Part shown: positions 1-64,000 of the stretch, one piece after another
Numbering within the stretch: the first letter of the stretch is position 1
Layout: the number at the start of each line of letters is the position of its first letter
Program-made: the position numbers and the translations under genes
DNA from: Marivita lacus
GTDB taxonomy: Bacteria; Pseudomonadota; Alphaproteobacteria; Rhodobacterales; Rhodobacteraceae
Direction of reading: 5' to 3'
Assembly: GCF_014637725.1 (NCBI RefSeq)
Contig: NZ_BMFC01000002.1
Coordinates: forward strand, 372,907-436,906
Length of the DNA stretch: 64,000 nucleotides
Notes under the pieces: generated by a model
Seen by the model: only the letters and a program-made list of their open reading frames with translations
Told to the model about the DNA's origin: nothing
Database searches by the model: none

Positions 1-844
1 CGGCGGCGGCGTCTTCGCTGTTGAAGACAAGACGTTCGACCAGCCGACGCTCGGGCAGGTTGAACTCGTCGAACCGTTCCTCGTAGGAGGCGCGCAGCGT
101 GGCGTCATCCACCTCGACCGTGTCCACGATCATCTCGGGCGTGATCCATGCATAGGTGATGTCGCGCTGTTCGGGCAGGGTGTAGCGGTCGATATTGTCT
201 TCGTAATAGGCTTCCAGATCCGCCTCGGATGGCTCCGGCAGGCCGGTTTGCAGGTTCGATCCGGTCAGCCGCGCCCAGGTGAAATCGCGGGTTTCGCCGG
301 TATAGGACAGCAGCGTGTCGATATAGGTGTCGGGCAGGGTGTTGCCGGCGATCAGCGCGCTTTGCAGGATGGTGCGCGCGGTGTCGTCGCGCAGCTGTTC
401 CTCGAATTCGGATTCGGACAGGCCCTGGTTGCGCAGGGCAAAGCTGTAGGCCTCGCGGTTGAAGCTGCCATCGGCGCTCTGGAAGGACGGCACCTGCAAC
501 AGCTGTTCCGCGACCACTTCGTCGCCGACCGAAATGCCGATGCGCGCCGCTTCGTGATCCAGACCGCGGGCGGTGATCAACTGGGCCAGCACCTGCCGGT
601 CAAGCCCCAGCAACTGCGCCTCGGACATCGGCACGGCGCGTCCTGCCTGTGCGGCAAATGCGTTGATCTCGGTGCGCAGGTTGCGCAGGTAGGCCTCGGT
701 CGAGACCTCCTTTTCGCCCACTGTCGCCACGCTGCGCGCGGTGCCGGTCAGACTGGTCGCGCCAAAGCCTGCGAGGCCAATGATGAGAAGCCCCAGCAGA
801 ATCCAGATGAAGGTCTTTGACAGCTTGCCTTTGCCCATGGCCAT
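1..844 (-). CDS. PpiD/SurA-like periplasmic peptidyl-prolyl isomerase (5' part, cut by window edge)
   Basis: The gene reads leftwards and runs off the window, so only about 281 N-terminal residues are visible. A short cytoplasmic stretch (MAMGKGKLSKTF) is followed by one membrane helix at about residues 13-31, then a periplasmic region with the helical SurA/PpiD N-terminal fold. That is the architecture of PpiD, an inner-membrane-anchored chaperone that helps outer-membrane proteins fold. The parvulin domain expected further on is outside the window, so isomerase activity cannot be judged. The start at 844 has AAGGGG ten bases upstream; a second in-frame ATG at 838 is possible. The aminotransferase gene lies 42 bases upstream on the same strand. 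The family call is firm; the exact subfamily is inferred from the anchor and helical N-terminus. Confidence 0.85.
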   Translation of the reverse strand, partial: MAMGKGKLSKTFIWILLGLLIIGLAGFGATSLTGTARSVATVGEKEVSTEAYLRNLRTEINAFAAQAGRAVPMSEAQLLGLDRQVLAQLITARGLDHEAARIGISVGDEVVAEQLLQVPSFQSADGSFNREAYSFALRNQGLSESEFEEQLRDDTARTILQSALIAGNTLPDTYIDTLLSYTGETRDFTWARLTGSNLQTGLPEPSEADLEAYYEDNIDRYTLPEQRDITYAWITPEMIVDTVEVDDATLRASYEERFDEFNLPERRLVERLVFNSEDAAA

Positions 845-886
845 GCGGGTGCGCCCCTTGCTTGGTTGTGTTTTCGTGCGACGTGT

Positions 887-2083
887 CTACGCGGCGGGGA
901 CAGGGGTCGCAAGGGGCCAGTCGAGGCTGGCCAGACGGCTGAACAGCGCCTCGATCCCGGTTCGGTCGACATTGGCAAAGGCGACACGGAACTGACGTGC
1001 GCCGGACGGGTCCGAAGCGGGCGTGAACATGGTGCCGGGCAGGGCGAGGATACCCGCCTCCTGCACCAGTTTCGGGGCCAGCGTGGCGCTGCTTTCGGCG
1101 AAGGGATGTTCAAGATAGGCGAAATAGGCGCCACAGCCCATGAGCCGCCAGCCCTTGGCTTCGATGAGCGGCATGTGGTCTTGGATGGCTGCACGCCTGT
1201 CGAGGATCTCGTGGCGTTCCCCGGCCAGCCAGTCGCCGAGGTTCTGCAATCCCCAGAGGGCCGCGCGCTGGCCCAGTTGCGAGGGGCAGATGGCGACGGT
1301 GTCGAGGAATTTCTCGATCTCGGCCAGAAGTGCTGGATGCGCAAGCACCGCGCCGACGCGGTGGCCTGTGAGGCGGTAGGCCTTGGAAAACGAGTAAAGC
1401 TGGATCAGCGTGTCGTCCCATTCAGCGTCGGACAGCAGATCGTGCGGCGGGTTGGGGCGGCTGTCGAAATCGCGATAGGTCTCGTCGACGATGAGTTTGA
1501 GCCCGGTCTCGCGGGCAAGAGCGAAGAACGCCCGGAGCGTTTCGGCGGGGTATTCGACGCCGCCGGGGTTGTTCGGTGTGACCAGTGCAATCGCGCGGGT
1601 CTTGGGCGTGATGTGCGCGCGGGCGGCACTGGCCTCGGGAATGAGATCCGACCCGGTGGGCAGCGCCACGGCACTGACGCCGGACATGTCGAGCCACATT
1701 TTATGATTGAAGTACCATGGGGTTGGCAGGATAACCTCATCCCCTTCGGTGCAGAGCGCGGCGATGGTGGCGGCAAAGGCCTGATTGCAGCCCGAGGTGA
1801 TCGCGACCTGATCAGCGGTCACGCTGCCGTGGTAATGCGCGGACCATTGCGCGGCAAGTTCGGCGCGCAGGGCGGGCAGGCCCAGCACCGGGCCGTAGAG
1901 ATGGGTCTCGGGCAACTCCAGCGCCTCGGCCATCGCGGCACGCAGGGGCGCGGGAGGCGGCTCCACCGGGGCGGCCTGGCTCACATTGATCAGCGGCTGG
2001 TTGTCGGGAAAGGTCACCCCGCCAAGCCAGCGGCGGGCTTCCATCACCGGGGGAGCAAAGGTGGTCTGGGTGCGTGAGGTCAT
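887..2083 (-). CDS. Class I/II PLP-dependent aminotransferase
   Basis: This 398-residue protein has the fold type I aminotransferase signature. It shows the cofactor-stacking region YGPVLGLPALR near residue 63, NNPGG near 171, the D200-x-x-Y203 pair that contacts the pyridine ring, and the Schiff-base lysine K234 in SFSKAYRLTGHRVG. Arg near the C-terminus (QFRVAF) probably holds the substrate carboxylate. It should move an amino group between an amino acid and a 2-oxo acid in the cytoplasm, but the sequence does not fix the substrate. The length is normal for the AspC-like family. It lies between the ppiD-like gene and gpt, separated from gpt by an intergenic repeat element, so it may have its own promoter. 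Confidence 0.9.
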   Translation of the reverse strand: MTSRTQTTFAPPVMEARRWLGGVTFPDNQPLINVSQAAPVEPPPAPLRAAMAEALELPETHLYGPVLGLPALRAELAAQWSAHYHGSVTADQVAITSGCNQAFAATIAALCTEGDEVILPTPWYFNHKMWLDMSGVSAVALPTGSDLIPEASAARAHITPKTRAIALVTPNNPGGVEYPAETLRAFFALARETGLKLIVDETYRDFDSRPNPPHDLLSDAEWDDTLIQLYSFSKAYRLTGHRVGAVLAHPALLAEIEKFLDTVAICPSQLGQRAALWGLQNLGDWLAGERHEILDRRAAIQDHMPLIEAKGWRLMGCGAYFAYLEHPFAESSATLAPKLVQEAGILALPGTMFTPASDPSGARQFRVAFANVDRTGIEALFSRLASLDWPLATPVPAA

Positions 2084-2130
2084 GGCAGCTGATCCGATTG
2101 GGCGCCTGCGGCGCGCTGTTTGTCTGTATT

Positions 2131-2190
2131 CAGGGGCTCTGCCCCTCGGCCTTCGGCCTCACCCCGAGGTATTTGGAAACCAAAGAAGAT
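2131..2190 (+). repeat. Roseobacter-type intergenic palindromic repeat, copy A
   Basis: The stretch contains stacked short hairpins (GGGGC-TCT-GCCCC at 2133-2145, then GGCC-TTC-GGCC) followed by CCCCGAGG and the unpaired tail TATTTGGAAACCAAAGAAGA at 2170-2189. A related tail in the opposite orientation occurs at 60643-60670. It sits between gpt and the aminotransferase gene. From memory, elements with a tail of this kind are frequent in Rhodobacteraceae intergenic regions; that cannot be tested from this window alone. Confidence 0.55.
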
Positions 2191-2197
2191 CAGGCCG

Positions 2198-2701
2198 TCA
2201 GTCCTTGCCGCGATAGGGTTCCACATATTGCAGCGCCATGTCCCAGGGAAAGAAGATCCACGTGTCCTGGCTCACTTCGGTGATGAAGGTGTCGACCTGC
2301 GGGCGACCCTTCGGCTTGGCATAGACGGTGGCGATATGTGCCTTGGGCATGTGCCTGCGCACCACTTCGAGCGTTTTGCCGGTGTCCACGAGGTCATCGA
2401 CCACCAGGATTCCGGTGCCATCGCCCACCACGTCCATGTCGGGCGACTTGATCACCTTGGGCTCGGTCTGGGTCTGATGGTTGTAGCTTTTGACGCTGAT
2501 CGTATCGACCATGCGGATGTCCAACTCGCGGGCGACGATCATGGCCGGGGCCATGCCGCCACGGGTGATGGCAACCACGGCGCGCCATCCGCCTTCATCC
2601 GGGCCTTCGCCCTGCAGCCGCCAGGCAAGCGCTCGGGCGTCGCGGTGCAACTGGTCCCAGCTGACGTGGAATCCTTTTTCGTGGGGCAGGCGGTCGGTCA
2701 T
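2198..2701 (-). CDS. gpt: Xanthine-guanine phosphoribosyltransferase
   Basis: The 167-residue product matches bacterial Gpt, which transfers phosphoribose from PRPP onto guanine or xanthine for purine salvage at the inner face of the membrane. The PRPP-binding loop is seen as [11 protein letters not shown] at about residues 99-109. ITRGGMAPA near residue 45 is the pyrophosphate-binding loop, and the WIFFPWD segment near the C-terminus matches the purine pocket of Gpt rather than of Hpt. The start has AGGAG seven bases upstream. The gene lies 19 bases after the LysE-type gene and probably belongs to a fabI-lysE-gpt transcript. It is slightly longer than the 152-residue E. coli protein. Confidence 0.93.
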
Positions 2702-2720
2702 GGGATGGCTCCTTTTGGGC

Positions 2721-3323
2721 TCAGCGGCCGAACAGCAGGCGCAGGCCGAGCGCGCCGAGAATGGCGGCGGCGGTGCGGTCGATGACGGGTTTCAGCCGCA
2801 GGTATCCGGCGCGGGCGGGTGCGCTGGAGAGGAAGGCGGCGAAGAGGGTGTAGACGATGAGTTCGACAACGAAATGATTGGCAACGATCAGCGCTTTGGC
2901 ACCCAGGCTCAGGTCAGGCGGGAAGATCACCACCAGAACCGCACCGGCGAAAAGCACTGATTTGGGATTGGCGAGGTTGACCAGAAGCCCGCCGAAAAAG
3001 GCCCGCGCACCGGGGCGCGCGCTGTCCGAGACAGGATCGCGGGCGTTGCGCCACAGTTGGAAGGCGATCCAGAGGAGGTAGATCGCGCCTGCGGTCTTGA
3101 GCACCAGATAGGCCCAGGGGACCAGCGCGAACACGGCGTTGAGACCCACAAGCGCCGCGCCGGTCCAGAGGGCTGCCATCAGGCCAAGCCCCGCGCCCGT
3201 CGCGACACCCGCGCGAAACCCGCCGGCCACAGATTGACGCAGCGCATAGAGCAGCGCCGGGCCGGGGGCGGCCATCGCGGCCAGCAGCGTCAGGTTGAAC
3301 GCGATGAGCTGGGCCGTGGTCAT
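2721..3323 (-). CDS. LysE/RhtB-family amino acid exporter
   Basis: A 200-residue, very hydrophobic protein with about six predicted membrane helices. It has the family hallmarks: an N-terminal helix ending in [11 protein letters not shown] near residue 22-32, and the conserved [12 protein letters not shown] segment near residue 118. Members export amino acids or homoserine lactones across the inner membrane; the substrate cannot be read from sequence. The start lies three bases after the fabI stop, so it is almost certainly co-transcribed and possibly translationally coupled with fabI, although no functional link between the two is obvious. Confidence 0.88.
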
Positions 3324-3326
3324 CCG

Positions 3327-4133
3327 TTACTCTTTGCTCATGTCCGGCGCATCGACCGCCTTCATGCCGACGACGTGATAGCCCGCATCGACATGGTGGG
3401 TCTCACCGGTCACGCCCGAGCCGAGATCGGACAGAAGGTAGAGCGCGGATTTGCCCACATCGTCGATGGTCACGTTGCGGCGCAGCGGCGAGTTGTATTC
3501 GTTCCACTTCATGATGTAGCGGAAATCGCCGATGCCCGAGGCGGCTAATGTCTTGATCGGACCGGCCGAGATCGCGTTGACGCGGATGCCGTCCTTGCCA
3601 AGATCTTCGGCCAGGTAGCGGACCGAGGATTCCAGCGCCGCCTTGGCAACGCCCATCACGTTATAATGCGGCATGATCCGTTCAGCACCGTAATAGGTCA
3701 TGGTGAGCGCGGCACCGCCATTGGTCATCATCTTTTCCGCGCGCTGCATCACCGCAGTGAAGGAATAGACCGAGATGTCCATGGTCATCATGAAATTGTC
3801 GCGGCTGGTGTCGACATAGCGGCCACGCAGTTCGGACTTGTCGGAAAAGCCGATGGCATGCACCACGAAATCAAGGCTGTCCCAGCGGGTCTTGAGACTC
3901 TCGAACAGGGAATCGATCGACGCGCTGTCGGCGACATCGCAGGGCAGCACGATGTCGGACCCCAGTTGCGCCGCCAGTGGATCAACGCGTTTCTTGAGTG
4001 CGTCGCCCTGGTACGAGAAGGCAAGCTGTGCGCCTGCATCAGCCAGCGCCCGCGCGATCCCCCAGGCGATTGATTTGTCGTTGGCAAGGCCCATGATAAG
4101 CCCGCGCTTTCCAGCCATAATTTCGCTTTTCAT
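3327..4133 (-). CDS. fabI: Enoyl-[acyl-carrier-protein] reductase (NADH), FabI
   Basis: The 268-residue product catalyses the last reduction of each fatty acid elongation round. It belongs to the short-chain dehydrogenase superfamily in its FabI form. The N-terminal nucleotide loop reads GLIMGLANDKSIAWG (residues 11-25), and the catalytic pair is Y-x6-K in YNVMGVAK. The nearby YYGAERIMPHYN stretch supplies the second FabI tyrosine. Length is typical (about 260-270). The start at 4133 gives the usual short lead-in; an in-frame ATG at 4118 is an alternative. It is divergent from pdxH and heads a likely three-gene transcript with the LysE exporter and gpt. Confidence 0.95.
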   Translation of the reverse strand: MKSEIMAGKRGLIMGLANDKSIAWGIARALADAGAQLAFSYQGDALKKRVDPLAAQLGSDIVLPCDVADSASIDSLFESLKTRWDSLDFVVHAIGFSDKSELRGRYVDTSRDNFMMTMDISVYSFTAVMQRAEKMMTNGGAALTMTYYGAERIMPHYNVMGVAKAALESSVRYLAEDLGKDGIRVNAISAGPIKTLAASGIGDFRYIMKWNEYNSPLRRNVTIDDVGKSALYLLSDLGSGVTGETHHVDAGYHVVGMKAVDAPDMSKE

Positions 4134-4299
4134 GGAGCCGCGCCCTTTGCTGTTCGGTGTGCGAGACGTTTAGGCGAACCGGGCTTGCGCGGCAAGGCTG
4201 TGAATGCTCTGTGCGCATATGCACATTTTGTGACACAAGGTCACGGTGGACAATCCCCCGCGCATTCCGCTAGGGCGCGCTTTTCAGTTGGAGGTTACG

Positions 4300-4905
4300 A
4301 TGAGTGATCGCACGGGAATTTTTGCGGGAGACGATCCGTTCGAGATCGCGCGCCGCTGGCTCGCCGAAGCCGAAGCAACGGAAATCAACGACCCGAACGC
4401 CATTGCGCTGTCGACGGTGGATGCATCTGGCATGCCCAATGTGCGCATGGTGCTGCTCAAGGAGATCGAGGCAGACGCCTTTGTCTTCTATACCAACTAC
4501 GAGAGCCGCAAGGGGCAGGAGATCGAAGCTGCCGGCAAGGCGGCGTTCGTGATGCATTGGAAATCACTGCACCGCCAGTTGCGCGTCCGGGGCACCGTAA
4601 CCCGCGAAGAGGGCGAGAAGGCGGATGCCTACTACGCGTCCCGGTCGCTCAAGAGCCGTCTTGGCGCCTGGGCGTCAAAACAGTCGCAACCGCTCGGGTC
4701 CCGGACCGAGCTGATGACCGAAGTTGCAAAACTTACTCCCAAGCTTGGAACCAATCCTCCGCGCCCTGCGTTTTGGGGAGGATTTCGGATCCATCCGACC
4801 GAGATCGAGTTCTGGGCCGATGGCGCGTTCCGGTTGCATGATCGGTTCAGGTGGGTGAAGGGAGACGGGAAAATTGAATGGGATATCAACCGCTTAAATC
4901 CGTGA
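4300..4905 (+). CDS. pdxH: Pyridoxamine/pyridoxine 5'-phosphate oxidase
   Basis: The 201-residue flavoprotein oxidises PNP and PMP to pyridoxal phosphate using FMN and oxygen. FMN-binding segments are visible as [24 protein letters not shown] (given here only as its position, residues 48-71) and in the [13 protein letters not shown] stretch. The family C-terminal motif appears as [15 protein letters not shown] plus R-L-N-P at the very end, where most homologues have RLxP. The ATG at 4300 is preceded by GGAGG, which favours it over the upstream ATG at 4246. The supplied cofactor serves the nearby aminotransferase among others. It is divergent from fabI. Confidence 0.95.
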
Positions 4906-4998
4906 CATTCACGTCACGTGAAATGCAGGGTGAAATTCCTACTTTTTTCTTATACTTGCAACTGTGGTTGGGGCACCGCAAAATGCGGTGGGAATTTG

Positions 4999-5538
4999 AT
5001 GTTGGAAAAAATCGTGGAACAGTCACAACAGCCTGACTCGCGCATCGCTGGTCATGTGAAGTGGTTTGACCCAGCCAAAGGTTTCGGTTTTCTGGTCTCT
5101 GACGAGGGTGGGCCCGATATCCTGCTGCACGCAAATGTACTTCGTAACTATGGACAGGGGTCCGTCGCGGACGGGGCGCGGATCGAGGTGCTTGTTCAGA
5201 CCACCACCCGTGGCCTGCAGGCGGTCGAAGTCCTGAGCATCACGCCGCCGGTGCAATCCGGGGTCGCCCCGCTGGAAGACTTCAGCGGAGTGTCAGCCGA
5301 GGATATCGCGGCAGCCGAGCTGGAACCGGCGCGGGTCAAATGGTTCGACAAGTCCAAGGGGTTTGGCTTTGCCAATGTCTTTGGCCGCTCCGAGGATATC
5401 TTTATCCATGTGGAGGTCTTGCGCCGTTCCGGGCTTTCGGATTTGCTGCCCGGCGAAGCGCTTGCGCTGCGTTCGATCGAGAGCAGCCGTGGGCGCATGG
5501 CCGTCGAGGTGCTTCCGTGGGAAAGTGGTCTGTCCTAA
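4999..5538 (+). CDS. Protein with two cold-shock domains
   Basis: The 179-residue product carries two CspA-type domains in tandem, at about residues 15-80 and 108-175. Each contains the RNP1-like nucleic-acid-binding motif: KWFDPAKGFGFL in the first and KWFDKSKGFGFA in the second, and RNP2-like motifs DILLHANVL and DIFIHVEVL. A 25-30 residue acidic linker separates them. Double-domain cold-shock proteins are typical of alphaproteobacteria and bind single-stranded RNA/DNA. The ATG at 4999 with GGTGGGAA upstream is chosen; the open frame extends to 4918 but that extension looks like untranslated leader. The last 22 bases overlap the DUF192 gene. Confidence 0.9.
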   Translation: MLEKIVEQSQQPDSRIAGHVKWFDPAKGFGFLVSDEGGPDILLHANVLRNYGQGSVADGARIEVLVQTTTRGLQAVEVLSITPPVQSGVAPLEDFSGVSAEDIAAAELEPARVKWFDKSKGFGFANVFGRSEDIFIHVEVLRRSGLSDLLPGEALALRSIESSRGRMAVEVLPWESGLS

Positions 5539-5996
5539 GTCTTGTCGTTGCGCTTGGCGCGTCGCCGGTCTTTGCCGCTGACGCACCTTGCCGCGACGAT
5601 GTCATATTTCTGCGCGGCGACTGGGGCAATGCCCGCTTCGCCGTCGACGTGGCCGACACGCCTGAATTGCGCAGTCGTGGCCTGATGTTCGTGGAAGACA
5701 TGCCGACGATGACCGGCATGCTCTTTGTCTACGAATACGAGCAGACCGTGTCGTTCTGGATGCAGAACACCCTGATCCCCCTGGACATGATCTTTGCCGA
5801 TTCCAACGGCGTGGTGCAGCGCGTGCATGACAACGCCATTCCCGGCGATACGACAAGCATTCCCGGAGGGTCGAACATCCAGTTCGTGCTCGAGATCAAT
5901 GGCGGCATGGCGGACCGGCTGGGCATCGACGTGGGCACGGAAATGCGCCATCCGGCGATTGCCGACGAGACGGCAAGCTGGGCTTGTGGCTCCTGA
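5517..5996 (+). CDS. DUF192 family secreted protein
   Basis: The 159-residue product begins at a GTG inside the end of the cold-shock gene, with GAGGTG five bases upstream. This start gives a clean signal peptide ([20 protein letters not shown], cleavage after ASPVFA), so the protein is exported. The DUF192 domain follows, with its characteristic R-S-x-G-L-M-F-V segment and the [16 protein letters not shown] core. The family is conserved across bacteria and archaea, but its biochemical role is not settled. The overlap suggests translational coupling with the cold-shock gene, although nothing else ties the functions together. A tRNA gene starts 61 bases downstream. Confidence 0.88.
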
Positions 5997-6057
5997 GCCT
6001 GTCGCGGAAAAAACCGCTTTCCAAATCGGGTGGGCGTCGATAAACGACCCCTCAGTC

Positions 6058-6133
6058 GGGGCGTAGCGCAGCCTGGTAGCGCGACGGTTTTGGGTACCGT
6101 AGGTCGCAAGTTCGAATCTTGCCGTCCCGACCA
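6058..6133 (+). tRNA. tRNA-Pro (anticodon TGG)
   Basis: A full cloverleaf can be folded. The acceptor stem pairs CGGGGCG (6058-6064) with CGTCCCG (6123-6129). The anticodon stem ACGGT/ACCGT encloses the seven-base loop TTTGGGT with anticodon TGG, and the T arm contains GTTCGAATC. The 3' CCA is encoded at 6131-6133. It lies just downstream of the DUF192 gene, in the same direction. Confidence 0.97.
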
Positions 6134-6288
6134 TCTCACCAGTATTCTCATCGACAGATGACAGGCCGCCGGCGGGCGGTGTGCCGTTTTTGGCGCAGTT
6201 CATCTTGGTCGTGGGATCTCTGCCACAGAACCCCGTGTTGCAGATTCGCCGCGCCGCTTTCCAGACCGGTTGAAGCAGCCTCTCAAAG

Positions 6289-6343
6289 CCTGTGGATAAC
6301 TTTCTGGCAGCGTTGGCTTTTCGGACGCTGGCTTATCCACAGG
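6289..6343. promoter_or_regulatory. Pair of perfect DnaA boxes in inverted orientation
   Basis: TGTGGATAA at 6291-6299 and TTATCCACA at 6333-6341 are both exact matches to the DnaA box consensus TTATCCACA, on opposite strands. With two extra flanking bases each, they form a perfect 11-bp inverted repeat (CCTGTGGATAA ... TTATCCACAGG) separated by 33 bases. They lie about 305 bases upstream of the nrdJ start. DnaA is known to act on nrdAB in E. coli, so control of nrdJ by DnaA is a reasonable inference; a role in titrating DnaA is the alternative. Confidence 0.7.
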
Positions 6344-6484
6344 TCTATACACGGGTGATGCACAGTTGAATCACCACCAGTAGTATCCTTGGCGGCGGTC
6401 AACCCAAAATCTATTACGAAAAAGCGAAAATACGTGTTGACGAGTCCGGCGTTTATCCGCCAATTTGTGCGGGTCGGTTCGATA

Positions 6485-6504
6485 AACCACAACATATAGT
6501 GGTT
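6485..6504. promoter_or_regulatory. NrdR-box-like palindrome upstream of nrdJ
   Basis: The 16 bases 6487-6502 match 13 of 16 positions of the NrdR box consensus (ACACWATATATWGTGT). The surrounding 20 bases form a palindrome with arms AACCAC and GTGGTT. NrdR represses ribonucleotide reductase genes in most bacteria, usually from two boxes about three helical turns apart. The candidate partner at 6457-6472 (arms CCGC and GCGG) is 30 bases upstream but poorly conserved. The box lies about 145 bases before the nrdJ start. The rest of 6134-6647 contains no convincing gene. Confidence 0.6.
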
Positions 6505-6647
6505 GGGCTGACAACAGGGACGAGACTACCGGACAAGGCTTTTGAGGCGCTTTACCTGCACGCCATGCGCGCGGGACCGGAAAACTCGTGCCTGTCGCGG
6601 CCTCGGTAGGGCCATGGGGTACACACAGAAAAAAAGAGACCGGTGCG

Positions 6648-9600
6648 ATGAAAATCGAAAGAAAATTTACCAAATCTGGCCAGGGTGCATATGCAGGGGT
6701 CGAATTCGTGTCGACCACGTCCGAAATTCGGAATCCTGACGGGTCCGTGGTTTTCAAGCTCGACGATGTCGAAGTTCCGTCCAGCTGGAGCCAGGTGGCA
6801 AGCGACGTCATTGCACAGAAATATTTCCGCAAGGCGGGCGTTCCGGTCTCTGTGAAGAAGGTCAAGGAAAAGGGCGTGCCCAGCTTCCTGTGGCGTTCGG
6901 TTCCCGAAAGCGCGGACACGCCGCGCACCGGCGAAATGTCCTCCAAGCAGGTGTTCGACCGTCTGGCCGGCGCCTGGGCCTATTGGGGCTGGAAGGGTGG
7001 CTACTTCACCACCGAAGAAGACGCGCAGGCCTATTTCGACGAGATGCGCTTCATGCTGGCCACGCAGAAGGCCGCACCGAACAGCCCGCAGTGGTTCAAC
7101 ACCGGCCTGCACTGGGCTTATGGAATCGACGGCCCGAGCCAGGGTCACTACTACGTCGACTACAAGTCGGGCGAGTTGACCAAATCCACCTCGGCCTATG
7201 AGCACCCGCAGCCCCATGCGTGCTTCATCCAGTCGGTGGCAGATGATCTGGTCGGCGAAGGCGGCATCATGGATCTCTGGGTGCGCGAGGCGCGCCTGTT
7301 CAAGTACGGCTCCGGCACCGGCACCAATTTCAGCTCGCTGCGCGCAGCGAATGAGCCGCTGTCGGGTGGTGGCAAGTCTTCGGGCCTGATGGGCTTTCTC
7401 AAGATCGGTGACCGCGCGGCGGGCGCGATCAAGTCGGGCGGCACAACGCGCCGCGCGGCCAAGATGGTGATCTGCGATGCCGACCACCCCGATATCGAGG
7501 AATTCATCAACTGGAAGGTCAAGGAAGAGCAGAAGGTCGCGAGCATCGTCGCTGGATCGAAGATGCACGAGAAGATGCTCAATGCGATCTTCGCAGCCAT
7601 TGCAAGCTGGGACGGGCTGGAAGAAGACGCCTATGATCCCAAGAAAAACAATGGCTTGAAGGATGCAATTCGCGCAGCCAAGAAGATGATGATCCCCGAG
7701 ACCTATGTCAAACGCGTGTTGGATTACGCGCGCCAGGGATACACCAGCATCGAATTCCCGACCTATGACACCGATTGGGACAGCGAAGCCTACGCGTCGG
7801 TGTCGGGCCAGAACTCGAACAACTCGATCCGCGTGACGAACGCCTTCCTCAAGGCGGTGCGTGAAGATGCCGATTGGGAGCTGATCCGCCGCACGGACGG
7901 CGCGGTCGCCAAGACGATCAAGGCGCGCGACCTCTGGGAAGACGTGGGCCACGCGGCCTGGGCCTGTGCCGATCCGGGCATCCAGTTCCACGACACCGTC
8001 AACGAATGGCACACCTGCCCGGCGGATGGCGAGATTCGCGGTTCGAACCCGTGCTCGGAATACATGTTCCTTGACGACACGGCCTGTAACCTCGCGTCGA
8101 TGAACCTGCTGACCTTCCTCAAGGATGGCGCGTTCCAGTCGGATGACTACATGCATGCTACCCGCCTCTGGACGCTGACGCTGGAAATCTCGGTGATGAT
8201 GGCGCAGTTCCCGTCCAAGGAAATCGCGCAGCGCTCTTATGACTTCCGCACGCTCGGTCTGGGCTATGCCAATATCGGCGGCCTGCTGATGAACCTCGGC
8301 TTCTCCTATGACAGCGACGAGGGCCGCGCGCTGTGCGGTGCGCTGACCGCGCTGATGACCGGCGTGTCCTACGCCACCTCGGCCGAGATCGCCGGAGAGC
8401 TGGGCCCGTTCCCCGGCTACAAGAAGAACGCCGATCACATGCTGCGCGTCATCCGCAACCACCGCAACGCCGCTTACGGCGCAACCGATGGCTACGAGGC
8501 GCTGTCGGTCAAGCCGGTGCCCCTCGATCACGCAAACTGCCCCGACCGCAAGCTGGTCGATCTGGCACAGGCAAGCTGGGACGAGGCGCTGCGCCTTGGC
8601 CAGAAACACGGCTACCGCAACGCGCAGGCCACCGTGATCGCCCCCACGGGCACCATCGGTCTGGTCATGGATTGCGACACCACGGGCATCGAGCCGGACT
8701 TCGCTCTGGTGAAGTTCAAGAAACTGGCCGGTGGTGGCTACTTCAAGATCATCAACCAGTCGGTGCCGGCAGCGCTTGAAAAGCTCGGGTATGGTAGCGC
8801 GCAGATCGAAGAGATCGTGTCCTACGCTGTCGGCCACGGCACCATCGGCAACGCGCCCGGCATCAACCACACCTCGCTCGCCGGTCACGGCTTTGGCCCG
8901 GCGCAGCTTCAGAAGGTGGACAAGTCGCTGGCCGCAGCCTTCGACATCCGGTTCGTGTTCAACCAGTGGACGCTGGGCGAAGAGTTCTGCCGCGAAGTGC
9001 TGGGCATCCCGACGGAAAAACTCAACGACCCGACCTTCGACCTGCTGCGCCACCTCGGCTACACCAAGGCCGAAATCGACGCGGCGAACGACCATGTCTG
9101 CGGAACGATGACGCTCGAGGGTGCGCCTTACCTGAAGGTCGAACACTACCCGATCTTCGATTGCGCCAACCCCTGCGGCAAGAAGGGCAAGCGCTTCCTG
9201 TCGGTGCAGTCGCACATCACCATGATGGCGGCGGCGCAATCCTTCATCTCGGGCGCGATCTCCAAGACGATCAACATGCCCAACGATGCCACCATCGAGG
9301 ATTGCCAGAAGGCGTATGAGCTGAGCTGGTCGCTCGGCACCAAGGCCAACGCGCTGTACCGGGACGGCTCCAAGCTGTCGCAGCCGCTCGCGGCCGCGCT
9401 GGTCGAGGATGACGAGGAAGCCGCAGAGATCCTCGAATCCGGATCCATGCCCGAAAAGGCGCAAGTGCTGGCCGAGAAGATCGTCGAGAAGATCATCATC
9501 AAGGAAATCCAGAAGTCGCACCGCGAAAAGATGCCCGAGCGCCGCAAGGGCTATACCCAGAAGGCGGTTGTCGGTGGCCACAAGGTTTACCTGCGCACGG

Positions 9601-10322
9601 GCGAATACCAGGATGGCAGCCTTGGCGAGATCTTCATCGACATGCACAAGGAAGGTGCGGGCTTCCGCGCCATGATGAACAACTTCGCCATCGCGGTGTC
9701 GGTTGGTCTTCAATACGGTGTGCCGCTCGAGGAATTCGTCGATGCCTTCACCTTCACCAAGTTCGAACCGGCGGGCATGGTGCAGGGCAATGACAGCATC
9801 AAGAACGCGACCTCGATCCTCGACTACATCTTCCGCGAACTGGCCGTGTCCTATCTTGACCGGACCGATCTGGCCCATGTGAAGCCCGAAGGCGCAAGCT
9901 TCGACGATCTGGGCCGTGGCGAGGAAGAGGGCGTGTCGAATGTCCGCGAACTGTCGGACACCGCTGCGTCCCGCTCGCTCGAAGTGCTCAAGCAGATCAG
10001 CTCCACGGGTTATCTGCGCAAGCGTCTGCCGCAGGAACTGATCGTGCTTCAGGGCGGTCAGAACGGGGCTGTCGCCTTTGCCGGCGGGATTGACGCCGTG
10101 GCGACACTCAACACTTTTGTGCCGCAAACCGGCGGGTTTGCAACCGCAGTGGCGTCAGCGTCCACCACCAGCACCTCGGCCCCGGCCATGGCAGCGGTGA
10201 CACGGGCCAAGATGCAGGGTTATGAAGGCGAAGCCTGCGGCGATTGCGGCAACTACACGCTGGTGCGCAACGGCACCTGCATGAAGTGCAACACCTGCGG
10301 TGCGACAAGCGGGTGCAGCTGA
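6648..10322 (+). CDS. nrdJ: Vitamin B12-dependent (class II) ribonucleoside-diphosphate reductase
   Basis: The 1224-residue enzyme makes deoxyribonucleotides using adenosylcobalamin as the radical source, so it works with or without oxygen. The ten-stranded barrel is recognised by [15 protein letters not shown] near residue 145 and [20 protein letters not shown] near residue 470, which contains the active-site N-x-C-x-E triad. [20 protein letters not shown] near residue 665 is the phosphate-binding region of this long NrdJ subtype. The C-terminus holds a zinc-ribbon-like module (CGDCGNY, then [14 protein letters not shown]) expected to re-reduce the active site. The ATG at 6648 is preferred to one at 6588 because homologues begin near MKIERKFT. 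It is monocistronic, with a terminator just downstream. Confidence 0.97.
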
Positions 10323-10431
10323 GCCCCAACCAGTCACGAGGCGGGTGCGCCCGCCTCTGACGCGCGTCGGGCCGCAGGCAAGATTATTCAGAGCGGTGTA
10401 CAACTTGAGAGCTTGACGAGCGAAACTGAGC

Positions 10432-10458
10432 GGGGGCCCAAATGGCCCCCACTTTTTT
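10432..10458 (+). terminator. Rho-independent terminator of nrdJ
   Basis: A perfect 7-bp stem GGGGGCC (10432-10438) / GGCCCCC (10444-10450) with loop CAAAT is followed by six T at 10453-10458. It lies 110 bases after the nrdJ stop, in the gap between convergent genes. The other strand lacks a T-run, so it acts mainly on the nrdJ transcript. Confidence 0.9.
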
Positions 10459-10484
10459 GTCTGCTCTGTATGGATTTCAAGGGG

Positions 10485-13400
10485 TTACAGCTCGATCGTG
10501 ATCTCGCCATCGGGTTCTGCCGCTCGGGACTGGCACAGGATGATCTGGTCCTTGCGCTGCGCGTTCGACAGCACGAAATCGCGGTGCTCCACCGCGCCGC
10601 TGACGATCCGCGCCTTGCAGACACCGCAGATCCCGTCGGAACATTTCACATCCACGGTGACCCCGTTTGCAGTCAGCACATCCGTCGCAGTCTTGTCGGC
10701 GGGAACGGCAAAGCTGCGCCCGTCGGTCAGGTTCAGTGTGAAAGCGTGGTTTTCATACTCCGGCACCTCGGGCACGGCGAAATATTCCAGATGTTTCGCG
10801 TCGTCCGGAAAGCCTTTGCGTTCAGCGGCTTCCATGACGGACTTCATGTAAATATCTGGCCCACAGGTATAGATGTGCTGGCCCTGCTGGTAATCCGGCA
10901 ACAGCGCATCAAGATCGGCGCGGGTGCCTTCGTCGCTGACATGGAGCTGCACCTTGTCGGCCCATGGCATTTTGGCCAGATCGTCCAGATACCCGGCCTC
11001 GGCACGGGTTTTCAGCGAATAGTGCAGCGCAAAGGGCCGCCCCAAGGCATGCAACCTGTGCGCCATGGCGATCATCGGAGTGACCCCGATGCCGCCGCCC
11101 ATCAGCCATGTGAAACTCGCATCCTCGACCAGTGGGAAATGGTTGATGGGTTTGGAAACGAACACCCGCCGCCCTTCGGCAAAGATGCGGTGCAACAGCG
11201 CCGATCCACCACGCCCCGTGTCCTCGCGCAGCACGCCGATCTGGTAGACCGACCGGTCCGCCGGGTTGCCCGACATCGAATATTGCCGCAGGAATTCGGG
11301 GGCCACCACCAGATCAAGATGGCCGCCCGCGCTCCATTCCGGCAGGTCATGCCCATCGACATGGCGGAACTCGTACTTGGTGACCGAGGGCGACATCTTT
11401 TCGACCTTGCTGACCACCACAGGCACAACCGGGCTTTCGGTGGCATCCCTTGGGCGGTGCAGATGGGACGTGTCGCCGCGCGCCAGCCGCGCCTTGTGCT
11501 CTTCCGCGCTGACCATCGCGGCATAGGCGGCGATGCCGGCCTCGCGGTCCATCGGATCAGGATAGGGATAGGGATGCGCGGCCAGCGGTGCGGGATAGAC
11601 GGCCAGCGTCTGGTCCTCTTGGCGCAGGGTCAGACCCTTTTGCAAATCGCGCGCATTGACCGGGTGATGGGTCGGCGCGTAGCTGCCGTTCTCCTGCAAC
11701 TCCAGATCCCACCACCATTTCTTGACCGGGTTCAAACCGCCACGGCCCGCGGCATCGTCCAGCTTGGCCAGAAGCGGTGCCGCCTGCGGCAGGGTCATCG
11801 CAATCTTGCGGAACGGCTTTTCGGCAAACAGCCCTTCGAGGTTCCACGGGCAGGTCTTCATGCAGCGCCCGCACATCGCGCCGCCTTCGGTTGTGATGCG
11901 GTAGGTGGCGCATTTCTGGCTGTCGGATTTCCAGATCTCGTAGCCGTTGAACATCCGCTTCGGCCCGGCGGTGATCGCCCCAGACGGGCATTCGCGGGCG
12001 CATTTGTTGCAGCTTTCGCAGAAGGTTTGCAGACCGAAGTCGATGGGCTTGTCATGAGCCAGCGGCATGTCGGTGGTGACGACACCGGACTTGAGGCGCG
12101 GTCCGAGGAACGGGTTGAGGATCACCTCGCCGATGCGGCTGACCTCGCCGAGACCGGCCAGAAGCAGCAGCGGCGGTTGCAGCACCTCGCCGTCCAGCAC
12201 GGTATGCGCCTTTGCACTATAGCCCAGATTGCGGATCTGCTTTGCCAGCACGCCGCCCAGCAGCGAGAAGCGCAGATAGGCGCGCATGGATTGCGCGACG
12301 CTGATCCAGTCGTCGCCAGATGCGCCGTCCATCGTCTCGTAGCCCTGGTCGATGATGATGCTGATCGCCTGGTCATGCGGCGGGTCGATGGGGTCGCCGC
12401 GCGCGTCGTGGCTGTACCATGTCCAGTCGGGGCAACGGCTGATCCCCAGCGCATCGACCCCCAGCCAATAGGCGGTGGCCTTGATGGCGTCGGCGTTGTT
12501 TTGCAAATTTGCAGGACGGGACCCGTTTTCTGGCGGTCCATCTTGCAATAACACAAAGGCCCCCAACATCCGACGCTGCGCCGAGGATGGTGCCGCCTTG
12601 CGCGCATAGTAGCCGCCTTTCGCGCCGTCCTGCAGTTTCTTGCCCATGTCCCCGAACTGCGCGCGGGCGAACAGGTCGGCGCGTTTGGGCACGCGGGGCA
12701 CGTTGGGTTCGTCGATATAGGTGGTCGGTGTGTCGACCCGCTTGAGCGTTTCGAACGGGTGCGGTCCATCGACATAGCGGCGGCTGTCGAACGGGTTGGG
12801 GTTGAGTCCGGAGCGCGCCGAAACGGTGCCCAGCTTCCACGCCAGTCCTTTGGTCAGCGATTTCGGCTGCGCGTTGGCCAGCGGTGCGTCCTGCGCCAGA
12901 TCGAGCGTCGTGGTCACGACGGCCACGCCGAACCGGTCACCCAGCCAGGGATTGACCAAGCGTCCGTTCTTCGCGACCGCCAGCCCGCCAGCGACCGTGC
13001 AGATGTTGAGATCCACATCGGTGCTGGTGGCAGTGTGCGCCTTGGCGTCCCACCCCAGAAGGCGGATGTAATTGGCGATCACAACGGCGGTTTCCGTGGC
13101 CCGCAGACAGGCGCGGTGGGCTTGCGCGCCGGTGATCCATTCGGTTCCGGTCTCGCCCGGTTTCGGGTCGCGCGGGATCTCGTAGAGGAACACCAGCGCG
13201 GTGTGATGGCCGACGATCGTGCTGGGCGGTGCCTCCATCGATTCTTTCAGATCCGCCATGATCATGTCGATGCCCGAAGCGAGCGTCTTGGTCTGGCGGG
13301 TCTTCAGATCATTGGACAAGCGGTCGATATCGGGGTTCTGCCGCGGCGTGTCCATATGCGCCTCGGGCAGCAGGGCGCCGATTCCGACCATCGTGGCGTC

Positions 13401-13685
13401 GGAGAAATATCCGAACGCTTTCAGATGGTTGGCGCGCTCTGTTACGTCATCGGTAAAGCGTGACCGGGCCTTGTTCACGAACCCGTCGCGGATCGCGTCC
13501 ATCATCGCCTGGTAGTCGGCCATCGCGTTGACGATGGAGGCCGGGTCTTCGGGACGCACGAAGCTCAGACCGGGATGGGGCGGGATCGTCGCGGGGTCCG
13601 GCATCGCGCCGCGCGCCGCGCGCTCCAGCGGGAAAGGGCCCAGATGCACCGGCCGGTTTTTGTCGGAAAAGAACCGAAGTCCCAT
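10485..13685 (-). CDS. Self-sufficient reductive dehalogenase: cobalamin/FeS dehalogenase fused to a flavin-ferredoxin reductase
   Basis: The 1066-residue protein joins two enzymes. Residues 1 to about 745 resemble the cytoplasmic, catabolic reductive dehalogenases (NpRdhA/BhbA type): an N-terminal half related to the cobalamin fold, a cobalamin-binding region, and two [4Fe-4S] motifs, C556-x2-C559-x2-C562-x3-C566-P and C592 with C605-x2-C608-x3-C612-P. Residues about 755-1066 are a phthalate-dioxygenase-reductase-type module: flavin motif RQYS (800-803), NAD(P) motif GGGIGVTP (863-870) and a plant-type [2Fe-2S] site C1015-x4-C1020-x2-C1023 with C1051. There is no twin-arginine signal and no rdhB anchor gene, so it should be cytoplasmic and feed on NADH. 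GGAGG lies five bases before the ATG. The likely substrate, inferred from relatives, is a halogenated phenol or benzoate. Confidence 0.88.
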   Translation of the reverse strand: MGLRFFSDKNRPVHLGPFPLERAARGAMPDPATIPPHPGLSFVRPEDPASIVNAMADYQAMMDAIRDGFVNKARSRFTDDVTERANHLKAFGYFSDATMVGIGALLPEAHMDTPRQNPDIDRLSNDLKTRQTKTLASGIDMIMADLKESMEAPPSTIVGHHTALVFLYEIPRDPKPGETGTEWITGAQAHRACLRATETAVVIANYIRLLGWDAKAHTATSTDVDLNICTVAGGLAVAKNGRLVNPWLGDRFGVAVVTTTLDLAQDAPLANAQPKSLTKGLAWKLGTVSARSGLNPNPFDSRRYVDGPHPFETLKRVDTPTTYIDEPNVPRVPKRADLFARAQFGDMGKKLQDGAKGGYYARKAAPSSAQRRMLGAFVLLQDGPPENGSRPANLQNNADAIKATAYWLGVDALGISRCPDWTWYSHDARGDPIDPPHDQAISIIIDQGYETMDGASGDDWISVAQSMRAYLRFSLLGGVLAKQIRNLGYSAKAHTVLDGEVLQPPLLLLAGLGEVSRIGEVILNPFLGPRLKSGVVTTDMPLAHDKPIDFGLQTFCESCNKCARECPSGAITAGPKRMFNGYEIWKSDSQKCATYRITTEGGAMCGRCMKTCPWNLEGLFAEKPFRKIAMTLPQAAPLLAKLDDAAGRGGLNPVKKWWWDLELQENGSYAPTHHPVNARDLQKGLTLRQEDQTLAVYPAPLAAHPYPYPDPMDREAGIAAYAAMVSAEEHKARLARGDTSHLHRPRDATESPVVPVVVSKVEKMSPSVTKYEFRHVDGHDLPEWSAGGHLDLVVAPEFLRQYSMSGNPADRSVYQIGVLREDTGRGGSALLHRIFAEGRRVFVSKPINHFPLVEDASFTWLMGGGIGVTPMIAMAHRLHALGRPFALHYSLKTRAEAGYLDDLAKMPWADKVQLHVSDEGTRADLDALLPDYQQGQHIYTCGPDIYMKSVMEAAERKGFPDDAKHLEYFAVPEVPEYENHAFTLNLTDGRSFAVPADKTATDVLTANGVTVDVKCSDGICGVCKARIVSGAVEHRDFVLSNAQRKDQIILCQSRAAEPDGEITIEL

Positions 13686-13738
13686 GAAGCCCTCCCATCG
13701 CGCGATGCACGCGCTCGCAGAGAGTGCCGCATTCCTGC

Positions 13739-14404
13739 TCAGGACTGCAAGGCGTGAAAATCCTTGAGCGTCTTGCCTGCCTCGTCGACAAACAAGCCCG
13801 GAAGCGGTGTGAGGTCGATCACCCGGTCCATGCGGAAAGTGGCGAAGCCTTCGTCGGTTTCGTCCCAGACCACGCAGGTCCAGATCCGACCCCAGTAATC
13901 AAGATGCAGCGGACGCACGGTGTGGACCTTGCCGTCCCGTTCAAGCCGCAGGCGCAGTTTCTGCCGTGCGCGGATCGCCTTGCGGAAGGCGGGCATGTGG
14001 CGAAACCCCTGTGCGGCTTCGGCAAAGGGGTAGGTGGCAAAGCCGAACTTTCCCACGGGGGTGCCCACGTCCTCTGGCAGCACCGCGTCGATCTTGTCGG
14101 CAAGGGCGCGGGCGGCGCTGGCGAGGTCTTCGGTATCGGTGGCACCGACGGCGGCGAGACCGATATGCAGCGCTTCAAGCTCGGTCTGGGTCAGGTTCAG
14201 CGGTGGCAGGGTGATCATCGCCTGCGCGGTGTAGCCCGATCCGCGCGCGCCCTCGACCGGCACACCCGAGGACGCCAGCGTGTCCATGTCGCGGTAGATG
14301 GTGCGCACAGACACGCCCAGATCCTGCGCCATCGCTTCGGCGGTGTGCAGATGACCGTCCTTCAGACGCTGCATCAGGGCGTAAAGCCGGTCGCTGCGTT
14401 TCAT
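13739..14404 (-). CDS. HTH/WYL-domain transcriptional regulator (YafY type)
   Basis: The 221-residue protein has an N-terminal helix-turn-helix (residues about 5-58, with TAEAMAQDLGVSVRTIYRD) and a WYL-type ligand domain in the C-terminal half, where the WYL-equivalent segment is seen as RPLHLDYWGRIW near residue 160-171. Such proteins are repressors or activators that respond to an unknown small ligand or to nucleic acid. The ATG at 14404 has GGAG six bases upstream; an earlier ATG at 14434 gives a poorly conserved lead. It sits 53 bases upstream of the reductive dehalogenase on the same strand, so it is the obvious candidate for controlling it and itself. Confidence 0.85.
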   Translation of the reverse strand: MKRSDRLYALMQRLKDGHLHTAEAMAQDLGVSVRTIYRDMDTLASSGVPVEGARGSGYTAQAMITLPPLNLTQTELEALHIGLAAVGATDTEDLASAARALADKIDAVLPEDVGTPVGKFGFATYPFAEAAQGFRHMPAFRKAIRARQKLRLRLERDGKVHTVRPLHLDYWGRIWTCVVWDETDEGFATFRMDRVIDLTPLPGLFVDEAGKTLKDFHALQS

Positions 14405-14445
14405 GTGATTCTCCGTTGAGTCGCTCTGCTGCACTGCGGTGATAC

Positions 14446-14484
14446 TGACAAAAACCTGTCAACTGACAAGCTCTTGACAAAAAC
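14446..14484. promoter_or_regulatory. Cluster of TGACA repeats between the WYL gene and tatA
   Basis: TGACAAAAAC occurs twice as a direct repeat (14446-14455 and 14475-14484), 29 bases apart. Between them lies TGTCA-ac-TGACA (14457-14468), an inverted pair of the same half-site. The cluster is 42-80 bases upstream of the WYL gene start. It may be an autoregulatory operator or overlapping -35 elements (TTGACA at 14474-14479 on the plus strand); no good -10 was found. Confidence 0.35.
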
Positions 14485-14588
14485 GCATGAAATTGGCGTG
14501 TTTTCGTGCTTTCGGAAGGCGGCGCGAGTCATTACATAACCGCAGGGAATTGATTGCAGGCCGTCGCCTGCCGGTTAGGAGAGATTTC

Positions 14589-14813
14589 ATGGGTATCGGA
14601 AATATCGGTCTGCCGGGCCTTCTGCTCATCGCCGTCGTGGTGCTGGTGCTGTTTGGCCGTGGCAAGATTTCGGCGTTGATGGGCGAAGTTGGCAAGGGCA
14701 TCACCGCCTTCAAGAAGGGCGTCGACGAGGGCAAGAGCGAGCTTGAAGAGCAGAAAGCCGAGAGCGCCAAGGACGTGACGCCCGCGGATCAGAAAGACAA
14801 GGACAAGGTCTAA
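14589..14813 (+). CDS. tatA: Sec-independent protein translocase subunit TatA
   Basis: The 74-residue protein has one N-terminal membrane helix (about residues 5-21, [16 protein letters not shown]), the FGRGKI hinge, an amphipathic helix ([15 protein letters not shown]) and a charged tail, exactly the TatA layout. TatA forms the pore that moves folded twin-arginine proteins across the inner membrane. The ATG at 14589 is preceded by GGAGAG. The gene heads a tatA-tatB-tatC operon with 5-base and 1-base gaps. The TctC protein in this window has a twin-arginine-like signal and is a possible client. Confidence 0.95.
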
Positions 14814-14818
14814 ACGCA

Positions 14819-15271
14819 ATGTTCGATCTTGGCTTTGCCGAGCTGTTGGTGATTGGGATCGTGGCGTTGATCGTCGTCGGTCCCAAGGATCTCCCGGTGC
14901 TCTTTCGAAAGGTTGGCAATTTCATGGGCAAGGCCCGTGGCATGGCGCGCGAGTTTTCGCGGGCGATGAACGATGCCGCCGACGAATCCGGGGTCCGGGA
15001 TATGCAGAAGACGTTCAAGTCGGCCACCAACCCGATGAGCAGCGCGATGGACGGGGTCAAGGATGCGGCCAAGTCGATGACGAATGTTGATCCGGCGAGC
15101 AATACCGGCAAGCTGTCCGCCGAACGCGAGGCGGCAAAGAAAAAGATCGAGGCCAGCGCGGCGCGCGCCGCAGCGGACCGCAAGAAACGCGAGGCGGACG
15201 AGGCGCTGAAAAAGGCCGAAGACATGGAAGCGGCGCTGAAATCGGACGCCGCTCCGGAAAAGGACGCCTGA
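14819..15271 (+). CDS. tatB: Sec-independent protein translocase subunit TatB
   Basis: The 150-residue protein starts [22 protein letters not shown], the TatB form of the N-terminal helix, and continues with the amphipathic helix [20 protein letters not shown]. The long tail is very rich in lysine, alanine and glutamate (coiled, soluble), as in other alphaproteobacterial TatB proteins. TatB joins TatC in the receptor that recognises twin-arginine signals. It is five bases downstream of tatA and one base upstream of tatC. Confidence 0.94.
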
Positions 15272-15272
15272 A

Positions 15273-16226
15273 ATGAGTGCCCGCGACGAAGACATCGAGG
15301 ACAGCAGCGCGCCGTTGATCGAGCATCTGGCCGAATTGCGCACACGGCTGATCCGGTCGGTGCTGGCGCTTCTGGTTGGCATCTGCGTGCTGTTCATCCC
15401 GGTGCAGGGGGATTTTCTCGCAGAACACGTGCTGCGCTTCCTGCTTGTGCCGATCGAGGACACGCTGCGCGCGCTTGGCGATCCGTCGCCCACGCTGCAA
15501 TACACCAGCCCGCAGGAATACCTGTTCGTTCTGTTCCGCATCGGCATGGTGTTCGGCTTTGCGCTGGCCTTCCCGGTGATCGCGCACCAGATGTGGCGCT
15601 TCATTGCGCCGGGGCTGTACCGGTCCGAAAAATCCGCCTTTCTGCCGTTCGTCATCGCGTCGCCGGTGATGTTCATGCTTGGTGCGAGTTTTGCGCATTT
15701 CGTCGTGACACCGCTGGCGATGGCGTTTTTCCTGGGCTTCACCGATGCGCCGTCGCTCTTTGCGAATGCCCTGTCGGGTGCAGTGGATGTTGAGGCGACC
15801 GCCGTGGCACCTGCTGCGAGCCAGGGGCTACAGATCACATTCTTTGGTAAGGTGAACGAAAGCCTGCAAACCTCGCTGGTGTTCATCATGGCCTTTGGCC
15901 TGTGCTTCCAGCTTCCGGTTCTGCTGACGCTGATGGGCAAGGCGGGGCTGGTGTCGGCGGCGGGTCTGGGAGCCGTGCGCAAATACGCGATGGTCGCCAT
16001 CCTGATACTTGCGGCCCTTGTGACGCCGCCCGACGTGGTGACGCAACTGATCCTCTTCACGGTGGTCTACGGGCTGTACGAGATCTCGATCATCCTTGTG
16101 CGCAGCGTGGAAAAGAAGCGCGAAAAGGAACTGCGGGCGCAAGGCCTCTGGTTCGAAGATGATCCTGCCGACGGCATGGACGACGATCCCCTGATGCGTG
16201 AATTCGACGAGGACGCGAAGAAGTGA
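15273..16226 (+). CDS. tatC: Sec-independent protein translocase subunit TatC
   Basis: The 317-residue polytopic protein has six predicted helices. The N-terminal cytoplasmic segment SAPLIEHLAELRTRLIRS contains the conserved E and R residues that read the twin-arginine signal. The periplasmic and later segments (FRIGMVFGFALAFPVIAHQMWRFIAPGLY at about residues 90-118, and the closing VTPPDVVTQ region) are typical. It is somewhat longer than E. coli TatC (258) because of an insertion of about 25 residues after residue 165 and a charged tail. The stop codon overlaps the GTG of the next gene. Confidence 0.96.
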   Translation: MSARDEDIEDSSAPLIEHLAELRTRLIRSVLALLVGICVLFIPVQGDFLAEHVLRFLLVPIEDTLRALGDPSPTLQYTSPQEYLFVLFRIGMVFGFALAFPVIAHQMWRFIAPGLYRSEKSAFLPFVIASPVMFMLGASFAHFVVTPLAMAFFLGFTDAPSLFANALSGAVDVEATAVAPAASQGLQITFFGKVNESLQTSLVFIMAFGLCFQLPVLLTLMGKAGLVSAAGLGAVRKYAMVAILILAALVTPPDVVTQLILFTVVYGLYEISIILVRSVEKKREKELRAQGLWFEDDPADGMDDDPLMREFDEDAKK

Positions 16227-17059
16227 CCGACCCGATGGAGCGGATTGCAGCGGCGCTGGAACGCCTGGCGCCTGCGCCGCAACCTGCGCCGGATTTCGAT
16301 GTGGCAGATGCCTTTGTCTGGCATGTGAACCCCGATCACCTGCAACCCGTGCCCAAGGTCAGCCGCGTGGCGGTGGACCTGCTGATCGGGGTGGATCGCA
16401 GCCGCGACACGCTGCTGGCCAACACGCGGCAATTCGCACGCGGCCTGCCTGCGAACAACGCGCTCTTGTGGGGCGCGCGGGGAATGGGCAAGTCGAGCCT
16501 CGTCAAGGCAGTGCATGCCGCGGTGCTGGCCGAGGGGCTGCGTGTCAAGCTGGTGGAGCTGCAGCGCGAGGATTTGCCCAGCGTGGCGCGCCTGCTCAAC
16601 CTGTTGCGGGCGTCGGACCACCGATTCCTGCTGTTCTGCGACGATCTGAGCTTCAGCCATGATGACCAGCATTACAAATCGCTGAAGGCGGTGCTGGATG
16701 GCGGCGTCGAGGGGCGGCCCGACAACGTGGTGTTTTATGCCACGTCAAACCGGCGCCACCTGATGCCGCGCGACATGATCGAGAACGAGAGATCGTCTGG
16801 GATCAACCCATCCGAAGCGGTCGAGGAGAAAGTGTCGCTGTCGGATCGCTTCGGGCTGTGGCTGGGCTTTCACCCGTGCAACCAGGACGATTACCTTGCG
16901 ATGATCCGGGGCTATTGCGATGCTCACGGGGTCGAGATCGACGATGCGACGCTGCGCGCAGAGGCGATCGAATGGCAGGCCACACGCGGATCGCGGTCGG
17001 GCCGGGTGGCGTGGCAATACTTTACCGATCTTGCGGGACGCCGGGGCGTTGCGATCTAG
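16223..17059 (+). CDS. DUF815-family P-loop ATPase
   Basis: The 278-residue protein is an AAA-like ATPase of the DUF815 family. Walker A is WGARGMGKSSL at about residues 83-93, a Walker B-like LLFCDDLSF is near residue 135, and a sensor-1-like YATSNRRHLMP near residue 173. The cellular role of the family is not established. The GTG at 16223 overlaps the tatC stop as GTGA, pointing to translational coupling; an ATG at 16235 is an alternative. It completes the tat operon. Downstream, 17060-17328 holds a palindrome and a terminator but no credible gene. Confidence 0.87.
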   Translation: MTDPMERIAAALERLAPAPQPAPDFDVADAFVWHVNPDHLQPVPKVSRVAVDLLIGVDRSRDTLLANTRQFARGLPANNALLWGARGMGKSSLVKAVHAAVLAEGLRVKLVELQREDLPSVARLLNLLRASDHRFLLFCDDLSFSHDDQHYKSLKAVLDGGVEGRPDNVVFYATSNRRHLMPRDMIENERSSGINPSEAVEEKVSLSDRFGLWLGFHPCNQDDYLAMIRGYCDAHGVEIDDATLRAEAIEWQATRGSRSGRVAWQYFTDLAGRRGVAI

Positions 17060-17145
17060 GCACAACGGCTGTTGCGGCGGGCGAAGCTGAGGATCGGATC
17101 TTGGCCGGCGCGTGTGCTGTCCCCAGAATTTTATGGGCACGCTCT

Positions 17146-17167
17146 AGAATCTTCGTACGAAGATTCT
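17146..17167. repeat. Perfect 22-bp palindrome
   Basis: AGAATCTTCGT (17146-17156) is followed directly by its reverse complement (17157-17167) with no spacer. It lies between the convergent DUF815 ATPase and methyltransferase genes. A zero-spacer palindrome of this length would be an unusual terminator (no T-run follows). It is more likely a protein-binding site or a dispersed genomic repeat; no second copy was seen in this window. Confidence 0.55.
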
Positions 17168-17277
17168 GAGGCCCGGACGTCAAGAAAAGATGAAGGACTG
17201 CTGTCTTGGCCAGAATTGGGTACGGGGACGCCTCAATCTGACCGGAACCGTACATCACCGTCCAACCGCTGATAACG

Positions 17278-17306
17278 GAAACGCCGCGCTCTGTCCGAGC
17301 GCGGCG
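17278..17306 (-). terminator. Terminator of the one-carbon gene cluster
   Basis: Read on the minus strand, a perfect 10-bp stem CGCCGCGCTC / GAGCGCGGCG (17306-17297 and 17291-17282) with a five-base loop is followed by a short T-run. It lies 22 bases after the stop of the methyltransferase gene and closes the minus-strand cluster. Confidence 0.8.
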
Positions 17307-17328
17307 CTGTCATTTCCAAGCCGTCAGA

Positions 17329-18411
17329 TCACGCGCGGCGGCGGCGACCCCCGGTGCGGGCGTCGCGGCCCCGGCCTTCATGACCGGCTTTCGGAGGCTG
17401 CCGGTTGAACGCGATCCACGCACCGCCACCCTCGTCATTGTTGGTGAGGAAGTTGGCGGCACGGATCGCCTCCATCTCCTTGCCGGGCTTCGGCTTGGTC
17501 GAACCCAGACCGAACAGGATGCAAAAGGTTTCGTCGTCGATGTCCTCGGGCAGCACGATGCCCGCCGCTTCGACCTCGGCGCGTTTCTCGGCGATCCGGA
17601 TCGGGCCAACGGGCAGGGCGACCGGGTTCATGATCGCCGATGTCATGCCGGCGGCCATCGCCATCGGCAGAAAGGCGTTGTTGATGCCGTGACGGTTCGG
17701 CAGGCCAAAGCTGATGTTCGACGCGCCGCAGGTGGTGTTCACACCCAGTTCCTCGCGCAGGCGGCGGACCAGCGTAAAGACCTGAAGCCCCGCAGTGCCC
17801 ATCGCACCGATCGGCATGACCAGCGGGTCGACCACGATGTCATGCGCCGGGATGCCGAAATCGGCAGCGCGTTCGACGATCTTTTTCGCGACGGCAAAAC
17901 GCACATCGGGGTCCTCGGAGATGCCGGTGTCGTCGTTGGAAATGGCCACGACCGGCACATTGTATTTCTTGACCAGCGGCAGAACCAGTTCCATCCGCTC
18001 TTCTTCACCGGTGACCGAGTTCAGCAGCGGACGGCCTTCGGCAGCCGCCAACCCGTTCTCGAGGGCGCCGGGCACCGAACTGTCGATGCAGAGCGGGCAA
18101 TCGGTGATGGCCTGCACCCGCTGGACCAGTTCGCGCATCAGCGTCGGTTCGACAAAGTTGTTGTCGGCGTAGCGCGGGTCTTCGGCCATCTTGTTCGAGA
18201 AGACGGCACCCGAGTTGATGTCGAGGATATTGGCGCCTGCTGCAACCTGTGCCAGCGCGTCGGCTTCGACCCGGCTGAAATCGCCGCGTTCCAGTTCCTC
18301 GTTCAGGATCTTGCGGCCCGTCGGGTTGATCCGTTCACCGATGACGCAGAACGGCTGGTCGAACCCGATGATGGCGGTTTTGGTCTTGGACTCGACAATC
18401 GTGCGGGTCAT
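17329..18411 (-). CDS. Methyltetrahydrofolate:corrinoid methyltransferase (pterin-binding, MetH-module-like)
   Basis: The 360-residue protein is a pterin-binding TIM barrel like the folate domain of methionine synthase MetH. Visible signatures are VIGERINPTGRK (residues 23-34), QVAAGANILDINSG (55-68), LCIDSS near residue 107 and the NISFGLPNR region near 240. It should take the methyl group from methyl-tetrahydrofolate to a cobalamin carrier in the cytoplasm. No homocysteine-binding or B12-binding domain is attached, so it needs partner proteins coded elsewhere. An unusual low-complexity tail rich in Arg and Gly ends the protein. The start overlaps the HAD gene stop as ATGA, and metF is two genes upstream, giving methyl-THF supply and use in one operon. 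Confidence 0.9.
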   Translation of the reverse strand: MTRTIVESKTKTAIIGFDQPFCVIGERINPTGRKILNEELERGDFSRVEADALAQVAAGANILDINSGAVFSNKMAEDPRYADNNFVEPTLMRELVQRVQAITDCPLCIDSSVPGALENGLAAAEGRPLLNSVTGEEERMELVLPLVKKYNVPVVAISNDDTGISEDPDVRFAVAKKIVERAADFGIPAHDIVVDPLVMPIGAMGTAGLQVFTLVRRLREELGVNTTCGASNISFGLPNRHGINNAFLPMAMAAGMTSAIMNPVALPVGPIRIAEKRAEVEAAGIVLPEDIDDETFCILFGLGSTKPKPGKEMEAIRAANFLTNNDEGGGAWIAFNRQPPKAGHEGRGRDARTGGRRRRA

Positions 18412-19067
18412 GCGGCTACTCCTAGAATGCGGGCCAGAATGCCTGGCAGCGCGGGGTCTGTGAAATCCTGGACGGTCATGTCGGCACCGGCGGCACGCAG
18501 TTTCGCGTCATCCAGTGCGGAGCGGATGCCGATGCTGTAGGCGCCGGAGGCGGCAGCGGCGCGCATGCCCGAGGGGCTGTCCTCGAAGGCGATGCAGTCT
18601 TCGGGGAACTCTCCGAGTGCCGCCATCGCGGTCAGGTAGGGCATCGGGTGCGGCTTGCCAAAGGCGCATTCCTCGCCGATCACGATCACCTCGAACCGGT
18701 CGCGCAGCCCGATCGCACCCAGCATGGCCTCGGCGTTGAGGCGCATGGCATTGGTCACCACCGCCAGTTGCCAGCCCTGCGCCTGTGCGGCGTCGATGAA
18801 GTCGGGCAGGCCTGCGGTGGCCGGGTAGGGCGCAGGCAGGCGGTCGCGAAACTGCGCCTCTTTCCATTCGCTCAGGGCTTGCGGATCGGGCTCGTTGGGC
18901 AGGTAATCGGCAAAGACATCGACATTCAGACGGCCATGCACCTGCTCCATGTAGAACCCTTCGGGCACCGGCAGGCCCCGGTCGGTCCAGAGTTCCGTAA
19001 AGACGGCCTCGTGGATCGGGTCCGAGTTCAGCATGGTGCCGTCTAGATCAAAAAGCAGGGCTGGCAT
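18408..19067 (-). CDS. HAD-superfamily hydrolase (phosphoglycolate phosphatase/beta-phosphoglucomutase-like)
   Basis: The 219-residue protein has HAD motif I DLDGTMLNSDP at residues 7-17 with the nucleophilic Asp, motif II with VVTNA near residue 117-121, Lys of motif III in GKPHPMP near residue 155, and motif IV EDSPSGMRAA. The cap is the small helical type inserted after motif I, as in beta-phosphoglucomutase-like phosphatases. The substrate cannot be told from sequence. It is wedged between metF and the corrinoid methyltransferase, overlapping the latter by four bases, so a repair or salvage role in one-carbon metabolism is possible but unproven. Confidence 0.87.
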   Translation of the reverse strand: MPALLFDLDGTMLNSDPIHEAVFTELWTDRGLPVPEGFYMEQVHGRLNVDVFADYLPNEPDPQALSEWKEAQFRDRLPAPYPATAGLPDFIDAAQAQGWQLAVVTNAMRLNAEAMLGAIGLRDRFEVIVIGEECAFGKPHPMPYLTAMAALGEFPEDCIAFEDSPSGMRAAAASGAYSIGIRSALDDAKLRAAGADMTVQDFTDPALPGILARILGVAA

Positions 19068-19076
19068 GTGTGACGA

Positions 19077-20003
19077 TCAGCTCGCGGCAGCGGGCGCGGT
19101 TCCGGCACCGCCGTTTTCGATCGCCCAGGTGGCGTTGGACGTGATCCCGCCCAGCGGGAAGAAATGCACCTGTTCGATGTTGAAATCGGGGTTCTTTGCC
19201 TTGTGCGCGGCCAGTTTGGTCAGCGCCTCTGTCGGCTCGTAGGGCAGCAGCAGCTTGGACACGTCCATCGCGCGTTTCTGCAGCACCTTGAGCGACGGGC
19301 CGACACCGCAGGCGATGGCGAACTTGATCAGGGTTTGCAGCTTTGCAGGACCGGCTATGCCGATATGCACCGGCAGTTTGATACCAGCCGCAGACAAGTC
19401 ATCGACCCATTTGATGATCGGGTCAGCGTCAAAGGCGAATTGCGTCGCCAGCGCCATCTTGGCATCGGTGCGTTCCGAAAACGCCTGTTTCCAGCGCAGT
19501 GCGTCTTCGACATTCTTCATGCCGCCGTTGGGGTCGATGTCCTTGTTGCCCTCGGGGTGACCGGCGACATGAAGGCGCTTGAAACCCGCCTTGTCGAACA
19601 GCCCGCTTTCCATCAGCTGCATCGAGCTGTCGAAATCGCCATGCGGCTTGGACACGCCACCTGCCAGAAGCAGCGCCTGATCGACGCCCGCTTCGCCCTG
19701 GTAGCGCGCGATCCAGTCAGCCAGCATGGCCTTGTCCTTGATGATGCGGGCCGGGAAGTGCGGCATGACGGGATAGCCGGCATCGGCAAGGCGCTTGGCT
19801 GTCGCGACCATGTCCTCGATGGGCGTGCCTTCGATATGGGCGATGTAGACGCGGGTGCCGGGGGCCAGCAGGGCGCGGAAATCCTCGACCTTTTCGGCGG
19901 TGCGCGGCATGACCTCGATGGAGTAGCCCTTCAGGAAGGCTTCCATCTCGGGTGTTGTGCCGTTCTCGACGGTTTCGCGCTTGCGGAAATACAACAATGC
20001 CAT
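19077..20003 (-). CDS. Methylenetetrahydrofolate reductase (MetF family)
   Basis: The 308-residue protein resembles the MTHFR family, which reduces methylene-THF to methyl-THF with an FAD cofactor. The barrel is recognised by PGTRVYIAHIEGTP, the PVMPHFPAR segment, LLLAGG and HVAGHPEGN. Sequence differs clearly from E. coli MetF and matches a divergent alphaproteobacterial subgroup, so the activity is likely but not certain. The ATG at 20003 has GGGAGG five bases upstream and is preferred to one at 20024. It lies between the small conserved protein and the HAD gene on the same strand. Confidence 0.85.
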   Translation of the reverse strand: MALLYFRKRETVENGTTPEMEAFLKGYSIEVMPRTAEKVEDFRALLAPGTRVYIAHIEGTPIEDMVATAKRLADAGYPVMPHFPARIIKDKAMLADWIARYQGEAGVDQALLLAGGVSKPHGDFDSSMQLMESGLFDKAGFKRLHVAGHPEGNKDIDPNGGMKNVEDALRWKQAFSERTDAKMALATQFAFDADPIIKWVDDLSAAGIKLPVHIGIAGPAKLQTLIKFAIACGVGPSLKVLQKRAMDVSKLLLPYEPTEALTKLAAHKAKNPDFNIEQVHFFPLGGITSNATWAIENGGAGTAPAAAS

Positions 20004-20030
20004 AATGGCCTCCCTCAGGGTCATGCGGGG

Positions 20031-20327
20031 TTACGCCCAGCCTTCGTTATCAATCAGCGCCTTGAGGCGCGCCTTGTCATATTCCGCGTCGATGCGCGCG
20101 GTTTCGGCGGCGCAGACCTCTTCGGGCTCTCCGTCCACCGTATATGGGGCGGCCTTGCGCCATTCCGCAAGGTAACTGTCGGTGTCCGATGCCCCGATCT
20201 TCATCGCGGCGCGGTCGATGGCCTGTTCGAACCGTTCTGGCAAAGGCGCCTTGGCACCGCGCCGGCCCTTGCCCACGATCACCTGCGCCGGGATATCTCG
20301 CCAGTAGACAATAGTGACATCCGGCAT
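20031..20327 (-). CDS. Small conserved protein of the 'virulence factor' family, linked to MetF
   Basis: The 98-residue acidic protein begins MPDVTIVYWRDIPAQVIVGKG. It resembles a small family usually annotated 'virulence factor' that, from memory, sits beside MetF and corrinoid methyltransferase genes in alphaproteobacteria. The family name says nothing useful about function here. The conserved core is YWRDIPAQV, RRGAKAPLPERFEQAIDRAA and the YLAEWRK region; no catalytic motif or membrane segment is seen. The ATG at 20327 is chosen because upstream codons look non-conserved. It starts the four-gene minus-strand cluster, so a role as an accessory subunit in methyl transfer is a fair guess. Confidence 0.78.
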   Translation of the reverse strand: MPDVTIVYWRDIPAQVIVGKGRRGAKAPLPERFEQAIDRAAMKIGASDTDSYLAEWRKAAPYTVDGEPEEVCAAETARIDAEYDKARLKALIDNEGWA

Positions 20328-20592
20328 GTCGTGATTCCTTCGATGTGCTTGCGCCTTCGTAATTGAGCGCATCCGCGACCCAAGTGCGAATTTCGACGTG
20401 TCCGATCCCGTCTGCGACCCGGGGTCACAATAGGGCATGACGCTGTCAATGGCGATGCTCCTGCTGCGCCAAAATTCTCAGGCTTTGCATGAGACGGGCT
20501 CATAACTGCGCCAGCACGCATCACGAAACTTGCGATGGATCGCAAGCCCGCATAGGGTTGGGATAACTTACATATTCGGAAGGCGCGAAGTC

Positions 20593-21705
20593 ATGGCGCC
20601 AAAGCGTCCCAGAGGTGCGGGCGCATTCCCGAAACCGGTAGAAAGCCCCGCGCCGTCACGGCCCGATCCATCAGAGCTTTATGCCGCGCTGGATCTGGGC
20701 ACAAACAGTTGTCGCATGTTGATTGCCCAACCCAAGGGCAACCAATTTCACGTGGTCGACAGCTTTTCCAAGTCGGTGCAACTGGGGGCCGGGCTTGAAA
20801 AGTCCGGCAGGCTCAGCCGTGCGTCGATGAACCGGACGATTTCGGCGCTGCGGGTGTGCCAGCAGAAGATCCGCCGCCACGAAGTGACGCAGATGCGGCT
20901 GGTGGCGACCGAGGCGTGCCGCCGGGCGCACAACGCGCGCGAGTTCATCCGTCAGGTGAAACGCGAGACCGGGCTGACGCTCGAGATCATCCAGCCCGAA
21001 GAAGAGGCGCGGCTGGCAGTGATTTCCTGCGCGCCGCTGGTCAGCACCAAGACCGAGCAATTGCTGGTGGTCGATATCGGCGGCGGGTCGACCGAACTGG
21101 TCTGGATCGACCTGACAGCCGTGCCCGCCTTTGACCGCCCCCGCGCGATCATGCGGCTGCATGCCGGATTCCACACCAAGGACAGCCCGTTTCCCGCCGC
21201 CCGCGTGGTGGACTGGATCAGCGTGCCTTTGGGTGTGGCCACGCTGCGGGACCAGTTCTCGGACGTGGAAAGCGACAGCGCACGCTATGCGCTGATGAGC
21301 TGGTATTTCGAGGAAAACCTGGCCGAATTTGCACCCTACAAGGATGTGCAGGCGCGCGAGGGGTTCCAGATCGTCGGCACAAGCGGCACGGTCACAACCG
21401 TGGCGGCCAGCCATCTGGGCCTCAAACGCTATGACCGGACCAAGGTGGACGGGTTGCGCATGACCTCGGACCAGATCGAGAAGGTGATTTCCAACTATCT
21501 CGAACTTGGCCCCGAAGGACGGCGTGCCGATCCCCGGATCGGTTTGGACCGTCAGGCGCTGATCATGTCGGGTGCCGCGATCCTGCAAGCCTTGCTGCGC
21601 TGCTGGCCGACGGACCGGCTGTCGGTTGCGGATCGCGGCCTGCGCGAAGGTCTGCTTTATGCGCAGATGTCGGCGGATGGCGTGCTGGAGGATGCGCCGT
21701 TCTGA
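20593..21705 (+). CDS. Ppx/GppA-family exopolyphosphatase/guanosine pentaphosphatase
   Basis: The 370-residue protein belongs to the actin-like ATPase superfamily. Phosphate loop 1 reads AALDLGTNSCRMLI near residue 31-44, loop 2 is VDIGGGSTEL near residue 159, and the T/S-rich VGTSGTVTTVAA segment near residue 262 closes the site. It probably hydrolyses polyphosphate or pppGpp. It is a single-domain short form without the HD-like extension of E. coli Ppx. The ATG at 20593 has GGAAGG upstream. It is divergent from the one-carbon cluster and ends three bases before the convergent aroQ. Confidence 0.88.
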   Translation: MAPKRPRGAGAFPKPVESPAPSRPDPSELYAALDLGTNSCRMLIAQPKGNQFHVVDSFSKSVQLGAGLEKSGRLSRASMNRTISALRVCQQKIRRHEVTQMRLVATEACRRAHNAREFIRQVKRETGLTLEIIQPEEEARLAVISCAPLVSTKTEQLLVVDIGGGSTELVWIDLTAVPAFDRPRAIMRLHAGFHTKDSPFPAARVVDWISVPLGVATLRDQFSDVESDSARYALMSWYFEENLAEFAPYKDVQAREGFQIVGTSGTVTTVAASHLGLKRYDRTKVDGLRMTSDQIEKVISNYLELGPEGRRADPRIGLDRQALIMSGAAILQALLRCWPTDRLSVADRGLREGLLYAQMSADGVLEDAPF

Positions 21706-21708
21706 CGA

Positions 21709-22146
21709 TCAGCCCAGCAGGCTGATCACCCGCCGCAGCGCCAGTTCATAGCCTTCGACACCGAACCCCGCGATCACGCCCTCGGCGCGGGCCGAGACGT
21801 AGGAATGGTGCCGGAACGCCTCGCGTTTGTGGACGTTCGAGATGTGCACTTCGAACACCAGCCCCTCGTAAGCCTGAAGCGCGTCGTAGATCGCCACGGA
21901 GGTGTGGGTGAAGGCACCGGGGTTGATGATGATGGCGGCCGCCGCATCGCGGGCCTCGTGAATCCAGTCGATGATCTGGCCTTCGTGGTTCGACTGCATG
22001 GATTTCAGATCGAGCTTCGCCGGTTTGGCCAGCGCCGCGCAGCGGGCCGCGACGTCGTCCAGCGTGTCAGATCCATAGATCGTGGGTTCCCGCTTGCCCA
22101 GAAGGTTCAGGTTGGGCCCGTGGATCAGGAAGACGGTCTTGGACAT
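21709..22146 (-). CDS. aroQ: 3-dehydroquinate dehydratase, type II
   Basis: The 145-residue enzyme dehydrates 3-dehydroquinate to dehydroshikimate in aromatic amino acid synthesis. The type II signature is complete: [16 protein letters not shown] (residues 8-23) with the catalytic Arg and Tyr, [16 protein letters not shown] with the substrate Asn/His, and [20 protein letters not shown] with the catalytic His. The ATG at 22146 begins [12 protein letters not shown] as in homologues; upstream codons are not conserved. It stands alone, convergent with ppx and downstream of the molybdenum hydroxylase genes. Confidence 0.95.
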
Positions 22147-22218
22147 GGGGTGCTCCGGTTTGATTGCCCTAGCTGTGCCAGCTTGCCGCCGGTCGCGCAA
22201 CCCGGCGCGTGTCGTGGC

Positions 22219-24327
22219 TCACAGCGCCAGCGCGGCCTGCGTGATGGCATCGGCGGTGAAGGGCATCCGCCGCAGGCGCAACCCGGTGGCTGCAAAGATC
22301 GCGTTGGCGATGGCGGCCACGGTGGGGCCGGGCGACGCCTCTCCCGCACCGACAGAGGGCAGAGCGTTGTCTTCGAGCAGCGATATGTCGAAGTCCGGAA
22401 CATTGTCGAAGCGGAGCACCGGATAGCTGTCCCAGTCGCGCGAGGTGATGCCATTGCGGTCCCATGTGACCTCTTCGTGCAGCGCCCAGCTTGCCGCCTG
22501 CATGACCCCGCCTTCGAGCTGTGCAATAAGCCCGTCAGGGTCGATCACGCGGCCCGCATCGGCCACGATGGTCACCCGGTCAAGCCGCACCTCGGCGGTG
22601 TCGGTCACGCTCAGATCCACGGCCATGCCGACGCGGGTCATGGCGTTCTTGTACTGCGCATAGGCGATGCCCCGGCCCATGCCCTCGGCCACGGGGGGCA
22701 GGGCAGCAAGACGGCGGTCGAGGTCGCGCAGCACGGCGATGGCGCGCGGATCGGTGAGGTGTGCGATGCGGAACGCGATCGGATCGGTGCCTGCCGTTTG
22801 CGCGGCCTCGTCCATCAGGCTTTCCAGCGCGAACACATTGGCGACAGCCCCCAGACAGCGCATGGCGGATGTGCGGTGCGGCAGGTTCTGGACAAGATTC
22901 TTGACCAGACGGATCTCGGCGAAGCCGTAGATCGGATCAAGGTTCCGGTGCATCCCCGCATGAGTGCCCATGTTGGGCGGGGCGACAAAGGGCGGCAACG
23001 GATCGGCGCGGAACCGGTTGGCCAGCAGCTTTGCCGGACCCGCGCGGTTGGGGCCGGGGCGGGGCCGACCACGATGTGTGTCGCTGAAGGCTTCGGCGGA
23101 GAGTGCGGTGATCCTTCCGTCTGTCAGGGACGCATCCACCTGCACCGCCATCGCGGGGGCGAAAGGCTCCCACGCATGTTCGTCCTCGCGCGACCATTTC
23201 AGCAGGATCGGCGTGCCGGGCAGGGCCATCGCCACCAGCGCGGTCTCGTAAGTCGCATCGTCGGCACCGTTATGGCCGTAGCAGCCGGAACCGGGGACAT
23301 GGGTGATGTCGACCTGATCCGGCATCAGGCCAAGGCTGTCGGCAATCGCTTCGCGCAGCGGGTAGATGCCCTGGCTGTGGCTGTGTAGGATCAACCGCTC
23401 GCCTGTCCATTCCGCCATCGCCGCCGAGGGTGCCAACGCGCCGTGCATCTGGTAGGGCCGTTCGAACCGTGCGCTGAGGTCTGGCGCGGGCAGCGGGTCG
23501 GGCACGGGGGCCTGTTGCGGGGTGCCGTTCACCACCGGGAAGCGTTGGGCGGTGGCGGCGGTCAGTTGCGCCAGCACGTCCGCTTCCGGCAAACCGCCGT
23601 GCAGATCCCAAGTGCAGGCCAGCCCGAGGCTGGTCGCCGTCTTGACCACGTCCCATTCGCGCGGTCCCGCAACGGCGATGAAACTGCCGTCGCGCAGGAC
23701 GTGCAGGCCCCTGACCTGTGCCTTGTCCAGCGCGGTCTGGTCGATCTCGCGCAAGGTGGCGCGGGCGTGGGGCGGGCTGACGCGGCGGGCGTGCCACATG
23801 CCGGGCAGGTCGAGGTCGTGCAGAAAGGTGTAGCGTCCCTGCACCATGGCCGAAATGCCACGCATATCCGGGGCCGGAGCGGCGCCGGGCACATGCCGGG
23901 GCAGATCGGGATCGACGGGCAGGTCGGGCGGAAGGTCGCGGGCCAGTTCGACAAGGCCAAGGCGCAGATTGGTGCCCGCGCGCTGCACGTGGCCATCCTC
24001 CAGCACCCAATCGGCGCGGTCGCCACCATGTTGCGCGATTGCCATGTCGAGGACATGCTTGCGCAGGGTCGCGGCGGCAGAGGCGACGGCGCGACCCGAG
24101 TGTTCGATGGAATTGCTGCCCGAGGTGATGCCTTCATCCGGCGCGTGTCCGGTGCGGACGGGGGCGATGCCGATCTGCAACAGCGGCAGCGCCAGTTCCT
24201 CCTGCACGATCCGCACCAGCGCGGTCGAGATGCGCTGGCCGATATCGACCTTGCCGGTGTGGATCAGCAGGCTGTCACCGTCGGTGGTCAGCCAGTCGGC
24301 AACGCGCGGATAGTTCTTGAGGCTCAT
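22219..24327 (-). CDS. Molybdenum hydroxylase large subunit (isoquinoline 1-oxidoreductase beta/aldehyde oxidase type)
   Basis: The 702-residue protein matches the molybdopterin-binding subunit of the xanthine oxidase family in the split IorB-like form. The C-terminal VGAGEASPGPTVAAIANAI segment carries the catalytic Glu that deprotonates the Mo-OH, and GYGHNGADDATYETALVA-type cofactor contacts occur near residue 345. These enzymes hydroxylate N-heteroaromatics or aldehydes with water as oxygen donor. The N-terminal half is short compared with XdhB-like proteins and there is no twin-arginine signal, so it should act in the cytoplasm. The start overlaps the small subunit stop as ATGA. No MoCo sulfurase/XdhC-like maturation gene is nearby. 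Confidence 0.87.
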   Translation of the reverse strand: MSLKNYPRVADWLTTDGDSLLIHTGKVDIGQRISTALVRIVQEELALPLLQIGIAPVRTGHAPDEGITSGSNSIEHSGRAVASAAATLRKHVLDMAIAQHGGDRADWVLEDGHVQRAGTNLRLGLVELARDLPPDLPVDPDLPRHVPGAAPAPDMRGISAMVQGRYTFLHDLDLPGMWHARRVSPPHARATLREIDQTALDKAQVRGLHVLRDGSFIAVAGPREWDVVKTATSLGLACTWDLHGGLPEADVLAQLTAATAQRFPVVNGTPQQAPVPDPLPAPDLSARFERPYQMHGALAPSAAMAEWTGERLILHSHSQGIYPLREAIADSLGLMPDQVDITHVPGSGCYGHNGADDATYETALVAMALPGTPILLKWSREDEHAWEPFAPAMAVQVDASLTDGRITALSAEAFSDTHRGRPRPGPNRAGPAKLLANRFRADPLPPFVAPPNMGTHAGMHRNLDPIYGFAEIRLVKNLVQNLPHRTSAMRCLGAVANVFALESLMDEAAQTAGTDPIAFRIAHLTDPRAIAVLRDLDRRLAALPPVAEGMGRGIAYAQYKNAMTRVGMAVDLSVTDTAEVRLDRVTIVADAGRVIDPDGLIAQLEGGVMQAASWALHEEVTWDRNGITSRDWDSYPVLRFDNVPDFDISLLEDNALPSVGAGEASPGPTVAAIANAIFAATGLRLRRMPFTADAITQAALAL

Positions 24328-24779
24328 GCCTTGGCCGCCTTCTCAATCGCCCTGAGCACGCGCGGGTGTGATCCGCAGCGGCACAGATGTGGCGTCAACG
24401 CCGCCTTGGTGGTGGCGCGATCCGGTGCCGGGTTGTCCACCAGCAAGGCGGTTGCCGCCACCACGAGACCTGATGTGCAATAGCCACATTGTGCGGCGGT
24501 CTCTTCGACAAAGGCCTGTTGCACGCGCTGGCCGATCTCGGTCTCGGCGATGCCTTCGATGGTCGTGACATTTTTGCCGGCGAACGCCTCGACCGGGGTG
24601 ACGCAGGACAGCACCAGTTTGCCGTCCACCATGACCGCACAGGCTCCGCATTGTTCCAACCCGCAACCCAGCTTGGTGCCTTTGAGTTTCAACTCGTCGC
24701 GCAGGACATAGACCAGCGGCGTGTCCGGGTCGGACGTGATGTCATGCGCGGTTCCGTTGATCGTCAGTCTCAGGCTCAC
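24324..24779 (-). CDS. Molybdenum hydroxylase [2Fe-2S] small subunit (IorA-like)
   Basis: The 151-residue subunit carries two [2Fe-2S] clusters that pass electrons from the Mo site. The plant-ferredoxin-type set is C39, C44, C47 and C59; the second, helical set is C98, C101, C133 and C135 (AQCGYCTSG ... HLCRCGSHPR). A GTG at 24779 overlaps the OsmC stop as GTGA; an ATG at 24797 would give six more residues. It pairs with the large subunit immediately downstream. The physiological electron acceptor is not encoded here; two-subunit enzymes of this type often use a cytochrome. Confidence 0.9.
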   Translation of the reverse strand: MSLRLTINGTAHDITSDPDTPLVYVLRDELKLKGTKLGCGLEQCGACAVMVDGKLVLSCVTPVEAFAGKNVTTIEGIAETEIGQRVQQAFVEETAAQCGYCTSGLVVAATALLVDNPAPDRATTKAALTPHLCRCGSHPRVLRAIEKAAKA

Positions 24780-25255
24780 GGGGCGACGCGCTCCCATGTG
24801 ATCTGCACATCCACATCCGCCGATTTGAACAGGTTCATCACCGGGCAGCGGTATTCCACGTTGCGGGTCAGCCGGTCGAACCTCTCCTGCGTTTCCTCGG
24901 TATGGACACGGATGCGCAGCTTGACCCAGTTGAAATAGGGCCGCACGCCCTGCACGCCGCGGCTGCCGCGCTGGTCGACCTCGCCATCGGCCTCCATGTC
25001 GACGGCGGTGTAGACGAACTGCATCGCCTCGGCGCAGCGGTTGATGATGACGCCTTCGCAGCCCAGCAGCGACGACAGCGTCATTTCCAGAGGCGTCGGC
25101 CCGGTGTTGCTTTCCTTCTCGTCGGTGATGACGATGTGATCGCGCACCATCATGACCGACCGGGTCGAGGCCTCGTTGCGGGCGCTCACGCGGCGGATGC
25201 CCAGCGCCTTTGTGTTGGGATCGACGCTGGGGGGCAGGAGGTCAGGATCGCTCAT
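24776..25255 (-). CDS. OsmC-family protein
   Basis: The 159-residue protein has the OsmC fold signature: GPTPLEMTLSSLLGC with C66, and a second cysteine C137 in EYRCPVMNL. In characterised OsmC/Ohr proteins two cysteines reduce organic hydroperoxides; here C66 and C137 occupy those positions (C74 is an extra cysteine). It may detoxify peroxides formed by the neighbouring oxidative pathway, but some family members are simply attached to catabolic operons with no proven role. It overlaps both neighbours by four bases. Confidence 0.87.
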   Translation of the reverse strand: MSDPDLLPPSVDPNTKALGIRRVSARNEASTRSVMMVRDHIVITDEKESNTGPTPLEMTLSSLLGCEGVIINRCAEAMQFVYTAVDMEADGEVDQRGSRGVQGVRPYFNWVKLRIRVHTEETQERFDRLTRNVEYRCPVMNLFKSADVDVQITWERVAP

Positions 25256-26511
25256 AGGGACATCTCCAGAATGTCGAGGCCCCGGTTGCGGTCGAGCACG
25301 TAGATCAAGCCATTGTCATCCACATCCACATCGTTGGATTGGGGCGCGGCCCCGGTGGGTCCGGGTTCCATGAAATGCGCCACTTCGACGGGCAGGTGCG
25401 GATCGGCCACGTCAAGCACGCGCAAGCCACCGGCGAACCACGTGGCAAAGATCAGCGTGCTGTCCAGCTTTTCGCGGAACTGGTGCCCGCCGAACCGGAC
25501 ACCCTCTTCGCCGACCCAGGGACAGAACCGTTCAGACAGGTCCCATGCCGCGACGGGTTCCATGTTGTTCAGGTCGGTGACATCCATGATCCAGATGAAG
25601 CCGTGCAGGCGGCCGGGCTTGTGGTCGTGTTCCTCGTCGATGACGACGGCATAGCGCTTGCCGTTGATCGTCTGTTCCAGCGGCATCACGGTATGTGTCG
25701 GCTCTGGGATCGCCTTGGGAAAGCGGTAGCTGCCCTTGACCGTCGGATTGGTGATGTCGCTGGCGTCCAGAACCCGGAACCCGGCATGCCAGACCGCCGC
25801 CCAAAGCTCGTCGCCGCAGCGCATCGCGTGGTGCAGACGGTGGCTGTAACCGACACCGGTGGGGGTTTCGCCATTGGCCACGTGCTGCCCCGGCATGTGC
25901 CAGCGCGACACCTCGGTCGGGTTGGAAGGATCGGACAGGTCGTAGATGACAAGGATGTTGCCGACATAGCCCTCCATCTCGGTCGAGATATAGGCGTAGT
26001 TGGCGTCCATGTCGAAACGGTGCACGCCAAAGCCATGGGTCTTGACGTAGGACAGAAGCTTGGGCGCGGTCTTGTCCGAGATGTCCCAGACGCGGAAGCC
26101 GCCGCTGTGGTAGCCGCGCTGCAGCGCCTTTTCGAGAACGGCGATGTCGGATGCTTTGACCGACAGGCGCGCGGCGATCTGGTCGTCCGTCAGACCTTCG
26201 GCGCGCAGACCCGCGATCTTGTCGCCCTTGCGCAGGAAATGCCGCTTGTCCATTTCGACATTGGTGATCATCAGATCGCCCGCCACCTTGACCTTGTGGG
26301 TGTGAGACCACTCGTCCGGCGGGGCGACATGCGACACCACCTTGGGGTTTGCCGGGTCGGACACGTCGATGATCGACGTGCCCATCGGCGGCTTCATGTG
26401 GCCGACATAGGCATAGCTGCCCTGAAGGGTCACTTCGCCGCCACCTTCGATATCCAGATGGCCCAGACGGCGGATGTTGCGCGCCAGTTCGTATTCCACG
26501 GTCTTTTTCAT
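25252..26511 (-). CDS. LVIVD-repeat beta-propeller protein
   Basis: The 419-residue protein is a repeat protein of the LVIVD class. Repeats end in phrases such as TSIIDVSDPANPKVVSHV, ILVIYDLSDPSNPTEVSRW, FRVLDASDITNPTVKGSY and LRVLDVADPHLPVEVAHF, each about 45-60 residues apart, implying a beta-propeller. No catalytic motif or signal peptide is visible, so a cytoplasmic scaffold or binding function is possible. A segment near residues 105-125 looks like a small helical insertion with a helix-turn-helix-like pattern (LTDDQIAARLSVKASDI). It overlaps tctA and the OsmC gene by four bases, which ties it to transport and oxidation of one compound. Confidence 0.82.
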   Translation of the reverse strand: MKKTVEYELARNIRRLGHLDIEGGGEVTLQGSYAYVGHMKPPMGTSIIDVSDPANPKVVSHVAPPDEWSHTHKVKVAGDLMITNVEMDKRHFLRKGDKIAGLRAEGLTDDQIAARLSVKASDIAVLEKALQRGYHSGGFRVWDISDKTAPKLLSYVKTHGFGVHRFDMDANYAYISTEMEGYVGNILVIYDLSDPSNPTEVSRWHMPGQHVANGETPTGVGYSHRLHHAMRCGDELWAAVWHAGFRVLDASDITNPTVKGSYRFPKAIPEPTHTVMPLEQTINGKRYAVVIDEEHDHKPGRLHGFIWIMDVTDLNNMEPVAAWDLSERFCPWVGEEGVRFGGHQFREKLDSTLIFATWFAGGLRVLDVADPHLPVEVAHFMEPGPTGAAPQSNDVDVDDNGLIYVLDRNRGLDILEMSL

Positions 26512-28028
26512 TCGGCAGGTACCTCGAGTTTGCGTTTACGCCGCATGCCAAGAACGATGGGCAGGATGATGGACATTGCGAAGGCCACCCAGAGGATGTT
26601 GCCCAGCGTGGACGAGAACAGGACCATGATGTCGCCGTCCGATTTCTTGAGCGACCACAGGAAGTACTTTTCCAGCAACGGGCCAAGGATGACCCCGATC
26701 AGGATCGCGGCCACGTGGTAGCCGGTGCGCCGCGCGATATAGCCCAGAACGCCGAAGCCCAGCGCAAGGTACATGTCGAACATGTATTCGCGCGGGACGA
26801 ACCCGCCGACCAGCGTGAAGGCGATGATCATGGGGGCAAGGTAGATCGTCGGGATCGTGGTGACGCGGCTCATGTAGCGGCTGAGCGGCAGGATGGTCAG
26901 GAACATGATGACGTAGCTGACCGCCATCGCCATGAACATGCCATAGCCGACCTTGGGCTGATCCTCGAACAGCGATGGACCAAAGCTGACGCCATGGAAC
27001 TGCATCACCACCAGCATGATCGCGGCCGTCGCCCCGCCGGGAATGCCCAGCACCAGAAGCGGCACGAGCGTGCCCGAGGTGACGCCGTTGTTCGCGGCTT
27101 CCGGCGCGATCAGACCTTCGGGGTGGCCGGTGCCGTAAAGCTCGGGCGTTTCCGAGAAGCTGCGGGATTGTTGATAGGCGACGAAGCTGGCGATGGACGC
27201 GCCTGCGCCGGGGATCACGCCGATCACCAGACCGATGATCGAGGTCCAGACGATGTGCACCCAACGTTTCAGCGCGATGTTGACGCCTTCGAACGTGTCA
27301 CTCCAGTTGGGGGCCTTGGGCTCGCCCTCGTGGGTCACGATCACGCGTTTCTCGATGATGACAAACGCCTCGGACACCGCGAAAAGGCCGACCAGCGCCG
27401 GGATCAGCGGCACACCGTCGTACAGCTCGAGAATGCCGAAGGTGCCGCGTGGGGTGGCATAGACCACATCCGTGCCGATGGAGCCGATCATCAGGCCTAG
27501 AAAGCCCGCGATCAGTCCCTTGACCATGTCCTGCGCGGCAATCGACGCGATCAGGGAAATGCCGAACAGCATGACCACGATCATCTCGACCGAGTGCATG
27601 TAAAAGCCGACGCGGGCGAGGATCGGCATGGTGGCCAGCGCGATGATTGTCGTCAGCAAGCCGCCGATGCACGACGCGACAAACGAGATCGCCAGCGCCT
27701 GTTGGCCCTTGCCTTGCTTGGCCATCGGGTAGCCGTCCAGCGGTGTGGCCGCAGCCCCCGCCGTACCGGGGATGTTCACGAGGATGGCCGGAATGCCCGC
27801 CCCCATGCGCGCCGCGCAATAGAGCGAGATCATGAACACCAGACCCGATTGAAGATCGAGCGCCAGTGTCAGTGGCATCAGGATGATGATGGTGTTGGCG
27901 GCAGAAAAGCCGGGGATGCCGCCGACGATCAGGCCCAGCAGGATCGTCGGGATGATGATGTACCAATAGCCGATGGTTTCAAAGAACACCTCGACCAGGA
28001 TGGAGGCTGTGCTGCTATCCATTTGCAA
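26508..28028 (-). CDS. Tripartite tricarboxylate transporter, large membrane subunit TctA
   Basis: The 506-residue, twelve-helix permease has the TctA hallmark GGIPGFSAANTIIILMPLTLALD near residue 37-59 and later the second GVIPGAGASIASFVAY copy near residue 265. These two glycine/proline loops line the substrate path. TctA imports carboxylates with proton or sodium coupling, fed by a periplasmic TctC. The start lies inside the end of tctB (14-base overlap) and its stop overlaps the LVIVD gene as ATGA. The partner genes tctB and tctC are immediately upstream. Confidence 0.95.
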   Translation of the reverse strand: MQMDSSTASILVEVFFETIGYWYIIIPTILLGLIVGGIPGFSAANTIIILMPLTLALDLQSGLVFMISLYCAARMGAGIPAILVNIPGTAGAAATPLDGYPMAKQGKGQQALAISFVASCIGGLLTTIIALATMPILARVGFYMHSVEMIVVMLFGISLIASIAAQDMVKGLIAGFLGLMIGSIGTDVVYATPRGTFGILELYDGVPLIPALVGLFAVSEAFVIIEKRVIVTHEGEPKAPNWSDTFEGVNIALKRWVHIVWTSIIGLVIGVIPGAGASIASFVAYQQSRSFSETPELYGTGHPEGLIAPEAANNGVTSGTLVPLLVLGIPGGATAAIMLVVMQFHGVSFGPSLFEDQPKVGYGMFMAMAVSYVIMFLTILPLSRYMSRVTTIPTIYLAPMIIAFTLVGGFVPREYMFDMYLALGFGVLGYIARRTGYHVAAILIGVILGPLLEKYFLWSLKKSDGDIMVLFSSTLGNILWVAFAMSIILPIVLGMRRKRKLEVPAE

Positions 28029-28533
28029 GTACCGCTTTCATGGTCGTTTCGAACCAGCCGCGCGGAAACCGCGTGTCGAAGGCCCAGATGAACACCGCCC
28101 AGCCTGTGAGGGCCATCGCCGCCGAGACCATCGTGATGAAGCCTGCGTTCTTGCCCTTGGCGAGGATCAGCATGCTGACCGCAAGGAACAGGAAGGTCAT
28201 GAGCGTGAAGCCCAGCGTGTCGATGAACATCACGTAGGCGATGGTGGTCAGCAGCAGTCCGATGCGCCCGGTGCGGATGTCGTCCATCGTGAACAGGTTG
28301 CCGACCCCGAGCGTGCCTTCACCGCGGACAAGCCAGATCCCGGCGCGCACGAAAAAGATCGCGCAGACCAGAAGCAGGATGCCTCCGACCATGAAGGTGC
28401 TGACCTGTGCGGTCCAGGGCGAGTTCCAGATCGTCGAAAAGAAATAGATCGTGAAGCCCACCGCGAGGATGGGGATGACAAGCTCTCCACCGATCTGGCG
28501 CGGCGGTTTGTGGTGGTCCGAGGGCATGGGCAA
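28015..28533 (-). CDS. Tripartite tricarboxylate transporter, small membrane subunit TctB
   Basis: The 172-residue protein has four predicted membrane helices (around residues 15-35, 43-65, 85-110 and 115-160) and the length of TctB. TctB is the small partner of TctA. Sequence conservation in this family is weak, so the call rests on topology and on its place between tctC and tctA. The gene overlaps tctA by 14 bases. A strong stem-loop separates it from tctC. Confidence 0.85.
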   Translation of the reverse strand: MPMPSDHHKPPRQIGGELVIPILAVGFTIYFFSTIWNSPWTAQVSTFMVGGILLLVCAIFFVRAGIWLVRGEGTLGVGNLFTMDDIRTGRIGLLLTTIAYVMFIDTLGFTLMTFLFLAVSMLILAKGKNAGFITMVSAAMALTGWAVFIWAFDTRFPRGWFETTMKAVLANG

Positions 28534-28563
28534 GCCGTCCTGTGTGCGAATTGGGTGGGGTAT

Positions 28564-28592
28564 GACCGGCAGCGATTGCTGCGCTGCCGGTC
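28564..28592 (-). other. Intercistronic stem-loop between tctC and tctB
   Basis: A perfect 11-bp inverted repeat, GACCGGCAGCG (28564-28574) and CGCTGCCGGTC (28582-28592), with a seven-base loop. No T-run follows, so it probably protects the upstream tctC mRNA or causes partial termination, raising the amount of binding protein over permease. Confidence 0.7.
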
Positions 28593-28602
28593 GGGGACGC
28601 GG

Positions 28603-29604
28603 TTACGCGCCGGTCAAAAGCGCCTTGTACTCTGCACCAAGGTCGAGCATCGCCTGTTTTTCCACGGCAAGTTCCTCGACCCCGGCATAGACGAGGTATT
28701 CGGGCTGACCCTTAGTGGCGATATAGGCTTCCATCAGGGCCGGGTCCTCGTGGGATTCCTTGAAAGTGCGGGTCAGCACTTCGAACCGGTCGGGGAAATC
28801 GTCAATGGCCTTCTGGTGGATGCCGAACGCGCGTGTGGACAGCATTTCAGGCAGGTCCATGCCGTAGGCGTCGTTGATGCTAGGCGCGTTGTCGAGAGCC
28901 TCTCCGGCGATGTTATTGCCGAAGACCAGCAGCGTCTTGACGCTGTCACCCGCCGCAATCACCGACCCGGATGTGAGAACCGAGAAATCGACCTCGCCGG
29001 TCACGGCGCCAGCCACGGTGCCCTTGCCGCCCTGAAGCGGGATCAGGTTGAAGTCGACCCCCAGCTTGTCGCCCAGCGCCAGCAGCCCGATCGAGGCCGG
29101 GTGCGCCATGCGGCTGGTGCCGACATTGAGCTTGCGGGTCTTGGACGCGGCGAAGATGTCGTCCATCGTCTGCAGCGGGCTTTCTGCACCGACGAAGAGG
29201 CAGCACGGGTCTTTGTCGACCTGCCCGAAATAGATGTAATCGTCGATGCCAAAGGTTGGTGGCTGCAGCGCCCAGTTGAGCACTTCAGGCCCAACATTGC
29301 CGAAGAGCAGGTTGTAGCAATCAGGCTCGGCCTTGCCCATGTAGATCTCGTAGCCCACACGGCCCGACGCGCCGGGATAAAAGCCGGGTTCGAAATCGAC
29401 GCCCAGACGGGTTTTCCAGACGCTCGAGAAGGCGCGGAAGTTGCGGTCGGCCCCGCCGCCTTCGGCTGTGGGGATATAGACGCTGAAATTGCGGTCGGGG
29501 AACGTGTTGGCCCGGACCAGTCCCGGTGTGGCAAGGGTCAGGGCTGCGGCTGCGGCACCGGTGCCAAGCAGGGTGCGGCGGTTGATGGTCTGTTTCATGG
29601 ACAT
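28603..29604 (-). CDS. Tripartite tricarboxylate transporter substrate-binding protein (TctC/Bug family)
   Basis: The 333-residue periplasmic binding protein starts with a signal that contains a twin-arginine-like motif (INRRTLLGTG) before a hydrophobic stretch and cleavage near VRA-NTF. The Bug fold is recognised from PDRNFSVYIPTAEGGGADRNFRAF near the mature N-terminus and the usual length. It captures a carboxylated substrate for TctAB. The twin-arginine-like signal suggests export by the TatABC system found at 14589-16226, although Sec use cannot be excluded. It follows the TauE/SafE gene by 79 bases and should share its promoter or have its own. Confidence 0.88.
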   Translation of the reverse strand: MSMKQTINRRTLLGTGAAAAALTLATPGLVRANTFPDRNFSVYIPTAEGGGADRNFRAFSSVWKTRLGVDFEPGFYPGASGRVGYEIYMGKAEPDCYNLLFGNVGPEVLNWALQPPTFGIDDYIYFGQVDKDPCCLFVGAESPLQTMDDIFAASKTRKLNVGTSRMAHPASIGLLALGDKLGVDFNLIPLQGGKGTVAGAVTGEVDFSVLTSGSVIAAGDSVKTLLVFGNNIAGEALDNAPSINDAYGMDLPEMLSTRAFGIHQKAIDDFPDRFEVLTRTFKESHEDPALMEAYIATKGQPEYLVYAGVEELAVEKQAMLDLGAEYKALLTGA

Positions 29605-29683
29605 GGTTTCCTCCCAGTTACATGTTCAAATTCATTTGCGCGGATGATGGTCTACCGCCGGGGTTGCGCACGTGCCCGGCGGG

Positions 29684-30469
29684 TCAGTTGCTTCCTCCTG
29701 TCGGAGCCTCTGCGGCAGTGGAAAAGAACACGTCGCTGGCCCCGGCGTAGATCAGGCGCATGGCCAGCAGCGACAGCACCACGGTCAGCACGATGCCGAA
29801 GCGGCGGTCGTCGATTTTGGCCAGCATGAGCCGCCCGGCCAGCGTGCCAAGAACACCTGCGGCGATCAGCAGGGCGATCAGCCCGGCCCAGATGCTGAAG
29901 GCAAAGCCGAGGATGCCGAACATGATCGTCTTGAGCAGATGCTGCAGCGTCATGAACATCGCGTGCGTGGCGACATGCGCGTGCCGATCGAGTTCTTGCG
30001 CTTTCACGTAGGTGGCCACGAAAGGCCCGGTGCCGCCAAAGAACATCGTCAGGAAACTGGACACGGTGCCCGTGACCGCCCCCGAGCGGCGCAGGAATGC
30101 AGGTGGCTTGGCCAGAACCGACCACAGGATGAACAGCCCGACACCCATCTGGATCCAGCCGGGTTCGAGTTGGACAACCAGCGAGCCGCCGATCAGGATG
30201 CCGATCAGCGCGCCCGCCGCAAACGGGCCCAGCAGATCGAACCGCATGTAGCGGGTCATGATCGCGGCGCGTCCCGCGTTGGAGCCAAGCTGCACCAGCC
30301 CGTGTACCGGGATGATGGCGGGCGCGGGCAGCAGCGTGGCGAGCACGGCGAGCATCACCGCACCGCCCCCGATGCCGAAGGCGATGGTGATGAAGGAGCT
30401 GGCAAAACTGAACGCCAGCAGCGTTGTCGCGGTCGGCCATCCCAATCCTGCGTGCCACATTTCCATCAT
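29684..30469 (-). CDS. TauE/SafE (TSUP) family membrane permease
   Basis: The 261-residue protein has seven to eight predicted helices and the family glycine-rich motif GIGGGAVMLAVLATLLPAP near residue 27-45 and the later FGGTGPFVATYVKAQ copy near residue 130. TSUP members export sulfite, sulfonates or small organic anions. Starts are possible at 30469, 30466 and 30460; 30469 follows the stop of the upstream gene by one base. It lies between the dihydroxyphthalate-decarboxylase-like gene and tctC. A role as exporter of a pathway product or as a second transporter is possible. Confidence 0.82.
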   Translation of the reverse strand: MMEMWHAGLGWPTATTLLAFSFASSFITIAFGIGGGAVMLAVLATLLPAPAIIPVHGLVQLGSNAGRAAIMTRYMRFDLLGPFAAGALIGILIGGSLVVQLEPGWIQMGVGLFILWSVLAKPPAFLRRSGAVTGTVSSFLTMFFGGTGPFVATYVKAQELDRHAHVATHAMFMTLQHLLKTIMFGILGFAFSIWAGLIALLIAAGVLGTLAGRLMLAKIDDRRFGIVLTVVLSLLAMRLIYAGASDVFFSTAAEAPTGGSN

Positions 30470-30470
30470 C

Positions 30471-31463
30471 TCAGGTGTCCAGAACCGACGGGTGAAACAG
30501 CGTCTCGGGGGCGACCGGACCGGCGGACAGGTGTTGATCCAGCGAATAGCGGCAGATCGCGGCGATCTCGGCCATGTTGGCGGTGCAGCCATAGCTCCAG
30601 TAATCCGGGCCCATGCTGTCAAGCGTCCGCTCCATCGCGGCATTCAGCCAGGGCAGGGTCATGCGGTTGGCGTTGCCCAGCCAGACCGACCGCAGCCGCG
30701 CCATCGCGATATCGCGCGCCGCGACAAACCCGTCGTAGAGCGCGCGGGGCAGGTCGGGATGGTCCTCGGCCACGGATTTGCGGATGCCGATCAGGTGCAT
30801 GATCGGAAAGAACCCGGTGGAGCGGTGATAGGCCTGCTCGGCGGCTTCGAAATCGGGGATCAGGCGCACGAGGTCGGGATTGCCGTCCAGAAACGCCTGC
30901 GGCGGTTTGGGTGCCAGCAGTCCGTCGATCTCGCCGCGCAGGAGCATGTCCTGAAGCGTGTCGCCCTCGGTGATCGGTTCGACCACCATGCCTTCGGGCA
31001 GCGCCAGTTCCAGCCGTTCGCGGCGTACGCCTTCGTCCAGCGCACCGGTGCGCCAGTGGATGTCGTCGCAGGCCACGCCGTATTCATCGGCGAGAATGCC
31101 GCGCATCCAGAGCGCCGCCGTCATCTGGTATTCCGGCACGCCGATCCGGCGACCGGCAAAATCGGCGGGGCTTTTGATCCCCGATCCGGCGCGGGCAAAG
31201 AATCCGCTGTGCCGGAACGCCCGGCTGACAAAGGCGGGGATCGCGGTGTAGTCCGACCCGCCGCGCGACAATTGCAGCACGTAGCTCGACACCGACATTT
31301 CGGTGATGTCGAACTTCGCGTCCTGCACGGCCCAGGGGAACAGCTTGGACGTGGGGTGGATGTGGCTGTCCAGCGTCACGCCGGGCACCGTCACCCGCCC
31401 GTCATGCAGCGCCATGACGCGGTCATGGTCCCATGTGGCCAATGTCAGGCTCAGCGGACTCAC
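30471..31463 (-). CDS. 4,5-dihydroxyphthalate decarboxylase-like/substrate-binding-fold protein
   Basis: The 330-residue protein matches the family annotated '4,5-dihydroxyphthalate decarboxylase', whose fold is that of type 2 periplasmic binding proteins. It has no signal peptide at the chosen GTG start, so it should be cytoplasmic. Recognisable parts are DFAGRRIGVPEYQMTAALW near residue 105 and a C-terminal WSYGCTANMAEIAAICRYS segment, where true decarboxylases have WxYG-x-EPN. The GTG at 31463 overlaps the stop of a 23-codon ORF as GTGA. It could decarboxylate an aromatic acid or act as a binding protein; sequence alone does not decide. Confidence 0.75.
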   Translation of the reverse strand: MSPLSLTLATWDHDRVMALHDGRVTVPGVTLDSHIHPTSKLFPWAVQDAKFDITEMSVSSYVLQLSRGGSDYTAIPAFVSRAFRHSGFFARAGSGIKSPADFAGRRIGVPEYQMTAALWMRGILADEYGVACDDIHWRTGALDEGVRRERLELALPEGMVVEPITEGDTLQDMLLRGEIDGLLAPKPPQAFLDGNPDLVRLIPDFEAAEQAYHRSTGFFPIMHLIGIRKSVAEDHPDLPRALYDGFVAARDIAMARLRSVWLGNANRMTLPWLNAAMERTLDSMGPDYWSYGCTANMAEIAAICRYSLDQHLSAGPVAPETLFHPSVLDT

Positions 31464-31531
31464 TGGAACAATGCCGCCCGGCAGAGGGCACGGCCTGCGA
31501 TGCGCGTGGCGGATGGTGCGATCTTGAACAT
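31460..31531 (-). CDS. 23-residue ORF upstream of and overlapping the decarboxylase-like gene (possible leader peptide)
   Basis: An ATG at 31531 follows an excellent ribosome binding site (GGGGAGGAG, ending five bases upstream) and opens a 23-codon frame, starting MFKIAPSATRIAGRALC and ending in LFQ. Its TGA stop overlaps the GTG start of the next gene as GTGA. The next gene itself has no good ribosome binding site, so its translation probably depends on this short frame. The peptide is basic and has no recognised domain. It could be a leader peptide or just a landing site for ribosomes. Confidence 0.55.
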   Translation of the reverse strand: MFKIAPSATRIAGRALCRAALFQ

Positions 31532-31611
31532 CTGTCTCCTCCCCGAGAACATGATTTTCGTTTTCTGTGCGGGTTTTTATCGTTTCTTTCCCGCAGGATA
31601 TGGCGCTTTCT

Positions 31612-32301
31612 TCATGTCTCCCCGAACAGGCGCGCGGAGACCGAACCAAGATGCGCGCGCATGGCATCCTGTGCCGCCTTGGGGTCGCGCGCTTCGATGG
31701 CGGCGACGATGGCGTCATGTTCGGCGAAGCTCGAATGGGTGCGGGGTGGGCGGTCCGAACTGCGCACCACCATGTTCCACGCCACCGCGCGGCGCACCGC
31801 GTTCAGATGATCGAAGAGCGACAGGAGCAGCACGTTGTCAGTCGCTTCGGCCAGATCGCGGTGGAAATTGTCGTCCTGTGCCTCGTACTCGTCCCAGTTC
31901 GGGGCCTCGGACGCGCGGTCGCGGGACTGCTTGAGCTTGCGCACGGCCTCTTCGGATGCGTGCAGCGCAGCCTCGCGGGCAATGGCAGGCTCCAGCGACA
32001 GGCGGGCGCGCATCAGTTGCACGGGCGTCACCTGCTGGCTGAGCATCTTGAGATTGCTGGGGCCGGAGGACACGCTGGGCGAGGCGATGAACGTGCCCTT
32101 GCCGACATGCCGCCAGATCGCGCCTTCATGTTCCAGCATGTCCAGCGCCTTGCGCAGCCGGGCACGGGTCACGTCCAGCCGCACGATCAGGTCACGTTCC
32201 GATTCCAGCCGGTCGCCGGGCTTGTATCCGCCTTCGGCGATGTAGGATCGCAGCTTTTCCACCACGTCATCGGTGTCGATCGGGACTGAGTTCATGAGCA
32301 T
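31612..32301 (-). CDS. GntR-family (FadR/FCD) transcriptional regulator
   Basis: The 229-residue protein has an N-terminal winged helix (residues about 8-72, with RARLRKALDMLEHEGAIWRHVGKGTFI at the recognition helix and wing) and a C-terminal all-helical FCD ligand domain whose metal/ligand His residues are suggested by FHRDLAEAT near residue 140. FCD regulators sense small carboxylates and repress catabolic genes. The ATG at 32301 has AAGGG seven bases upstream; an ATG at 32382 is too far. Two matching palindromes lie in the divergent gap just upstream. It is well placed to control both arms of the island. Confidence 0.9.
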   Translation of the reverse strand: MLMNSVPIDTDDVVEKLRSYIAEGGYKPGDRLESERDLIVRLDVTRARLRKALDMLEHEGAIWRHVGKGTFIASPSVSSGPSNLKMLSQQVTPVQLMRARLSLEPAIAREAALHASEEAVRKLKQSRDRASEAPNWDEYEAQDDNFHRDLAEATDNVLLLSLFDHLNAVRRAVAWNMVVRSSDRPPRTHSSFAEHDAIVAAIEARDPKAAQDAMRAHLGSVSARLFGET

Positions 32302-32315
32302 GGATTGGCCCTTGT

Positions 32316-32329
32316 ATTGGTCAACCAAT
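32316..32329. promoter_or_regulatory. GntR-type operator candidate O1
   Basis: ATTGGTCAACCAAT is a perfect palindrome of arms ATTGGT and ACCAAT around two bases. TGGT...ACCA is the core of FadR-subfamily operators such as the PdhR box. It is 15 bases upstream of the GntR start, 54 bases from a near-identical site (O2). Confidence 0.6.
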
Positions 32330-32369
32330 TTGCGCCCAGTTGGGCGGATTGAGGCCAAGCTTTGCCTAA

Positions 32370-32383
32370 ATTGGTCGATCAAT
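32370..32383. promoter_or_regulatory. GntR-type operator candidate O2
   Basis: ATTGGTCGATCAAT matches O1 at 12 of 14 positions and keeps arms ATTG/CAAT and the TGGTC core. It is centred between the divergent GntR and fumarylacetoacetase-family genes, nearer the middle of the gap. The 54-base centre-to-centre spacing is close to five helical turns, compatible with looping or cooperative binding. Confidence 0.55.
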
Positions 32384-32480
32384 CAATGTTTTTTCTTGCA
32401 TTTCTTCAGGTGGTCTTGAATTGATTTCATCGGAACCCTGCGCTAATCGACACCAAGACCTCACAAATCCGGAGACCTGA

Positions 32481-33167
32481 ATGACCCAATACGCAATCGA
32501 AACGCCGCCTGTCGTGGCACTTCCCGTGGCCGGACAGGACACGCTGTTTCCTGTTCGCCGGATTTACTGCATCGGGCGCAATTACGCCGCTCATGCCATC
32601 GAGATGGGTCATGATCCTGACCGCGAAGATCCGTTCTTCTTTCAGAAAAACCCCAACAACCTGACCACGTCCGAGATTTTTCCGTACCCGCCGCACACCA
32701 CGGATGTGCACCACGAGGCGGAAATGCTGGTCGCGTTGAAGACCGGTGGCACCAATATCCCCGTCGATACCGCGTTGGATCACGTGTTCGGTTACGGTCT
32801 GGCGCTCGACATGACGCGGCGCGACCTGCAGGGCATCGCCAAGAAGGCGGGCCGTCCGTGGGAAATCGGCAAGGCGTTCGAGGATTCGGCACCCTGTGGC
32901 CCGATCCATCCGGTCTCCGAAGTGGGTCACCCTGATCAGGGGCATCTGGTGCTCAAGGTCAATGGCGAGGTCAAGCAGGAGGGCGACCTGAACCAGATGA
33001 TCTGGAAAGTGCCGGAAATGATCTCCTACCTGTCCGAATATTTCGAACTGGCCCCCGGCGACGTGATTCTGTCCGGCACACCGTCGGGTGTGGGTCCGGT
33101 TGTCAAAGGTGACACGATGGAACTGACCATCGACGGTCTGGGCAGCCTGACGGTCACCGTCGGCTGA
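32481..33167 (+). CDS. Fumarylacetoacetate hydrolase family protein (fumarylpyruvate hydrolase-like)
   Basis: The 228-residue protein is a single FAH catalytic domain. The metal-binding acidic residues sit in VHHEAEMLVAL near residue 75-85, with the family segments CIGRNYAAHAIEMG (residues 30-43), GYGLALDMTRRDLQ and GDVILSGTPSGVGPV. Members hydrolyse carbon-carbon bonds in acylpyruvates or act as hydratases or isomerases. Closest-looking functions are fumarylpyruvate or maleylpyruvate hydrolase, at the end of gentisate-type ring breakdown. It is divergent from the GntR gene and followed by a probable terminator, so it may be transcribed alone or weakly linked to the next genes. Confidence 0.88.
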   Translation: MTQYAIETPPVVALPVAGQDTLFPVRRIYCIGRNYAAHAIEMGHDPDREDPFFFQKNPNNLTTSEIFPYPPHTTDVHHEAEMLVALKTGGTNIPVDTALDHVFGYGLALDMTRRDLQGIAKKAGRPWEIGKAFEDSAPCGPIHPVSEVGHPDQGHLVLKVNGEVKQEGDLNQMIWKVPEMISYLSEYFELAPGDVILSGTPSGVGPVVKGDTMELTIDGLGSLTVTVG

Positions 33168-33191
33168 CACGGCGCATGACGAACAAGAAAT

Positions 33192-33230
33192 GCCCGGGTC
33201 CGGAGTGCTGGAGCCGGGCGTTCCTGTTTT
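33192..33230 (+). terminator. Probable terminator after the FAH-family gene
   Basis: GCCCGG (33192-33197) pairs with CCGGGC (33214-33219), and TCC with GGA inside, with one mismatch. The sequence after the stem is T-rich (TTCCTGTTTT). Termination may be partial, because the next gene starts 130 bases on in the same direction. Confidence 0.55.
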
Positions 33231-33352
33231 CAGTGGCACCCGGATTATCCGGTCGCGCGGTGTGACGCGGATGGATATGCTCGGCTGAACAAGAGGGAGA
33301 ACCGGGTGTTTCAGGCCCGTATCGTCCCGAGACCCCGACGGAGGACAGTATT

Positions 33353-34288
33353 GTGACACAGCGGATCGACAGACAATCCGAAGGCGTTTTCATCATCGCC
33401 GCCACGCCCTTTGCCAGCGATGGCGCGCTTGATCTCGACAGCACCGACCGGATGGTGGACTTCTACCTCGACTGCGGTGTGTCCGGCATGACGATCCTTG
33501 GCATCATGGGGGAGGCCCCGAAGCTGTCGGGCGAGGAATCGGCGCGCTTTGCCCAGCATGTGCTGGACCGTGTGGCCGGCCGGGTGCCGGTGGTGGTCGG
33601 CGTGTCGGGCGCGGGGCTCGACAACATGGCGCGGCTGTCGCACAGCGTGATGGATGCGGGGGCTGCCGGTGTCATGGTGGCACCCATGCCGGGGCTGGGA
33701 ACCGAAGCCAAGCTGCGGGGCTATTTCGCGCAAGTGTGTTCAGCGCTCGGACCGGATGTGCCGGTCTGCGTGCAGGACTACCCGCAAACCACTGGCGTGC
33801 AGTTCAGTGTGGAAACCATCCTGCAACTGACCCGCGATCATGACCAGATCGTCATGCTCAAGCACGAGGATTGGCCGGGGCTGAACAAGCTGTCGCGCGT
33901 GCGGGACGAAAGCGGCACCGCCGACACGCCGCGCCTGTCGATCCTCGTGGGCAATGCCGCGCTGTTCCTGCCGCAGGAATTGCAGCGCGGGGCCGATGGC
34001 GCGATGACCGGCTTTGCATACCCCGAGATGCTGGTGCGGGTGGTGGCGCGGCACAAGGCGGGGGATGTGGACGGCGCGGAAGACCTGTTCGATGCCTACC
34101 TGCCGATGGTGCGCTACGAGCAGCAGCTTGGCATCGGGCTCGCCATTCGCAAGGAGATCCTGCACCGGCGGGGCGTGCTCGCCGCTCCGGCCGTCCGTGC
34201 GCCGGGGCCGTCGATGACCAAGGCGGATCATGCAGAGCTGACACGGCTGATGGACCGGCTCGACCGCAAGCTGGCCGATCTCGGGTAA
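33353..34288 (+). CDS. Dihydrodipicolinate synthase (DapA) family aldolase/lyase
   Basis: The 311-residue TIM barrel belongs to the DapA/N-acetylneuraminate lyase class I aldolases. K170 in IVMLKHED is the Schiff-base lysine and Y143 in QDYPQTTG the catalytic tyrosine. The substrate loop reads GIMGEAPKLSGEE instead of the GTTGE of DapA, so it probably handles another 2-oxo acid. A GTG start at 33353 is supported by GGAGG eight bases upstream. It opens a three-gene run with the dihydropyrimidinase and racemase. In the pathway it may split or join pyruvate. Confidence 0.88.
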   Translation: MTQRIDRQSEGVFIIAATPFASDGALDLDSTDRMVDFYLDCGVSGMTILGIMGEAPKLSGEESARFAQHVLDRVAGRVPVVVGVSGAGLDNMARLSHSVMDAGAAGVMVAPMPGLGTEAKLRGYFAQVCSALGPDVPVCVQDYPQTTGVQFSVETILQLTRDHDQIVMLKHEDWPGLNKLSRVRDESGTADTPRLSILVGNAALFLPQELQRGADGAMTGFAYPEMLVRVVARHKAGDVDGAEDLFDAYLPMVRYEQQLGIGLAIRKEILHRRGVLAAPAVRAPGPSMTKADHAELTRLMDRLDRKLADLG

Positions 34289-34309
34289 GCATAGAGAGGG
34301 GACCGAACC

Positions 34310-35758
34310 ATGCAGCATGATCTGGTGATCAAGGGCGGCACGCTGGCCACCGCGTCCGAGACCTTTCGCGCCGATATCGGCATTCGGGATGGCAAGATCG
34401 CCACGCTGGGCCATGACCTGCGCGGCGATGACGTGATCGACGCCACGGGCAAGCTCGTGCTGCCCGGCGGGATCGAGGCGCATTGCCATATCGCGCAGGA
34501 AAGCGGCATGGGCCTGATGACGGCGGATGATTATGAAACCGGTTCTATCTCGACGGCGTTCGGGGGCAATTCGTGTTTCGTGCCCTTTGCCGCGCAGAAG
34601 ATGGGGCAAAGCGTGGCCGACACGCTGGCCACCTATGACGGGCGCGCGGCACCCAAGTCGGTGATCGACTATTCCTACCACCTGATCCTGACCGACCCGA
34701 ACGCGGATGTACTGGCCGAACTGCCCGACGCCTTTGACCGCGGGATCACGTCGTTCAAGGTCTTCATGACCTACGCCACCCGCGTCAGCGATGCGCAGTT
34801 TCTGGACATCCTGACCGTCGCGCGGCGGCATGGCGGGCTGACCATGGTGCATGCGGAAAACCACGACATGCTGACTTGGATGGCGAGCGCATTTGCCGAG
34901 AACGGCTACACCGATCCGAAATTCCATGCCCCCGCGCGCCCCGCGCTGGCCGAGGAAGAGGCGATCAACCGCGCGATCAGCCTGTCGAAGCTGACCAACG
35001 CGCCGCTGATGATCGTGCATGTCTCGACCCCAAAGGGGGCCGATCTGGTGGCGCAGGCGCGGGCCGAGGGCGCTTATGTGTTCAGCGAAACCTGCCCGCA
35101 ATACCTGTTCCTCACCCGCGACGATCTGGACCGTCCGGGCAAGGAGGGGGCCAAGTATATCTGTTCGCCGCCTTTGCGCGACACGCATACGCAGGACGTG
35201 CTCTGGCGGCACATCGCGCGGGGCACGTTCAACGTCGTGTCCTCGGATCATGCGCCCTATCGCTTTGACGACTCAGGCAAGTTCGCCAATGGCCGCGACG
35301 TGGATTTCCGCAAGATCGCCAACGGGATGCCGGGGATCGAGATGCGCCTGCCGATGCTGTTCTCGGAAGGTGTGGTGAAGGGTCGGATCAACCTCAACCA
35401 GTTCGTTGCCCTGTCCTCGACCAACGCGGCGCGGCTCTACGGCATGCATCCGACCAAGGGCACACTGGCCATCGGCGCGGATGCGGATATCGCGATCTGG
35501 GATCCGTCCGAGACGCGGGTTGCAGGCGAGATGCACGACGCGATGGATTACAACCCGTTCGAGGGCATGGAGGTCACGGGTTGGCCAGTGACCGTTCTGA
35601 CCCGCGGGCGACGGGTGGTGGACCAAGGTGCGCTGATCGCCAAGCCGGGGGACGGAGCGTTCGTGAAGCGCGGGCGCACCGACCTGTCGGGCCTCACGGG
35701 AACGCGCCTGCCGGAAACCGATCCGGCGACCAATTTTGGCGCGGAGATCCTGACATGA
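34310..35758 (+). CDS. Dihydropyrimidinase/D-hydantoinase family amidohydrolase
   Basis: The 482-residue cyclic amidohydrolase has all metal ligands: H58 and H60 in EAHCH, the carboxylated lysine K150 in SFKVFMTY, a His in HAENHDM, a His in IVHVSTPKG and the Asp in SSDHAPY. It should open a cyclic amide such as dihydrouracil, hydantoin or a related ring in the cytoplasm. GAGAGGGG precedes the ATG. It overlaps the racemase gene by four bases, a pairing typical of hydantoin use, though no N-carbamoylase is present here. Confidence 0.92.
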   Translation: MQHDLVIKGGTLATASETFRADIGIRDGKIATLGHDLRGDDVIDATGKLVLPGGIEAHCHIAQESGMGLMTADDYETGSISTAFGGNSCFVPFAAQKMGQSVADTLATYDGRAAPKSVIDYSYHLILTDPNADVLAELPDAFDRGITSFKVFMTYATRVSDAQFLDILTVARRHGGLTMVHAENHDMLTWMASAFAENGYTDPKFHAPARPALAEEEAINRAISLSKLTNAPLMIVHVSTPKGADLVAQARAEGAYVFSETCPQYLFLTRDDLDRPGKEGAKYICSPPLRDTHTQDVLWRHIARGTFNVVSSDHAPYRFDDSGKFANGRDVDFRKIANGMPGIEMRLPMLFSEGVVKGRINLNQFVALSSTNAARLYGMHPTKGTLAIGADADIAIWDPSETRVAGEMHDAMDYNPFEGMEVTGWPVTVLTRGRRVVDQGALIAKPGDGAFVKRGRTDLSGLTGTRLPETDPATNFGAEILT

Positions 35759-36405
35759 CCGGACCGATCGTGGTCATCAATCCGAACTCCAACCAAGCGG
35801 TGACGGATGGGTTGAAGGATGCGCTGGCCGCGTTCAACCTGACCGGTGGCCCAAAGATCGAATGCCTGACGCTGGAAGAAGGCCCGTTCGGCATCGAAAG
35901 CCAGTTCGATTCCGACAGTGTCGTTCTGCCGCTGGCCAAGCTGATGCAATCGCGCCTCGATGCGGGGGCCTTCGTGATCGCCTGTTATTCCGATCCCGGC
36001 CTCGACACCTGCCGGTCCGTGGTGCCGCATCCGGTGTTCGGCATTCAGGAAAGCGGCGTGCTGACCGCGATGGCGCGCGCCGACCGCTTCGGCGTGATCG
36101 CCATTGCCGACGGGTCGATCCCGCGTCACCGGCGCACCATGGCGCGGATGCAGGTGCTGGACCGTCTGGCCTGCGAGATCGCGCTGAACATGAGCGTCGA
36201 TGAAACTGCGCGTGGTGCGGGCACCTTCGACCAGCTGGTCGACGTGGGCACCACGCTCAAAGAGCAGGGCGCTGGCGCGGTGATCCTGGGCTGCGCAGGC
36301 ATGGCCCGGCATCGCGCGCCGCTCGAAGCGGCGCTTGGCATCCCGGTGATCGACCCGACACAGGCTGCCGTCGCCATGGCGCTTGGTGCGCTCCTAGCGG
36401 GATAG
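35755..36405 (+). CDS. Aspartate/glutamate/hydantoin racemase family protein
   Basis: The 216-residue protein has the two-cysteine active site of the Asp/Glu racemase superfamily, one in FVIACYSDPGLD near residue 81 and the other in ILGCAGMA near residue 180. VVINPNSNQAVTDGLKDAL at the N-terminus matches the hydantoin racemase and maleate isomerase branch. It may racemise a hydantoin or interconvert maleate-like acids. It overlaps the dihydropyrimidinase stop as ATGA and ends 20 bases before the convergent reductase gene. Confidence 0.88.
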   Translation: MTGPIVVINPNSNQAVTDGLKDALAAFNLTGGPKIECLTLEEGPFGIESQFDSDSVVLPLAKLMQSRLDAGAFVIACYSDPGLDTCRSVVPHPVFGIQESGVLTAMARADRFGVIAIADGSIPRHRRTMARMQVLDRLACEIALNMSVDETARGAGTFDQLVDVGTTLKEQGAGAVILGCAGMARHRAPLEAALGIPVIDPTQAAVAMALGALLAG

Positions 36406-36425
36406 ACCCGTGCGGGACGGTCGGG

Positions 36426-37511
36426 TCAGAAATCGACCGCGACCGCGCCGATGGGTTTGGAACAGCAGGCAAGGATATATCCGTTCTCGATATCCTCTTC
36501 TGAAATCCCGCCATTGTGGACCATGTGCACATGGCCTGCAGTCTTGCGGATCTTGCAGGTGCCGCACACGCCGAAGGTGCAGCCGGACGGGATCACGATG
36601 CCCGCGCTGCGCGCCACGGCAAGCACGGTGTCTGTCTCGAGGCACTCCGCCGTCACGTCCGACCGGGCAAAGGCGATGCTGGCGGTCGCGTCCTCGTCGG
36701 GCACGACGTCGTCATGCTCGGGCAGCTGTTCCTCTTTCTTGACGGGGGCGACAAAGCTTTCCTGGTGGTAGCGCTCCATGTCGTAGCCCAGACCGATGAG
36801 CATTTCGCGCACCGCGTCCATGAACGGCTCGGGACCGCAGCAATAGACCTCGCGTTCAAGGTAATCGCCGGCGATGAGGCCGATCATCAACTGGTTGAGC
36901 CGCCCGCGCAGCCCGGTCCAGACGCGGTAAGGGTCGTCTTCCTCGACGATGAAGAACAGCTTGATCGACGGCACGCGGCTTGCCATCTGCTCGAGCCGCT
37001 GACGGCAGATGATGTCCTGCGGGCGCTGCGCGCAATGCACGAAGGTCACGTCGATATCGGTGCCGCGATCATACAGATAGGTGGTCATCGCCAGTGACGG
37101 CGTGATCCCGGATCCGGCCGAGATGAACAGGTACTTTTTCCGCTCGGCGCGGGGCAGGGTGAAGATCCCCGCCGGACCCGTCGCCTTGATCTGCATGCCG
37201 GGCTGCAGGTGATCCAGCATCCAGCGGGTGCCGATGCTGTTCGGCTGCGCCTTGACCGTGACCGCGATGGTCAGCGGGCGCGAGGGTGAGGACGAGATCG
37301 TGTAGGTCTTCCAGACCGTGCCGCCGGGCACCGGAAGCTCCAGCGTCAGGAACTGCCCCGGCTCGTAGCGGAACTGTCGCCCCGAGGGTGAGACAAAGCT
37401 GAAGGTCGCGGTGTTCGGCGCTTCGGGCACCACGGCGCAGCAGACCAGCGGTTCGGAATCGGTCCAGATGCCGGCATCGGCGGTGGCGGTGAGATCAATG
37501 TCGAAGGCCAT
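36426..37511 (-). CDS. Rieske-oxygenase reductase (GbcB-like flavin/NADH/[2Fe-2S] protein)
   Basis: The 361-residue electron-transfer protein has a flavin-binding barrel (FRYEPGQFLTLELP and the KTYTISSSPS motif near residue 83), an NAD(P) domain (FISAGSGITPSLAM near residue 133) and a C-terminal ferredoxin with cysteines in SGCTFGVCGTCKIRK plus a distal Cys in ILACCSKP. It passes electrons from NADH to the Rieske oxygenase encoded just upstream. The order flavin, NAD, ferredoxin is that of GbcB and CntB-related reductases. The ATG at 37511 is chosen; it lies four bases after the oxygenase stop. It is the last gene of the minus-strand pair. Confidence 0.9.
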   Translation of the reverse strand: MAFDIDLTATADAGIWTDSEPLVCCAVVPEAPNTATFSFVSPSGRQFRYEPGQFLTLELPVPGGTVWKTYTISSSPSRPLTIAVTVKAQPNSIGTRWMLDHLQPGMQIKATGPAGIFTLPRAERKKYLFISAGSGITPSLAMTTYLYDRGTDIDVTFVHCAQRPQDIICRQRLEQMASRVPSIKLFFIVEEDDPYRVWTGLRGRLNQLMIGLIAGDYLEREVYCCGPEPFMDAVREMLIGLGYDMERYHQESFVAPVKKEEQLPEHDDVVPDEDATASIAFARSDVTAECLETDTVLAVARSAGIVIPSGCTFGVCGTCKIRKTAGHVHMVHNGGISEEDIENGYILACCSKPIGAVAVDF

Positions 37512-37515
37512 CGGT

Positions 37516-38757
37516 CTACTCCGCCGCCATCGGAGTAGCACCGCCGGTGATCGCGTGGATCATCGCCGTGGCGTACCACTGGGTGAACTGGATGTTGCCG
37601 CCCTCATGCTTGGTCGAATAGGGGCCGGGGGTATAGGCCGGGGACAGGATGCCGCGCTGGTTGTTCTCGACCACCTCGCGGTCCTCGTCATTGGTGGCCA
37701 GCCACACTTCGGTCAGGCGCTTGAGATCATAGTCCTGCCCCTCGACCGCATCCTTGTGGACCAGCCACTTGGTGCAGACCTCGGTTTCCGTTGCGCTGAT
37801 GGGTGTGACGCGGAAGACAAGCGCGTGATCGGACAGGAAATGGTTCCAGCAGCCGGGGTATTTGTACTTGAGCAGCGATCCGGCATCCTTGAACGGGATC
37901 GACGAATTCGGCTTGGTCACCGCGACCTTGCCGTCCATCGTGTAGCTTTCGCCCTTGTCCAGCAGCGGCGTGCGGACATAGCGCCAATCACCGTGCGACG
38001 ATTCAAGGAAAGCCGAGGCGGCGCCCACGGCTTCGCAGCGCGTCACATGGTCCGACGCCACTTTGGAAAACACGCCGGTGTTGTCGGTTCCGATATAGCT
38101 GGGGTCCTCGGGGAAGGTGCGACAGAGCGATGGGTGATTGCCCGAACAATGGTAGCATTCGCGGTTGTTTTCCCAGACCAGCTTCCAGTTGCCATGCTCG
38201 ACAATGGTGCTTTCGAACGCGACCTTGGAGTTTTCCAGATCATGCAGCGCAAGATAGCGCGCGGTCTGTTCCGCGAATTCGGTGATGTCGGGGGCGTCAT
38301 CGGCCAGGCAGATATAGACCATGCCCGACAGGTTGCGGCAGTGCACCTGCTTCAGCCCATGTTTCGAGGCATCGAAATCCGGCCCCATATCGCGGGCCCA
38401 GAGCAGCTTGCCGTCCAGTTCGTAGGTCCATTGATGATAGGGGCAGACCAGCTTGGGGTTCGACCCGGATTTCGACTTGCACAGCACCGATCCGCGATGG
38501 CGGCAGGAATTGTGGAAGGCGCGGATCTCTCCATCGTGACCACGCACGAGGATCACCGAATAGGCGCCGATGTCGTGGACGACGTAGTTGCCGGGTTTCG
38601 GGATCTCGCAGGAGGGCAGGATGAACAGCCATTCGCGGTACCAGATCCGCTCCATGTCGGCCTGAAAGACACCTGGGTCGCAATACAAGTCCTGCGCGAG
38701 CGAATACGCGGGTTTGCGACGCATCAACGTGGACAGGACATCGGCTTCACGAAGCAT
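37516..38757 (-). CDS. Rieske non-heme iron oxygenase, quaternary-amine demethylase type (GbcA/Stc2-like)
   Basis: The 413-residue alpha subunit has the Rieske [2Fe-2S] motif C85-x-H87 ... C105-x2-H108 and the mononuclear iron motif E200-CYH203-CSGNH208. A Glu rather than Asp (E200) precedes the His pair, as in carnitine and betaine oxygenases, which act without a beta subunit. The protein should insert oxygen into an N-methyl group and release formaldehyde. Glycine betaine (GbcA) and proline betaine (Stc2) are the likely substrates. The ATG at 38757 gives the usual short lead MLREADVLSTLMRRK. The reductase follows directly. The 248 bases upstream hold no gene; AAACCGGTTT (38883-38892) is a small palindrome there. 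Confidence 0.9.
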   Translation of the reverse strand: MLREADVLSTLMRRKPAYSLAQDLYCDPGVFQADMERIWYREWLFILPSCEIPKPGNYVVHDIGAYSVILVRGHDGEIRAFHNSCRHRGSVLCKSKSGSNPKLVCPYHQWTYELDGKLLWARDMGPDFDASKHGLKQVHCRNLSGMVYICLADDAPDITEFAEQTARYLALHDLENSKVAFESTIVEHGNWKLVWENNRECYHCSGNHPSLCRTFPEDPSYIGTDNTGVFSKVASDHVTRCEAVGAASAFLESSHGDWRYVRTPLLDKGESYTMDGKVAVTKPNSSIPFKDAGSLLKYKYPGCWNHFLSDHALVFRVTPISATETEVCTKWLVHKDAVEGQDYDLKRLTEVWLATNDEDREVVENNQRGILSPAYTPGPYSTKHEGGNIQFTQWYATAMIHAITGGATPMAAE

Positions 38758-39005
38758 GGGGCACCTATGATTGGTCTTTCGCCGCAGGGCGATGGGGTGA
38801 AACGATATGGGGCGAGGGCGGGACCTCTGGACGCGCAATCGCATGCAACACGCGCGATCACGTCATGATTTGCGACGCAGCGAAACCGGTTTGCGACTCG
38901 CGTTTCGATGCAGCCCTGCCGGTGTCGGTTTCGCCGGAAAAGAGGGCGGAAATGGTCCGCCTCCACCGTTCGAATTTGCCTCGAAACTGGGCATCCGCGG
39001 CCATC

Positions 39006-41051
39006 TCAGATGTCCTTGACCAATCGCAGCGCGTCGTAGATCGCGGCGTGGGTGTTGCGGGCACTGACCGCGTCGCCGATGCGGAACAGCTGGAAGGTGC
39101 CGCTTTCATTGCGCGTCACGTCCTGCGGCTGGCCCGCGATCAGCGCGTCGTGATCGACCGCGCCGCCATTCGACGACAGCGGCCTCAGCTCGAAATAGAG
39201 ATCATCCAGCGGCATGGTGCCGTAGTTCACCACGATCTGATCATAGGTCTTTTCGCTCGTGTGATCGCTGTAATCGGTGCCGATGGTCGCCCTGAGCCGA
39301 TTGCCGTCGCGCTGCACGTCCTTGAGGCGGCGGGTGACGGTGAAGGTGACATCCTTGTCCTGCAGCGCGCGCATGTAGGGCACGAGGTTCATCGCCATGA
39401 CATCGGGCGCAAAGGTCCGGTCGGGGGTCATCACCTCGACGCTGCTGCCCGCGCTGGCGGCCACTTCGGCGGCCATGAGGGCAGGGTGATCGCCGCTTTC
39501 ATCGTAGATCAGGATGCTTTGCGCCGGTTTCACGTCGCCCGCGATCATGTCCCAAGACGACACGACCAGCGGGTTTTCGCGGCCCTGCTCGAAGAGTTCG
39601 GTATTGGGCAGACCGCCGGTGGCGACGATCACCACATCCGGATCAAGAGCGGTCACGTCCGCGGCCTCGGCCCAGGTGTTGAAGCGGAAATCCACGTCGC
39701 GCGCGGCACATTGGGCCATGCGCCAGTCGATGATCCCGATCATCTCGCGGCGGCGGGGGTTCTGCGATGTCAGCCGGATTTGCCCGCCGGGATCGGGCTG
39801 CGCCTCGAACACCGTCACATCATGGCCGCGCTCTGCCGCAACGCGCGCCGCCTCCAGCCCGGCAGGACCGGCCCCCACGATCACCACCTTCCGGCGCGTT
39901 TCGGCGGGCGTGATCTCGTGCGGCATGGTCAGTTCGCGGCCCGTGGCGGCGTTGTGGATGCACAGCGCCTCTCCGGCGGCATAGATGCGATCAAGGCAGT
40001 AGGTCGCGCCGACGCAGGGGCGGATGTCATCCTCGCGCCCCTCGATGATCTTTTTCACTATATGCGGGTCGGCCATGTGGGCGCGGGTCATGCCCACCAT
40101 GTCCAGCAGTCCCGCCTGCACCGCGTGGCGCGCGGTGGCGACATCGGGGATGCGTGCTGCGTGGAACGTGGGCATGCCGGTCGCGGCACGCACCGCGCCC
40201 GCGAAATCCAGATGCGGCGCGCTTTTCATGCCCTGCACCGGGATCACGTCGGTCATCGCCGGATCGGTGTGGATGCGGCCCCGGATCACGTTGAGGAAAT
40301 CCACCATCCCGGTTGCCGCCAGACGTTTCGAGATCTCGATCCCTTCGTCGGGGGTGATCCCGCCCGCCTCGGCCTCGTCGGCGGTGTAGCGCAGGCCGAC
40401 GATGAAATCGTTCCCCACACGTTTGCGGATGCCTGCCAGCACATCCATCAGAAGCTGCATCCGGCTCTCCAGCGTCTGACCGCCATAAGGCCCGTGCAGA
40501 TCATTGGTCAGCGGTGACCAGAACTGATCAAGCAGGTGGCCGTAGACCTGCAATTCGATCCCGTCCATGCCGCCTTCCTTCATCCGCTCGGTGGCATCGG
40601 CGAAATCGGTGATGATGCGTTCGATGTCCCAATCCTCAGCGAGTTTGGGAAAGGCGCGGTGCGCGGGTTCGCGGTGTTTGGACGACGACACCGAGGGCAG
40701 CCAGTTGCCCTTGTTCCACGTCGTGCGGCGGCCCAGATGCGTCAGCTGGATCATCACCGCGCAGCCATGATCGTGGCAGGCATCGGTCAATTGACGGATG
40801 AACGGCACCACCTCGTCGGTGTAGGCGAGGATGTTGTTGAACACCGGCGGGCTGTCCTTGGACACCGCAGCCGATCCCGCCGTCATCGCCAGCGCGACAC
40901 CGGCCTTGGCGCGTTCGGCGTGATAGGCGGCATAACGCGCCTTGGGCATCCCGTCTTCGGGATAGGCAGGCTCGTGGCTGGTGGTCATGATGCGGTTGCG
41001 CAGCGTCAGGTGCTTGAGCTGATAGGGCTGCAGTAGGGGATCGTTGGACAT
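39006..41051 (-). CDS. DgcA/StcD-like flavoprotein demethylase (dimethylglycine or N-methylproline)
   Basis: The 681-residue protein has an N-terminal old-yellow-enzyme TIM barrel (start to about residue 350) and a C-terminal FAD/NAD(P) domain opening with VVIVGAGPAGLEAARVAAERG near residue 375. The Fe-S region between them reads CVGATYCLDRIYAAGEALC, which has only three of the four cysteines of TMADH-type proteins (Ala at the second position). That pattern fits DgcA-like demethylases as I recall them. It should remove the second methyl group after the Rieske step. The ATG at 41051 is chosen over 41105. It is divergent from the TetR gene. Confidence 0.85.
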   Translation of the reverse strand: MSNDPLLQPYQLKHLTLRNRIMTTSHEPAYPEDGMPKARYAAYHAERAKAGVALAMTAGSAAVSKDSPPVFNNILAYTDEVVPFIRQLTDACHDHGCAVMIQLTHLGRRTTWNKGNWLPSVSSSKHREPAHRAFPKLAEDWDIERIITDFADATERMKEGGMDGIELQVYGHLLDQFWSPLTNDLHGPYGGQTLESRMQLLMDVLAGIRKRVGNDFIVGLRYTADEAEAGGITPDEGIEISKRLAATGMVDFLNVIRGRIHTDPAMTDVIPVQGMKSAPHLDFAGAVRAATGMPTFHAARIPDVATARHAVQAGLLDMVGMTRAHMADPHIVKKIIEGREDDIRPCVGATYCLDRIYAAGEALCIHNAATGRELTMPHEITPAETRRKVVIVGAGPAGLEAARVAAERGHDVTVFEAQPDPGGQIRLTSQNPRRREMIGIIDWRMAQCAARDVDFRFNTWAEAADVTALDPDVVIVATGGLPNTELFEQGRENPLVVSSWDMIAGDVKPAQSILIYDESGDHPALMAAEVAASAGSSVEVMTPDRTFAPDVMAMNLVPYMRALQDKDVTFTVTRRLKDVQRDGNRLRATIGTDYSDHTSEKTYDQIVVNYGTMPLDDLYFELRPLSSNGGAVDHDALIAGQPQDVTRNESGTFQLFRIGDAVSARNTHAAIYDALRLVKDI

Positions 41052-41167
41052 GGGGGGCTCCGCGAGGTTTGACGCAGCGTTGACGTAAATGTTCACACCT
41101 GTCAAGTTTGTGTTCAGCCCTGACCATTTTCCTTGTCGGGTCAGGATTTCCTGCCTATGCAGGCCTC

Positions 41168-41806
41168 ATGGCAGAGGCAGTGGACATCGACGGCAAGACA
41201 AGGGGCTGGCGCGGTTCGCGCGAGGTCTGGCTGGCTGCGGCCCGCGAGGCATTTCTGGACTCGGGCATCGAGGCCGTGAAGATCCAGCCGCTCGCCAGCC
41301 GTCTGGGCCTGTCGCGCACCAGCTTCTACTGGTTCTTCGCGGATCGCGACGCGGTGCTGCAGGCGCTACTGGACGATTGGGACGAGACCAACACGAAGCG
41401 GCTGGTTCAGGCGTCCGAGGCGTTTGCGGAAACAATCACCGAGGCGGCGCTGAACGTGATCGGGGTGTTCCTGCCCGGTGGCGGGTTTGAACCCAAGCTC
41501 GACCTTGCGATCCGCGGCTGGGCGCATCAGTCCGACGCGGTCGCCGCAACGGTCAACGCCGCCGACGACCTGCGACTGTCCGCGATACGGGCGATGTTCG
41601 AACGCTTCGGCTATCCCGCCGACGAAGGTGATGTCCGGGCACGCACGATGTACCTCGTGCAGATCGGCTATATCTCGATGCAGGTGCAGGAAGACCTGTC
41701 GCTGCGGCTGACGCGGATTCCCAACTACGTCAAGACCTTTACCGGCCAAAGCGCAAGCGTCCGCGAGCTCGACAGGTTTCACGCACGCGTCGTGGGTGCT
41801 GCGTAA
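41168..41806 (+). CDS. TetR/AcrR-family transcriptional regulator
   Basis: The 212-residue protein has a TetR N-terminal helix-turn-helix (residues about 17-62, AAREAFLDSGIEAVKIQPLASRLGLSRTSFYWFFADRDAVL by position) and a helical ligand-binding domain. It lies head-to-head with the dgcA-like gene across a 116-base gap, so it probably represses that gene in response to a methylated amine. Direct repeats of TGTTCA are present in the gap, but no convincing palindrome was found. The ATG at 41168 is preferred to one at 41108 because homology to TetR proteins starts near MAEAVD. Confidence 0.85.
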   Translation: MAEAVDIDGKTRGWRGSREVWLAAAREAFLDSGIEAVKIQPLASRLGLSRTSFYWFFADRDAVLQALLDDWDETNTKRLVQASEAFAETITEAALNVIGVFLPGGGFEPKLDLAIRGWAHQSDAVAATVNAADDLRLSAIRAMFERFGYPADEGDVRARTMYLVQIGYISMQVQEDLSLRLTRIPNYVKTFTGQSASVRELDRFHARVVGAA

Positions 41807-41965
41807 GTCGCATTGACGGAAAAGGCGGGTCTTCCGGCCAGGCTTTCCAGGCTGCGCGATGGTGGCAAGGCCCGGCAACCGCAGTCCTGAGGAGTCTTGG
41901 CTGTGGCGATTTGATCGGAGATGGTTTCACCTTCGTCCTTCACGCCAATTTTTTGTGCACGAAGA

Positions 41966-41991
41966 ATAACCTATCAAAGACAGTAGGTTAT
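41966..41991. repeat. Inverted repeat in the 41807-42122 intergenic stretch (8-bp arms)
   Basis: ATAACCTA (41966-41973) pairs with TAGGTTAT (41984-41991) across ten bases. The 316-base gap between the TetR and GntR genes holds no credible gene. This repeat is AT-rich, about 130 bases before the GntR start, and may be a regulator-binding site. Confidence 0.45.
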
Positions 41992-42067
41992 GGCGCGATC
42001 TTGACGTGGTTTCGCTGTGTAAAGCGATCTCGTTTCACCTCGGGTCCGCATGGAGGTTGACAGATTA

Positions 42068-42096
42068 GCTGAAACCAAAGCACGATTGGTTTCAGC
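42068..42096. promoter_or_regulatory. Perfect 11-bp inverted repeat upstream of the GntR gene
   Basis: GCTGAAACCAA (42068-42078) and TTGGTTTCAGC (42086-42096) are separated by seven bases and end 26 bases before the GntR start. No T-run follows, so it is more likely an operator (autoregulation) or an RNA hairpin in the leader than a terminator. Confidence 0.6.
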
Positions 42097-42122
42097 CAAT
42101 CCTGAATTCCTCTTGGAGCCGC

Positions 42123-42836
42123 ATGATACAGGACCGTCCCAAAGACACGCAGGAAACACCCGAGGCCGACCGCGTGCTTCAGGCGATCCGTCAGATCGTG
42201 AGCGAAGGGCGTCTGCCGTCTGACGGGCGACTGCCGACCGAGCGCCATCTTGCCGCCGAACTGGGTGCGGGGCGCGCTTCGGTTCGGCGCGCGCTCGACC
42301 GGCTCGAGGCCGAAGGGCTGATCTGGCGCAGGCAGGGCAAGGGCACCTTTGCCGGCCAGCCGCCCGATCCGACCGAGGAACTGGCCGCGCAGATCGCCTC
42401 GGATGTCGATCCGCTGTCGGCAATGGAGGCACGGCTTTGCATCGAACCGGCGTTGGCCGATCTTTGCGCTCGCCGTGCGACGGGTGAGGATGTCGTGCGC
42501 CTGCGGAAACTGGCCGAGCGCACGCACGATGCGGACGATTCGGATTCGGCCGAGCTTTGGGACGGTGCGCTGCACCGCGCCATCGCGCGGATCGCGGGCA
42601 ACCGGCTGATGCTGACCGCGTTCACCCTGATCGACGAGGTGCGCATGGGCGAGGACTGGCAGGAAAAGCGCCACCGCGCCCGCACGCCGCAAACCCGCGC
42701 CTTTTACGACGCGCAGCACCAGAAAATCATCGACGCCATAGACGCCCGCGATGGTGCTGCAGCGGCACGCGCCATGCGCGAGCATCTTGAAACGCTGTTC
42801 GACAACCTGCGCAAATCCATGGAGCGCAGGACATGA
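42123..42836 (+). CDS. GntR-family (FadR/FCD) transcriptional regulator of the Dpp operon
   Basis: The 237-residue protein has a winged helix at residues about 15-78 (LPTERHLAAELGAGRASVRRALDRLEAEG by position) and an FCD helical domain with a probable metal/ligand set in the ALHRAIARIAGN region near residue 155. It starts 26 bases after a perfect inverted repeat and overlaps the first transporter gene by four bases. It therefore very likely controls the operon to its right and itself. The inducer should be the transported compound or a breakdown product. Confidence 0.9.
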   Translation: MIQDRPKDTQETPEADRVLQAIRQIVSEGRLPSDGRLPTERHLAAELGAGRASVRRALDRLEAEGLIWRRQGKGTFAGQPPDPTEELAAQIASDVDPLSAMEARLCIEPALADLCARRATGEDVVRLRKLAERTHDADDSDSAELWDGALHRAIARIAGNRLMLTAFTLIDEVRMGEDWQEKRHRARTPQTRAFYDAQHQKIIDAIDARDGAAAARAMREHLETLFDNLRKSMERRT

Positions 42837-43837
42837 GCGGGCAGGGTCCGCTTTTGCAGGTCGAAGGGCTGACGATCCGTGTCGCCAATGCGCCGCAACC
42901 GCTGGTCGATGACGTGAGCTTTGCGCTGAACCCCGGCGAAACGCTCTGCATCGTGGGCGAGTCGGGCTGCGGCAAGAGCCTCACCGCGCTGGCGCTGATG
43001 GGGCTGCTGGAGGGCACGCCTTTGCGGATCGAAGGCGGCACGGCACAGTTTCAGGACACCGACCTGCTGTCTGCTCCGCGCGAAACGCTGCGTGCCCTGC
43101 GCGGCGACAGGATCGCGATGATCTTCCAGGAGCCGATGACCTCGCTCAACCCGGCGCTGCGGATCGGTGACCAGATCGCCGAGGCCGTCTGCGAACATCG
43201 TGGCGTGTCGCGCGAGGCGGGCCGGGCACGCGCGCTCGAGATGCTGGAACGGGTGCGCATTCCGGCAGCGGCCAAGCGGCTGGACGAGTTTCCGCACCAG
43301 CTTTCCGGCGGGATGCGGCAGCGGGTGATGATCGCCATGGCGCTGGCCAATGACCCGGCGCTGCTGGTTGCGGACGAGCCGACCACCGCGCTGGATGTGA
43401 CGATACAGGCGCAGATCCTCGACCTGATGCGAAATCTCGGGCAGGAGACGGGCGCTGCGATGATCATGATCACGCATGATTTGGGCGTTGTGGCCGAAAT
43501 GGCCGATGCCGTCGCCGTCATGTATGCCGGGCGCATCGTCGAGGCGGGCAGTACGGCGCAGATTTTCGACGACCCGCAGCACCCCTACACGCTTGGCCTG
43601 ATGTCTTCCATGCCGTCGCTCACCGGTCGATCCGAACGGCTGGTCACCATTCCCGGAACGGTTCCCAGTGCGCTCGACATGCCGGTGGGGTGCAGATTTG
43701 CCGCACGTTGCCCTTTTGCCACGGCAGATTGCGCCAAGGCACCACCACTGACGGATCTGGGCGGCGGGCACCGCGTCGCCTGCTGGCACGCACCTCTCGA
43801 GGCGGCGGAACCCGTGCCAGCGCGGGTGACGGCATGA
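42833..43837 (+). CDS. Dipeptide/oligopeptide-type ABC transporter ATPase (DppD-like)
   Basis: The 334-residue ATPase shows Walker A GESGCGKS near residue 40, the ABC signature LSGGMRQR near residue 158 and Walker B LLVADEPTTALD. The C-terminal extension contains the DppD/OppD Fe-S-like cysteine motif (CRFAARCPFATADC). It powers the DppBC permease. It overlaps the GntR gene and dppF-like gene by four bases each. Confidence 0.93.
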   Translation: MSGQGPLLQVEGLTIRVANAPQPLVDDVSFALNPGETLCIVGESGCGKSLTALALMGLLEGTPLRIEGGTAQFQDTDLLSAPRETLRALRGDRIAMIFQEPMTSLNPALRIGDQIAEAVCEHRGVSREAGRARALEMLERVRIPAAAKRLDEFPHQLSGGMRQRVMIAMALANDPALLVADEPTTALDVTIQAQILDLMRNLGQETGAAMIMITHDLGVVAEMADAVAVMYAGRIVEAGSTAQIFDDPQHPYTLGLMSSMPSLTGRSERLVTIPGTVPSALDMPVGCRFAARCPFATADCAKAPPLTDLGGGHRVACWHAPLEAAEPVPARVTA

Positions 43838-44910
43838 GCGCGATCCTCACCGCACGGGGCCTGACGCGCCGCTTCACCATGCGCAAGCCGCTGTTCGGCG
43901 CGGCGACGGTGGTGCAGGCGGTCAGCGGCATTGATCTTGATATCGAAGAGGGCGAGACCTTTGCCATCGTCGGAGAGAGCGGTTGCGGCAAGTCCACATT
44001 GGCGCGGCTGCTGTCGCACCTGATCGCGCCCTCCGAAGGCACCGTCACCTATGACGGGCGTGACATTTCAGCATTGAGCGGGGCCGAGCTGCGGGCGCTG
44101 CGCCAGCACATGCAATTCATCTTTCAGGATCCGTTCTCGTCGCTCAATCCGCGCATGACCGTGGGGGCTCTCATCGGTGAGCCGTTGCGCATCCACCGCA
44201 TCGGCACGGCGGCAGAACAGCGCGCGGCTGTGGCAGAGCTCCTGCGCAAGGTGGGGCTGCGGCCCGAACATGCCGACCGCTATCCGCACGAGTTTTCCGG
44301 CGGTCAGCGCCAGCGCATCGGCATTGCCCGTGCTCTGGCCACGAAACCGAAGATCATCATCGGGGACGAACCGGTTTCCGCCCTCGACGTGTCCATTCAG
44401 GCGCAGGTGGTCAACATCCTCGAAGACCTCAAGGCCGAGTTCGGCCTGACGCTCATCATCATCGCGCATGATCTGGCCGTGATCCGCCATATCGCGGATC
44501 GGGTGGCGGTGATGTATCTGGGCGAAATTGTCGAACTTGCCCCGGCGGCCGAGCTTTTTGCAGCACCCAAGCACCCCTACACAGAGGCGCTGCTTTCCGC
44601 GATCCCGATTCCGGCGACCGGTGCACGGCGCTTGCGCACGACGCTGGAGGGGGATCCGCCCAACCCCATCGCGCCGCCGCCCGGCTGCCGATTCCACACC
44701 CGTTGCCCGCATGCGCAGGACCGGTGCCGCACGGAACGCCCGGTTTTGCGCGATGTAGCGGCGCAACACGGCGTTGCCTGCCATTTCGCCGACACGCTGT
44801 CCTTGCCGGGGATCGAGACCACCGAAAAGCCCCGCTCTGCCGCCACGCAGGCGCGCTTTGCCCGTTACAGTCAGGCCCGCGCTGCCATGGACGCCGAGGC
44901 CGAACGATGA
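43834..44910 (+). CDS. Dipeptide/oligopeptide-type ABC transporter ATPase (DppF-like)
   Basis: The 358-residue partner ATPase has Walker A GESGCGKST near residue 48, signature FSGGQRQR near residue 157 and Walker B IIIGDEPVSALD. The C-terminal cysteine motif CRFHTRCPHAQDRC is present. An unusual extension of about 35 residues follows it. The ATG at 43834 overlaps the previous stop as ATGA. It completes the ATPase pair for the importer. Confidence 0.93.
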   Translation: MSAILTARGLTRRFTMRKPLFGAATVVQAVSGIDLDIEEGETFAIVGESGCGKSTLARLLSHLIAPSEGTVTYDGRDISALSGAELRALRQHMQFIFQDPFSSLNPRMTVGALIGEPLRIHRIGTAAEQRAAVAELLRKVGLRPEHADRYPHEFSGGQRQRIGIARALATKPKIIIGDEPVSALDVSIQAQVVNILEDLKAEFGLTLIIIAHDLAVIRHIADRVAVMYLGEIVELAPAAELFAAPKHPYTEALLSAIPIPATGARRLRTTLEGDPPNPIAPPPGCRFHTRCPHAQDRCRTERPVLRDVAAQHGVACHFADTLSLPGIETTEKPRSAATQARFARYSQARAAMDAEAER

Positions 44911-44963
44911 ACGACATGCCGACCCATAATAAAAGATACGACAACCAACAGAGGAGTAATCCA

Positions 44964-46475
44964 ATGAACATCTTCAAGACACTGGGCCTTGCGGCGATCC
45001 TCGCCGCCACAAGTGGTCTGGTCCACGCGCAGGACCTGCGCATCGGGCTTCAGGAAGACCCCGACGTTCTGGACCCGGACCAGTCGCGGACCTTCGTGGG
45101 GCGCATCGTCTACGCCTCGCTCTGCGACAAGCTGGTGGACATCACCCCGCAGCTCGAGATCATCCCGATGCTTGCGACCGGCTGGGAGTGGAGCGCGGAC
45201 GGAACCGAGCTGACCATGACCCTGCGGGATGATGTGGTGTTCCACGACGGCGAGCCGTTCAACGCCGACGCCGTGGCCTACAACCTCGACCGCTCCAAGA
45301 ATTTCGAACTGAGCCGCCGCAAGTCCGAAGTCTCCTCGGTCGAAAGCTGGGAGGTCGTGGACGACAGCACGATCCGCATCAAGCTGGCCGCGCCCGATGC
45401 GACGCTCATGGCGCAGTTGGCCGACCGCGCCGGCATGATGGTGTCGCCCAAGGCCGCCACCGAAGCGGGCGAGGCGTTCGGCCTGAACCCGGTCTGCGCC
45501 GGTCCTTTCACGTTCAAGGAGCGCATCCAGCAGGACCGCATCGTGCTTGAGAAGTTTGCCGACTATTACCGTGCGGACGAGATCTTGGTCGACAGCGTGA
45601 CCTTCCTTCCCATCCCCGACACCACCGTGCGGCTTGCCAACCTGCGTGCGGGTGATCTGGACATGCTGGAACGTCTGGCCGCGACGGACGCGCCTTCGGT
45701 CATGGCTGATGACGGGCTGACGATGGAAAAGGCCACCTCGCTTGGCTATCAGGGCATCACGATCAACGTGGGCAATGGCGACCGCGCGAACACGCCCCTC
45801 GGGCAGGACAGCCGCGTTCGTCGGGCCCTGTCGCTTTCCATTGACCGCGCAGCACTGAACCAGGTGGTGTTCGAAGGTGCCTTTGCCGCGGGCAGCCAGC
45901 CCTATCCGCCGGATTCGCCGTGGTTCAACAGCGCCTTCCCGGTGCCCGAGCGCGATGTCGATGCCGCCAAGGCGCTGCTGGCCGAGGCCGGTCTTGCGGA
46001 TGGCGTCGATATCGAGGTGCAGGTCGCCAACAACCCGGTGCAGACCCAGGTGATGCAGGTCGTGCAGGCCATGGCCGCCGAGGCGGGGATCAACATCTCG
46101 CTGACCGCCAAGGAGTTTGCAACGCTCCTCGAAGAGCAGACGGCGGGCAACTACACGGCAAGCCAGGTCGGCTGGTCGGGCCGCGTCGACCCAGACGGCA
46201 ACATTCACCAGTTCATGACAACGGATGGCGGAATCAACGACTCCAAGTATTCCAACCCCGAGGTCGATACGCTGCTGAACGAGGCGCGTCTGTCCAACGA
46301 CACCGCTGATCGCAAGGCAAAGTATGACGCCGCGCTGGCCATCCTTCAGGAGGACAGCCCCATCGTCTATCTCTACCACCAGGTGTGGATCTGGGCGCTG
46401 GACGACTCGGTGCAGGGCTTCGTGCCCTATCCCGACGGCATGATCCGCCTGTTCGGCGTGTCCAAGACCGAGTGA
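44964..46475 (+). CDS. ABC transporter substrate-binding protein, family 5 (peptide/nickel type)
   Basis: The 503-residue protein has a Sec signal peptide (MNIFKTLGLAAILAATSGLVHA, cleavage near VHA-QDL) and the SBP family 5 fold. It is recognised from LRIGLQEDPDVLDPDQSRTFVG at the mature start and the DVVFHDGEPFNADAVAYNLDR segment. GAGGAG lies seven bases before the ATG; an in-frame ATG at 44907 has no such site. The ligand is probably a short or modified peptide. A strong hairpin follows, between this gene and the permease genes. Confidence 0.93.
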   Translation: MNIFKTLGLAAILAATSGLVHAQDLRIGLQEDPDVLDPDQSRTFVGRIVYASLCDKLVDITPQLEIIPMLATGWEWSADGTELTMTLRDDVVFHDGEPFNADAVAYNLDRSKNFELSRRKSEVSSVESWEVVDDSTIRIKLAAPDATLMAQLADRAGMMVSPKAATEAGEAFGLNPVCAGPFTFKERIQQDRIVLEKFADYYRADEILVDSVTFLPIPDTTVRLANLRAGDLDMLERLAATDAPSVMADDGLTMEKATSLGYQGITINVGNGDRANTPLGQDSRVRRALSLSIDRAALNQVVFEGAFAAGSQPYPPDSPWFNSAFPVPERDVDAAKALLAEAGLADGVDIEVQVANNPVQTQVMQVVQAMAAEAGINISLTAKEFATLLEEQTAGNYTASQVGWSGRVDPDGNIHQFMTTDGGINDSKYSNPEVDTLLNEARLSNDTADRKAKYDAALAILQEDSPIVYLYHQVWIWALDDSVQGFVPYPDGMIRLFGVSKTE

Positions 46476-46483
46476 CGCCTTCC

Positions 46484-46510
46484 GCCGTCCCGGGACATTC
46501 CCGGGGCGGC
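46484..46510 (+). other. Intercistronic stem-loop after the family 5 binding-protein gene
   Basis: A 12-bp stem with one G-T pair joins GCCGTCCCGGGA (46484-46495) and TCCCGGGGCGGC (46499-46510) around a three-base loop. It is not followed by a T-run, so it likely protects the mRNA of the binding protein and lowers permease expression relative to it. Confidence 0.7.
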
Positions 46511-46530
46511 GCCTGCCTTGGGGGAACGCC

Positions 46531-47475
46531 ATGCTCGCTTTCATCGGACGCCGGATCCTCATCGCGATCCCGACCGTCATCATCATCTCGATCTTCGTTT
46601 TCGCCCTCCAGCACATGCTGCCGGGCGACCCCATCCTCGTGATGGCCGGGGAAGAACGCGATCCTGCCGTGATCGAGGCGCTGCGCGAGAAGTACCGCAT
46701 GAACGATCCGATCCCGGTGCAGTATCTTGCATGGGCGGGTGCCGCGCTGCAGGGCGATCTGGGGATCTCCCTGCGCACGCAGCAGCCCGTTCTGGAGCTG
46801 ATCGGGCAGAAGCTGCCGGTGACCATTCAGCTTGCCGTGATGGCGCTGATCATCGCCATCCTGATCGGCATTCCCGCCGGGGTGCTGTCGGCCTACAAGA
46901 AGGGCACCTGGATCGACTGGCTGGCCAATATCGTTGCGTTGTCGGGCCTCTCGGTGCCGAATTTCTGGCTTGGCATCATGCTGATCCTGCTGGTGTCGGT
47001 CAAACTCGGCTGGCTGCCAGCCTCGGGGTATCAGCCACTGTCCGAGGATCCGATCCAGTCGATCAAGGTCATGCTGATGCCCGCCTTCGTGCTGGGCACG
47101 GGCATCGCCGCCACGTTGATGCGGCACACCCGGTCCGCCATGCTGTCGGTCCTGAAATCCGATTACGTGCGCACCGCCCGCGCCAAGGGGTTGCGGGAAC
47201 GCGTGGTGCTGGTCAAGCACGCGCTGCGCAACGCGCTGGTGCCGGTGGTGACCGTCATCACGCTGCTTTTCGGCGAATTGCTGGCCGGAGCGGTCCTGAC
47301 CGAACAGATTTTCACAATTCCGGGCTTTGGCAAGCTGGTTGTGGATGCCGTTTTCAACCGTGATTACGCGGTGGTGCAGGGCATCGTCCTGTGCACCGGG
47401 ATCGCCTTTATCGCGATGAACATTCTGGCCGACGCCGCCTACCGCGTCCTGAACCCGAGGATGTCCGACCAATGA
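46531..47475 (+). CDS. Dipeptide-type ABC transporter permease DppB-like
   Basis: The 314-residue permease has six predicted helices. The ABC-permease EAA motif is visible as YVRTARAKGLRERVVLVKHALRNAL (by position, residues about 210-235), where it docks with the ATPases. The DppB-type N-terminus starts MLAFIGRRILIAIPT and is followed by a periplasmic loop. GGGGGAA precedes the ATG. Its stop overlaps the dppC-like start by four bases. Confidence 0.93.
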   Translation: MLAFIGRRILIAIPTVIIISIFVFALQHMLPGDPILVMAGEERDPAVIEALREKYRMNDPIPVQYLAWAGAALQGDLGISLRTQQPVLELIGQKLPVTIQLAVMALIIAILIGIPAGVLSAYKKGTWIDWLANIVALSGLSVPNFWLGIMLILLVSVKLGWLPASGYQPLSEDPIQSIKVMLMPAFVLGTGIAATLMRHTRSAMLSVLKSDYVRTARAKGLRERVVLVKHALRNALVPVVTVITLLFGELLAGAVLTEQIFTIPGFGKLVVDAVFNRDYAVVQGIVLCTGIAFIAMNILADAAYRVLNPRMSDQ

Positions 47476-48353
47476 CCGCTGTCGTCGATCCCAAGGTGGT
47501 GGCCGACCCGCTGCCACCCCGCCGAAGCAACCGCGCCTGGGAAAAGTTCCGCCGCAATCCCTCGGCGCTGTTGGGCGGAGCTGTCGTGGCCTTCTTCCTC
47601 ATCGTGGCGCTGCTGGCACCGGTTCTGCCGGTGCCCGGACCCGCCGATACGGATTGGTCCGCCGTGCGCAAGGCGCCGTCGGCCGCGCATCCGTTCGGCA
47701 CCGACGAGATCGGCCGCGATGTGCTGTCGCGCATGATCTGGGGCGCGCAGGCGTCGTTGCTTGCCGGCGTGGTTTCGGTGGCGATCGCGGTGCTGCTGGG
47801 TGTGCCGCTGGGGATGCTCGCGGGCTACCTGCGGGGCTGGACCGATGCCGTGATCTCGCGCTTCACCGAGGCGCTGCTGGCTGCACCCTTCCTGATCCTC
47901 GCCATTGCCCTGGCTGCCTTTCTCGGGCCATCGCTGCAGAACGCGATGATCGCGATCGGCCTCTCGGCCATGCCGATCTTCATCCGGCTGGCCCGCGCGC
48001 AGACGCTGAGCGTGATGACCGAGGATTACGTGGAAAGCGCCCGCGCCGTGGGCATCGGGCATCTTGGCCTGATCGGGCGCTACATCCTGCCCAACATCCT
48101 GCCGCCGATCATCGTGCAATCGACGCTGACCATCGCCACCGCGATCATCGCGGAGGCATCGCTGAGCTTTCTCGGTCTCGGTCAGCAACCGCCCGCGCCA
48201 AGCTGGGGCGCGATGCTGAACATCGCCAAGAATTTTCTCGAACAGGCGCCCTGGATGGCGCTTTATCCCGGCATCGCGATCTTTCTCGTGGTGCTTGGCT
48301 TCAACCTGCTGGGCGACGGGCTGCGCGATGCGCTCGACCCGCGCGATACATAA
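47472..48353 (+). CDS. Dipeptide-type ABC transporter permease DppC-like
   Basis: The 293-residue permease has an N-terminal cytoplasmic OppC-type leader (KFRRNPSALLGGAVVAFFLIVALLAP by position, residues 23-48) and the EAA motif YVESARAVGIGHLGLIGRYILPN. GTDEIGRDVLSRMIWGA near residue 75-91 is the strongly conserved OppC/DppC signature. The ATG at 47472 overlaps the dppB-like stop as ATGA. It completes the transporter. Confidence 0.93.
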   Translation: MTAVVDPKVVADPLPPRRSNRAWEKFRRNPSALLGGAVVAFFLIVALLAPVLPVPGPADTDWSAVRKAPSAAHPFGTDEIGRDVLSRMIWGAQASLLAGVVSVAIAVLLGVPLGMLAGYLRGWTDAVISRFTEALLAAPFLILAIALAAFLGPSLQNAMIAIGLSAMPIFIRLARAQTLSVMTEDYVESARAVGIGHLGLIGRYILPNILPPIIVQSTLTIATAIIAEASLSFLGLGQQPPAPSWGAMLNIAKNFLEQAPWMALYPGIAIFLVVLGFNLLGDGLRDALDPRDT

Positions 48354-48368
48354 GACAAAGGGACAACG

Positions 48369-50162
48369 ATGCAGTTTACCACCAGACCCGAGATCAAGGG
48401 CACCTTCGGCGTCGTCGCCTCGACCCACTGGATCGCCTCCGCCGTGGGGATGAAGATCCTCGAAGCGGGGGGCAGTGCTGCGGATGCCGCCGCCGCCATG
48501 GGCTTTGCCCTGCACGTGGTCGAGCCGCACCTGAACGGTCCGCTGGGTGACATGCCGCTCTTGTGGCGCGGCTCCGGCGATGACACGCCGCAGGTTCTTT
48601 GCGGGCAGGCGCCGGCACCGGCGGGGGCGACCATCGCGCATTACCGCGCCGAGGGGCTGGACTCCGTGCCGGGCTCGGGCCTGCTGGCCACCGTCATTCC
48701 CGGTGCCTTCGGGGCCTGGATGGCGCTGCTGCGGGATCATGGCCGCCTGCCGCTGCGCGCGATCCTTGAACCTGCGATCTACTACGCCCGCAATGGTCAT
48801 CCGGTGCTGCCGCGGGTTGCGGCGACGATCGACGGGCTGTCGGACTTTTTCCGCGACGAATGGCCGACCTCCGCCGCCACATGGATGCCGGGTGACCGCG
48901 CGCCCAAGGCGTGGTCGCTGATGCGCAATCCCGAACTGGCCGACACCTGGGAGCGTTTGCTCTCCGAGGCCGAGGCCGCAACAGGCCGCGCTGCGCAGAT
49001 CGAGGCGGCGCGCCATGTGTTTTATGAAGGCTTCATTGCCGAGGCCATCGACACATGGATGCGCGAGGCCTGCGTCATGGATGCCTCGGGCGCGCGCCAC
49101 AAAGGTGTGCTGACCGGGCAAGACATGGCAGGCTGGCACGCCACATGGGAAACACCGCTGTCGGTCGATTACGAGGGCTGGACCGTCTGGAAGGCGGGCA
49201 TGTGGAGCCAGGGGCCGAGCCTCTTGCAGGCGCTGCGCCTTCTGGACGGGTCGGGCATCGCCGATATGGACAGCCGTGGCGCCGATTTCGTCCATACCGT
49301 GACCGAGGCGATGAAGCTCGCCTTTGCCGACCGCGAGGCCTATTACGGCGATCCGCTGCACAACGCGGTCCCGACCGACACGCTGCTGTCGCGGGCCTAT
49401 GCCGACACGCGCCGCGCCTTGCTGGGTCCGAACGCGTCGCTCGACCAGCGGCCGGGCCGGATCGACGGGTTCGCCCATCAGGCTGACGCCGCCATCGCCC
49501 GCGCCAGGGCAAGCCAGGAAGCATCCGGCGGCGGTGTCGGGGCAGGGGAGCCGACAATGGCGCACCTGTCCGAAAAACGCGGCGATACGGTGCATATCGA
49601 CGTTATCGACCAATGGGGCAATTCCGTCTCGGCCACGCCCTCGGGCGGCTGGTTGCAAAGCTCTCCGGTGGTTCCCGGCCTTGGCATGCCGCTCAATTCG
49701 CGGGCGCAGATGTTCTGGCTGGACGAGGGCTTGCCCACATCGCTGGCTCCGGGGCGCCGTCCGCGTACGACGCTGTCACCCTCGATGGCGCAGGCCCCCG
49801 ACGGCACGCGCCACGCCTTCGGCACGCCGGGCGGCGACCAGCAGGACCAGTGGCAGCTGATGCTGTTCCTGCGGTTCGTGCATTCCGGCCTGAACCTGCA
49901 GGAGGCGATTGACGCGCCACTTTTCAACACCGCGCATTTCCAGGGCTCGTTCGACCCGCGCCCCGTGCGCCCGGGCCACCTCATGGTGGAACCGGCCTTT
50001 GGCGAGGCGGTGATCGCCGACCTGCGCGCGCGCGGTCATGACCTCGAGGTCGCCGAGCCGTGGACCGTGGGCCGTCTGACCGCCGCCTGCCGCACACCGG
50101 ACGGGATGCTCAAGGCCGCGGCGACTCCGCGCCTGATGCAGGCCTACGCTGTCGGACGCTGA
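48369..50162 (+). CDS. Gamma-glutamyltransferase family protein (no signal peptide)
   Basis: The 597-residue protein is an Ntn-hydrolase of the gamma-glutamyltransferase family. T407 in KRGDTVHIDVID is the expected autocleavage nucleophile, where E. coli GGT has TTH. The glycine loop SATPSGGW and the large-subunit GGSAADAAAAMGF segment near the N-terminus also fit. No signal peptide is present, so it should act in the cytoplasm, unlike secreted GGT. The second threonine after the nucleophile is replaced by Val, which may alter function. It lies 15 bases after the permease gene and probably cuts a gamma-glutamyl or related amide bond in the imported compound. Confidence 0.87.
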   Translation: MQFTTRPEIKGTFGVVASTHWIASAVGMKILEAGGSAADAAAAMGFALHVVEPHLNGPLGDMPLLWRGSGDDTPQVLCGQAPAPAGATIAHYRAEGLDSVPGSGLLATVIPGAFGAWMALLRDHGRLPLRAILEPAIYYARNGHPVLPRVAATIDGLSDFFRDEWPTSAATWMPGDRAPKAWSLMRNPELADTWERLLSEAEAATGRAAQIEAARHVFYEGFIAEAIDTWMREACVMDASGARHKGVLTGQDMAGWHATWETPLSVDYEGWTVWKAGMWSQGPSLLQALRLLDGSGIADMDSRGADFVHTVTEAMKLAFADREAYYGDPLHNAVPTDTLLSRAYADTRRALLGPNASLDQRPGRIDGFAHQADAAIARARASQEASGGGVGAGEPTMAHLSEKRGDTVHIDVIDQWGNSVSATPSGGWLQSSPVVPGLGMPLNSRAQMFWLDEGLPTSLAPGRRPRTTLSPSMAQAPDGTRHAFGTPGGDQQDQWQLMLFLRFVHSGLNLQEAIDAPLFNTAHFQGSFDPRPVRPGHLMVEPAFGEAVIADLRARGHDLEVAEPWTVGRLTAACRTPDGMLKAAATPRLMQAYAVGR

Positions 50163-50171
50163 GGAGAGACC

Positions 50172-50921
50172 ATGACCTATTCGATCTGCGCCCATGACGA
50201 GACCACCGGAGAGATGGGCGTCGCCGTCGCCAGCCGCTTCTTCGCGGTGGGGATGCTGGTCCCGCATATCCGCGCAGGGCGAGGCGCCGTCGCCACGCAG
50301 GCTTTCGTCAACCCGCTCTGGGGGATCGAGGCCGCCGACCGCCTTGCCGCCGGATATGCGCCCGAGGATGTGGTTGCAGCGCTCGTTGCCGCCGACAAGG
50401 GGCACGCGAACCGGCAGCTTCACATGGTGGACGCGCAGGGCCGCGCCGCCGCACACACTGGCGCGGAGTGCGTCGACTGGTGCGGGCATTTGGCGGCACA
50501 GGGCGTCTCGGTGGCTGGCAACATGCTGGCTGGCGAAGCGGTGATTGCCGACACGCTGGCCTGCTATCTCGACCGCGCCGACCTGCCCTTGGCCGAGCGG
50601 CTGATGACCGCGATGGAGGCGGGCGAGGCGGCAGGCGGAGACAAGCGCGGCACGCAATCGGCGACCCTGATCGTGCATCGTGACCAGCCCTACCCCTGGC
50701 TCGACCTGCGCGCCGACGATCACCCCGATCCGCTGGCCGAACTGCGCAGGCTCCATGATGTCGCCCACGAGCGCTTTTCCATTGTCGCCAAGGCGCTGCC
50801 AACGCTTCAGAACCCGCATGGCTGGCTCGAACGGGGCAGCATCGACCGAGAAATACGCGAAGCTGATGACCGCCGCATCGCAGAGGGCCGCGAAAGCCGC
50901 AGCTTCGGCACGCCGCTTTGA
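50172..50921 (+). CDS. DUF1028 family protein (Ntn-hydrolase-like)
   Basis: The 249-residue protein belongs to the DUF1028 family, which has an Ntn-hydrolase-like fold and often accompanies peptide transporters and gamma-glutamyltransferases. Landmarks are MTYSICAHDETTGEMGVAVASRF (by position), AGRGAVATQAF, VNPLWG and GGDKRGTQSATLIVH. Its enzymatic activity is not known to me. There is no signal peptide. It is ten bases after the GGT gene and ends the operon at a bidirectional terminator. Confidence 0.85.
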   Translation: MTYSICAHDETTGEMGVAVASRFFAVGMLVPHIRAGRGAVATQAFVNPLWGIEAADRLAAGYAPEDVVAALVAADKGHANRQLHMVDAQGRAAAHTGAECVDWCGHLAAQGVSVAGNMLAGEAVIADTLACYLDRADLPLAERLMTAMEAGEAAGGDKRGTQSATLIVHRDQPYPWLDLRADDHPDPLAELRRLHDVAHERFSIVAKALPTLQNPHGWLERGSIDREIREADDRRIAEGRESRSFGTPL

Positions 50922-50954
50922 CCCTGTACTTCGCTAAATTGCCTCCAAAAAAAG

Positions 50955-50979
50955 AAGGCCCCGCAAATTGCGAGGCCTT
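50955..50979. terminator. Bidirectional terminator between the Dpp operon and tRNA-Asn
   Basis: AAGGCC (50955-50960) pairs with GGCCTT (50974-50979), with an inner CGC/GCG stem and a five-base loop. T-rich sequence follows on the plus strand and an A-run precedes it (T-run on the minus strand), so it can stop both the Dpp operon and the tRNA-Asn transcript. Confidence 0.85.
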
Positions 50980-51005
50980 TCTTTTCCCTATCAACCAGGG
51001 ATTTT

Positions 51006-51080
51006 TGGCTCCGGCGGTAGGGATCGAACCTACGACCAATTGATTAACAGTCAACTGCTCTACCGCTGAGCTACGCCGGA
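51006..51080 (-). tRNA. tRNA-Asn (anticodon GTT)
   Basis: On the minus strand, TCCGGCG and CGCCGGA form the acceptor stem and the CCA end is encoded (51008-51006). The anticodon loop CTGTTAA carries anticodon GTT, and GGTTCGATCC marks the T arm. It lies between the bidirectional terminator and the metallo-hydrolase gene. Confidence 0.97.
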
Positions 51081-51150
51081 ACACGAGGCGGGGTTTAGCA
51101 ACAGTGGTGCACCGCGTCCAGAGGCTTTTGTGAAAAAAATGCAAAGGTCG

Positions 51151-52065
51151 TCATGTCAGGGCGAATTGTACATCCGCGCCAAGCGGACCCATCGGTGCGA
51201 CGCGAATTTTTCCATTTAGATCAATGAGATGGGCAAGCACATTGCGGGTGGCGGCGGGCAGGAGCGCGGGTGGTGTGTCGGTGTAGATGCGCGCGGCGAG
51301 GGTGGCGCTGGTGGCAGGGCCGGACTGCAGCGCATCGAGCACCGCGGCTTCGCGGGACAAGCGGTGCGTGATCAGCCAGTCGAGCCGTGCGGCAGGGTTG
51401 GGGATCGGTGCACCGTGGCCGGAATGGAGCACCGACCACTCCGTGCTGCGCAGCCGCGCGCAGGAGGCCATGAAGTCGGTCAAGTCGCCATCCGGGGGTG
51501 ACACCAGCGAACTGGCCCAGCCCATCACCAGGTCACCGCAGAAAAGGGCATCGTTCCACGCAAAGCTCAGGTGATTGCCGAAATGGCCGGGGGTGTGAAT
51601 CGCCCGCAGGCTCCAGCCTGTGCCGCTGACCGTATCGCCGTCAGCCAGCCGGATGTCCGGCATGAACGCGGCATCCACACCTTCGCCGCCACCCATCAGA
51701 CCACTTGCGGCAAGCTGCTGCATCACGGCGCTGCGCCCGCCAAAGGCATCCGAGAACGCGTAGACCGGCGCGTCGACACGCTCTGACAAGGCACGGGCCA
51801 GCGGCGAATGATCGACATGGGCATGGGTGACAAGGATCGCGGATACCCGATCTGCGCCAATGGCTTGCAGGAGGGCGTTCAGGTGCTCTGCCTTTTCCGG
51901 GCCGGGGTCGATCACGGCCAGATCCCCGTCCCCCAGAAGATAGGTGTTGGTGCCGCGAAACGTCATCGGCGACGGGTTCGGGGCCAGCACGCGACGCAGA
52001 CCGGGGGCCAGTGTCTCGGCGTGTCCGGGGATGGGGTGGAAATCGCGTTGCGGGTCCTGCATCAT
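51151..52065 (-). CDS. Metallo-beta-lactamase fold hydrolase (LACTB2/GloB-like)
   Basis: The 304-residue protein has the metal motif T-H-A-H-V-D-H near residue 80, a GHFGNHLSFAW segment with the next His, the bridging Asp in LFCGDLVMGW, and a terminal His in HSGHGAP. After the catalytic fold comes a C-terminal winged-helix-like region (AARIYTDTPPALLPAATRNVLAHL by position), as in LACTB2-type proteins. It probably hydrolyses a thioester, nucleic acid end or lactone; the substrate is unknown. The ATG at 52065 (or 52062) is chosen. It is divergent from the kinase gene. Confidence 0.87.
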   Translation of the reverse strand: MMQDPQRDFHPIPGHAETLAPGLRRVLAPNPSPMTFRGTNTYLLGDGDLAVIDPGPEKAEHLNALLQAIGADRVSAILVTHAHVDHSPLARALSERVDAPVYAFSDAFGGRSAVMQQLAASGLMGGGEGVDAAFMPDIRLADGDTVSGTGWSLRAIHTPGHFGNHLSFAWNDALFCGDLVMGWASSLVSPPDGDLTDFMASCARLRSTEWSVLHSGHGAPIPNPAARLDWLITHRLSREAAVLDALQSGPATSATLAARIYTDTPPALLPAATRNVLAHLIDLNGKIRVAPMGPLGADVQFALT

Positions 52066-52155
52066 GCGGGCAACAGCATCAGCGCGGACGCAAAATTGCA
52101 ATCCCCGACGCGCGGGGACGTTCCGTTTCCTGCCGCGCTGGAGTAGCGTGGGTGC

Positions 52156-53454
52156 ATGACATTCGACTGGCTCAAACGCTACATGCCGCGCGGACTATAC
52201 GGGCGTGCCGCCCTGATCCTGCTTTTGCCGGTGGTGGCGCTGCAACTTGTGGTGTCTGTCGTGTTTGTTCAGCGCCATTTCGAGGGCGTGACCCAACAGA
52301 TGAGCCGCGAGGTCGCGCGCCAGATCAATGCGACGCTTGCTCCCGAAGCGGCGGATGATCCGGGTCTGGCCGACGCGCTGAGTCTTGATTTCCTGCCCAC
52401 ATCTGCCGGCATGATGCCCGATCGCGACCTGCGGCGCTGGTACGATTTTTCGGGTCTCGCGGTGATCCGCACCCTGCGGGACCATGTGAGCGGATTCGAG
52501 CGGGCGCATCTGGTCGATGACTGGACGGTGCTGATCTGGGTGCAACCCGAAGGCCAACCCCTGACACTGATCGAATTTACCCGCGAACGCGCCTCTGCGT
52601 CGAACCCGCACCAATTGCTGGTCAACATGGTGGTGTTCGGCGCGCTGCTGACGGTGATCGCCTATTTCTACCTGCGCAACCAGTTGCGGCCGATCACCCG
52701 TCTGGCCCGCGCCGCCGAGGCGTTTGGCCGAGGGCGCAACGTGCCCTATTCGCCCTCGGGCGCGGTCGAGGTACGGGCCGCCGGGCATGCGTTTCTGGAC
52801 ATGCGCGCGCGGATCGAACGGCAGATCGAACAGCGCACGATGATGCTGTCGGGAATCAGCCATGACCTGCGCACGCCGCTGACCCGGTTGCGGCTGGCGG
52901 TGTCGATGCTGACCGATGACGACCGAGACGCGCTTGAACGCGATATCGACGACATGCAAAAGCTGATCGACGCCTTCCTCGATTTCGCGCGCGGCAATGC
53001 CGACAGCGGTCAGCCCGAACCGACCGAGATTCCCGATTTCGTGCAGACCGTCGTCGATGACTGCGCGCGGGGCGGCACACCCGTGCGGCTTGTCGAGAGT
53101 GCCGGGGCAGGGAAGGTCATGCTGCGCCAGACTGCGATGCGCCGGGCGATCGAGAACCTGATCGGCAATGCGGAACGCTACGGGTCGCGCTGCGAGGTGT
53201 CAGTGGTTCTGACCGATAAATCCCTGCGCATCCGGATCGAGGATGACGGCCCCGGCATCGCCACCGACCAGCGCGATGCGGCCCTGCGCCCGTTTGTGCG
53301 GCTTGATCCGGCGCGCAATCAGGACAAGGGGTCCGGTGTCGGGCTGGGGCTGGCCATCGCAGCCGACATCGCGCGGGCGCATGGCGGAGTGTTGCGTCTG
53401 GGCGAAAGTGACACGATGGGAGGCCTGCGCGCGGATATCGTCGTGGCCCGCTGA
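52156..53454 (+). CDS. EnvZ-like sensor histidine kinase
   Basis: The 432-residue membrane kinase has two helices (about residues 17-38 and 155-173) enclosing a periplasmic domain, a HAMP segment after the second helix, and the phosphoacceptor His236 in SGISHDLRTPLTR. The ATP-binding domain shows the N box ENLIGNAERYG, the G1 box DDGPGI and G2 GVGLGLAIA. It looks like EnvZ or a close relative. No response regulator gene is next to it in this window, so its partner is elsewhere. It is followed by a thioesterase gene 162 bases on. Confidence 0.9.
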   Translation: MTFDWLKRYMPRGLYGRAALILLLPVVALQLVVSVVFVQRHFEGVTQQMSREVARQINATLAPEAADDPGLADALSLDFLPTSAGMMPDRDLRRWYDFSGLAVIRTLRDHVSGFERAHLVDDWTVLIWVQPEGQPLTLIEFTRERASASNPHQLLVNMVVFGALLTVIAYFYLRNQLRPITRLARAAEAFGRGRNVPYSPSGAVEVRAAGHAFLDMRARIERQIEQRTMMLSGISHDLRTPLTRLRLAVSMLTDDDRDALERDIDDMQKLIDAFLDFARGNADSGQPEPTEIPDFVQTVVDDCARGGTPVRLVESAGAGKVMLRQTAMRRAIENLIGNAERYGSRCEVSVVLTDKSLRIRIEDDGPGIATDQRDAALRPFVRLDPARNQDKGSGVGLGLAIAADIARAHGGVLRLGESDTMGGLRADIVVAR

Positions 53455-53616
53455 ATGGCGTCATTGCACCTGTCTACGACTTTGGTAGCGCGTAAAGTTT
53501 GGGCAATCCGCACAAAAAAAGTTGAAAAGGGTGCCCTTCTTCTGGAATACAATGGAATACCGAAACGCTCTTGGCATGTGCCAAGCCCTGACGAGACGAG
53601 CACAGGACGACCCGGA

Positions 53617-54063
53617 ATGCCGGCATACCAATATGTTCACGATGTCATGCTGCGCGATTGCGAACCATCAGGCATTGTTTTCCTGCCCCGATATTTCGAC
53701 ATGGTGCACACCGTCATCGAGAATTGGCTCGACGAGGCGTTGGACTGGCCGATCAGCCAGATCCTTGGCAGCGACGGGCTGACCATGCCCTTCGTGAACA
53801 TCAATGCGGAGTTTCCGGCACCCAGCCGTCTTGGGGATCGACTGACATGGCGGCTGTCGGTGCGCGAATTGCGGCGCAGCAGCCTGTGGATCGAGTTGTC
53901 CGCCACAACGGGTGCGGAACGCCGGGTTACCATCACAGGCACGCTTGTGCTGTCCGAGGCGATCGCCCTGCGCACCCGGCGCTGGCCTGACCCGATAGCC
54001 GAGCGGATCAAGGAGTACCTTGTCGCGGCCGAGGCGAAATCCGGCAAGCAAGTCGCGGAATAG
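53617..54063 (+). CDS. 4HBT-family acyl-CoA thioesterase
   Basis: The 148-residue hotdog-fold protein matches 4-hydroxybenzoyl-CoA thioesterase-like enzymes. The catalytic loop reads RDCEPSGIVFLPRYFDMVH, where D14 and the following helix correspond to the 4HBT motif. It should hydrolyse a CoA thioester of an aromatic or short acyl group. The ATG at 53617 is chosen; an open frame runs upstream to 53455 but lacks conservation. It ends three bases before the convergent hybrid kinase gene. Confidence 0.82.
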   Translation: MPAYQYVHDVMLRDCEPSGIVFLPRYFDMVHTVIENWLDEALDWPISQILGSDGLTMPFVNINAEFPAPSRLGDRLTWRLSVRELRRSSLWIELSATTGAERRVTITGTLVLSEAIALRTRRWPDPIAERIKEYLVAAEAKSGKQVAE

Positions 54064-54066
54064 CGT

Positions 54067-56277
54067 CTAGACCGCGATCCTGCGCGCGGCGGCGTGCAGG
54101 AATTCGATGAGCTTGGTGCGGTCCAGCGGTTTGAGCAACAGGTCGATCTCGAGCCGCTTGGTTTCCTGCCGCAATTGCACCGACCGTTCCGCGGACACGA
54201 TGGCGCAGGGCAGGCGGCCCAACCGGCGCATCAATTCTTCGTAAAGCTCGGTGCCAGACAGGCCTTCGCCCAGTTGGTAATCCAGCAACAGCGCATCCGG
54301 CGTGATCTGCAGATCCTCCATCAGCTCCAGCGCGCTTTCGGCGGTTTCGCTTTCGATCACGCTGACGCCCCAGCTTTCGATCAGGATCGACATGGCGCGG
54401 CGCAATTGCGGATCGTTTTCCACCAGCAATATGATCAGCCCGGACTTGAGCAGGCTCATCGCCGAAGCGTTGCGCGATTTCACCGGCAGGTTCGGCTGCG
54501 CCTGCCGCGCGAGGGGCACGTTCAGCATGAAACACGATCCGCGCCCAAGTTCGGACCACAGGCCCAGCGGATGGCCCAGCCGCGCACAGGCGCGTTCTAC
54601 GATGGCAAGGCCGAGGCCCAGCCCGTCATTGTTGCTGGCTTTGGTGTCGAGACGGCGGAATTCCTCGAAGATCAGGTTCTGGTTCTCTTCGGCAATCCCC
54701 GGCCCGGTGTCCCAGACCTCGATCCGAACCGAATCGCCATTGCGCCGCGCACCCACAACGACGCGGCCCGTATCGGTATAGCGGATGGCATTGGTCAGCA
54801 GGTTCTGCACGATGCGGCGCAGGTAGGAAGGGTCAGAGTCCACCGCAAGCGAACTGTCGATGATCCGCAGCACCAACCCCTTGCGGGCGGCCAGCATCTC
54901 CATCTCGTCACGCAGCGGATCGAAGATTTCGCGCAGGGCCACCGCGCGGATGTCGAAACTCAGCCCGTCGGTTTCCAGCTTGGAGATGTTCAGCAGCGCG
55001 TCAATGATCTGTTCCGCTGCGCCCAATGCGGTCTCCGCCTTGGCGAGCACCGCCTGTTCGTTGGGGGTGTCGATCTTGTCCGAAAGTGACGCCATGAACA
55101 GCTTGGCTGCCGACAAAGGCTGCAACAGGTCATGGCTCGCCGCCGCGACAAAGCGTGATTTCGACGCGTTTGCCCGTTCCGCGGCGCTCAGCGCGTCTTC
55201 GAGTTCAAGCGTGCGCTCCATCACCCGCTGTTCGAGGATCTCGTTCAATTCATACAGCTTTTGCGCGGCTTCGCGTTCCGCCGTCACATCGGTGCAGGAG
55301 ATCACGAAGCCCCGGTCCGGCATTGCCCGCCCGAAGATGTGCAGCACGATGCTGTCGCCGCGTTGCACCTCGAACGACACCGGCTGGCGCAGCCCGTCGG
55401 ACGTGGCCCAGCGCCGGAACGACGCGCGGTCGATGCCGCGGGTGAACTGGAATGTGTCATCCAGATCGTCCAGCAACCCGGTAAAGGACGCGCCGATCCG
55501 CAAGCGCCGTGCGGGCATGGACAGCAGGCTGCCCAGCTTCTGGTTCCAGCCCACCAGCCGCGCGTTTTCGTCAAAAATGCACACACCCTGGTTCAGGTGG
55601 TCCAGCGTCGCACGGATCATCCGCGTCTGCTTGTCCCGCAGCTTGGCCTGTTCCTGCCGCTCGACGCGCATGATGTCGGTGATGTCGGTCTGCAACACCA
55701 CGGTGCCACCATTCGCGGTGCGGTGTTCGGACACCTGCAGCCAACGGTCATGGATCAGCTGCACGTTGAACATCACCCGCCGATCCTTGTGACGCTGGCG
55801 ACGCATCTTGGCCCATGTGTTGCGGTCCTGATGGTCGGGCAGGTGCAGATAGGCCGACCGGCTGACCCGGTCCACGTAGCTGTCAAAGGCCAGACCGGGT
55901 TTCAGGTCATCCGCCGTATCCCGGAAGTCGCGGCAAAAGCGCGAATTGCACATGACGAGGTCATCATTGGGATCGAACAGCGCGAAGCCCTCGGAAATGG
56001 TCTCGATTGCATCGGCAAGGTTGCGCCGCGCCGCTTCGGTCTCCTGATTGGCGCGGGCCAGTTGTGTATTGGCGTCATGCAGCAGGTCCAGTGTGCTTTC
56101 CAGTTCCAGCGTACGTTCGCGCACCCTCTTTTCCAGAAGCGCCGCGCGTTCGAACTGGGCATAGGCCGCTCCAGAGTGGGTGGTGCCGTATTCGACGCGG
56201 CGCATCAGGCTGTCGGCGATCTTGAGCAGCTTCTCGTTTTGCCGTTCCAGGCTGTCGCTGGGATCAATCAGGGACAC
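54067..56277 (-). CDS. Soluble hybrid sensor histidine kinase with PAS domains and a receiver (NahK-like)
   Basis: The 736-residue protein has no membrane helix. From the N-terminus it has a coiled-coil (residues about 10-85), two PAS-like domains (about 90-205 and 225-335), a second coiled-coil, a phosphoacceptor His382 in AAASHDLLQPLSAAKLF, an HATPase domain (N box NLLTNAIRY, G1 DTGPGI, G2 GLGLGLAIVE) and a C-terminal receiver with the phospho-Asp in LLLDYQLGE. The H box HDLLQP is that of the NahK/ErcS' group. The GTG at 56277 has GAGG upstream and overlaps the FIST gene by 14 bases. It likely takes its input from that FIST protein. Confidence 0.88.
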   Translation of the reverse strand: MSLIDPSDSLERQNEKLLKIADSLMRRVEYGTTHSGAAYAQFERAALLEKRVRERTLELESTLDLLHDANTQLARANQETEAARRNLADAIETISEGFALFDPNDDLVMCNSRFCRDFRDTADDLKPGLAFDSYVDRVSRSAYLHLPDHQDRNTWAKMRRQRHKDRRVMFNVQLIHDRWLQVSEHRTANGGTVVLQTDITDIMRVERQEQAKLRDKQTRMIRATLDHLNQGVCIFDENARLVGWNQKLGSLLSMPARRLRIGASFTGLLDDLDDTFQFTRGIDRASFRRWATSDGLRQPVSFEVQRGDSIVLHIFGRAMPDRGFVISCTDVTAEREAAQKLYELNEILEQRVMERTLELEDALSAAERANASKSRFVAAASHDLLQPLSAAKLFMASLSDKIDTPNEQAVLAKAETALGAAEQIIDALLNISKLETDGLSFDIRAVALREIFDPLRDEMEMLAARKGLVLRIIDSSLAVDSDPSYLRRIVQNLLTNAIRYTDTGRVVVGARRNGDSVRIEVWDTGPGIAEENQNLIFEEFRRLDTKASNNDGLGLGLAIVERACARLGHPLGLWSELGRGSCFMLNVPLARQAQPNLPVKSRNASAMSLLKSGLIILLVENDPQLRRAMSILIESWGVSVIESETAESALELMEDLQITPDALLLDYQLGEGLSGTELYEELMRRLGRLPCAIVSAERSVQLRQETKRLEIDLLLKPLDRTKLIEFLHAAARRIAV

Positions 56278-57460
56278 GGGTCGCCTCGTCGTTGGAAGGG
56301 GGATAGATGGCCACACCCGTCAGGGTCTGGTTCACGTGCAGCCCGCCGATCTGTTCGCCATAGGTGGAAAACCCCACGACGTGATGCGCGCTCAGCACGT
56401 CGGACACTGCGCGGGATTTCTGCAGGCGTCCGGCCTCGATCCGGCGCAGGATGCAATCGCAGCCAAGGATGAACTCGGGCTTTTCGTGCCGCGCAAGGTC
56501 GCGCAGCCCGGCATCCAGATGCGCCACGATGTCGTCATGGTCGGCCAGCGTCAGAACCATGCCCTCGTTGATGGCGGAAAAGAACACCAGATCGTGGTTT
56601 TCCCTGACCTGCCGAATGGCGCGCACGTGATGTACGTCGCCCAGCCGCACCACCACCGGATGTTCGGCAAAGGTGAACTGGTCCAACTGTTCCGGGTCCA
56701 GCCCCAGCAGCCGCGCATATTCCAGCGCTGCGGGTTCTGCGTTGATCTCGTGCACGATCCGGTCCTCGGGAGAGGCGGCGGTGACGACCATCCGCTGCTC
56801 CGTGGGCACAAGGTGGTCAAGGCTGAACACCCGCACAGGGCGGTCGCACCGCACCACCACGACGATGGCGGCGTTCTGCATGACCGTGCCGTTGCGCGCG
56901 AGCCATGTCTGGCCGAACCGCGTGCCGTCACCGGACGAGCCCCCGAAGAGCGGAGTCGGCCCAAGCCCGGCGGACAGGAAGGCGGTCAGTTGTTCCTCGC
57001 GCAGGCTCAGCCCGTCGACCATCAGGAAAGCAAATTCCGAATTCCACCCGGGTGTTTTCTGGGTCAGGGACAACCGCGCCTCGATCAACGTGTCGGCGAT
57101 CGGTTGTTCCTCGATCTTGTCAAGATCTTCAATGGCATAGGTGAGGATCTTGAAGTGATCTCTGCGAAAGCCAACGGCGATGATCTGGTCTTCCTCGTAG
57201 CCCGCGCGACCGATCTCGCCTGCCGTGGTACACGCCAGAACATCCGAGCCACCAAACAGGTGGGACGTTTCGGCCACCAGTCCTGCGAAATCCGCCTCCG
57301 GCGACACAAACAGGCAGACAAGCTCGAAAGGTCCCGGTCCGAGCTGTCTGACTATCTGGTCTGCAGAGTTGGGGTCATCACAGCGCACCTGCGCAACTGC
57401 TATCACCTCCATGGCGGTCTCGGAACGTACGGCCTCAGGAAAAACCCTGCATCCTTCCAC
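56264..57460 (-). CDS. FIST-domain sensor protein (NosP-like)
   Basis: The 398-residue protein has the two halves of the FIST family: FIST_N (about residues 35-225, including FVSPEADFAGLVAETSHLFG by position, ACTTAGEIGRAGY and LFGGSSGDGTRFG) and FIST_C (about 235-380). FIST proteins called NosP bind heme and sense nitric oxide, and in Pseudomonas their gene lies beside nahK. Here a NahK-like kinase overlaps the gene end by 14 bases. The heme-ligating His cannot be assigned with confidence from sequence alone. A start at 57412 is an alternative. It lies 42 bases after the response regulator gene. Confidence 0.85.
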   Translation of the reverse strand: MEGCRVFPEAVRSETAMEVIAVAQVRCDDPNSADQIVRQLGPGPFELVCLFVSPEADFAGLVAETSHLFGGSDVLACTTAGEIGRAGYEEDQIIAVGFRRDHFKILTYAIEDLDKIEEQPIADTLIEARLSLTQKTPGWNSEFAFLMVDGLSLREEQLTAFLSAGLGPTPLFGGSSGDGTRFGQTWLARNGTVMQNAAIVVVVRCDRPVRVFSLDHLVPTEQRMVVTAASPEDRIVHEINAEPAALEYARLLGLDPEQLDQFTFAEHPVVVRLGDVHHVRAIRQVRENHDLVFFSAINEGMVLTLADHDDIVAHLDAGLRDLARHEKPEFILGCDCILRRIEAGRLQKSRAVSDVLSAHHVVGFSTYGEQIGGLHVNQTLTGVAIYPPSNDEATRVPD

Positions 57461-57502
57461 TCTCTGGTTCCCAAGCGTTGGCTATCCCCGATGATACGAG
57501 GA

Positions 57503-58198
57503 TCAGAGGTCGCTTGGCAAGACACGGTTGAAGCGGGCCTCCTGGGCGATCAGCACAGCCTGCGTCCGGCTGTGGACGCCCAGCTTGCGCATGATCGCCG
57601 TGACATGCGCCTTGACCGTGGTTTCCGCGATCGACAGGTCAAAGGCGATCTGCTTGTTCAGCTTGCCCTCGCAGATCAGGTTCAGGATGCGCGCCTGCTG
57701 GTTGGTCAACAGCGCCAGCCGGGACAGCGCGTCTTCGGGTGCGTCGCGGGTGCTGTCCTGCCCATGCGGGTCAATGTAGCCATCGGGCACGAAGGACTGT
57801 CCCTCTCGCACCGTGTCGAACGCCTTGCGGAACACCGCGCGCTGCGAATGCTTGGGCACAAAGCCATTGGCCCCGGCCTTGAGCGCGTGACAGATCATCC
57901 GGTTGTCGGCCATCGACGACACGATCAGGATGGTCGTTTTCGGTGCCGCCGTGCGCAGCCGCACCAGCCCGTCGAGGCCATTGACGTCCGGCAGGTTCAG
58001 ATCGAGCAGGATCAGGTCGAACTCCGTATTCGTACCCACCGTGTCCAGCGCGGCATCCATGGTGCCCACCGTCTGGATCTCGGCAAAATTGGCAATGGAG
58101 CGGAGTGTGAGCATCAGCGCGTCGCAGAACAAGGGATGGTCATCCACCACCAGCGCGGTCAGTTCTGTTGTTGGAATGTCTCGCATTGCTCTGCTCAT
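57503..58198 (-). CDS. LuxR/NarL-type response regulator
   Basis: The 231-residue protein has a receiver domain (residues about 12-128; acidic pair D19-D20, phospho-Asp D66 in LILLDLNLP, Lys near 115 in FVPKHS) and a LuxR-type helix-turn-helix (about 160-225, ending in TVKAHVTAIMRKLGVHSRTQAV by position). It is probably phosphorylated by the hybrid kinase two genes downstream. Starts at 58198 or 58186 are possible. It leads the three-gene operon and is divided from livM by 109 bases. Confidence 0.9.
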   Translation of the reverse strand: MSRAMRDIPTTELTALVVDDHPLFCDALMLTLRSIANFAEIQTVGTMDAALDTVGTNTEFDLILLDLNLPDVNGLDGLVRLRTAAPKTTILIVSSMADNRMICHALKAGANGFVPKHSQRAVFRKAFDTVREGQSFVPDGYIDPHGQDSTRDAPEDALSRLALLTNQQARILNLICEGKLNKQIAFDLSIAETTVKAHVTAIMRKLGVHSRTQAVLIAQEARFNRVLPSDL

Positions 58199-58307
58199 TT
58201 CTGTCGCCTGTGCGGCAGACGCGGCGACCGTCTGCCTGTCCCTCCAGACTAGGAGGCTAAATCCGCGCCGTCACTTGCCGAAAGGTCTCATACGGCGCGG
58301 AAGCCTG

Positions 58308-59597
58308 TTATCGCTCGGGCAAGAGCCCCCTCGGGTTCAGACGCAGCACCAGCAGCAGGATCAGCCCCATGGTCAGCAGCCGCATGTGCTGCACGCTGTC
58401 CATAAGATGATCCTTGAGCCAAGAGCCATCCGCCATGCCCGCCGTGATCCCGGTCATCAGCAACTGTCCCATCGGTTCGACCTGCACCCAAAGGAACCAT
58501 ATCAGGAACCCGCCCAGCACCGCGCCAAGGTTGTTGCCAGACCCGCCGACGATCACCATCACCCAGATCAGGAACGTATACCGCAGCGGCTGGTAACTGC
58601 CCGGCGTCAACTGGCCGTCCAGTGTTGTCATCATGGCACCCGCCACTCCGCAGATGGCCGAACCAAGCACGAAGACCTGCAGATGCCGCCCGGTGACGTC
58701 CTTGCCCATGGCCCGCGCCGCCGTCTCGTTGTCGCGGATCGCCCGCATCATCCGGCCCCAGGGGCTGTTCAGCGCAAGCTGCGACAGCACCAGAAGCACG
58801 ATCAGGACAGCGGCGAACAGCAGCCCGTATTCGATCTTGACATAGATCGTCGACGCGGTGGTCGCATCCAGCCCGAAGCCTGCTGCCCGTTCGACAAAGG
58901 CGGGATCGTTCTGCAGATCGACCTCGTAAGGTACGGGACGGGGCAGACCGATGACGTTTTTCACGCCCCGCGCCATCCAGTCCTCGTTCTTGAGGATGGC
59001 AATGATGATCTCGGCAATGCCCAGCGTGGCGATGGCCAGGTAGTCCGACCGCAGGCCCAGTGCCGTCTTGCCGATCACATAGGCCGCCCCTGCCGCCAGC
59101 ACGCCGCCCACGGGCCAGGCCAGCAGCACCGGCAGGCCCAATCCACCCAGGTAGCCTGCCAGCGCCGGATCAACCGCCTCGACGGCCTCGACGGCCGGGT
59201 CCAGGACCATGCGGTAGATCACCATCCCGATCAGCAGCACCGCCGCTGTGGCCCAACCCCGCAGCTTGCCCGACACGCGTGACCAGACCAGAACCGCCGC
59301 CACGATGGTCGCGGCCCCCAGCACCAACCCCAACAGGATGTTGCCGCCCCCGGCCTGCCAGGCCGCGCCCACCGGCGGCATCGAAATCAGCACGACCGCC
59401 AACCCGCCCAGCGCGACGAAGCCCATCACGCCCACATTGAACAGCCCCGCGAGACCCCATTGCAGGTTCACGCCCAGTGCCATCACCGCAGAGATCAGCC
59501 CCATGTTCAGAATGAGCAGCGCCGAGTTCCAGCTTTGCAGAAACCCGGTCCCGATGATCAGCCCGGCCACTGCGGCAAACATAAGAACGGTTCTCAT
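58308..59597 (-). CDS. livM: Branched-chain amino acid ABC transporter permease LivM
   Basis: The 429-residue permease has about ten helices. It carries the LivM-type GLAGLFNVGVMGFVALGG segment near residue 48-65 and the EAA-like loop ending in RAMGKDVTGRHLQVFVLGSAICGVAG near residue 300. A hydrophobic insertion around residues 85-125 makes it longer than typical LivM. Its start overlaps livH as ATGA. It is the last gene of the liv operon. Confidence 0.92.
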   Translation of the reverse strand: MRTVLMFAAVAGLIIGTGFLQSWNSALLILNMGLISAVMALGVNLQWGLAGLFNVGVMGFVALGGLAVVLISMPPVGAAWQAGGGNILLGLVLGAATIVAAVLVWSRVSGKLRGWATAAVLLIGMVIYRMVLDPAVEAVEAVDPALAGYLGGLGLPVLLAWPVGGVLAAGAAYVIGKTALGLRSDYLAIATLGIAEIIIAILKNEDWMARGVKNVIGLPRPVPYEVDLQNDPAFVERAAGFGLDATTASTIYVKIEYGLLFAAVLIVLLVLSQLALNSPWGRMMRAIRDNETAARAMGKDVTGRHLQVFVLGSAICGVAGAMMTTLDGQLTPGSYQPLRYTFLIWVMVIVGGSGNNLGAVLGGFLIWFLWVQVEPMGQLLMTGITAGMADGSWLKDHLMDSVQHMRLLTMGLILLLVLRLNPRGLLPER

Positions 59598-60604
59598 ATC
59601 GATTTCCCTCGGAAAAGGCCGGTTGGTCGGAACAGGAGCACGATCACGAGGATCACGAAGCTGACCGCAAACTTGTATTCCGTGCTCAGGATCTGCACCA
59701 AACCCTCGGGTTCAAGGGCAGGGGGCATCAGGTAGACCAGCACCTTTTTCCAGGCATAGGTGATCCCGACCTCGGAAAACGCGATCACGAACCCGCCCGC
59801 GATGGCGCCCAGCGGATTGCCAAGACCTCCGACAATGGCGGCCGCGAAGATCGGCAGCAGAAGCTGGAAATAGGTGAACGCCTTGAACGACTTGTCCAAC
59901 CCGTAAAGCACCCCGGCGACGGTCGCCAGGGACGCCACGATCAGCCATGTCACCAGCACCACGCGTTCGGGGTTGATGCCCGACAAGAGCGCCAGATCCT
60001 CGTTGTCGGAAAAGGCGCGCATGGATTTGCCGGTGCGCGTCTTGTTCAGGAACCAGAACAGCGCCGCCACCACGATCACCGCCGTCACCACCGTGATCAC
60101 CTGCGTCGTGCGCAGCGCCAATCCTTCCTCGAGCCCCGTCATGTCCCGGAACGTGCGCGCCGAGATCACAAACCGCTCGCCATCGGCAAAGCGGTAATCG
60201 TCCGGCCCGATGATGATGCGCGTGAGGCCGTTATAGATGAACATCACCCCCATCGACACGATCACCAGGATCACAGGCTTGGCCTTTTGCGCCCGGTAGA
60301 ACTTGTAGACATAGCGGTCGGTCAAGAGCACCAGTGCCGTTGCGCCCAGAATGCCGATCGGGATTGCCAGCAACGCGGTGGGCAGCGGCCCCAGGCTGAC
60401 GCCCATCGCCTGCAGCCCCCAGGTGGTCAGCACCGCGAACATGGTCCCCACCGCCATCGTGTCGCCATGGGCAAAGTTGGAAAACCGCAGGATGCCGTAG
60501 ATCAGCGTGACCCCAAGCGCGCCAAGCGCCAACTGGCTGCCATAGGCAATCGCCGGGATCAGCACGAAATTGGCCAGCGCCACAAATCCGTTCAACAGGT
60601 CCAT
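59594..60604 (-). CDS. livH: Branched-chain amino acid ABC transporter permease LivH
   Basis: The 336-residue permease has the LivH features YGILRFSNFAHGDTMAVG near residue 36-53 and the EAA-like segment (RTGKSMRAFSDNEDLALLSGI by position), and the AAIVGGLGNPLGAIAGGFVIA loop near residue 255. It forms the membrane channel with LivM. It lies 129 bases after livF, a gap filled by a repeat-like element, and overlaps livM by four bases. Confidence 0.93.
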   Translation of the reverse strand: MDLLNGFVALANFVLIPAIAYGSQLALGALGVTLIYGILRFSNFAHGDTMAVGTMFAVLTTWGLQAMGVSLGPLPTALLAIPIGILGATALVLLTDRYVYKFYRAQKAKPVILVIVSMGVMFIYNGLTRIIIGPDDYRFADGERFVISARTFRDMTGLEEGLALRTTQVITVVTAVIVVAALFWFLNKTRTGKSMRAFSDNEDLALLSGINPERVVLVTWLIVASLATVAGVLYGLDKSFKAFTYFQLLLPIFAAAIVGGLGNPLGAIAGGFVIAFSEVGITYAWKKVLVYLMPPALEPEGLVQILSTEYKFAVSFVILVIVLLFRPTGLFRGKSI

Positions 60605-60639
60605 CAGGCGGTGCCTTCCTTGATCATCCGAAGCGTCCC

Positions 60640-60730
60640 CTGCTTCTTCTTTTTACAAATATGCAAATCCATCATCTCCCTCCCGCGCGCCGCTTGGCAA
60701 AGGCGTAGGCCGGGCATCTGCCCGGCACCC
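60640..60730 (-). repeat. Roseobacter-type intergenic repeat, copy B, between livF and livH
   Basis: Read on the minus strand, a perfect 8-bp stem (GCCGGGCA / TGCCCGGC, 60709-60726, two-base loop) is followed by a GGGAGGGAGATGATGG stretch and the tail ATATTTGTAAAAAGAAGAAG (60662-60643). The tail resembles that of copy A at 2170-2190 in the shared TATTTG-AAA-AGAAGA order. It lies inside the liv operon, so it may also modulate expression of livH and livM. Confidence 0.5.
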
Positions 60731-60733
60731 CCG

Positions 60734-61564
60734 TCACCCACCGAGGAACGACCGGCGCACATCCGGGTTCGCCAAAAGGTCTTTCCCGGTGCCGGAATAG
60801 CCATTGGCACCCTGCACCAGAACATATCCTTTGTCTGCAATTTCAAGCGCTTGTCGCGCGTTCTGCTCCACCATCAGGATCGAGATGCCGGTCCGCGCCA
60901 CTTCGATGATGCGGTCGAACAGCTCGTCCATGACGATGGGCGACACGCCCGCCGTGGGCTCGTCCAGCATCAGCACCTTCGGCTGGGTCATCAGTGCACG
61001 GCCCACGGCGACCTGCTGGCGCTGCCCACCCGACAATTCGCCCGCCGGCTGATGGCGCTTTTCGCGCAGGATCGGGAAGAGGTCGTAGACCTGCTCCATC
61101 GTGGTGCGGAAATCGTCGTTGCGGATGAACGCGCCCATCTCGAGGTTCTCCTCGACCGTCATCGACGTGAAGATGTTCGACGTCTGCGGCACGAACCCCA
61201 TGCCGTGACGCACGCGCGCCTGCGGTGTCAGTGCGCTGATGTCCTGACCGTCGAGCAACACGCGGCCTTCGCGCAGGTCGAGCATGCCGAATACCGCCTT
61301 CATCGCCGTCGATTTGCCCGCGCCGTTGGGTCCGACGATCACCGCGATCTCGCCACGTTCAACCGCGATGGTGCAACCATGCAGGATGTCCGGGCCGGAC
61401 TTGCCATAGCCGCCGGTCATGTTCTCACCGATCAGGAACGGTCCTTCATGGCCCGGCATCGGACGCTCCTGCGTTCCCGAGGCGGTCAAACTGCCTTGCC
61501 CGTGCGGGTTGGTGATCGAGGCGTCGGTGTTGCCCCGGTCGTCCTGATAGGGGTTCCCGCTCAT
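60734..61564 (-). CDS. livF: Branched-chain amino acid ABC transporter ATPase LivF
   Basis: The 276-residue ATPase has Walker A VGPNGAGKST near residue 78, signature LSGGQRQQ near residue 178 and Walker B VLMLDEPTAGVSP. It is about 35 residues longer than most LivF proteins at the N-terminus; an ATG at 61459 would give the usual size, but the ATG at 61564 overlaps the livG stop by four bases. The extension (hydrophilic, PHGQGSLTASG) may be a real addition. It powers the LivHM channel with LivG. Confidence 0.92.
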   Translation of the reverse strand: MSGNPYQDDRGNTDASITNPHGQGSLTASGTQERPMPGHEGPFLIGENMTGGYGKSGPDILHGCTIAVERGEIAVIVGPNGAGKSTAMKAVFGMLDLREGRVLLDGQDISALTPQARVRHGMGFVPQTSNIFTSMTVEENLEMGAFIRNDDFRTTMEQVYDLFPILREKRHQPAGELSGGQRQQVAVGRALMTQPKVLMLDEPTAGVSPIVMDELFDRIIEVARTGISILMVEQNARQALEIADKGYVLVQGANGYSGTGKDLLANPDVRRSFLGG

Positions 61565-62340
61565 AACACAGCGTCCTTGTTCTTGAGCCCGGTGCCCAGA
61601 TAGGCTTCGATCACGCGCTCATCGGCCTTGATCTCGTCGATCGTGCCTTTTGAAAGCACCTTGCCCTCGGCCATGACGATGACCGGATCGCACAGCCGCC
61701 CGATGAAATCCATGTCATGCTCGATCATGCAGAACGTGTAGCCGCGTTCGGTGTTGAGCCGGATGATCGCGTCGCCGATGGTGTTCAGAAGCGTGCGGTT
61801 CACACCCGCGCCGACCTCGTCCAGAAACACGATCCGCGCATCCACCATCATGGTGCGTCCCAGCTCCAAAAGCTTTTTCTGACCACCCGAGACCTGTCCC
61901 GCCTTGTGGTCGGCCAGATGTTCGATGGTCAGGAATTCCAGCACCTCGTCCGCCTTGGCGCGTAGTGCGCGTTCCTCGTCTGCGATGCGCTTGCGCCCGA
62001 ACCACGTGTTCCAGAGCATTTCGCCGGTCTGGTCGCCGGGCACCATCATCAGGTTCTCGCGGCAGGTCATGGACGCAAACTCGTGCGCGATCTGGAAGGT
62101 ACGCAGCAGCCCCTTGTGAAACAGCTGGTGCGGCGGCAGGCCGGTGATGTCTTCGCCCGCCATGAAGACCTGCCCCGAAGTTGGTGGAAGAACGCCCGCC
62201 ACAACGTTGAAAAGAGTTGTCTTTCCTGCGCCGTTAGGGCCAACAAGCCCAGTGATGGAGCCTGTCTCGATCTCGAGAGTGGCGCCATCAACAGCGTGGA
62301 AACCGCCGAAATGGCGGTGAAGGTTTTTCACCTCGATCAT
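61561..62340 (-). CDS. livG: Branched-chain amino acid ABC transporter ATPase LivG
   Basis: The 259-residue ATPase has Walker A VGPNGAGKTT near residue 33, signature VSGGQKKL near residue 154 and Walker B IVFLDEVGAGVN near residue 173. This order with the MIEHDMDFIGRLCDPVIVM loop marks LivG. It overlaps livF by four bases and lies 97 bases after livK, with a stem-loop between. Confidence 0.94.
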   Translation of the reverse strand: MIEVKNLHRHFGGFHAVDGATLEIETGSITGLVGPNGAGKTTLFNVVAGVLPPTSGQVFMAGEDITGLPPHQLFHKGLLRTFQIAHEFASMTCRENLMMVPGDQTGEMLWNTWFGRKRIADEERALRAKADEVLEFLTIEHLADHKAGQVSGGQKKLLELGRTMMVDARIVFLDEVGAGVNRTLLNTIGDAIIRLNTERGYTFCMIEHDMDFIGRLCDPVIVMAEGKVLSKGTIDEIKADERVIEAYLGTGLKNKDAVL

Positions 62341-62388
62341 CGTTCAATCCCTGTGGCGGTGTTGTCCGGCCCGCCTTGCATAGTGAAA

Positions 62389-62412
62389 CGGCGCGAGAAA
62401 ACTCTCGCGCCG
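62389..62412 (-). other. Intercistronic stem-loop between livK and livG
   Basis: A perfect 10-bp stem, CGGCGCGAGA (62389-62398) and TCTCGCGCCG (62403-62412), encloses a four-base loop. On the minus strand only three T follow, so it is likely a partial terminator or an mRNA-protecting hairpin that keeps livK expression above that of the rest of the operon. Confidence 0.7.
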
Positions 62413-62437
62413 CTTGGTGTTGCGTGCAGGAACCGGC

Positions 62438-63634
62438 TTAGCGGTAGCCGACAACCTTGAGAGCGCCGTCCTCGACGGTGAACTCGGCGTAGGAACCCGC
62501 AGCTTCGCCCGGCTCGACCAGTTCGACGCCTGTCGCACCCTGGTAGTCCACGTCACCGCCAGCGGCGATGATCTCCAGCGCCTTGTCCAGCTCGCCCGGC
62601 AGGATCTGCTCGCCCGGAGCGTTGGCCACGGCAAAGATGTGTGACTGGTAGTCACCCGGCTCTTTCGATCCGGCAACGGCCATCGCCAGCAGCATCAGTG
62701 CTGCGGCGTCATAGGATTCACCGGCATAAACCGATGTGCCGTCAATGCCGGCAGCGGTTGCCATTTCGGCGAAAAGGGCGGAGCCTTCGTTGTCCGATCC
62801 CGGTGCGGTGCCGATCATGCCGGCGATGTCGTCGCCGAACCGCTCGACCAGCGAGTCGCCGATCATGCCATCACCCATGGCGAACATGTCGAACGCGCCG
62901 GTGTCCAGCGCGCCCTGAATGACGCCCGCGCCACCCTGATCGACATAGCCCAGCACGACAAGCGCATCGCCGCCAGCCGAGGCCAGAGCGCCGACTTCAG
63001 CCGAGTAGTCCGCCTTGCCGTCTTCATGCGGTGCCGACAGGGTCACCGATCCGCCAGCTGCCTCGTAGGCCGCTTCGAACGCGTCGGCAAAGCCCTTGCC
63101 GTAATCGTTGTTGGTGTAGGTCACTGCGGCACTGGTGATGCCTTTTTCGACCAAGATGTTCGCCAGCACTTCACCCTGACGCGCATCCGACGGTGCGGTG
63201 CGGAAGAAGAGGCCATTGTCCTCGGCAGCCGACAGTGCAGGCGATGTGGCGGACGGAGAGATCATGACCATGCCGTTCGGCACGGAGACGTTGGCAAGAA
63301 CCGCACCGGTCACGCCGGAACAATCGGGGCCAACCATCGCGCTGATGCCGTCGCTGGTGATCAGGCGCTCGGCTGCGGCGGTCGCTGCGGCGCTGTCCAC
63401 GCAGGTCGAATCCGCGCGAACGGGGGTGATGGTCGCGCCGCCAAGCAGCTTGCCGCTTTCGGTGACTTCCGCCATCGCCATCTCGGCACCCGCCGCCATC
63501 GCAGGCGTCAGGGATTCGATCGGGCCGGTGAAGCCCAGGATGACACCCATCTTGATTTCGTTGGAATGGTTGGCCGCAAAGGCGGAACCCGCCATCAGTG
63601 CGCCAGCTGCCGTGGCCGCCAGAAACTTTTTCAT
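62438..63634 (-). CDS. Branched-chain amino acid ABC transporter substrate-binding protein LivK-like
   Basis: The 398-residue protein has a Sec signal peptide (MKKFLAATAAGALMAGSAFA, cleavage before ANHSNE) and the periplasmic type 1 binding fold of Liv proteins (KMGVILGFTGPIESLTPAM by position, then TAAAERLITSDGISAMVGP). The binding site cannot be assigned to Leu/Ile/Val rather than another amino acid or amide. The ATG at 63634 fits the signal peptide. It is the first gene of livKGFHM, and a stem-loop follows it. Confidence 0.9.
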   Translation of the reverse strand: MKKFLAATAAGALMAGSAFAANHSNEIKMGVILGFTGPIESLTPAMAAGAEMAMAEVTESGKLLGGATITPVRADSTCVDSAAATAAAERLITSDGISAMVGPDCSGVTGAVLANVSVPNGMVMISPSATSPALSAAEDNGLFFRTAPSDARQGEVLANILVEKGITSAAVTYTNNDYGKGFADAFEAAYEAAGGSVTLSAPHEDGKADYSAEVGALASAGGDALVVLGYVDQGGAGVIQGALDTGAFDMFAMGDGMIGDSLVERFGDDIAGMIGTAPGSDNEGSALFAEMATAAGIDGTSVYAGESYDAAALMLLAMAVAGSKEPGDYQSHIFAVANAPGEQILPGELDKALEIIAAGGDVDYQGATGVELVEPGEAAGSYAEFTVEDGALKVVGYR

Positions 63635-63889
63635 ATCTGTACTCCCATGTTGGAACATCGCTGTGTTCTGGCTCAAGACGATATTCAGATGCAGTGGAAA
63701 AGAAAAGACCCCTCGCATCGCGGCTGTTGTGCCGTGGGGTATGGTTTCAAGGACTTAGGGGCAGGGCTTGAGGTGCTTCGAAGCATTTTGCGCCTGGCCT
63801 TGGTGGCTCACGACTTCGTAAGGGCCGTTGCCCCAACGGCAGGCGGGCCCATATTCCTGACAAATCCAGTCAATCCGGAGATGCGCCCC

Positions 63890-64000
63890 ATGTCACACCT
63901 GCGCCGCCTCACCCTGTCGCTGTCGCTCCTGCTGTCCTCTGCTGTACTTGCACCCGTGGCCGCACAGACGATGTCCGAAACGATCCAGACCAGCGCCGGG
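63890..64000 (+). CDS. Secreted protein of unknown function (5' end only, cut by window edge)
   Basis: The first 37 codons of a plus-strand gene are visible. They start MSHLRRLTLSLSLLLSSAVL and continue with a cleavable signal peptide, most likely cut after APVAA or VAAQ. GGAG at 63877-63880 lies nine bases before the ATG; another in-frame ATG at 63881 overlaps that site and is less likely. The mature part (TMSETIQTSAG...) is too short for a family call. It is divergent from livK. Confidence 0.65.
   Translation, partial: MSHLRRLTLSLSLLLSSAVLAPVAAQTMSETIQTSAG

Follow-up and report, generated by a model that had tools for sequence, protein, structure and literature searches.

Most catabolic reductive dehalogenases (RdhAs) carry a C-terminal phthalate dioxygenase reductase (PDOR) module and are termed self-sufficient (PMC10463259). 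A biochemically characterised member of the fused class, JtRdhA, removes bromine and iodine from ortho-halophenols using NADPH, at a coupling of 1:1 and in air, while the chlorinated compounds tested with it were inhibitors and not substrates (PMC10463259). A catabolic enzyme from Roseobacter, Ros_A3X954, debrominates 2,6-dibromophenol and loses its activity in oxygen (PMC13101508).

The protein considered here is encoded in a 64,000-nucleotide stretch of the Marivita lacus genome (the window, meaning the whole stretch of DNA that was analysed) and belongs to the described class of self-sufficient catabolic reductive dehalogenases (BhbA, JtRdhA). As a whole, the gene is very probably best explained as a self-sufficient, cytoplasmic, cobalamin-dependent enzyme of the catabolic type, for which we infer both cobalamin binding and activity. 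An earlier note had proposed a self-sufficient dehalogenase that works in the cytoplasm and resembles NpRdhA and BhbA, an assignment that the sequence comparisons support, though the class was already described and has JtRdhA as its characterised member. Because Ros_A3X954 is oxygen-sensitive, oxygen tolerance is not to be assumed for the window protein.

Domain layout and active site

The gene and the parts of its product discussed below lie at the following positions of the window.

10485..13685, minus strand: dehalogenase-reductase fusion gene, a single open frame of 1066 aa followed by a stop codon
12879..13451, minus strand: N-terminal half, residues 79-269, with a weaker match to the reductive dehalogenase model (TIGR02486 positions 4-199)
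11748..12374, minus strand: catalytic reductive dehalogenase core, residues 438-646 (TIGR02486 positions 88-311; aligned to 4ras)
12276..12278, minus strand: Y470, equivalent to NpRdhA Y426, the proton donor (4ras alignment; invariant in 146 sequences)
12090..12092, minus strand: K532, equivalent to NpRdhA K488 (4ras alignment; invariant in 146 sequences)
11898..11900, minus strand: R596, equivalent to NpRdhA R552 (4ras alignment; invariant in 146 sequences)
11850..12020, minus strand: two [4Fe-4S] motifs, C556/559/562/566 and C592/605/608/612 (Pfam Fer4_16 at 556-615, over cut-off)
10518..11420, minus strand: PDOR-like module, residues 756-1056 (match to 2pia and fused P450 reductases)
10521..10721, minus strand: plant-type [2Fe-2S] domain, C1015/C1020/C1023/C1051 (Pfam Fer2 at 989-1055, over cut-off)

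The single frame of 1066 codons had been described correctly in the earlier note, to which the strand (minus) is added here, and the eight [4Fe-4S] cysteines it listed are exact in position. The joining of a dehalogenase to a flavin, NAD and [2Fe-2S] module in one frame is likewise confirmed, with a match to TIGR02486 (reductive dehalogenase) of 199 bits against a cut-off of 160 in a search of the NCBIfam profiles, and with a reductase-like stretch at residues 756-1056 that, among solved structures, matches phthalate dioxygenase reductase (2pia) and two fused P450s in their reductase part. Within this module, R800 and S803, the presumed FMN residues, and G864, G865, T869 and P870 of the presumed NAD(P)H motif (GGIGxTP, 864-870) are invariant in 146 aligned sequences. 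No twin-arginine signal was seen on reading the N-terminus by eye, the first 60 residues match no NCBIfam model and, as had been stated before, there is no adjacent rdhB, the gene being flanked on one side by that of a WYL regulator and on the other by that of a vitamin B12-dependent ribonucleotide reductase.

A second match to TIGR02486 (residues 79-269; G000:C2:385785-386357) is below the cut-off (E 1.4e-9, 38.8 bits) and fits a vestigial duplicate of the cobalamin-binding core, a feature typical of catabolic RdhAs (PMC10463259). The NpRdhA structure 4ras, which itself has the duplicate, aligns to the window protein at residues 3-108 and 159-743. It is also the best match among solved structures (E 1e-155), followed, for the C-terminus, by the fused P450 reductases and PDOR. 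The comparison with NpRdhA and BhbA that the earlier note had asked for gives 227 identical residues at 506 aligned positions of 4ras (five alignment rows used) and 48% identity to BhbA.

In the 4ras alignment, NpRdhA F291, S422, M423, Y426, K488 and R552 correspond to F339, S466, M467, Y470, K532 and R596 of the window protein, all identical, and the six active-site residues listed as conserved between NpRdhA and JtRdhA (PMC10463259) are all kept. S466, Y470, K532, R596 and all 12 cluster cysteines are invariant in the 146-sequence alignment (142 distinct; the window protein, 60 sampled genomes, 80 named loci and 5 plasmid loci), the invariance of S466, Y470, C605 and C608 being partly built in for the 80 named loci, since these were fetched by the patterns MCGRCMK and SMRAYLRF, which contain the four residues.

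Substrate, electron donor and cobalamin supply

The substrate had previously been called unknown; the adjacent genes are indeed uninformative, but the question is not wholly open because the known relatives act on ortho-halogenated phenols, and by analogy the window enzyme most likely removes bromine or iodine from phenols. Twelve pocket or entrance positions of NpRdhA could be mapped, of which six are kept and six are changed (F290L, F310Y and A419V, with stronger changes at K307A, P311A and N452V, the alignment being gapped near 307-311); the changed positions are assigned to the pocket or entrance in the NpRdhA literature (PMC7565698). With half of the mapped positions changed, the details of the substrate may therefore differ from those of NpRdhA. 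These six differences, together with a substrate scope for the fusion class that is known from one detailed example only, according to the JtRdhA authors (PMC10463259), would also be compatible with drift to another substrate (chlorinated, aliphatic or non-halogenated) on a retained fold, which is nonetheless unlikely given that none of the six residues shared by NpRdhA and JtRdhA has been lost and that the catalytic set is identical in BhbA and the other aligned sequences.

A conserved operon was considered as a clue to the substrate and rejected: across 61 loci (the window and 60 genomes hand-chosen among the matches listed) no neighbour gene cluster is common to more than 7 in the fetched flanks, the gene itself and overlapping ORFs excluded. 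Immediate upstream neighbours, defined as the longest non-overlapping ORF, so that some may be shadow ORFs, reach at most 4 of the 61 loci per Pfam family (25 of 53 families listed), with MarR the highest; at the window and at locus L034 the WYL gene was used as the neighbour in place of an antisense ORF. Ten chosen neighbours were scanned singly, three without a match and the other seven with none of an aromatic-catabolism family. FAD_binding_3, a family that includes aromatic-ring hydroxylases, occurs upstream in two of the 61 loci and an FAA hydrolase in one. The regulators beside the dehalogenase vary, with WYL in the window and a congener and MarR at the Aminobacter and Jannaschia plasmid copies, and an adjacent regulator is a poor guide to substrate.

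Elsewhere in the genome, a profile search places PobA and the protocatechuate 3,4-dioxygenase beta subunit, both above cut-off, together on contig C3, so that the predicted route from 4-hydroxybenzoate to protocatechuate is on a contig other than that of the dehalogenase. Two plasmid relatives, BhbA and the copy of Nitratireductor sp. OM-1, are located within or close to gene clusters of the protocatechuate pathway, the latter with pobA.

In the proposed mechanism, a hydride would pass from NADPH to the FMN of the C-terminal module and single electrons would travel via the [2Fe-2S] cluster and then the two [4Fe-4S] clusters to base-off cobalamin, by analogy with JtRdhA and NpRdhA. As in the NpRdhA structures, an ortho-bromo or ortho-iodo phenolate would be held above the cobalt by S466, K532 and R596, and the carbon-halogen bond would be cleaved with Y470 donating the proton, to give halide and the dehalogenated phenol. 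Such a product, 4-hydroxybenzoate for instance, could enter the PobA/protocatechuate route, the cobalamin would probably be imported and, in Marivita, the gene may be partly co-transcribed with the upstream tat-linked, probably autoregulated WYL gene.

The closest solved structures to the reductase module are the fused P450s 6kbh and 6laa, which we take to be CYP116B enzymes. Residues 893-894 are T-R in the window protein and S-R in both of these structures, versus D-P in 2pia, and across the 146 aligned sequences position 893 is S or T in 114 and position 894 is R in 126. As CYP116B enzymes prefer NADPH (PMC12126322) and JtRdhA was assayed with NADPH, the resemblance to 6kbh and 6laa and the T-R pair make NADPH the likelier donor, in place of the NADH that the earlier note had named. 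A word search of the JtRdhA paper (PMC10463259) finds no NADH in its main text, so that a preference for NADPH over NADH is not reported there.

The genome encodes no fewer than three members of cobalamin-using enzyme families (the dehalogenase, QueG on contig C1 and the neighbouring ribonucleotide reductase). Cobalamin is probably imported, as the search for synthesis markers did not find them in an assembly whose rated completeness is 99.98%: profile searches of the own genome returned nothing for CobB and a single weak match below cut-off for CobM (149.7 versus 259.65). A 1278-aa ORF with a two-piece match to CobN cobaltochelatase was rejected as magnesium chelatase subunit H (2017 bits versus 1166), its CobN matches being below cut-off, and a second CobN model recovered the same ORF only; with this ORF reassigned, CobB not found and CobM not over its cut-off, synthesis by the organism itself was dropped. 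On the import side, a candidate BtuB-like receptor has a TIGR01779 match that is below cut-off (219.6 versus 599.7).

The WYL regulator and its operator-like block

Two further features lie upstream of the dehalogenase.

13739..14434, minus strand: WYL-domain regulator (Pfam HTH_11 and WYL), co-directional and 53 bp upstream, probable start 14404
14442..14481, minus strand: conserved block of TGTCA repeats ahead of the WYL gene, near-invariant across the window and five Marivita loci

The regulator sits directly upstream on the same strand, as had been described, and co-transcription across the 53 bp gap is possible. The TGTCA-repeat block is a probable autoregulatory operator or promoter, and a genome search allowing up to 3 mismatches gives a single site. 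Its near-invariance and single genomic site were at first suggestive of a dedicated organohalide sensor, an idea weakened by the presence of a related motif at WYL-tatABC loci without a dehalogenase.

The linkage of WYL and dehalogenase genes was found in five of the 80 named loci, all of them Marivita (5/5 of the Marivita loci among the 80), and in two from the set of 61 loci, namely the window and the congener; the TGTCA-repeat motif is present in 6 of 140 dehalogenase loci, those of the congener and the same five Marivita. Counting paralogues, 285 of 394 genomes have WYL homologues (E 1e-20 or better), and 20 of their loci outside the genus (17 best homologues and 3 of the next ten) were compared. 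All 20 stretches contain tatA, tatB and tatC and none contains a dehalogenase, while the motif is present at 19; at these 20 loci, as at the five of Marivita, WYL and tatA are divergent and their match starts are separated by 148-234 bp. Among the matches listed, 12 of the 20 genomes have a full-length dehalogenase elsewhere, 2 have a weak match only and 6 have none. Given this distribution of tatABC, motif and dehalogenase outside the genus, the WYL gene and its operator-like motif form a tatABC locus of their own, downstream of which the dehalogenase gene came to be placed in Marivita, and the WYL protein is probably not an organohalide sensor. The induction by halogenated compounds through the WYL regulator that had been suggested before is thus unsupported, as the link is seen only in Marivita and both regulator and motif come from the tatABC locus.

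It is improbable that the same enzyme is driven by NADH with the WYL protein sensing organohalides, the version of the earlier note. The co-directional gene at 53 bp and its constant linkage in the named Marivita loci speak for that version, a single operator-like site is consistent with a local role and phthalate dioxygenase reductase (2pia), to which the reductase module is related, uses NADH; against it stand the wide occurrence of WYL homologues, their divergent position beside tatABC with the motif but no dehalogenase, the 8 of the 20 genomes with no full-length dehalogenase among the matches listed, and a T-R pair like the S-R of the P450 reductases and not the D-P of 2pia. For the NADPH-driven, self-sufficient dehalogenase preferred here, control in Marivita by read-through from the autoregulated WYL promoter, which would place the enzyme under the signal sensed by the tat-linked WYL protein, is a tentative suggestion that we consider rather doubtful; if true, debromination would answer to a different signal and not to the presence of organohalides.

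Distribution and comparison with known systems

At least 145 of the 394 genomes sampled in the family, the window's own among them, have a near-full-length copy (counted twice by hand as matches spanning at least 1000 of the 1066 residues, one per genome, among 150 matches listed, the other five being shorter). Matches at E 1e-30 or better extend to 223 of the 394 genomes, many of which have weaker best matches that are taken as other reductases or fragments. The gene is not a product of chance, since many genomes have near-full-length copies at 53-90% identity. The Marivita loci L094-L098 are the named relatives with 81-90% identity, and Oricola, Nitratireductor, Ahrensia and others labelled Rhizobiaceae or Hyphomicrobiales are represented among the named loci as well; plasmid copies were found in 8 of 72,556 records (E 1e-60). 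The window gene adds another sequence to a dehalogenase class of bioremediation interest and indicates that the fused form is common in the family, which points to widespread stand-alone debromination and deiodination of phenols in marine bacteria.

QueG, respiratory and catabolic enzymes are all class III cobalamin enzymes (PMC10463259), and the QueG model TIGR00276 does match the window protein weakly, but at 26.6 bits versus a cut-off of 200, with a separate QueG in the same genome (C1:408192, 435 bits) and with neither a twin-arginine signal seen nor an rdhB among the adjacent genes as for a respiratory type, the chance that the gene encodes epoxyqueuosine reductase (QueG) or a respiratory enzyme is negligible.

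Within the catabolic enzymes, BhbA (Comamonas sp. 7D-2, WP_015585978, plasmid pBHB) is 48% identical end to end (526/1085) and shares the domain order over the whole length and all of the catalytic and cluster residues, but its gene is part of a plasmid cluster that also contains protocatechuate 4,5-dioxygenase genes, whereas the window gene lies beside a WYL regulator and a ribonucleotide reductase. The sequence of JtRdhA (Jhaorihella thermophila, WP_104007082) was not found among the 80 named loci and the likeness rests on its published description as a marine RdhA-PDOR fusion with no TAT signal, a duplicated core, two [4Fe-4S] clusters and the same six active-site residues (PMC10463259). 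NpRdhA (Nitratireductor pacificus, PDB 4ras, 6zxu) has the dehalogenase half and the catalytic residues in common with the window protein, but is naturally without the reductase module (PMC10463259) and lacks about 40 residues near positions 109-158. The reductase half, in turn, shares its FMN/NAD(P)H/[2Fe-2S] module with 6kbh, 6laa and 2pia, C-terminal in the P450s, though there it serves a heme P450 or a separate dioxygenase and not a cobalamin dehalogenase. Set beside these systems, the window enzyme is a rather ordinary addition to a described class.

Cobalamin supply and lifestyle of the host

Besides the dehalogenase, the Marivita lacus genome encodes QueG as well as a B12-dependent ribonucleotide reductase, and the organism is probably a cobalamin importer, since CobN and CobB were not found in a model search of the genome, the CobM model matches it weakly and a BtuB-like candidate is located on contig C9. 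The ribonucleotide reductase gene is convergent with the dehalogenase gene, and a second cobalamin enzyme directly adjoins the first.

6588-10322 (+), vitamin B12-dependent ribonucleotide reductase, 1244 aa (2217 bits; cut-off, 1737)

The same genome carries a bacteriochlorophyll gene on contig C1, and the organism may therefore be a photoheterotroph.

L203 (stretch of C1) 189-4025, BchH, the H subunit of magnesium chelatase (2017 bits; cut-off, 1166)

The divergent WYL regulator and tatABC

Outside Marivita, the divergent pair occurred at all 20 loci checked (17 best WYL homologues and three of the next ten), with the multi-copy TGTCA operator-like motif between the two at 19.

13739-14434 (-), WYL regulator, divergent from tatABC
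14442-14481, multi-copy TGTCA operator-like block, between the two
14589-16226 (+), tatABC

A relative on a Nitratireductor plasmid

An RdhA-PDOR with 48% identity to the window dehalogenase lies on a plasmid of Nitratireductor sp. OM-1, in a candidate cluster for halogenated hydroxybenzoates.

L175 (stretch of the plasmid) 7001-14783, RdhA-PDOR with pobA and extradiol/protocatechuate dioxygenase genes
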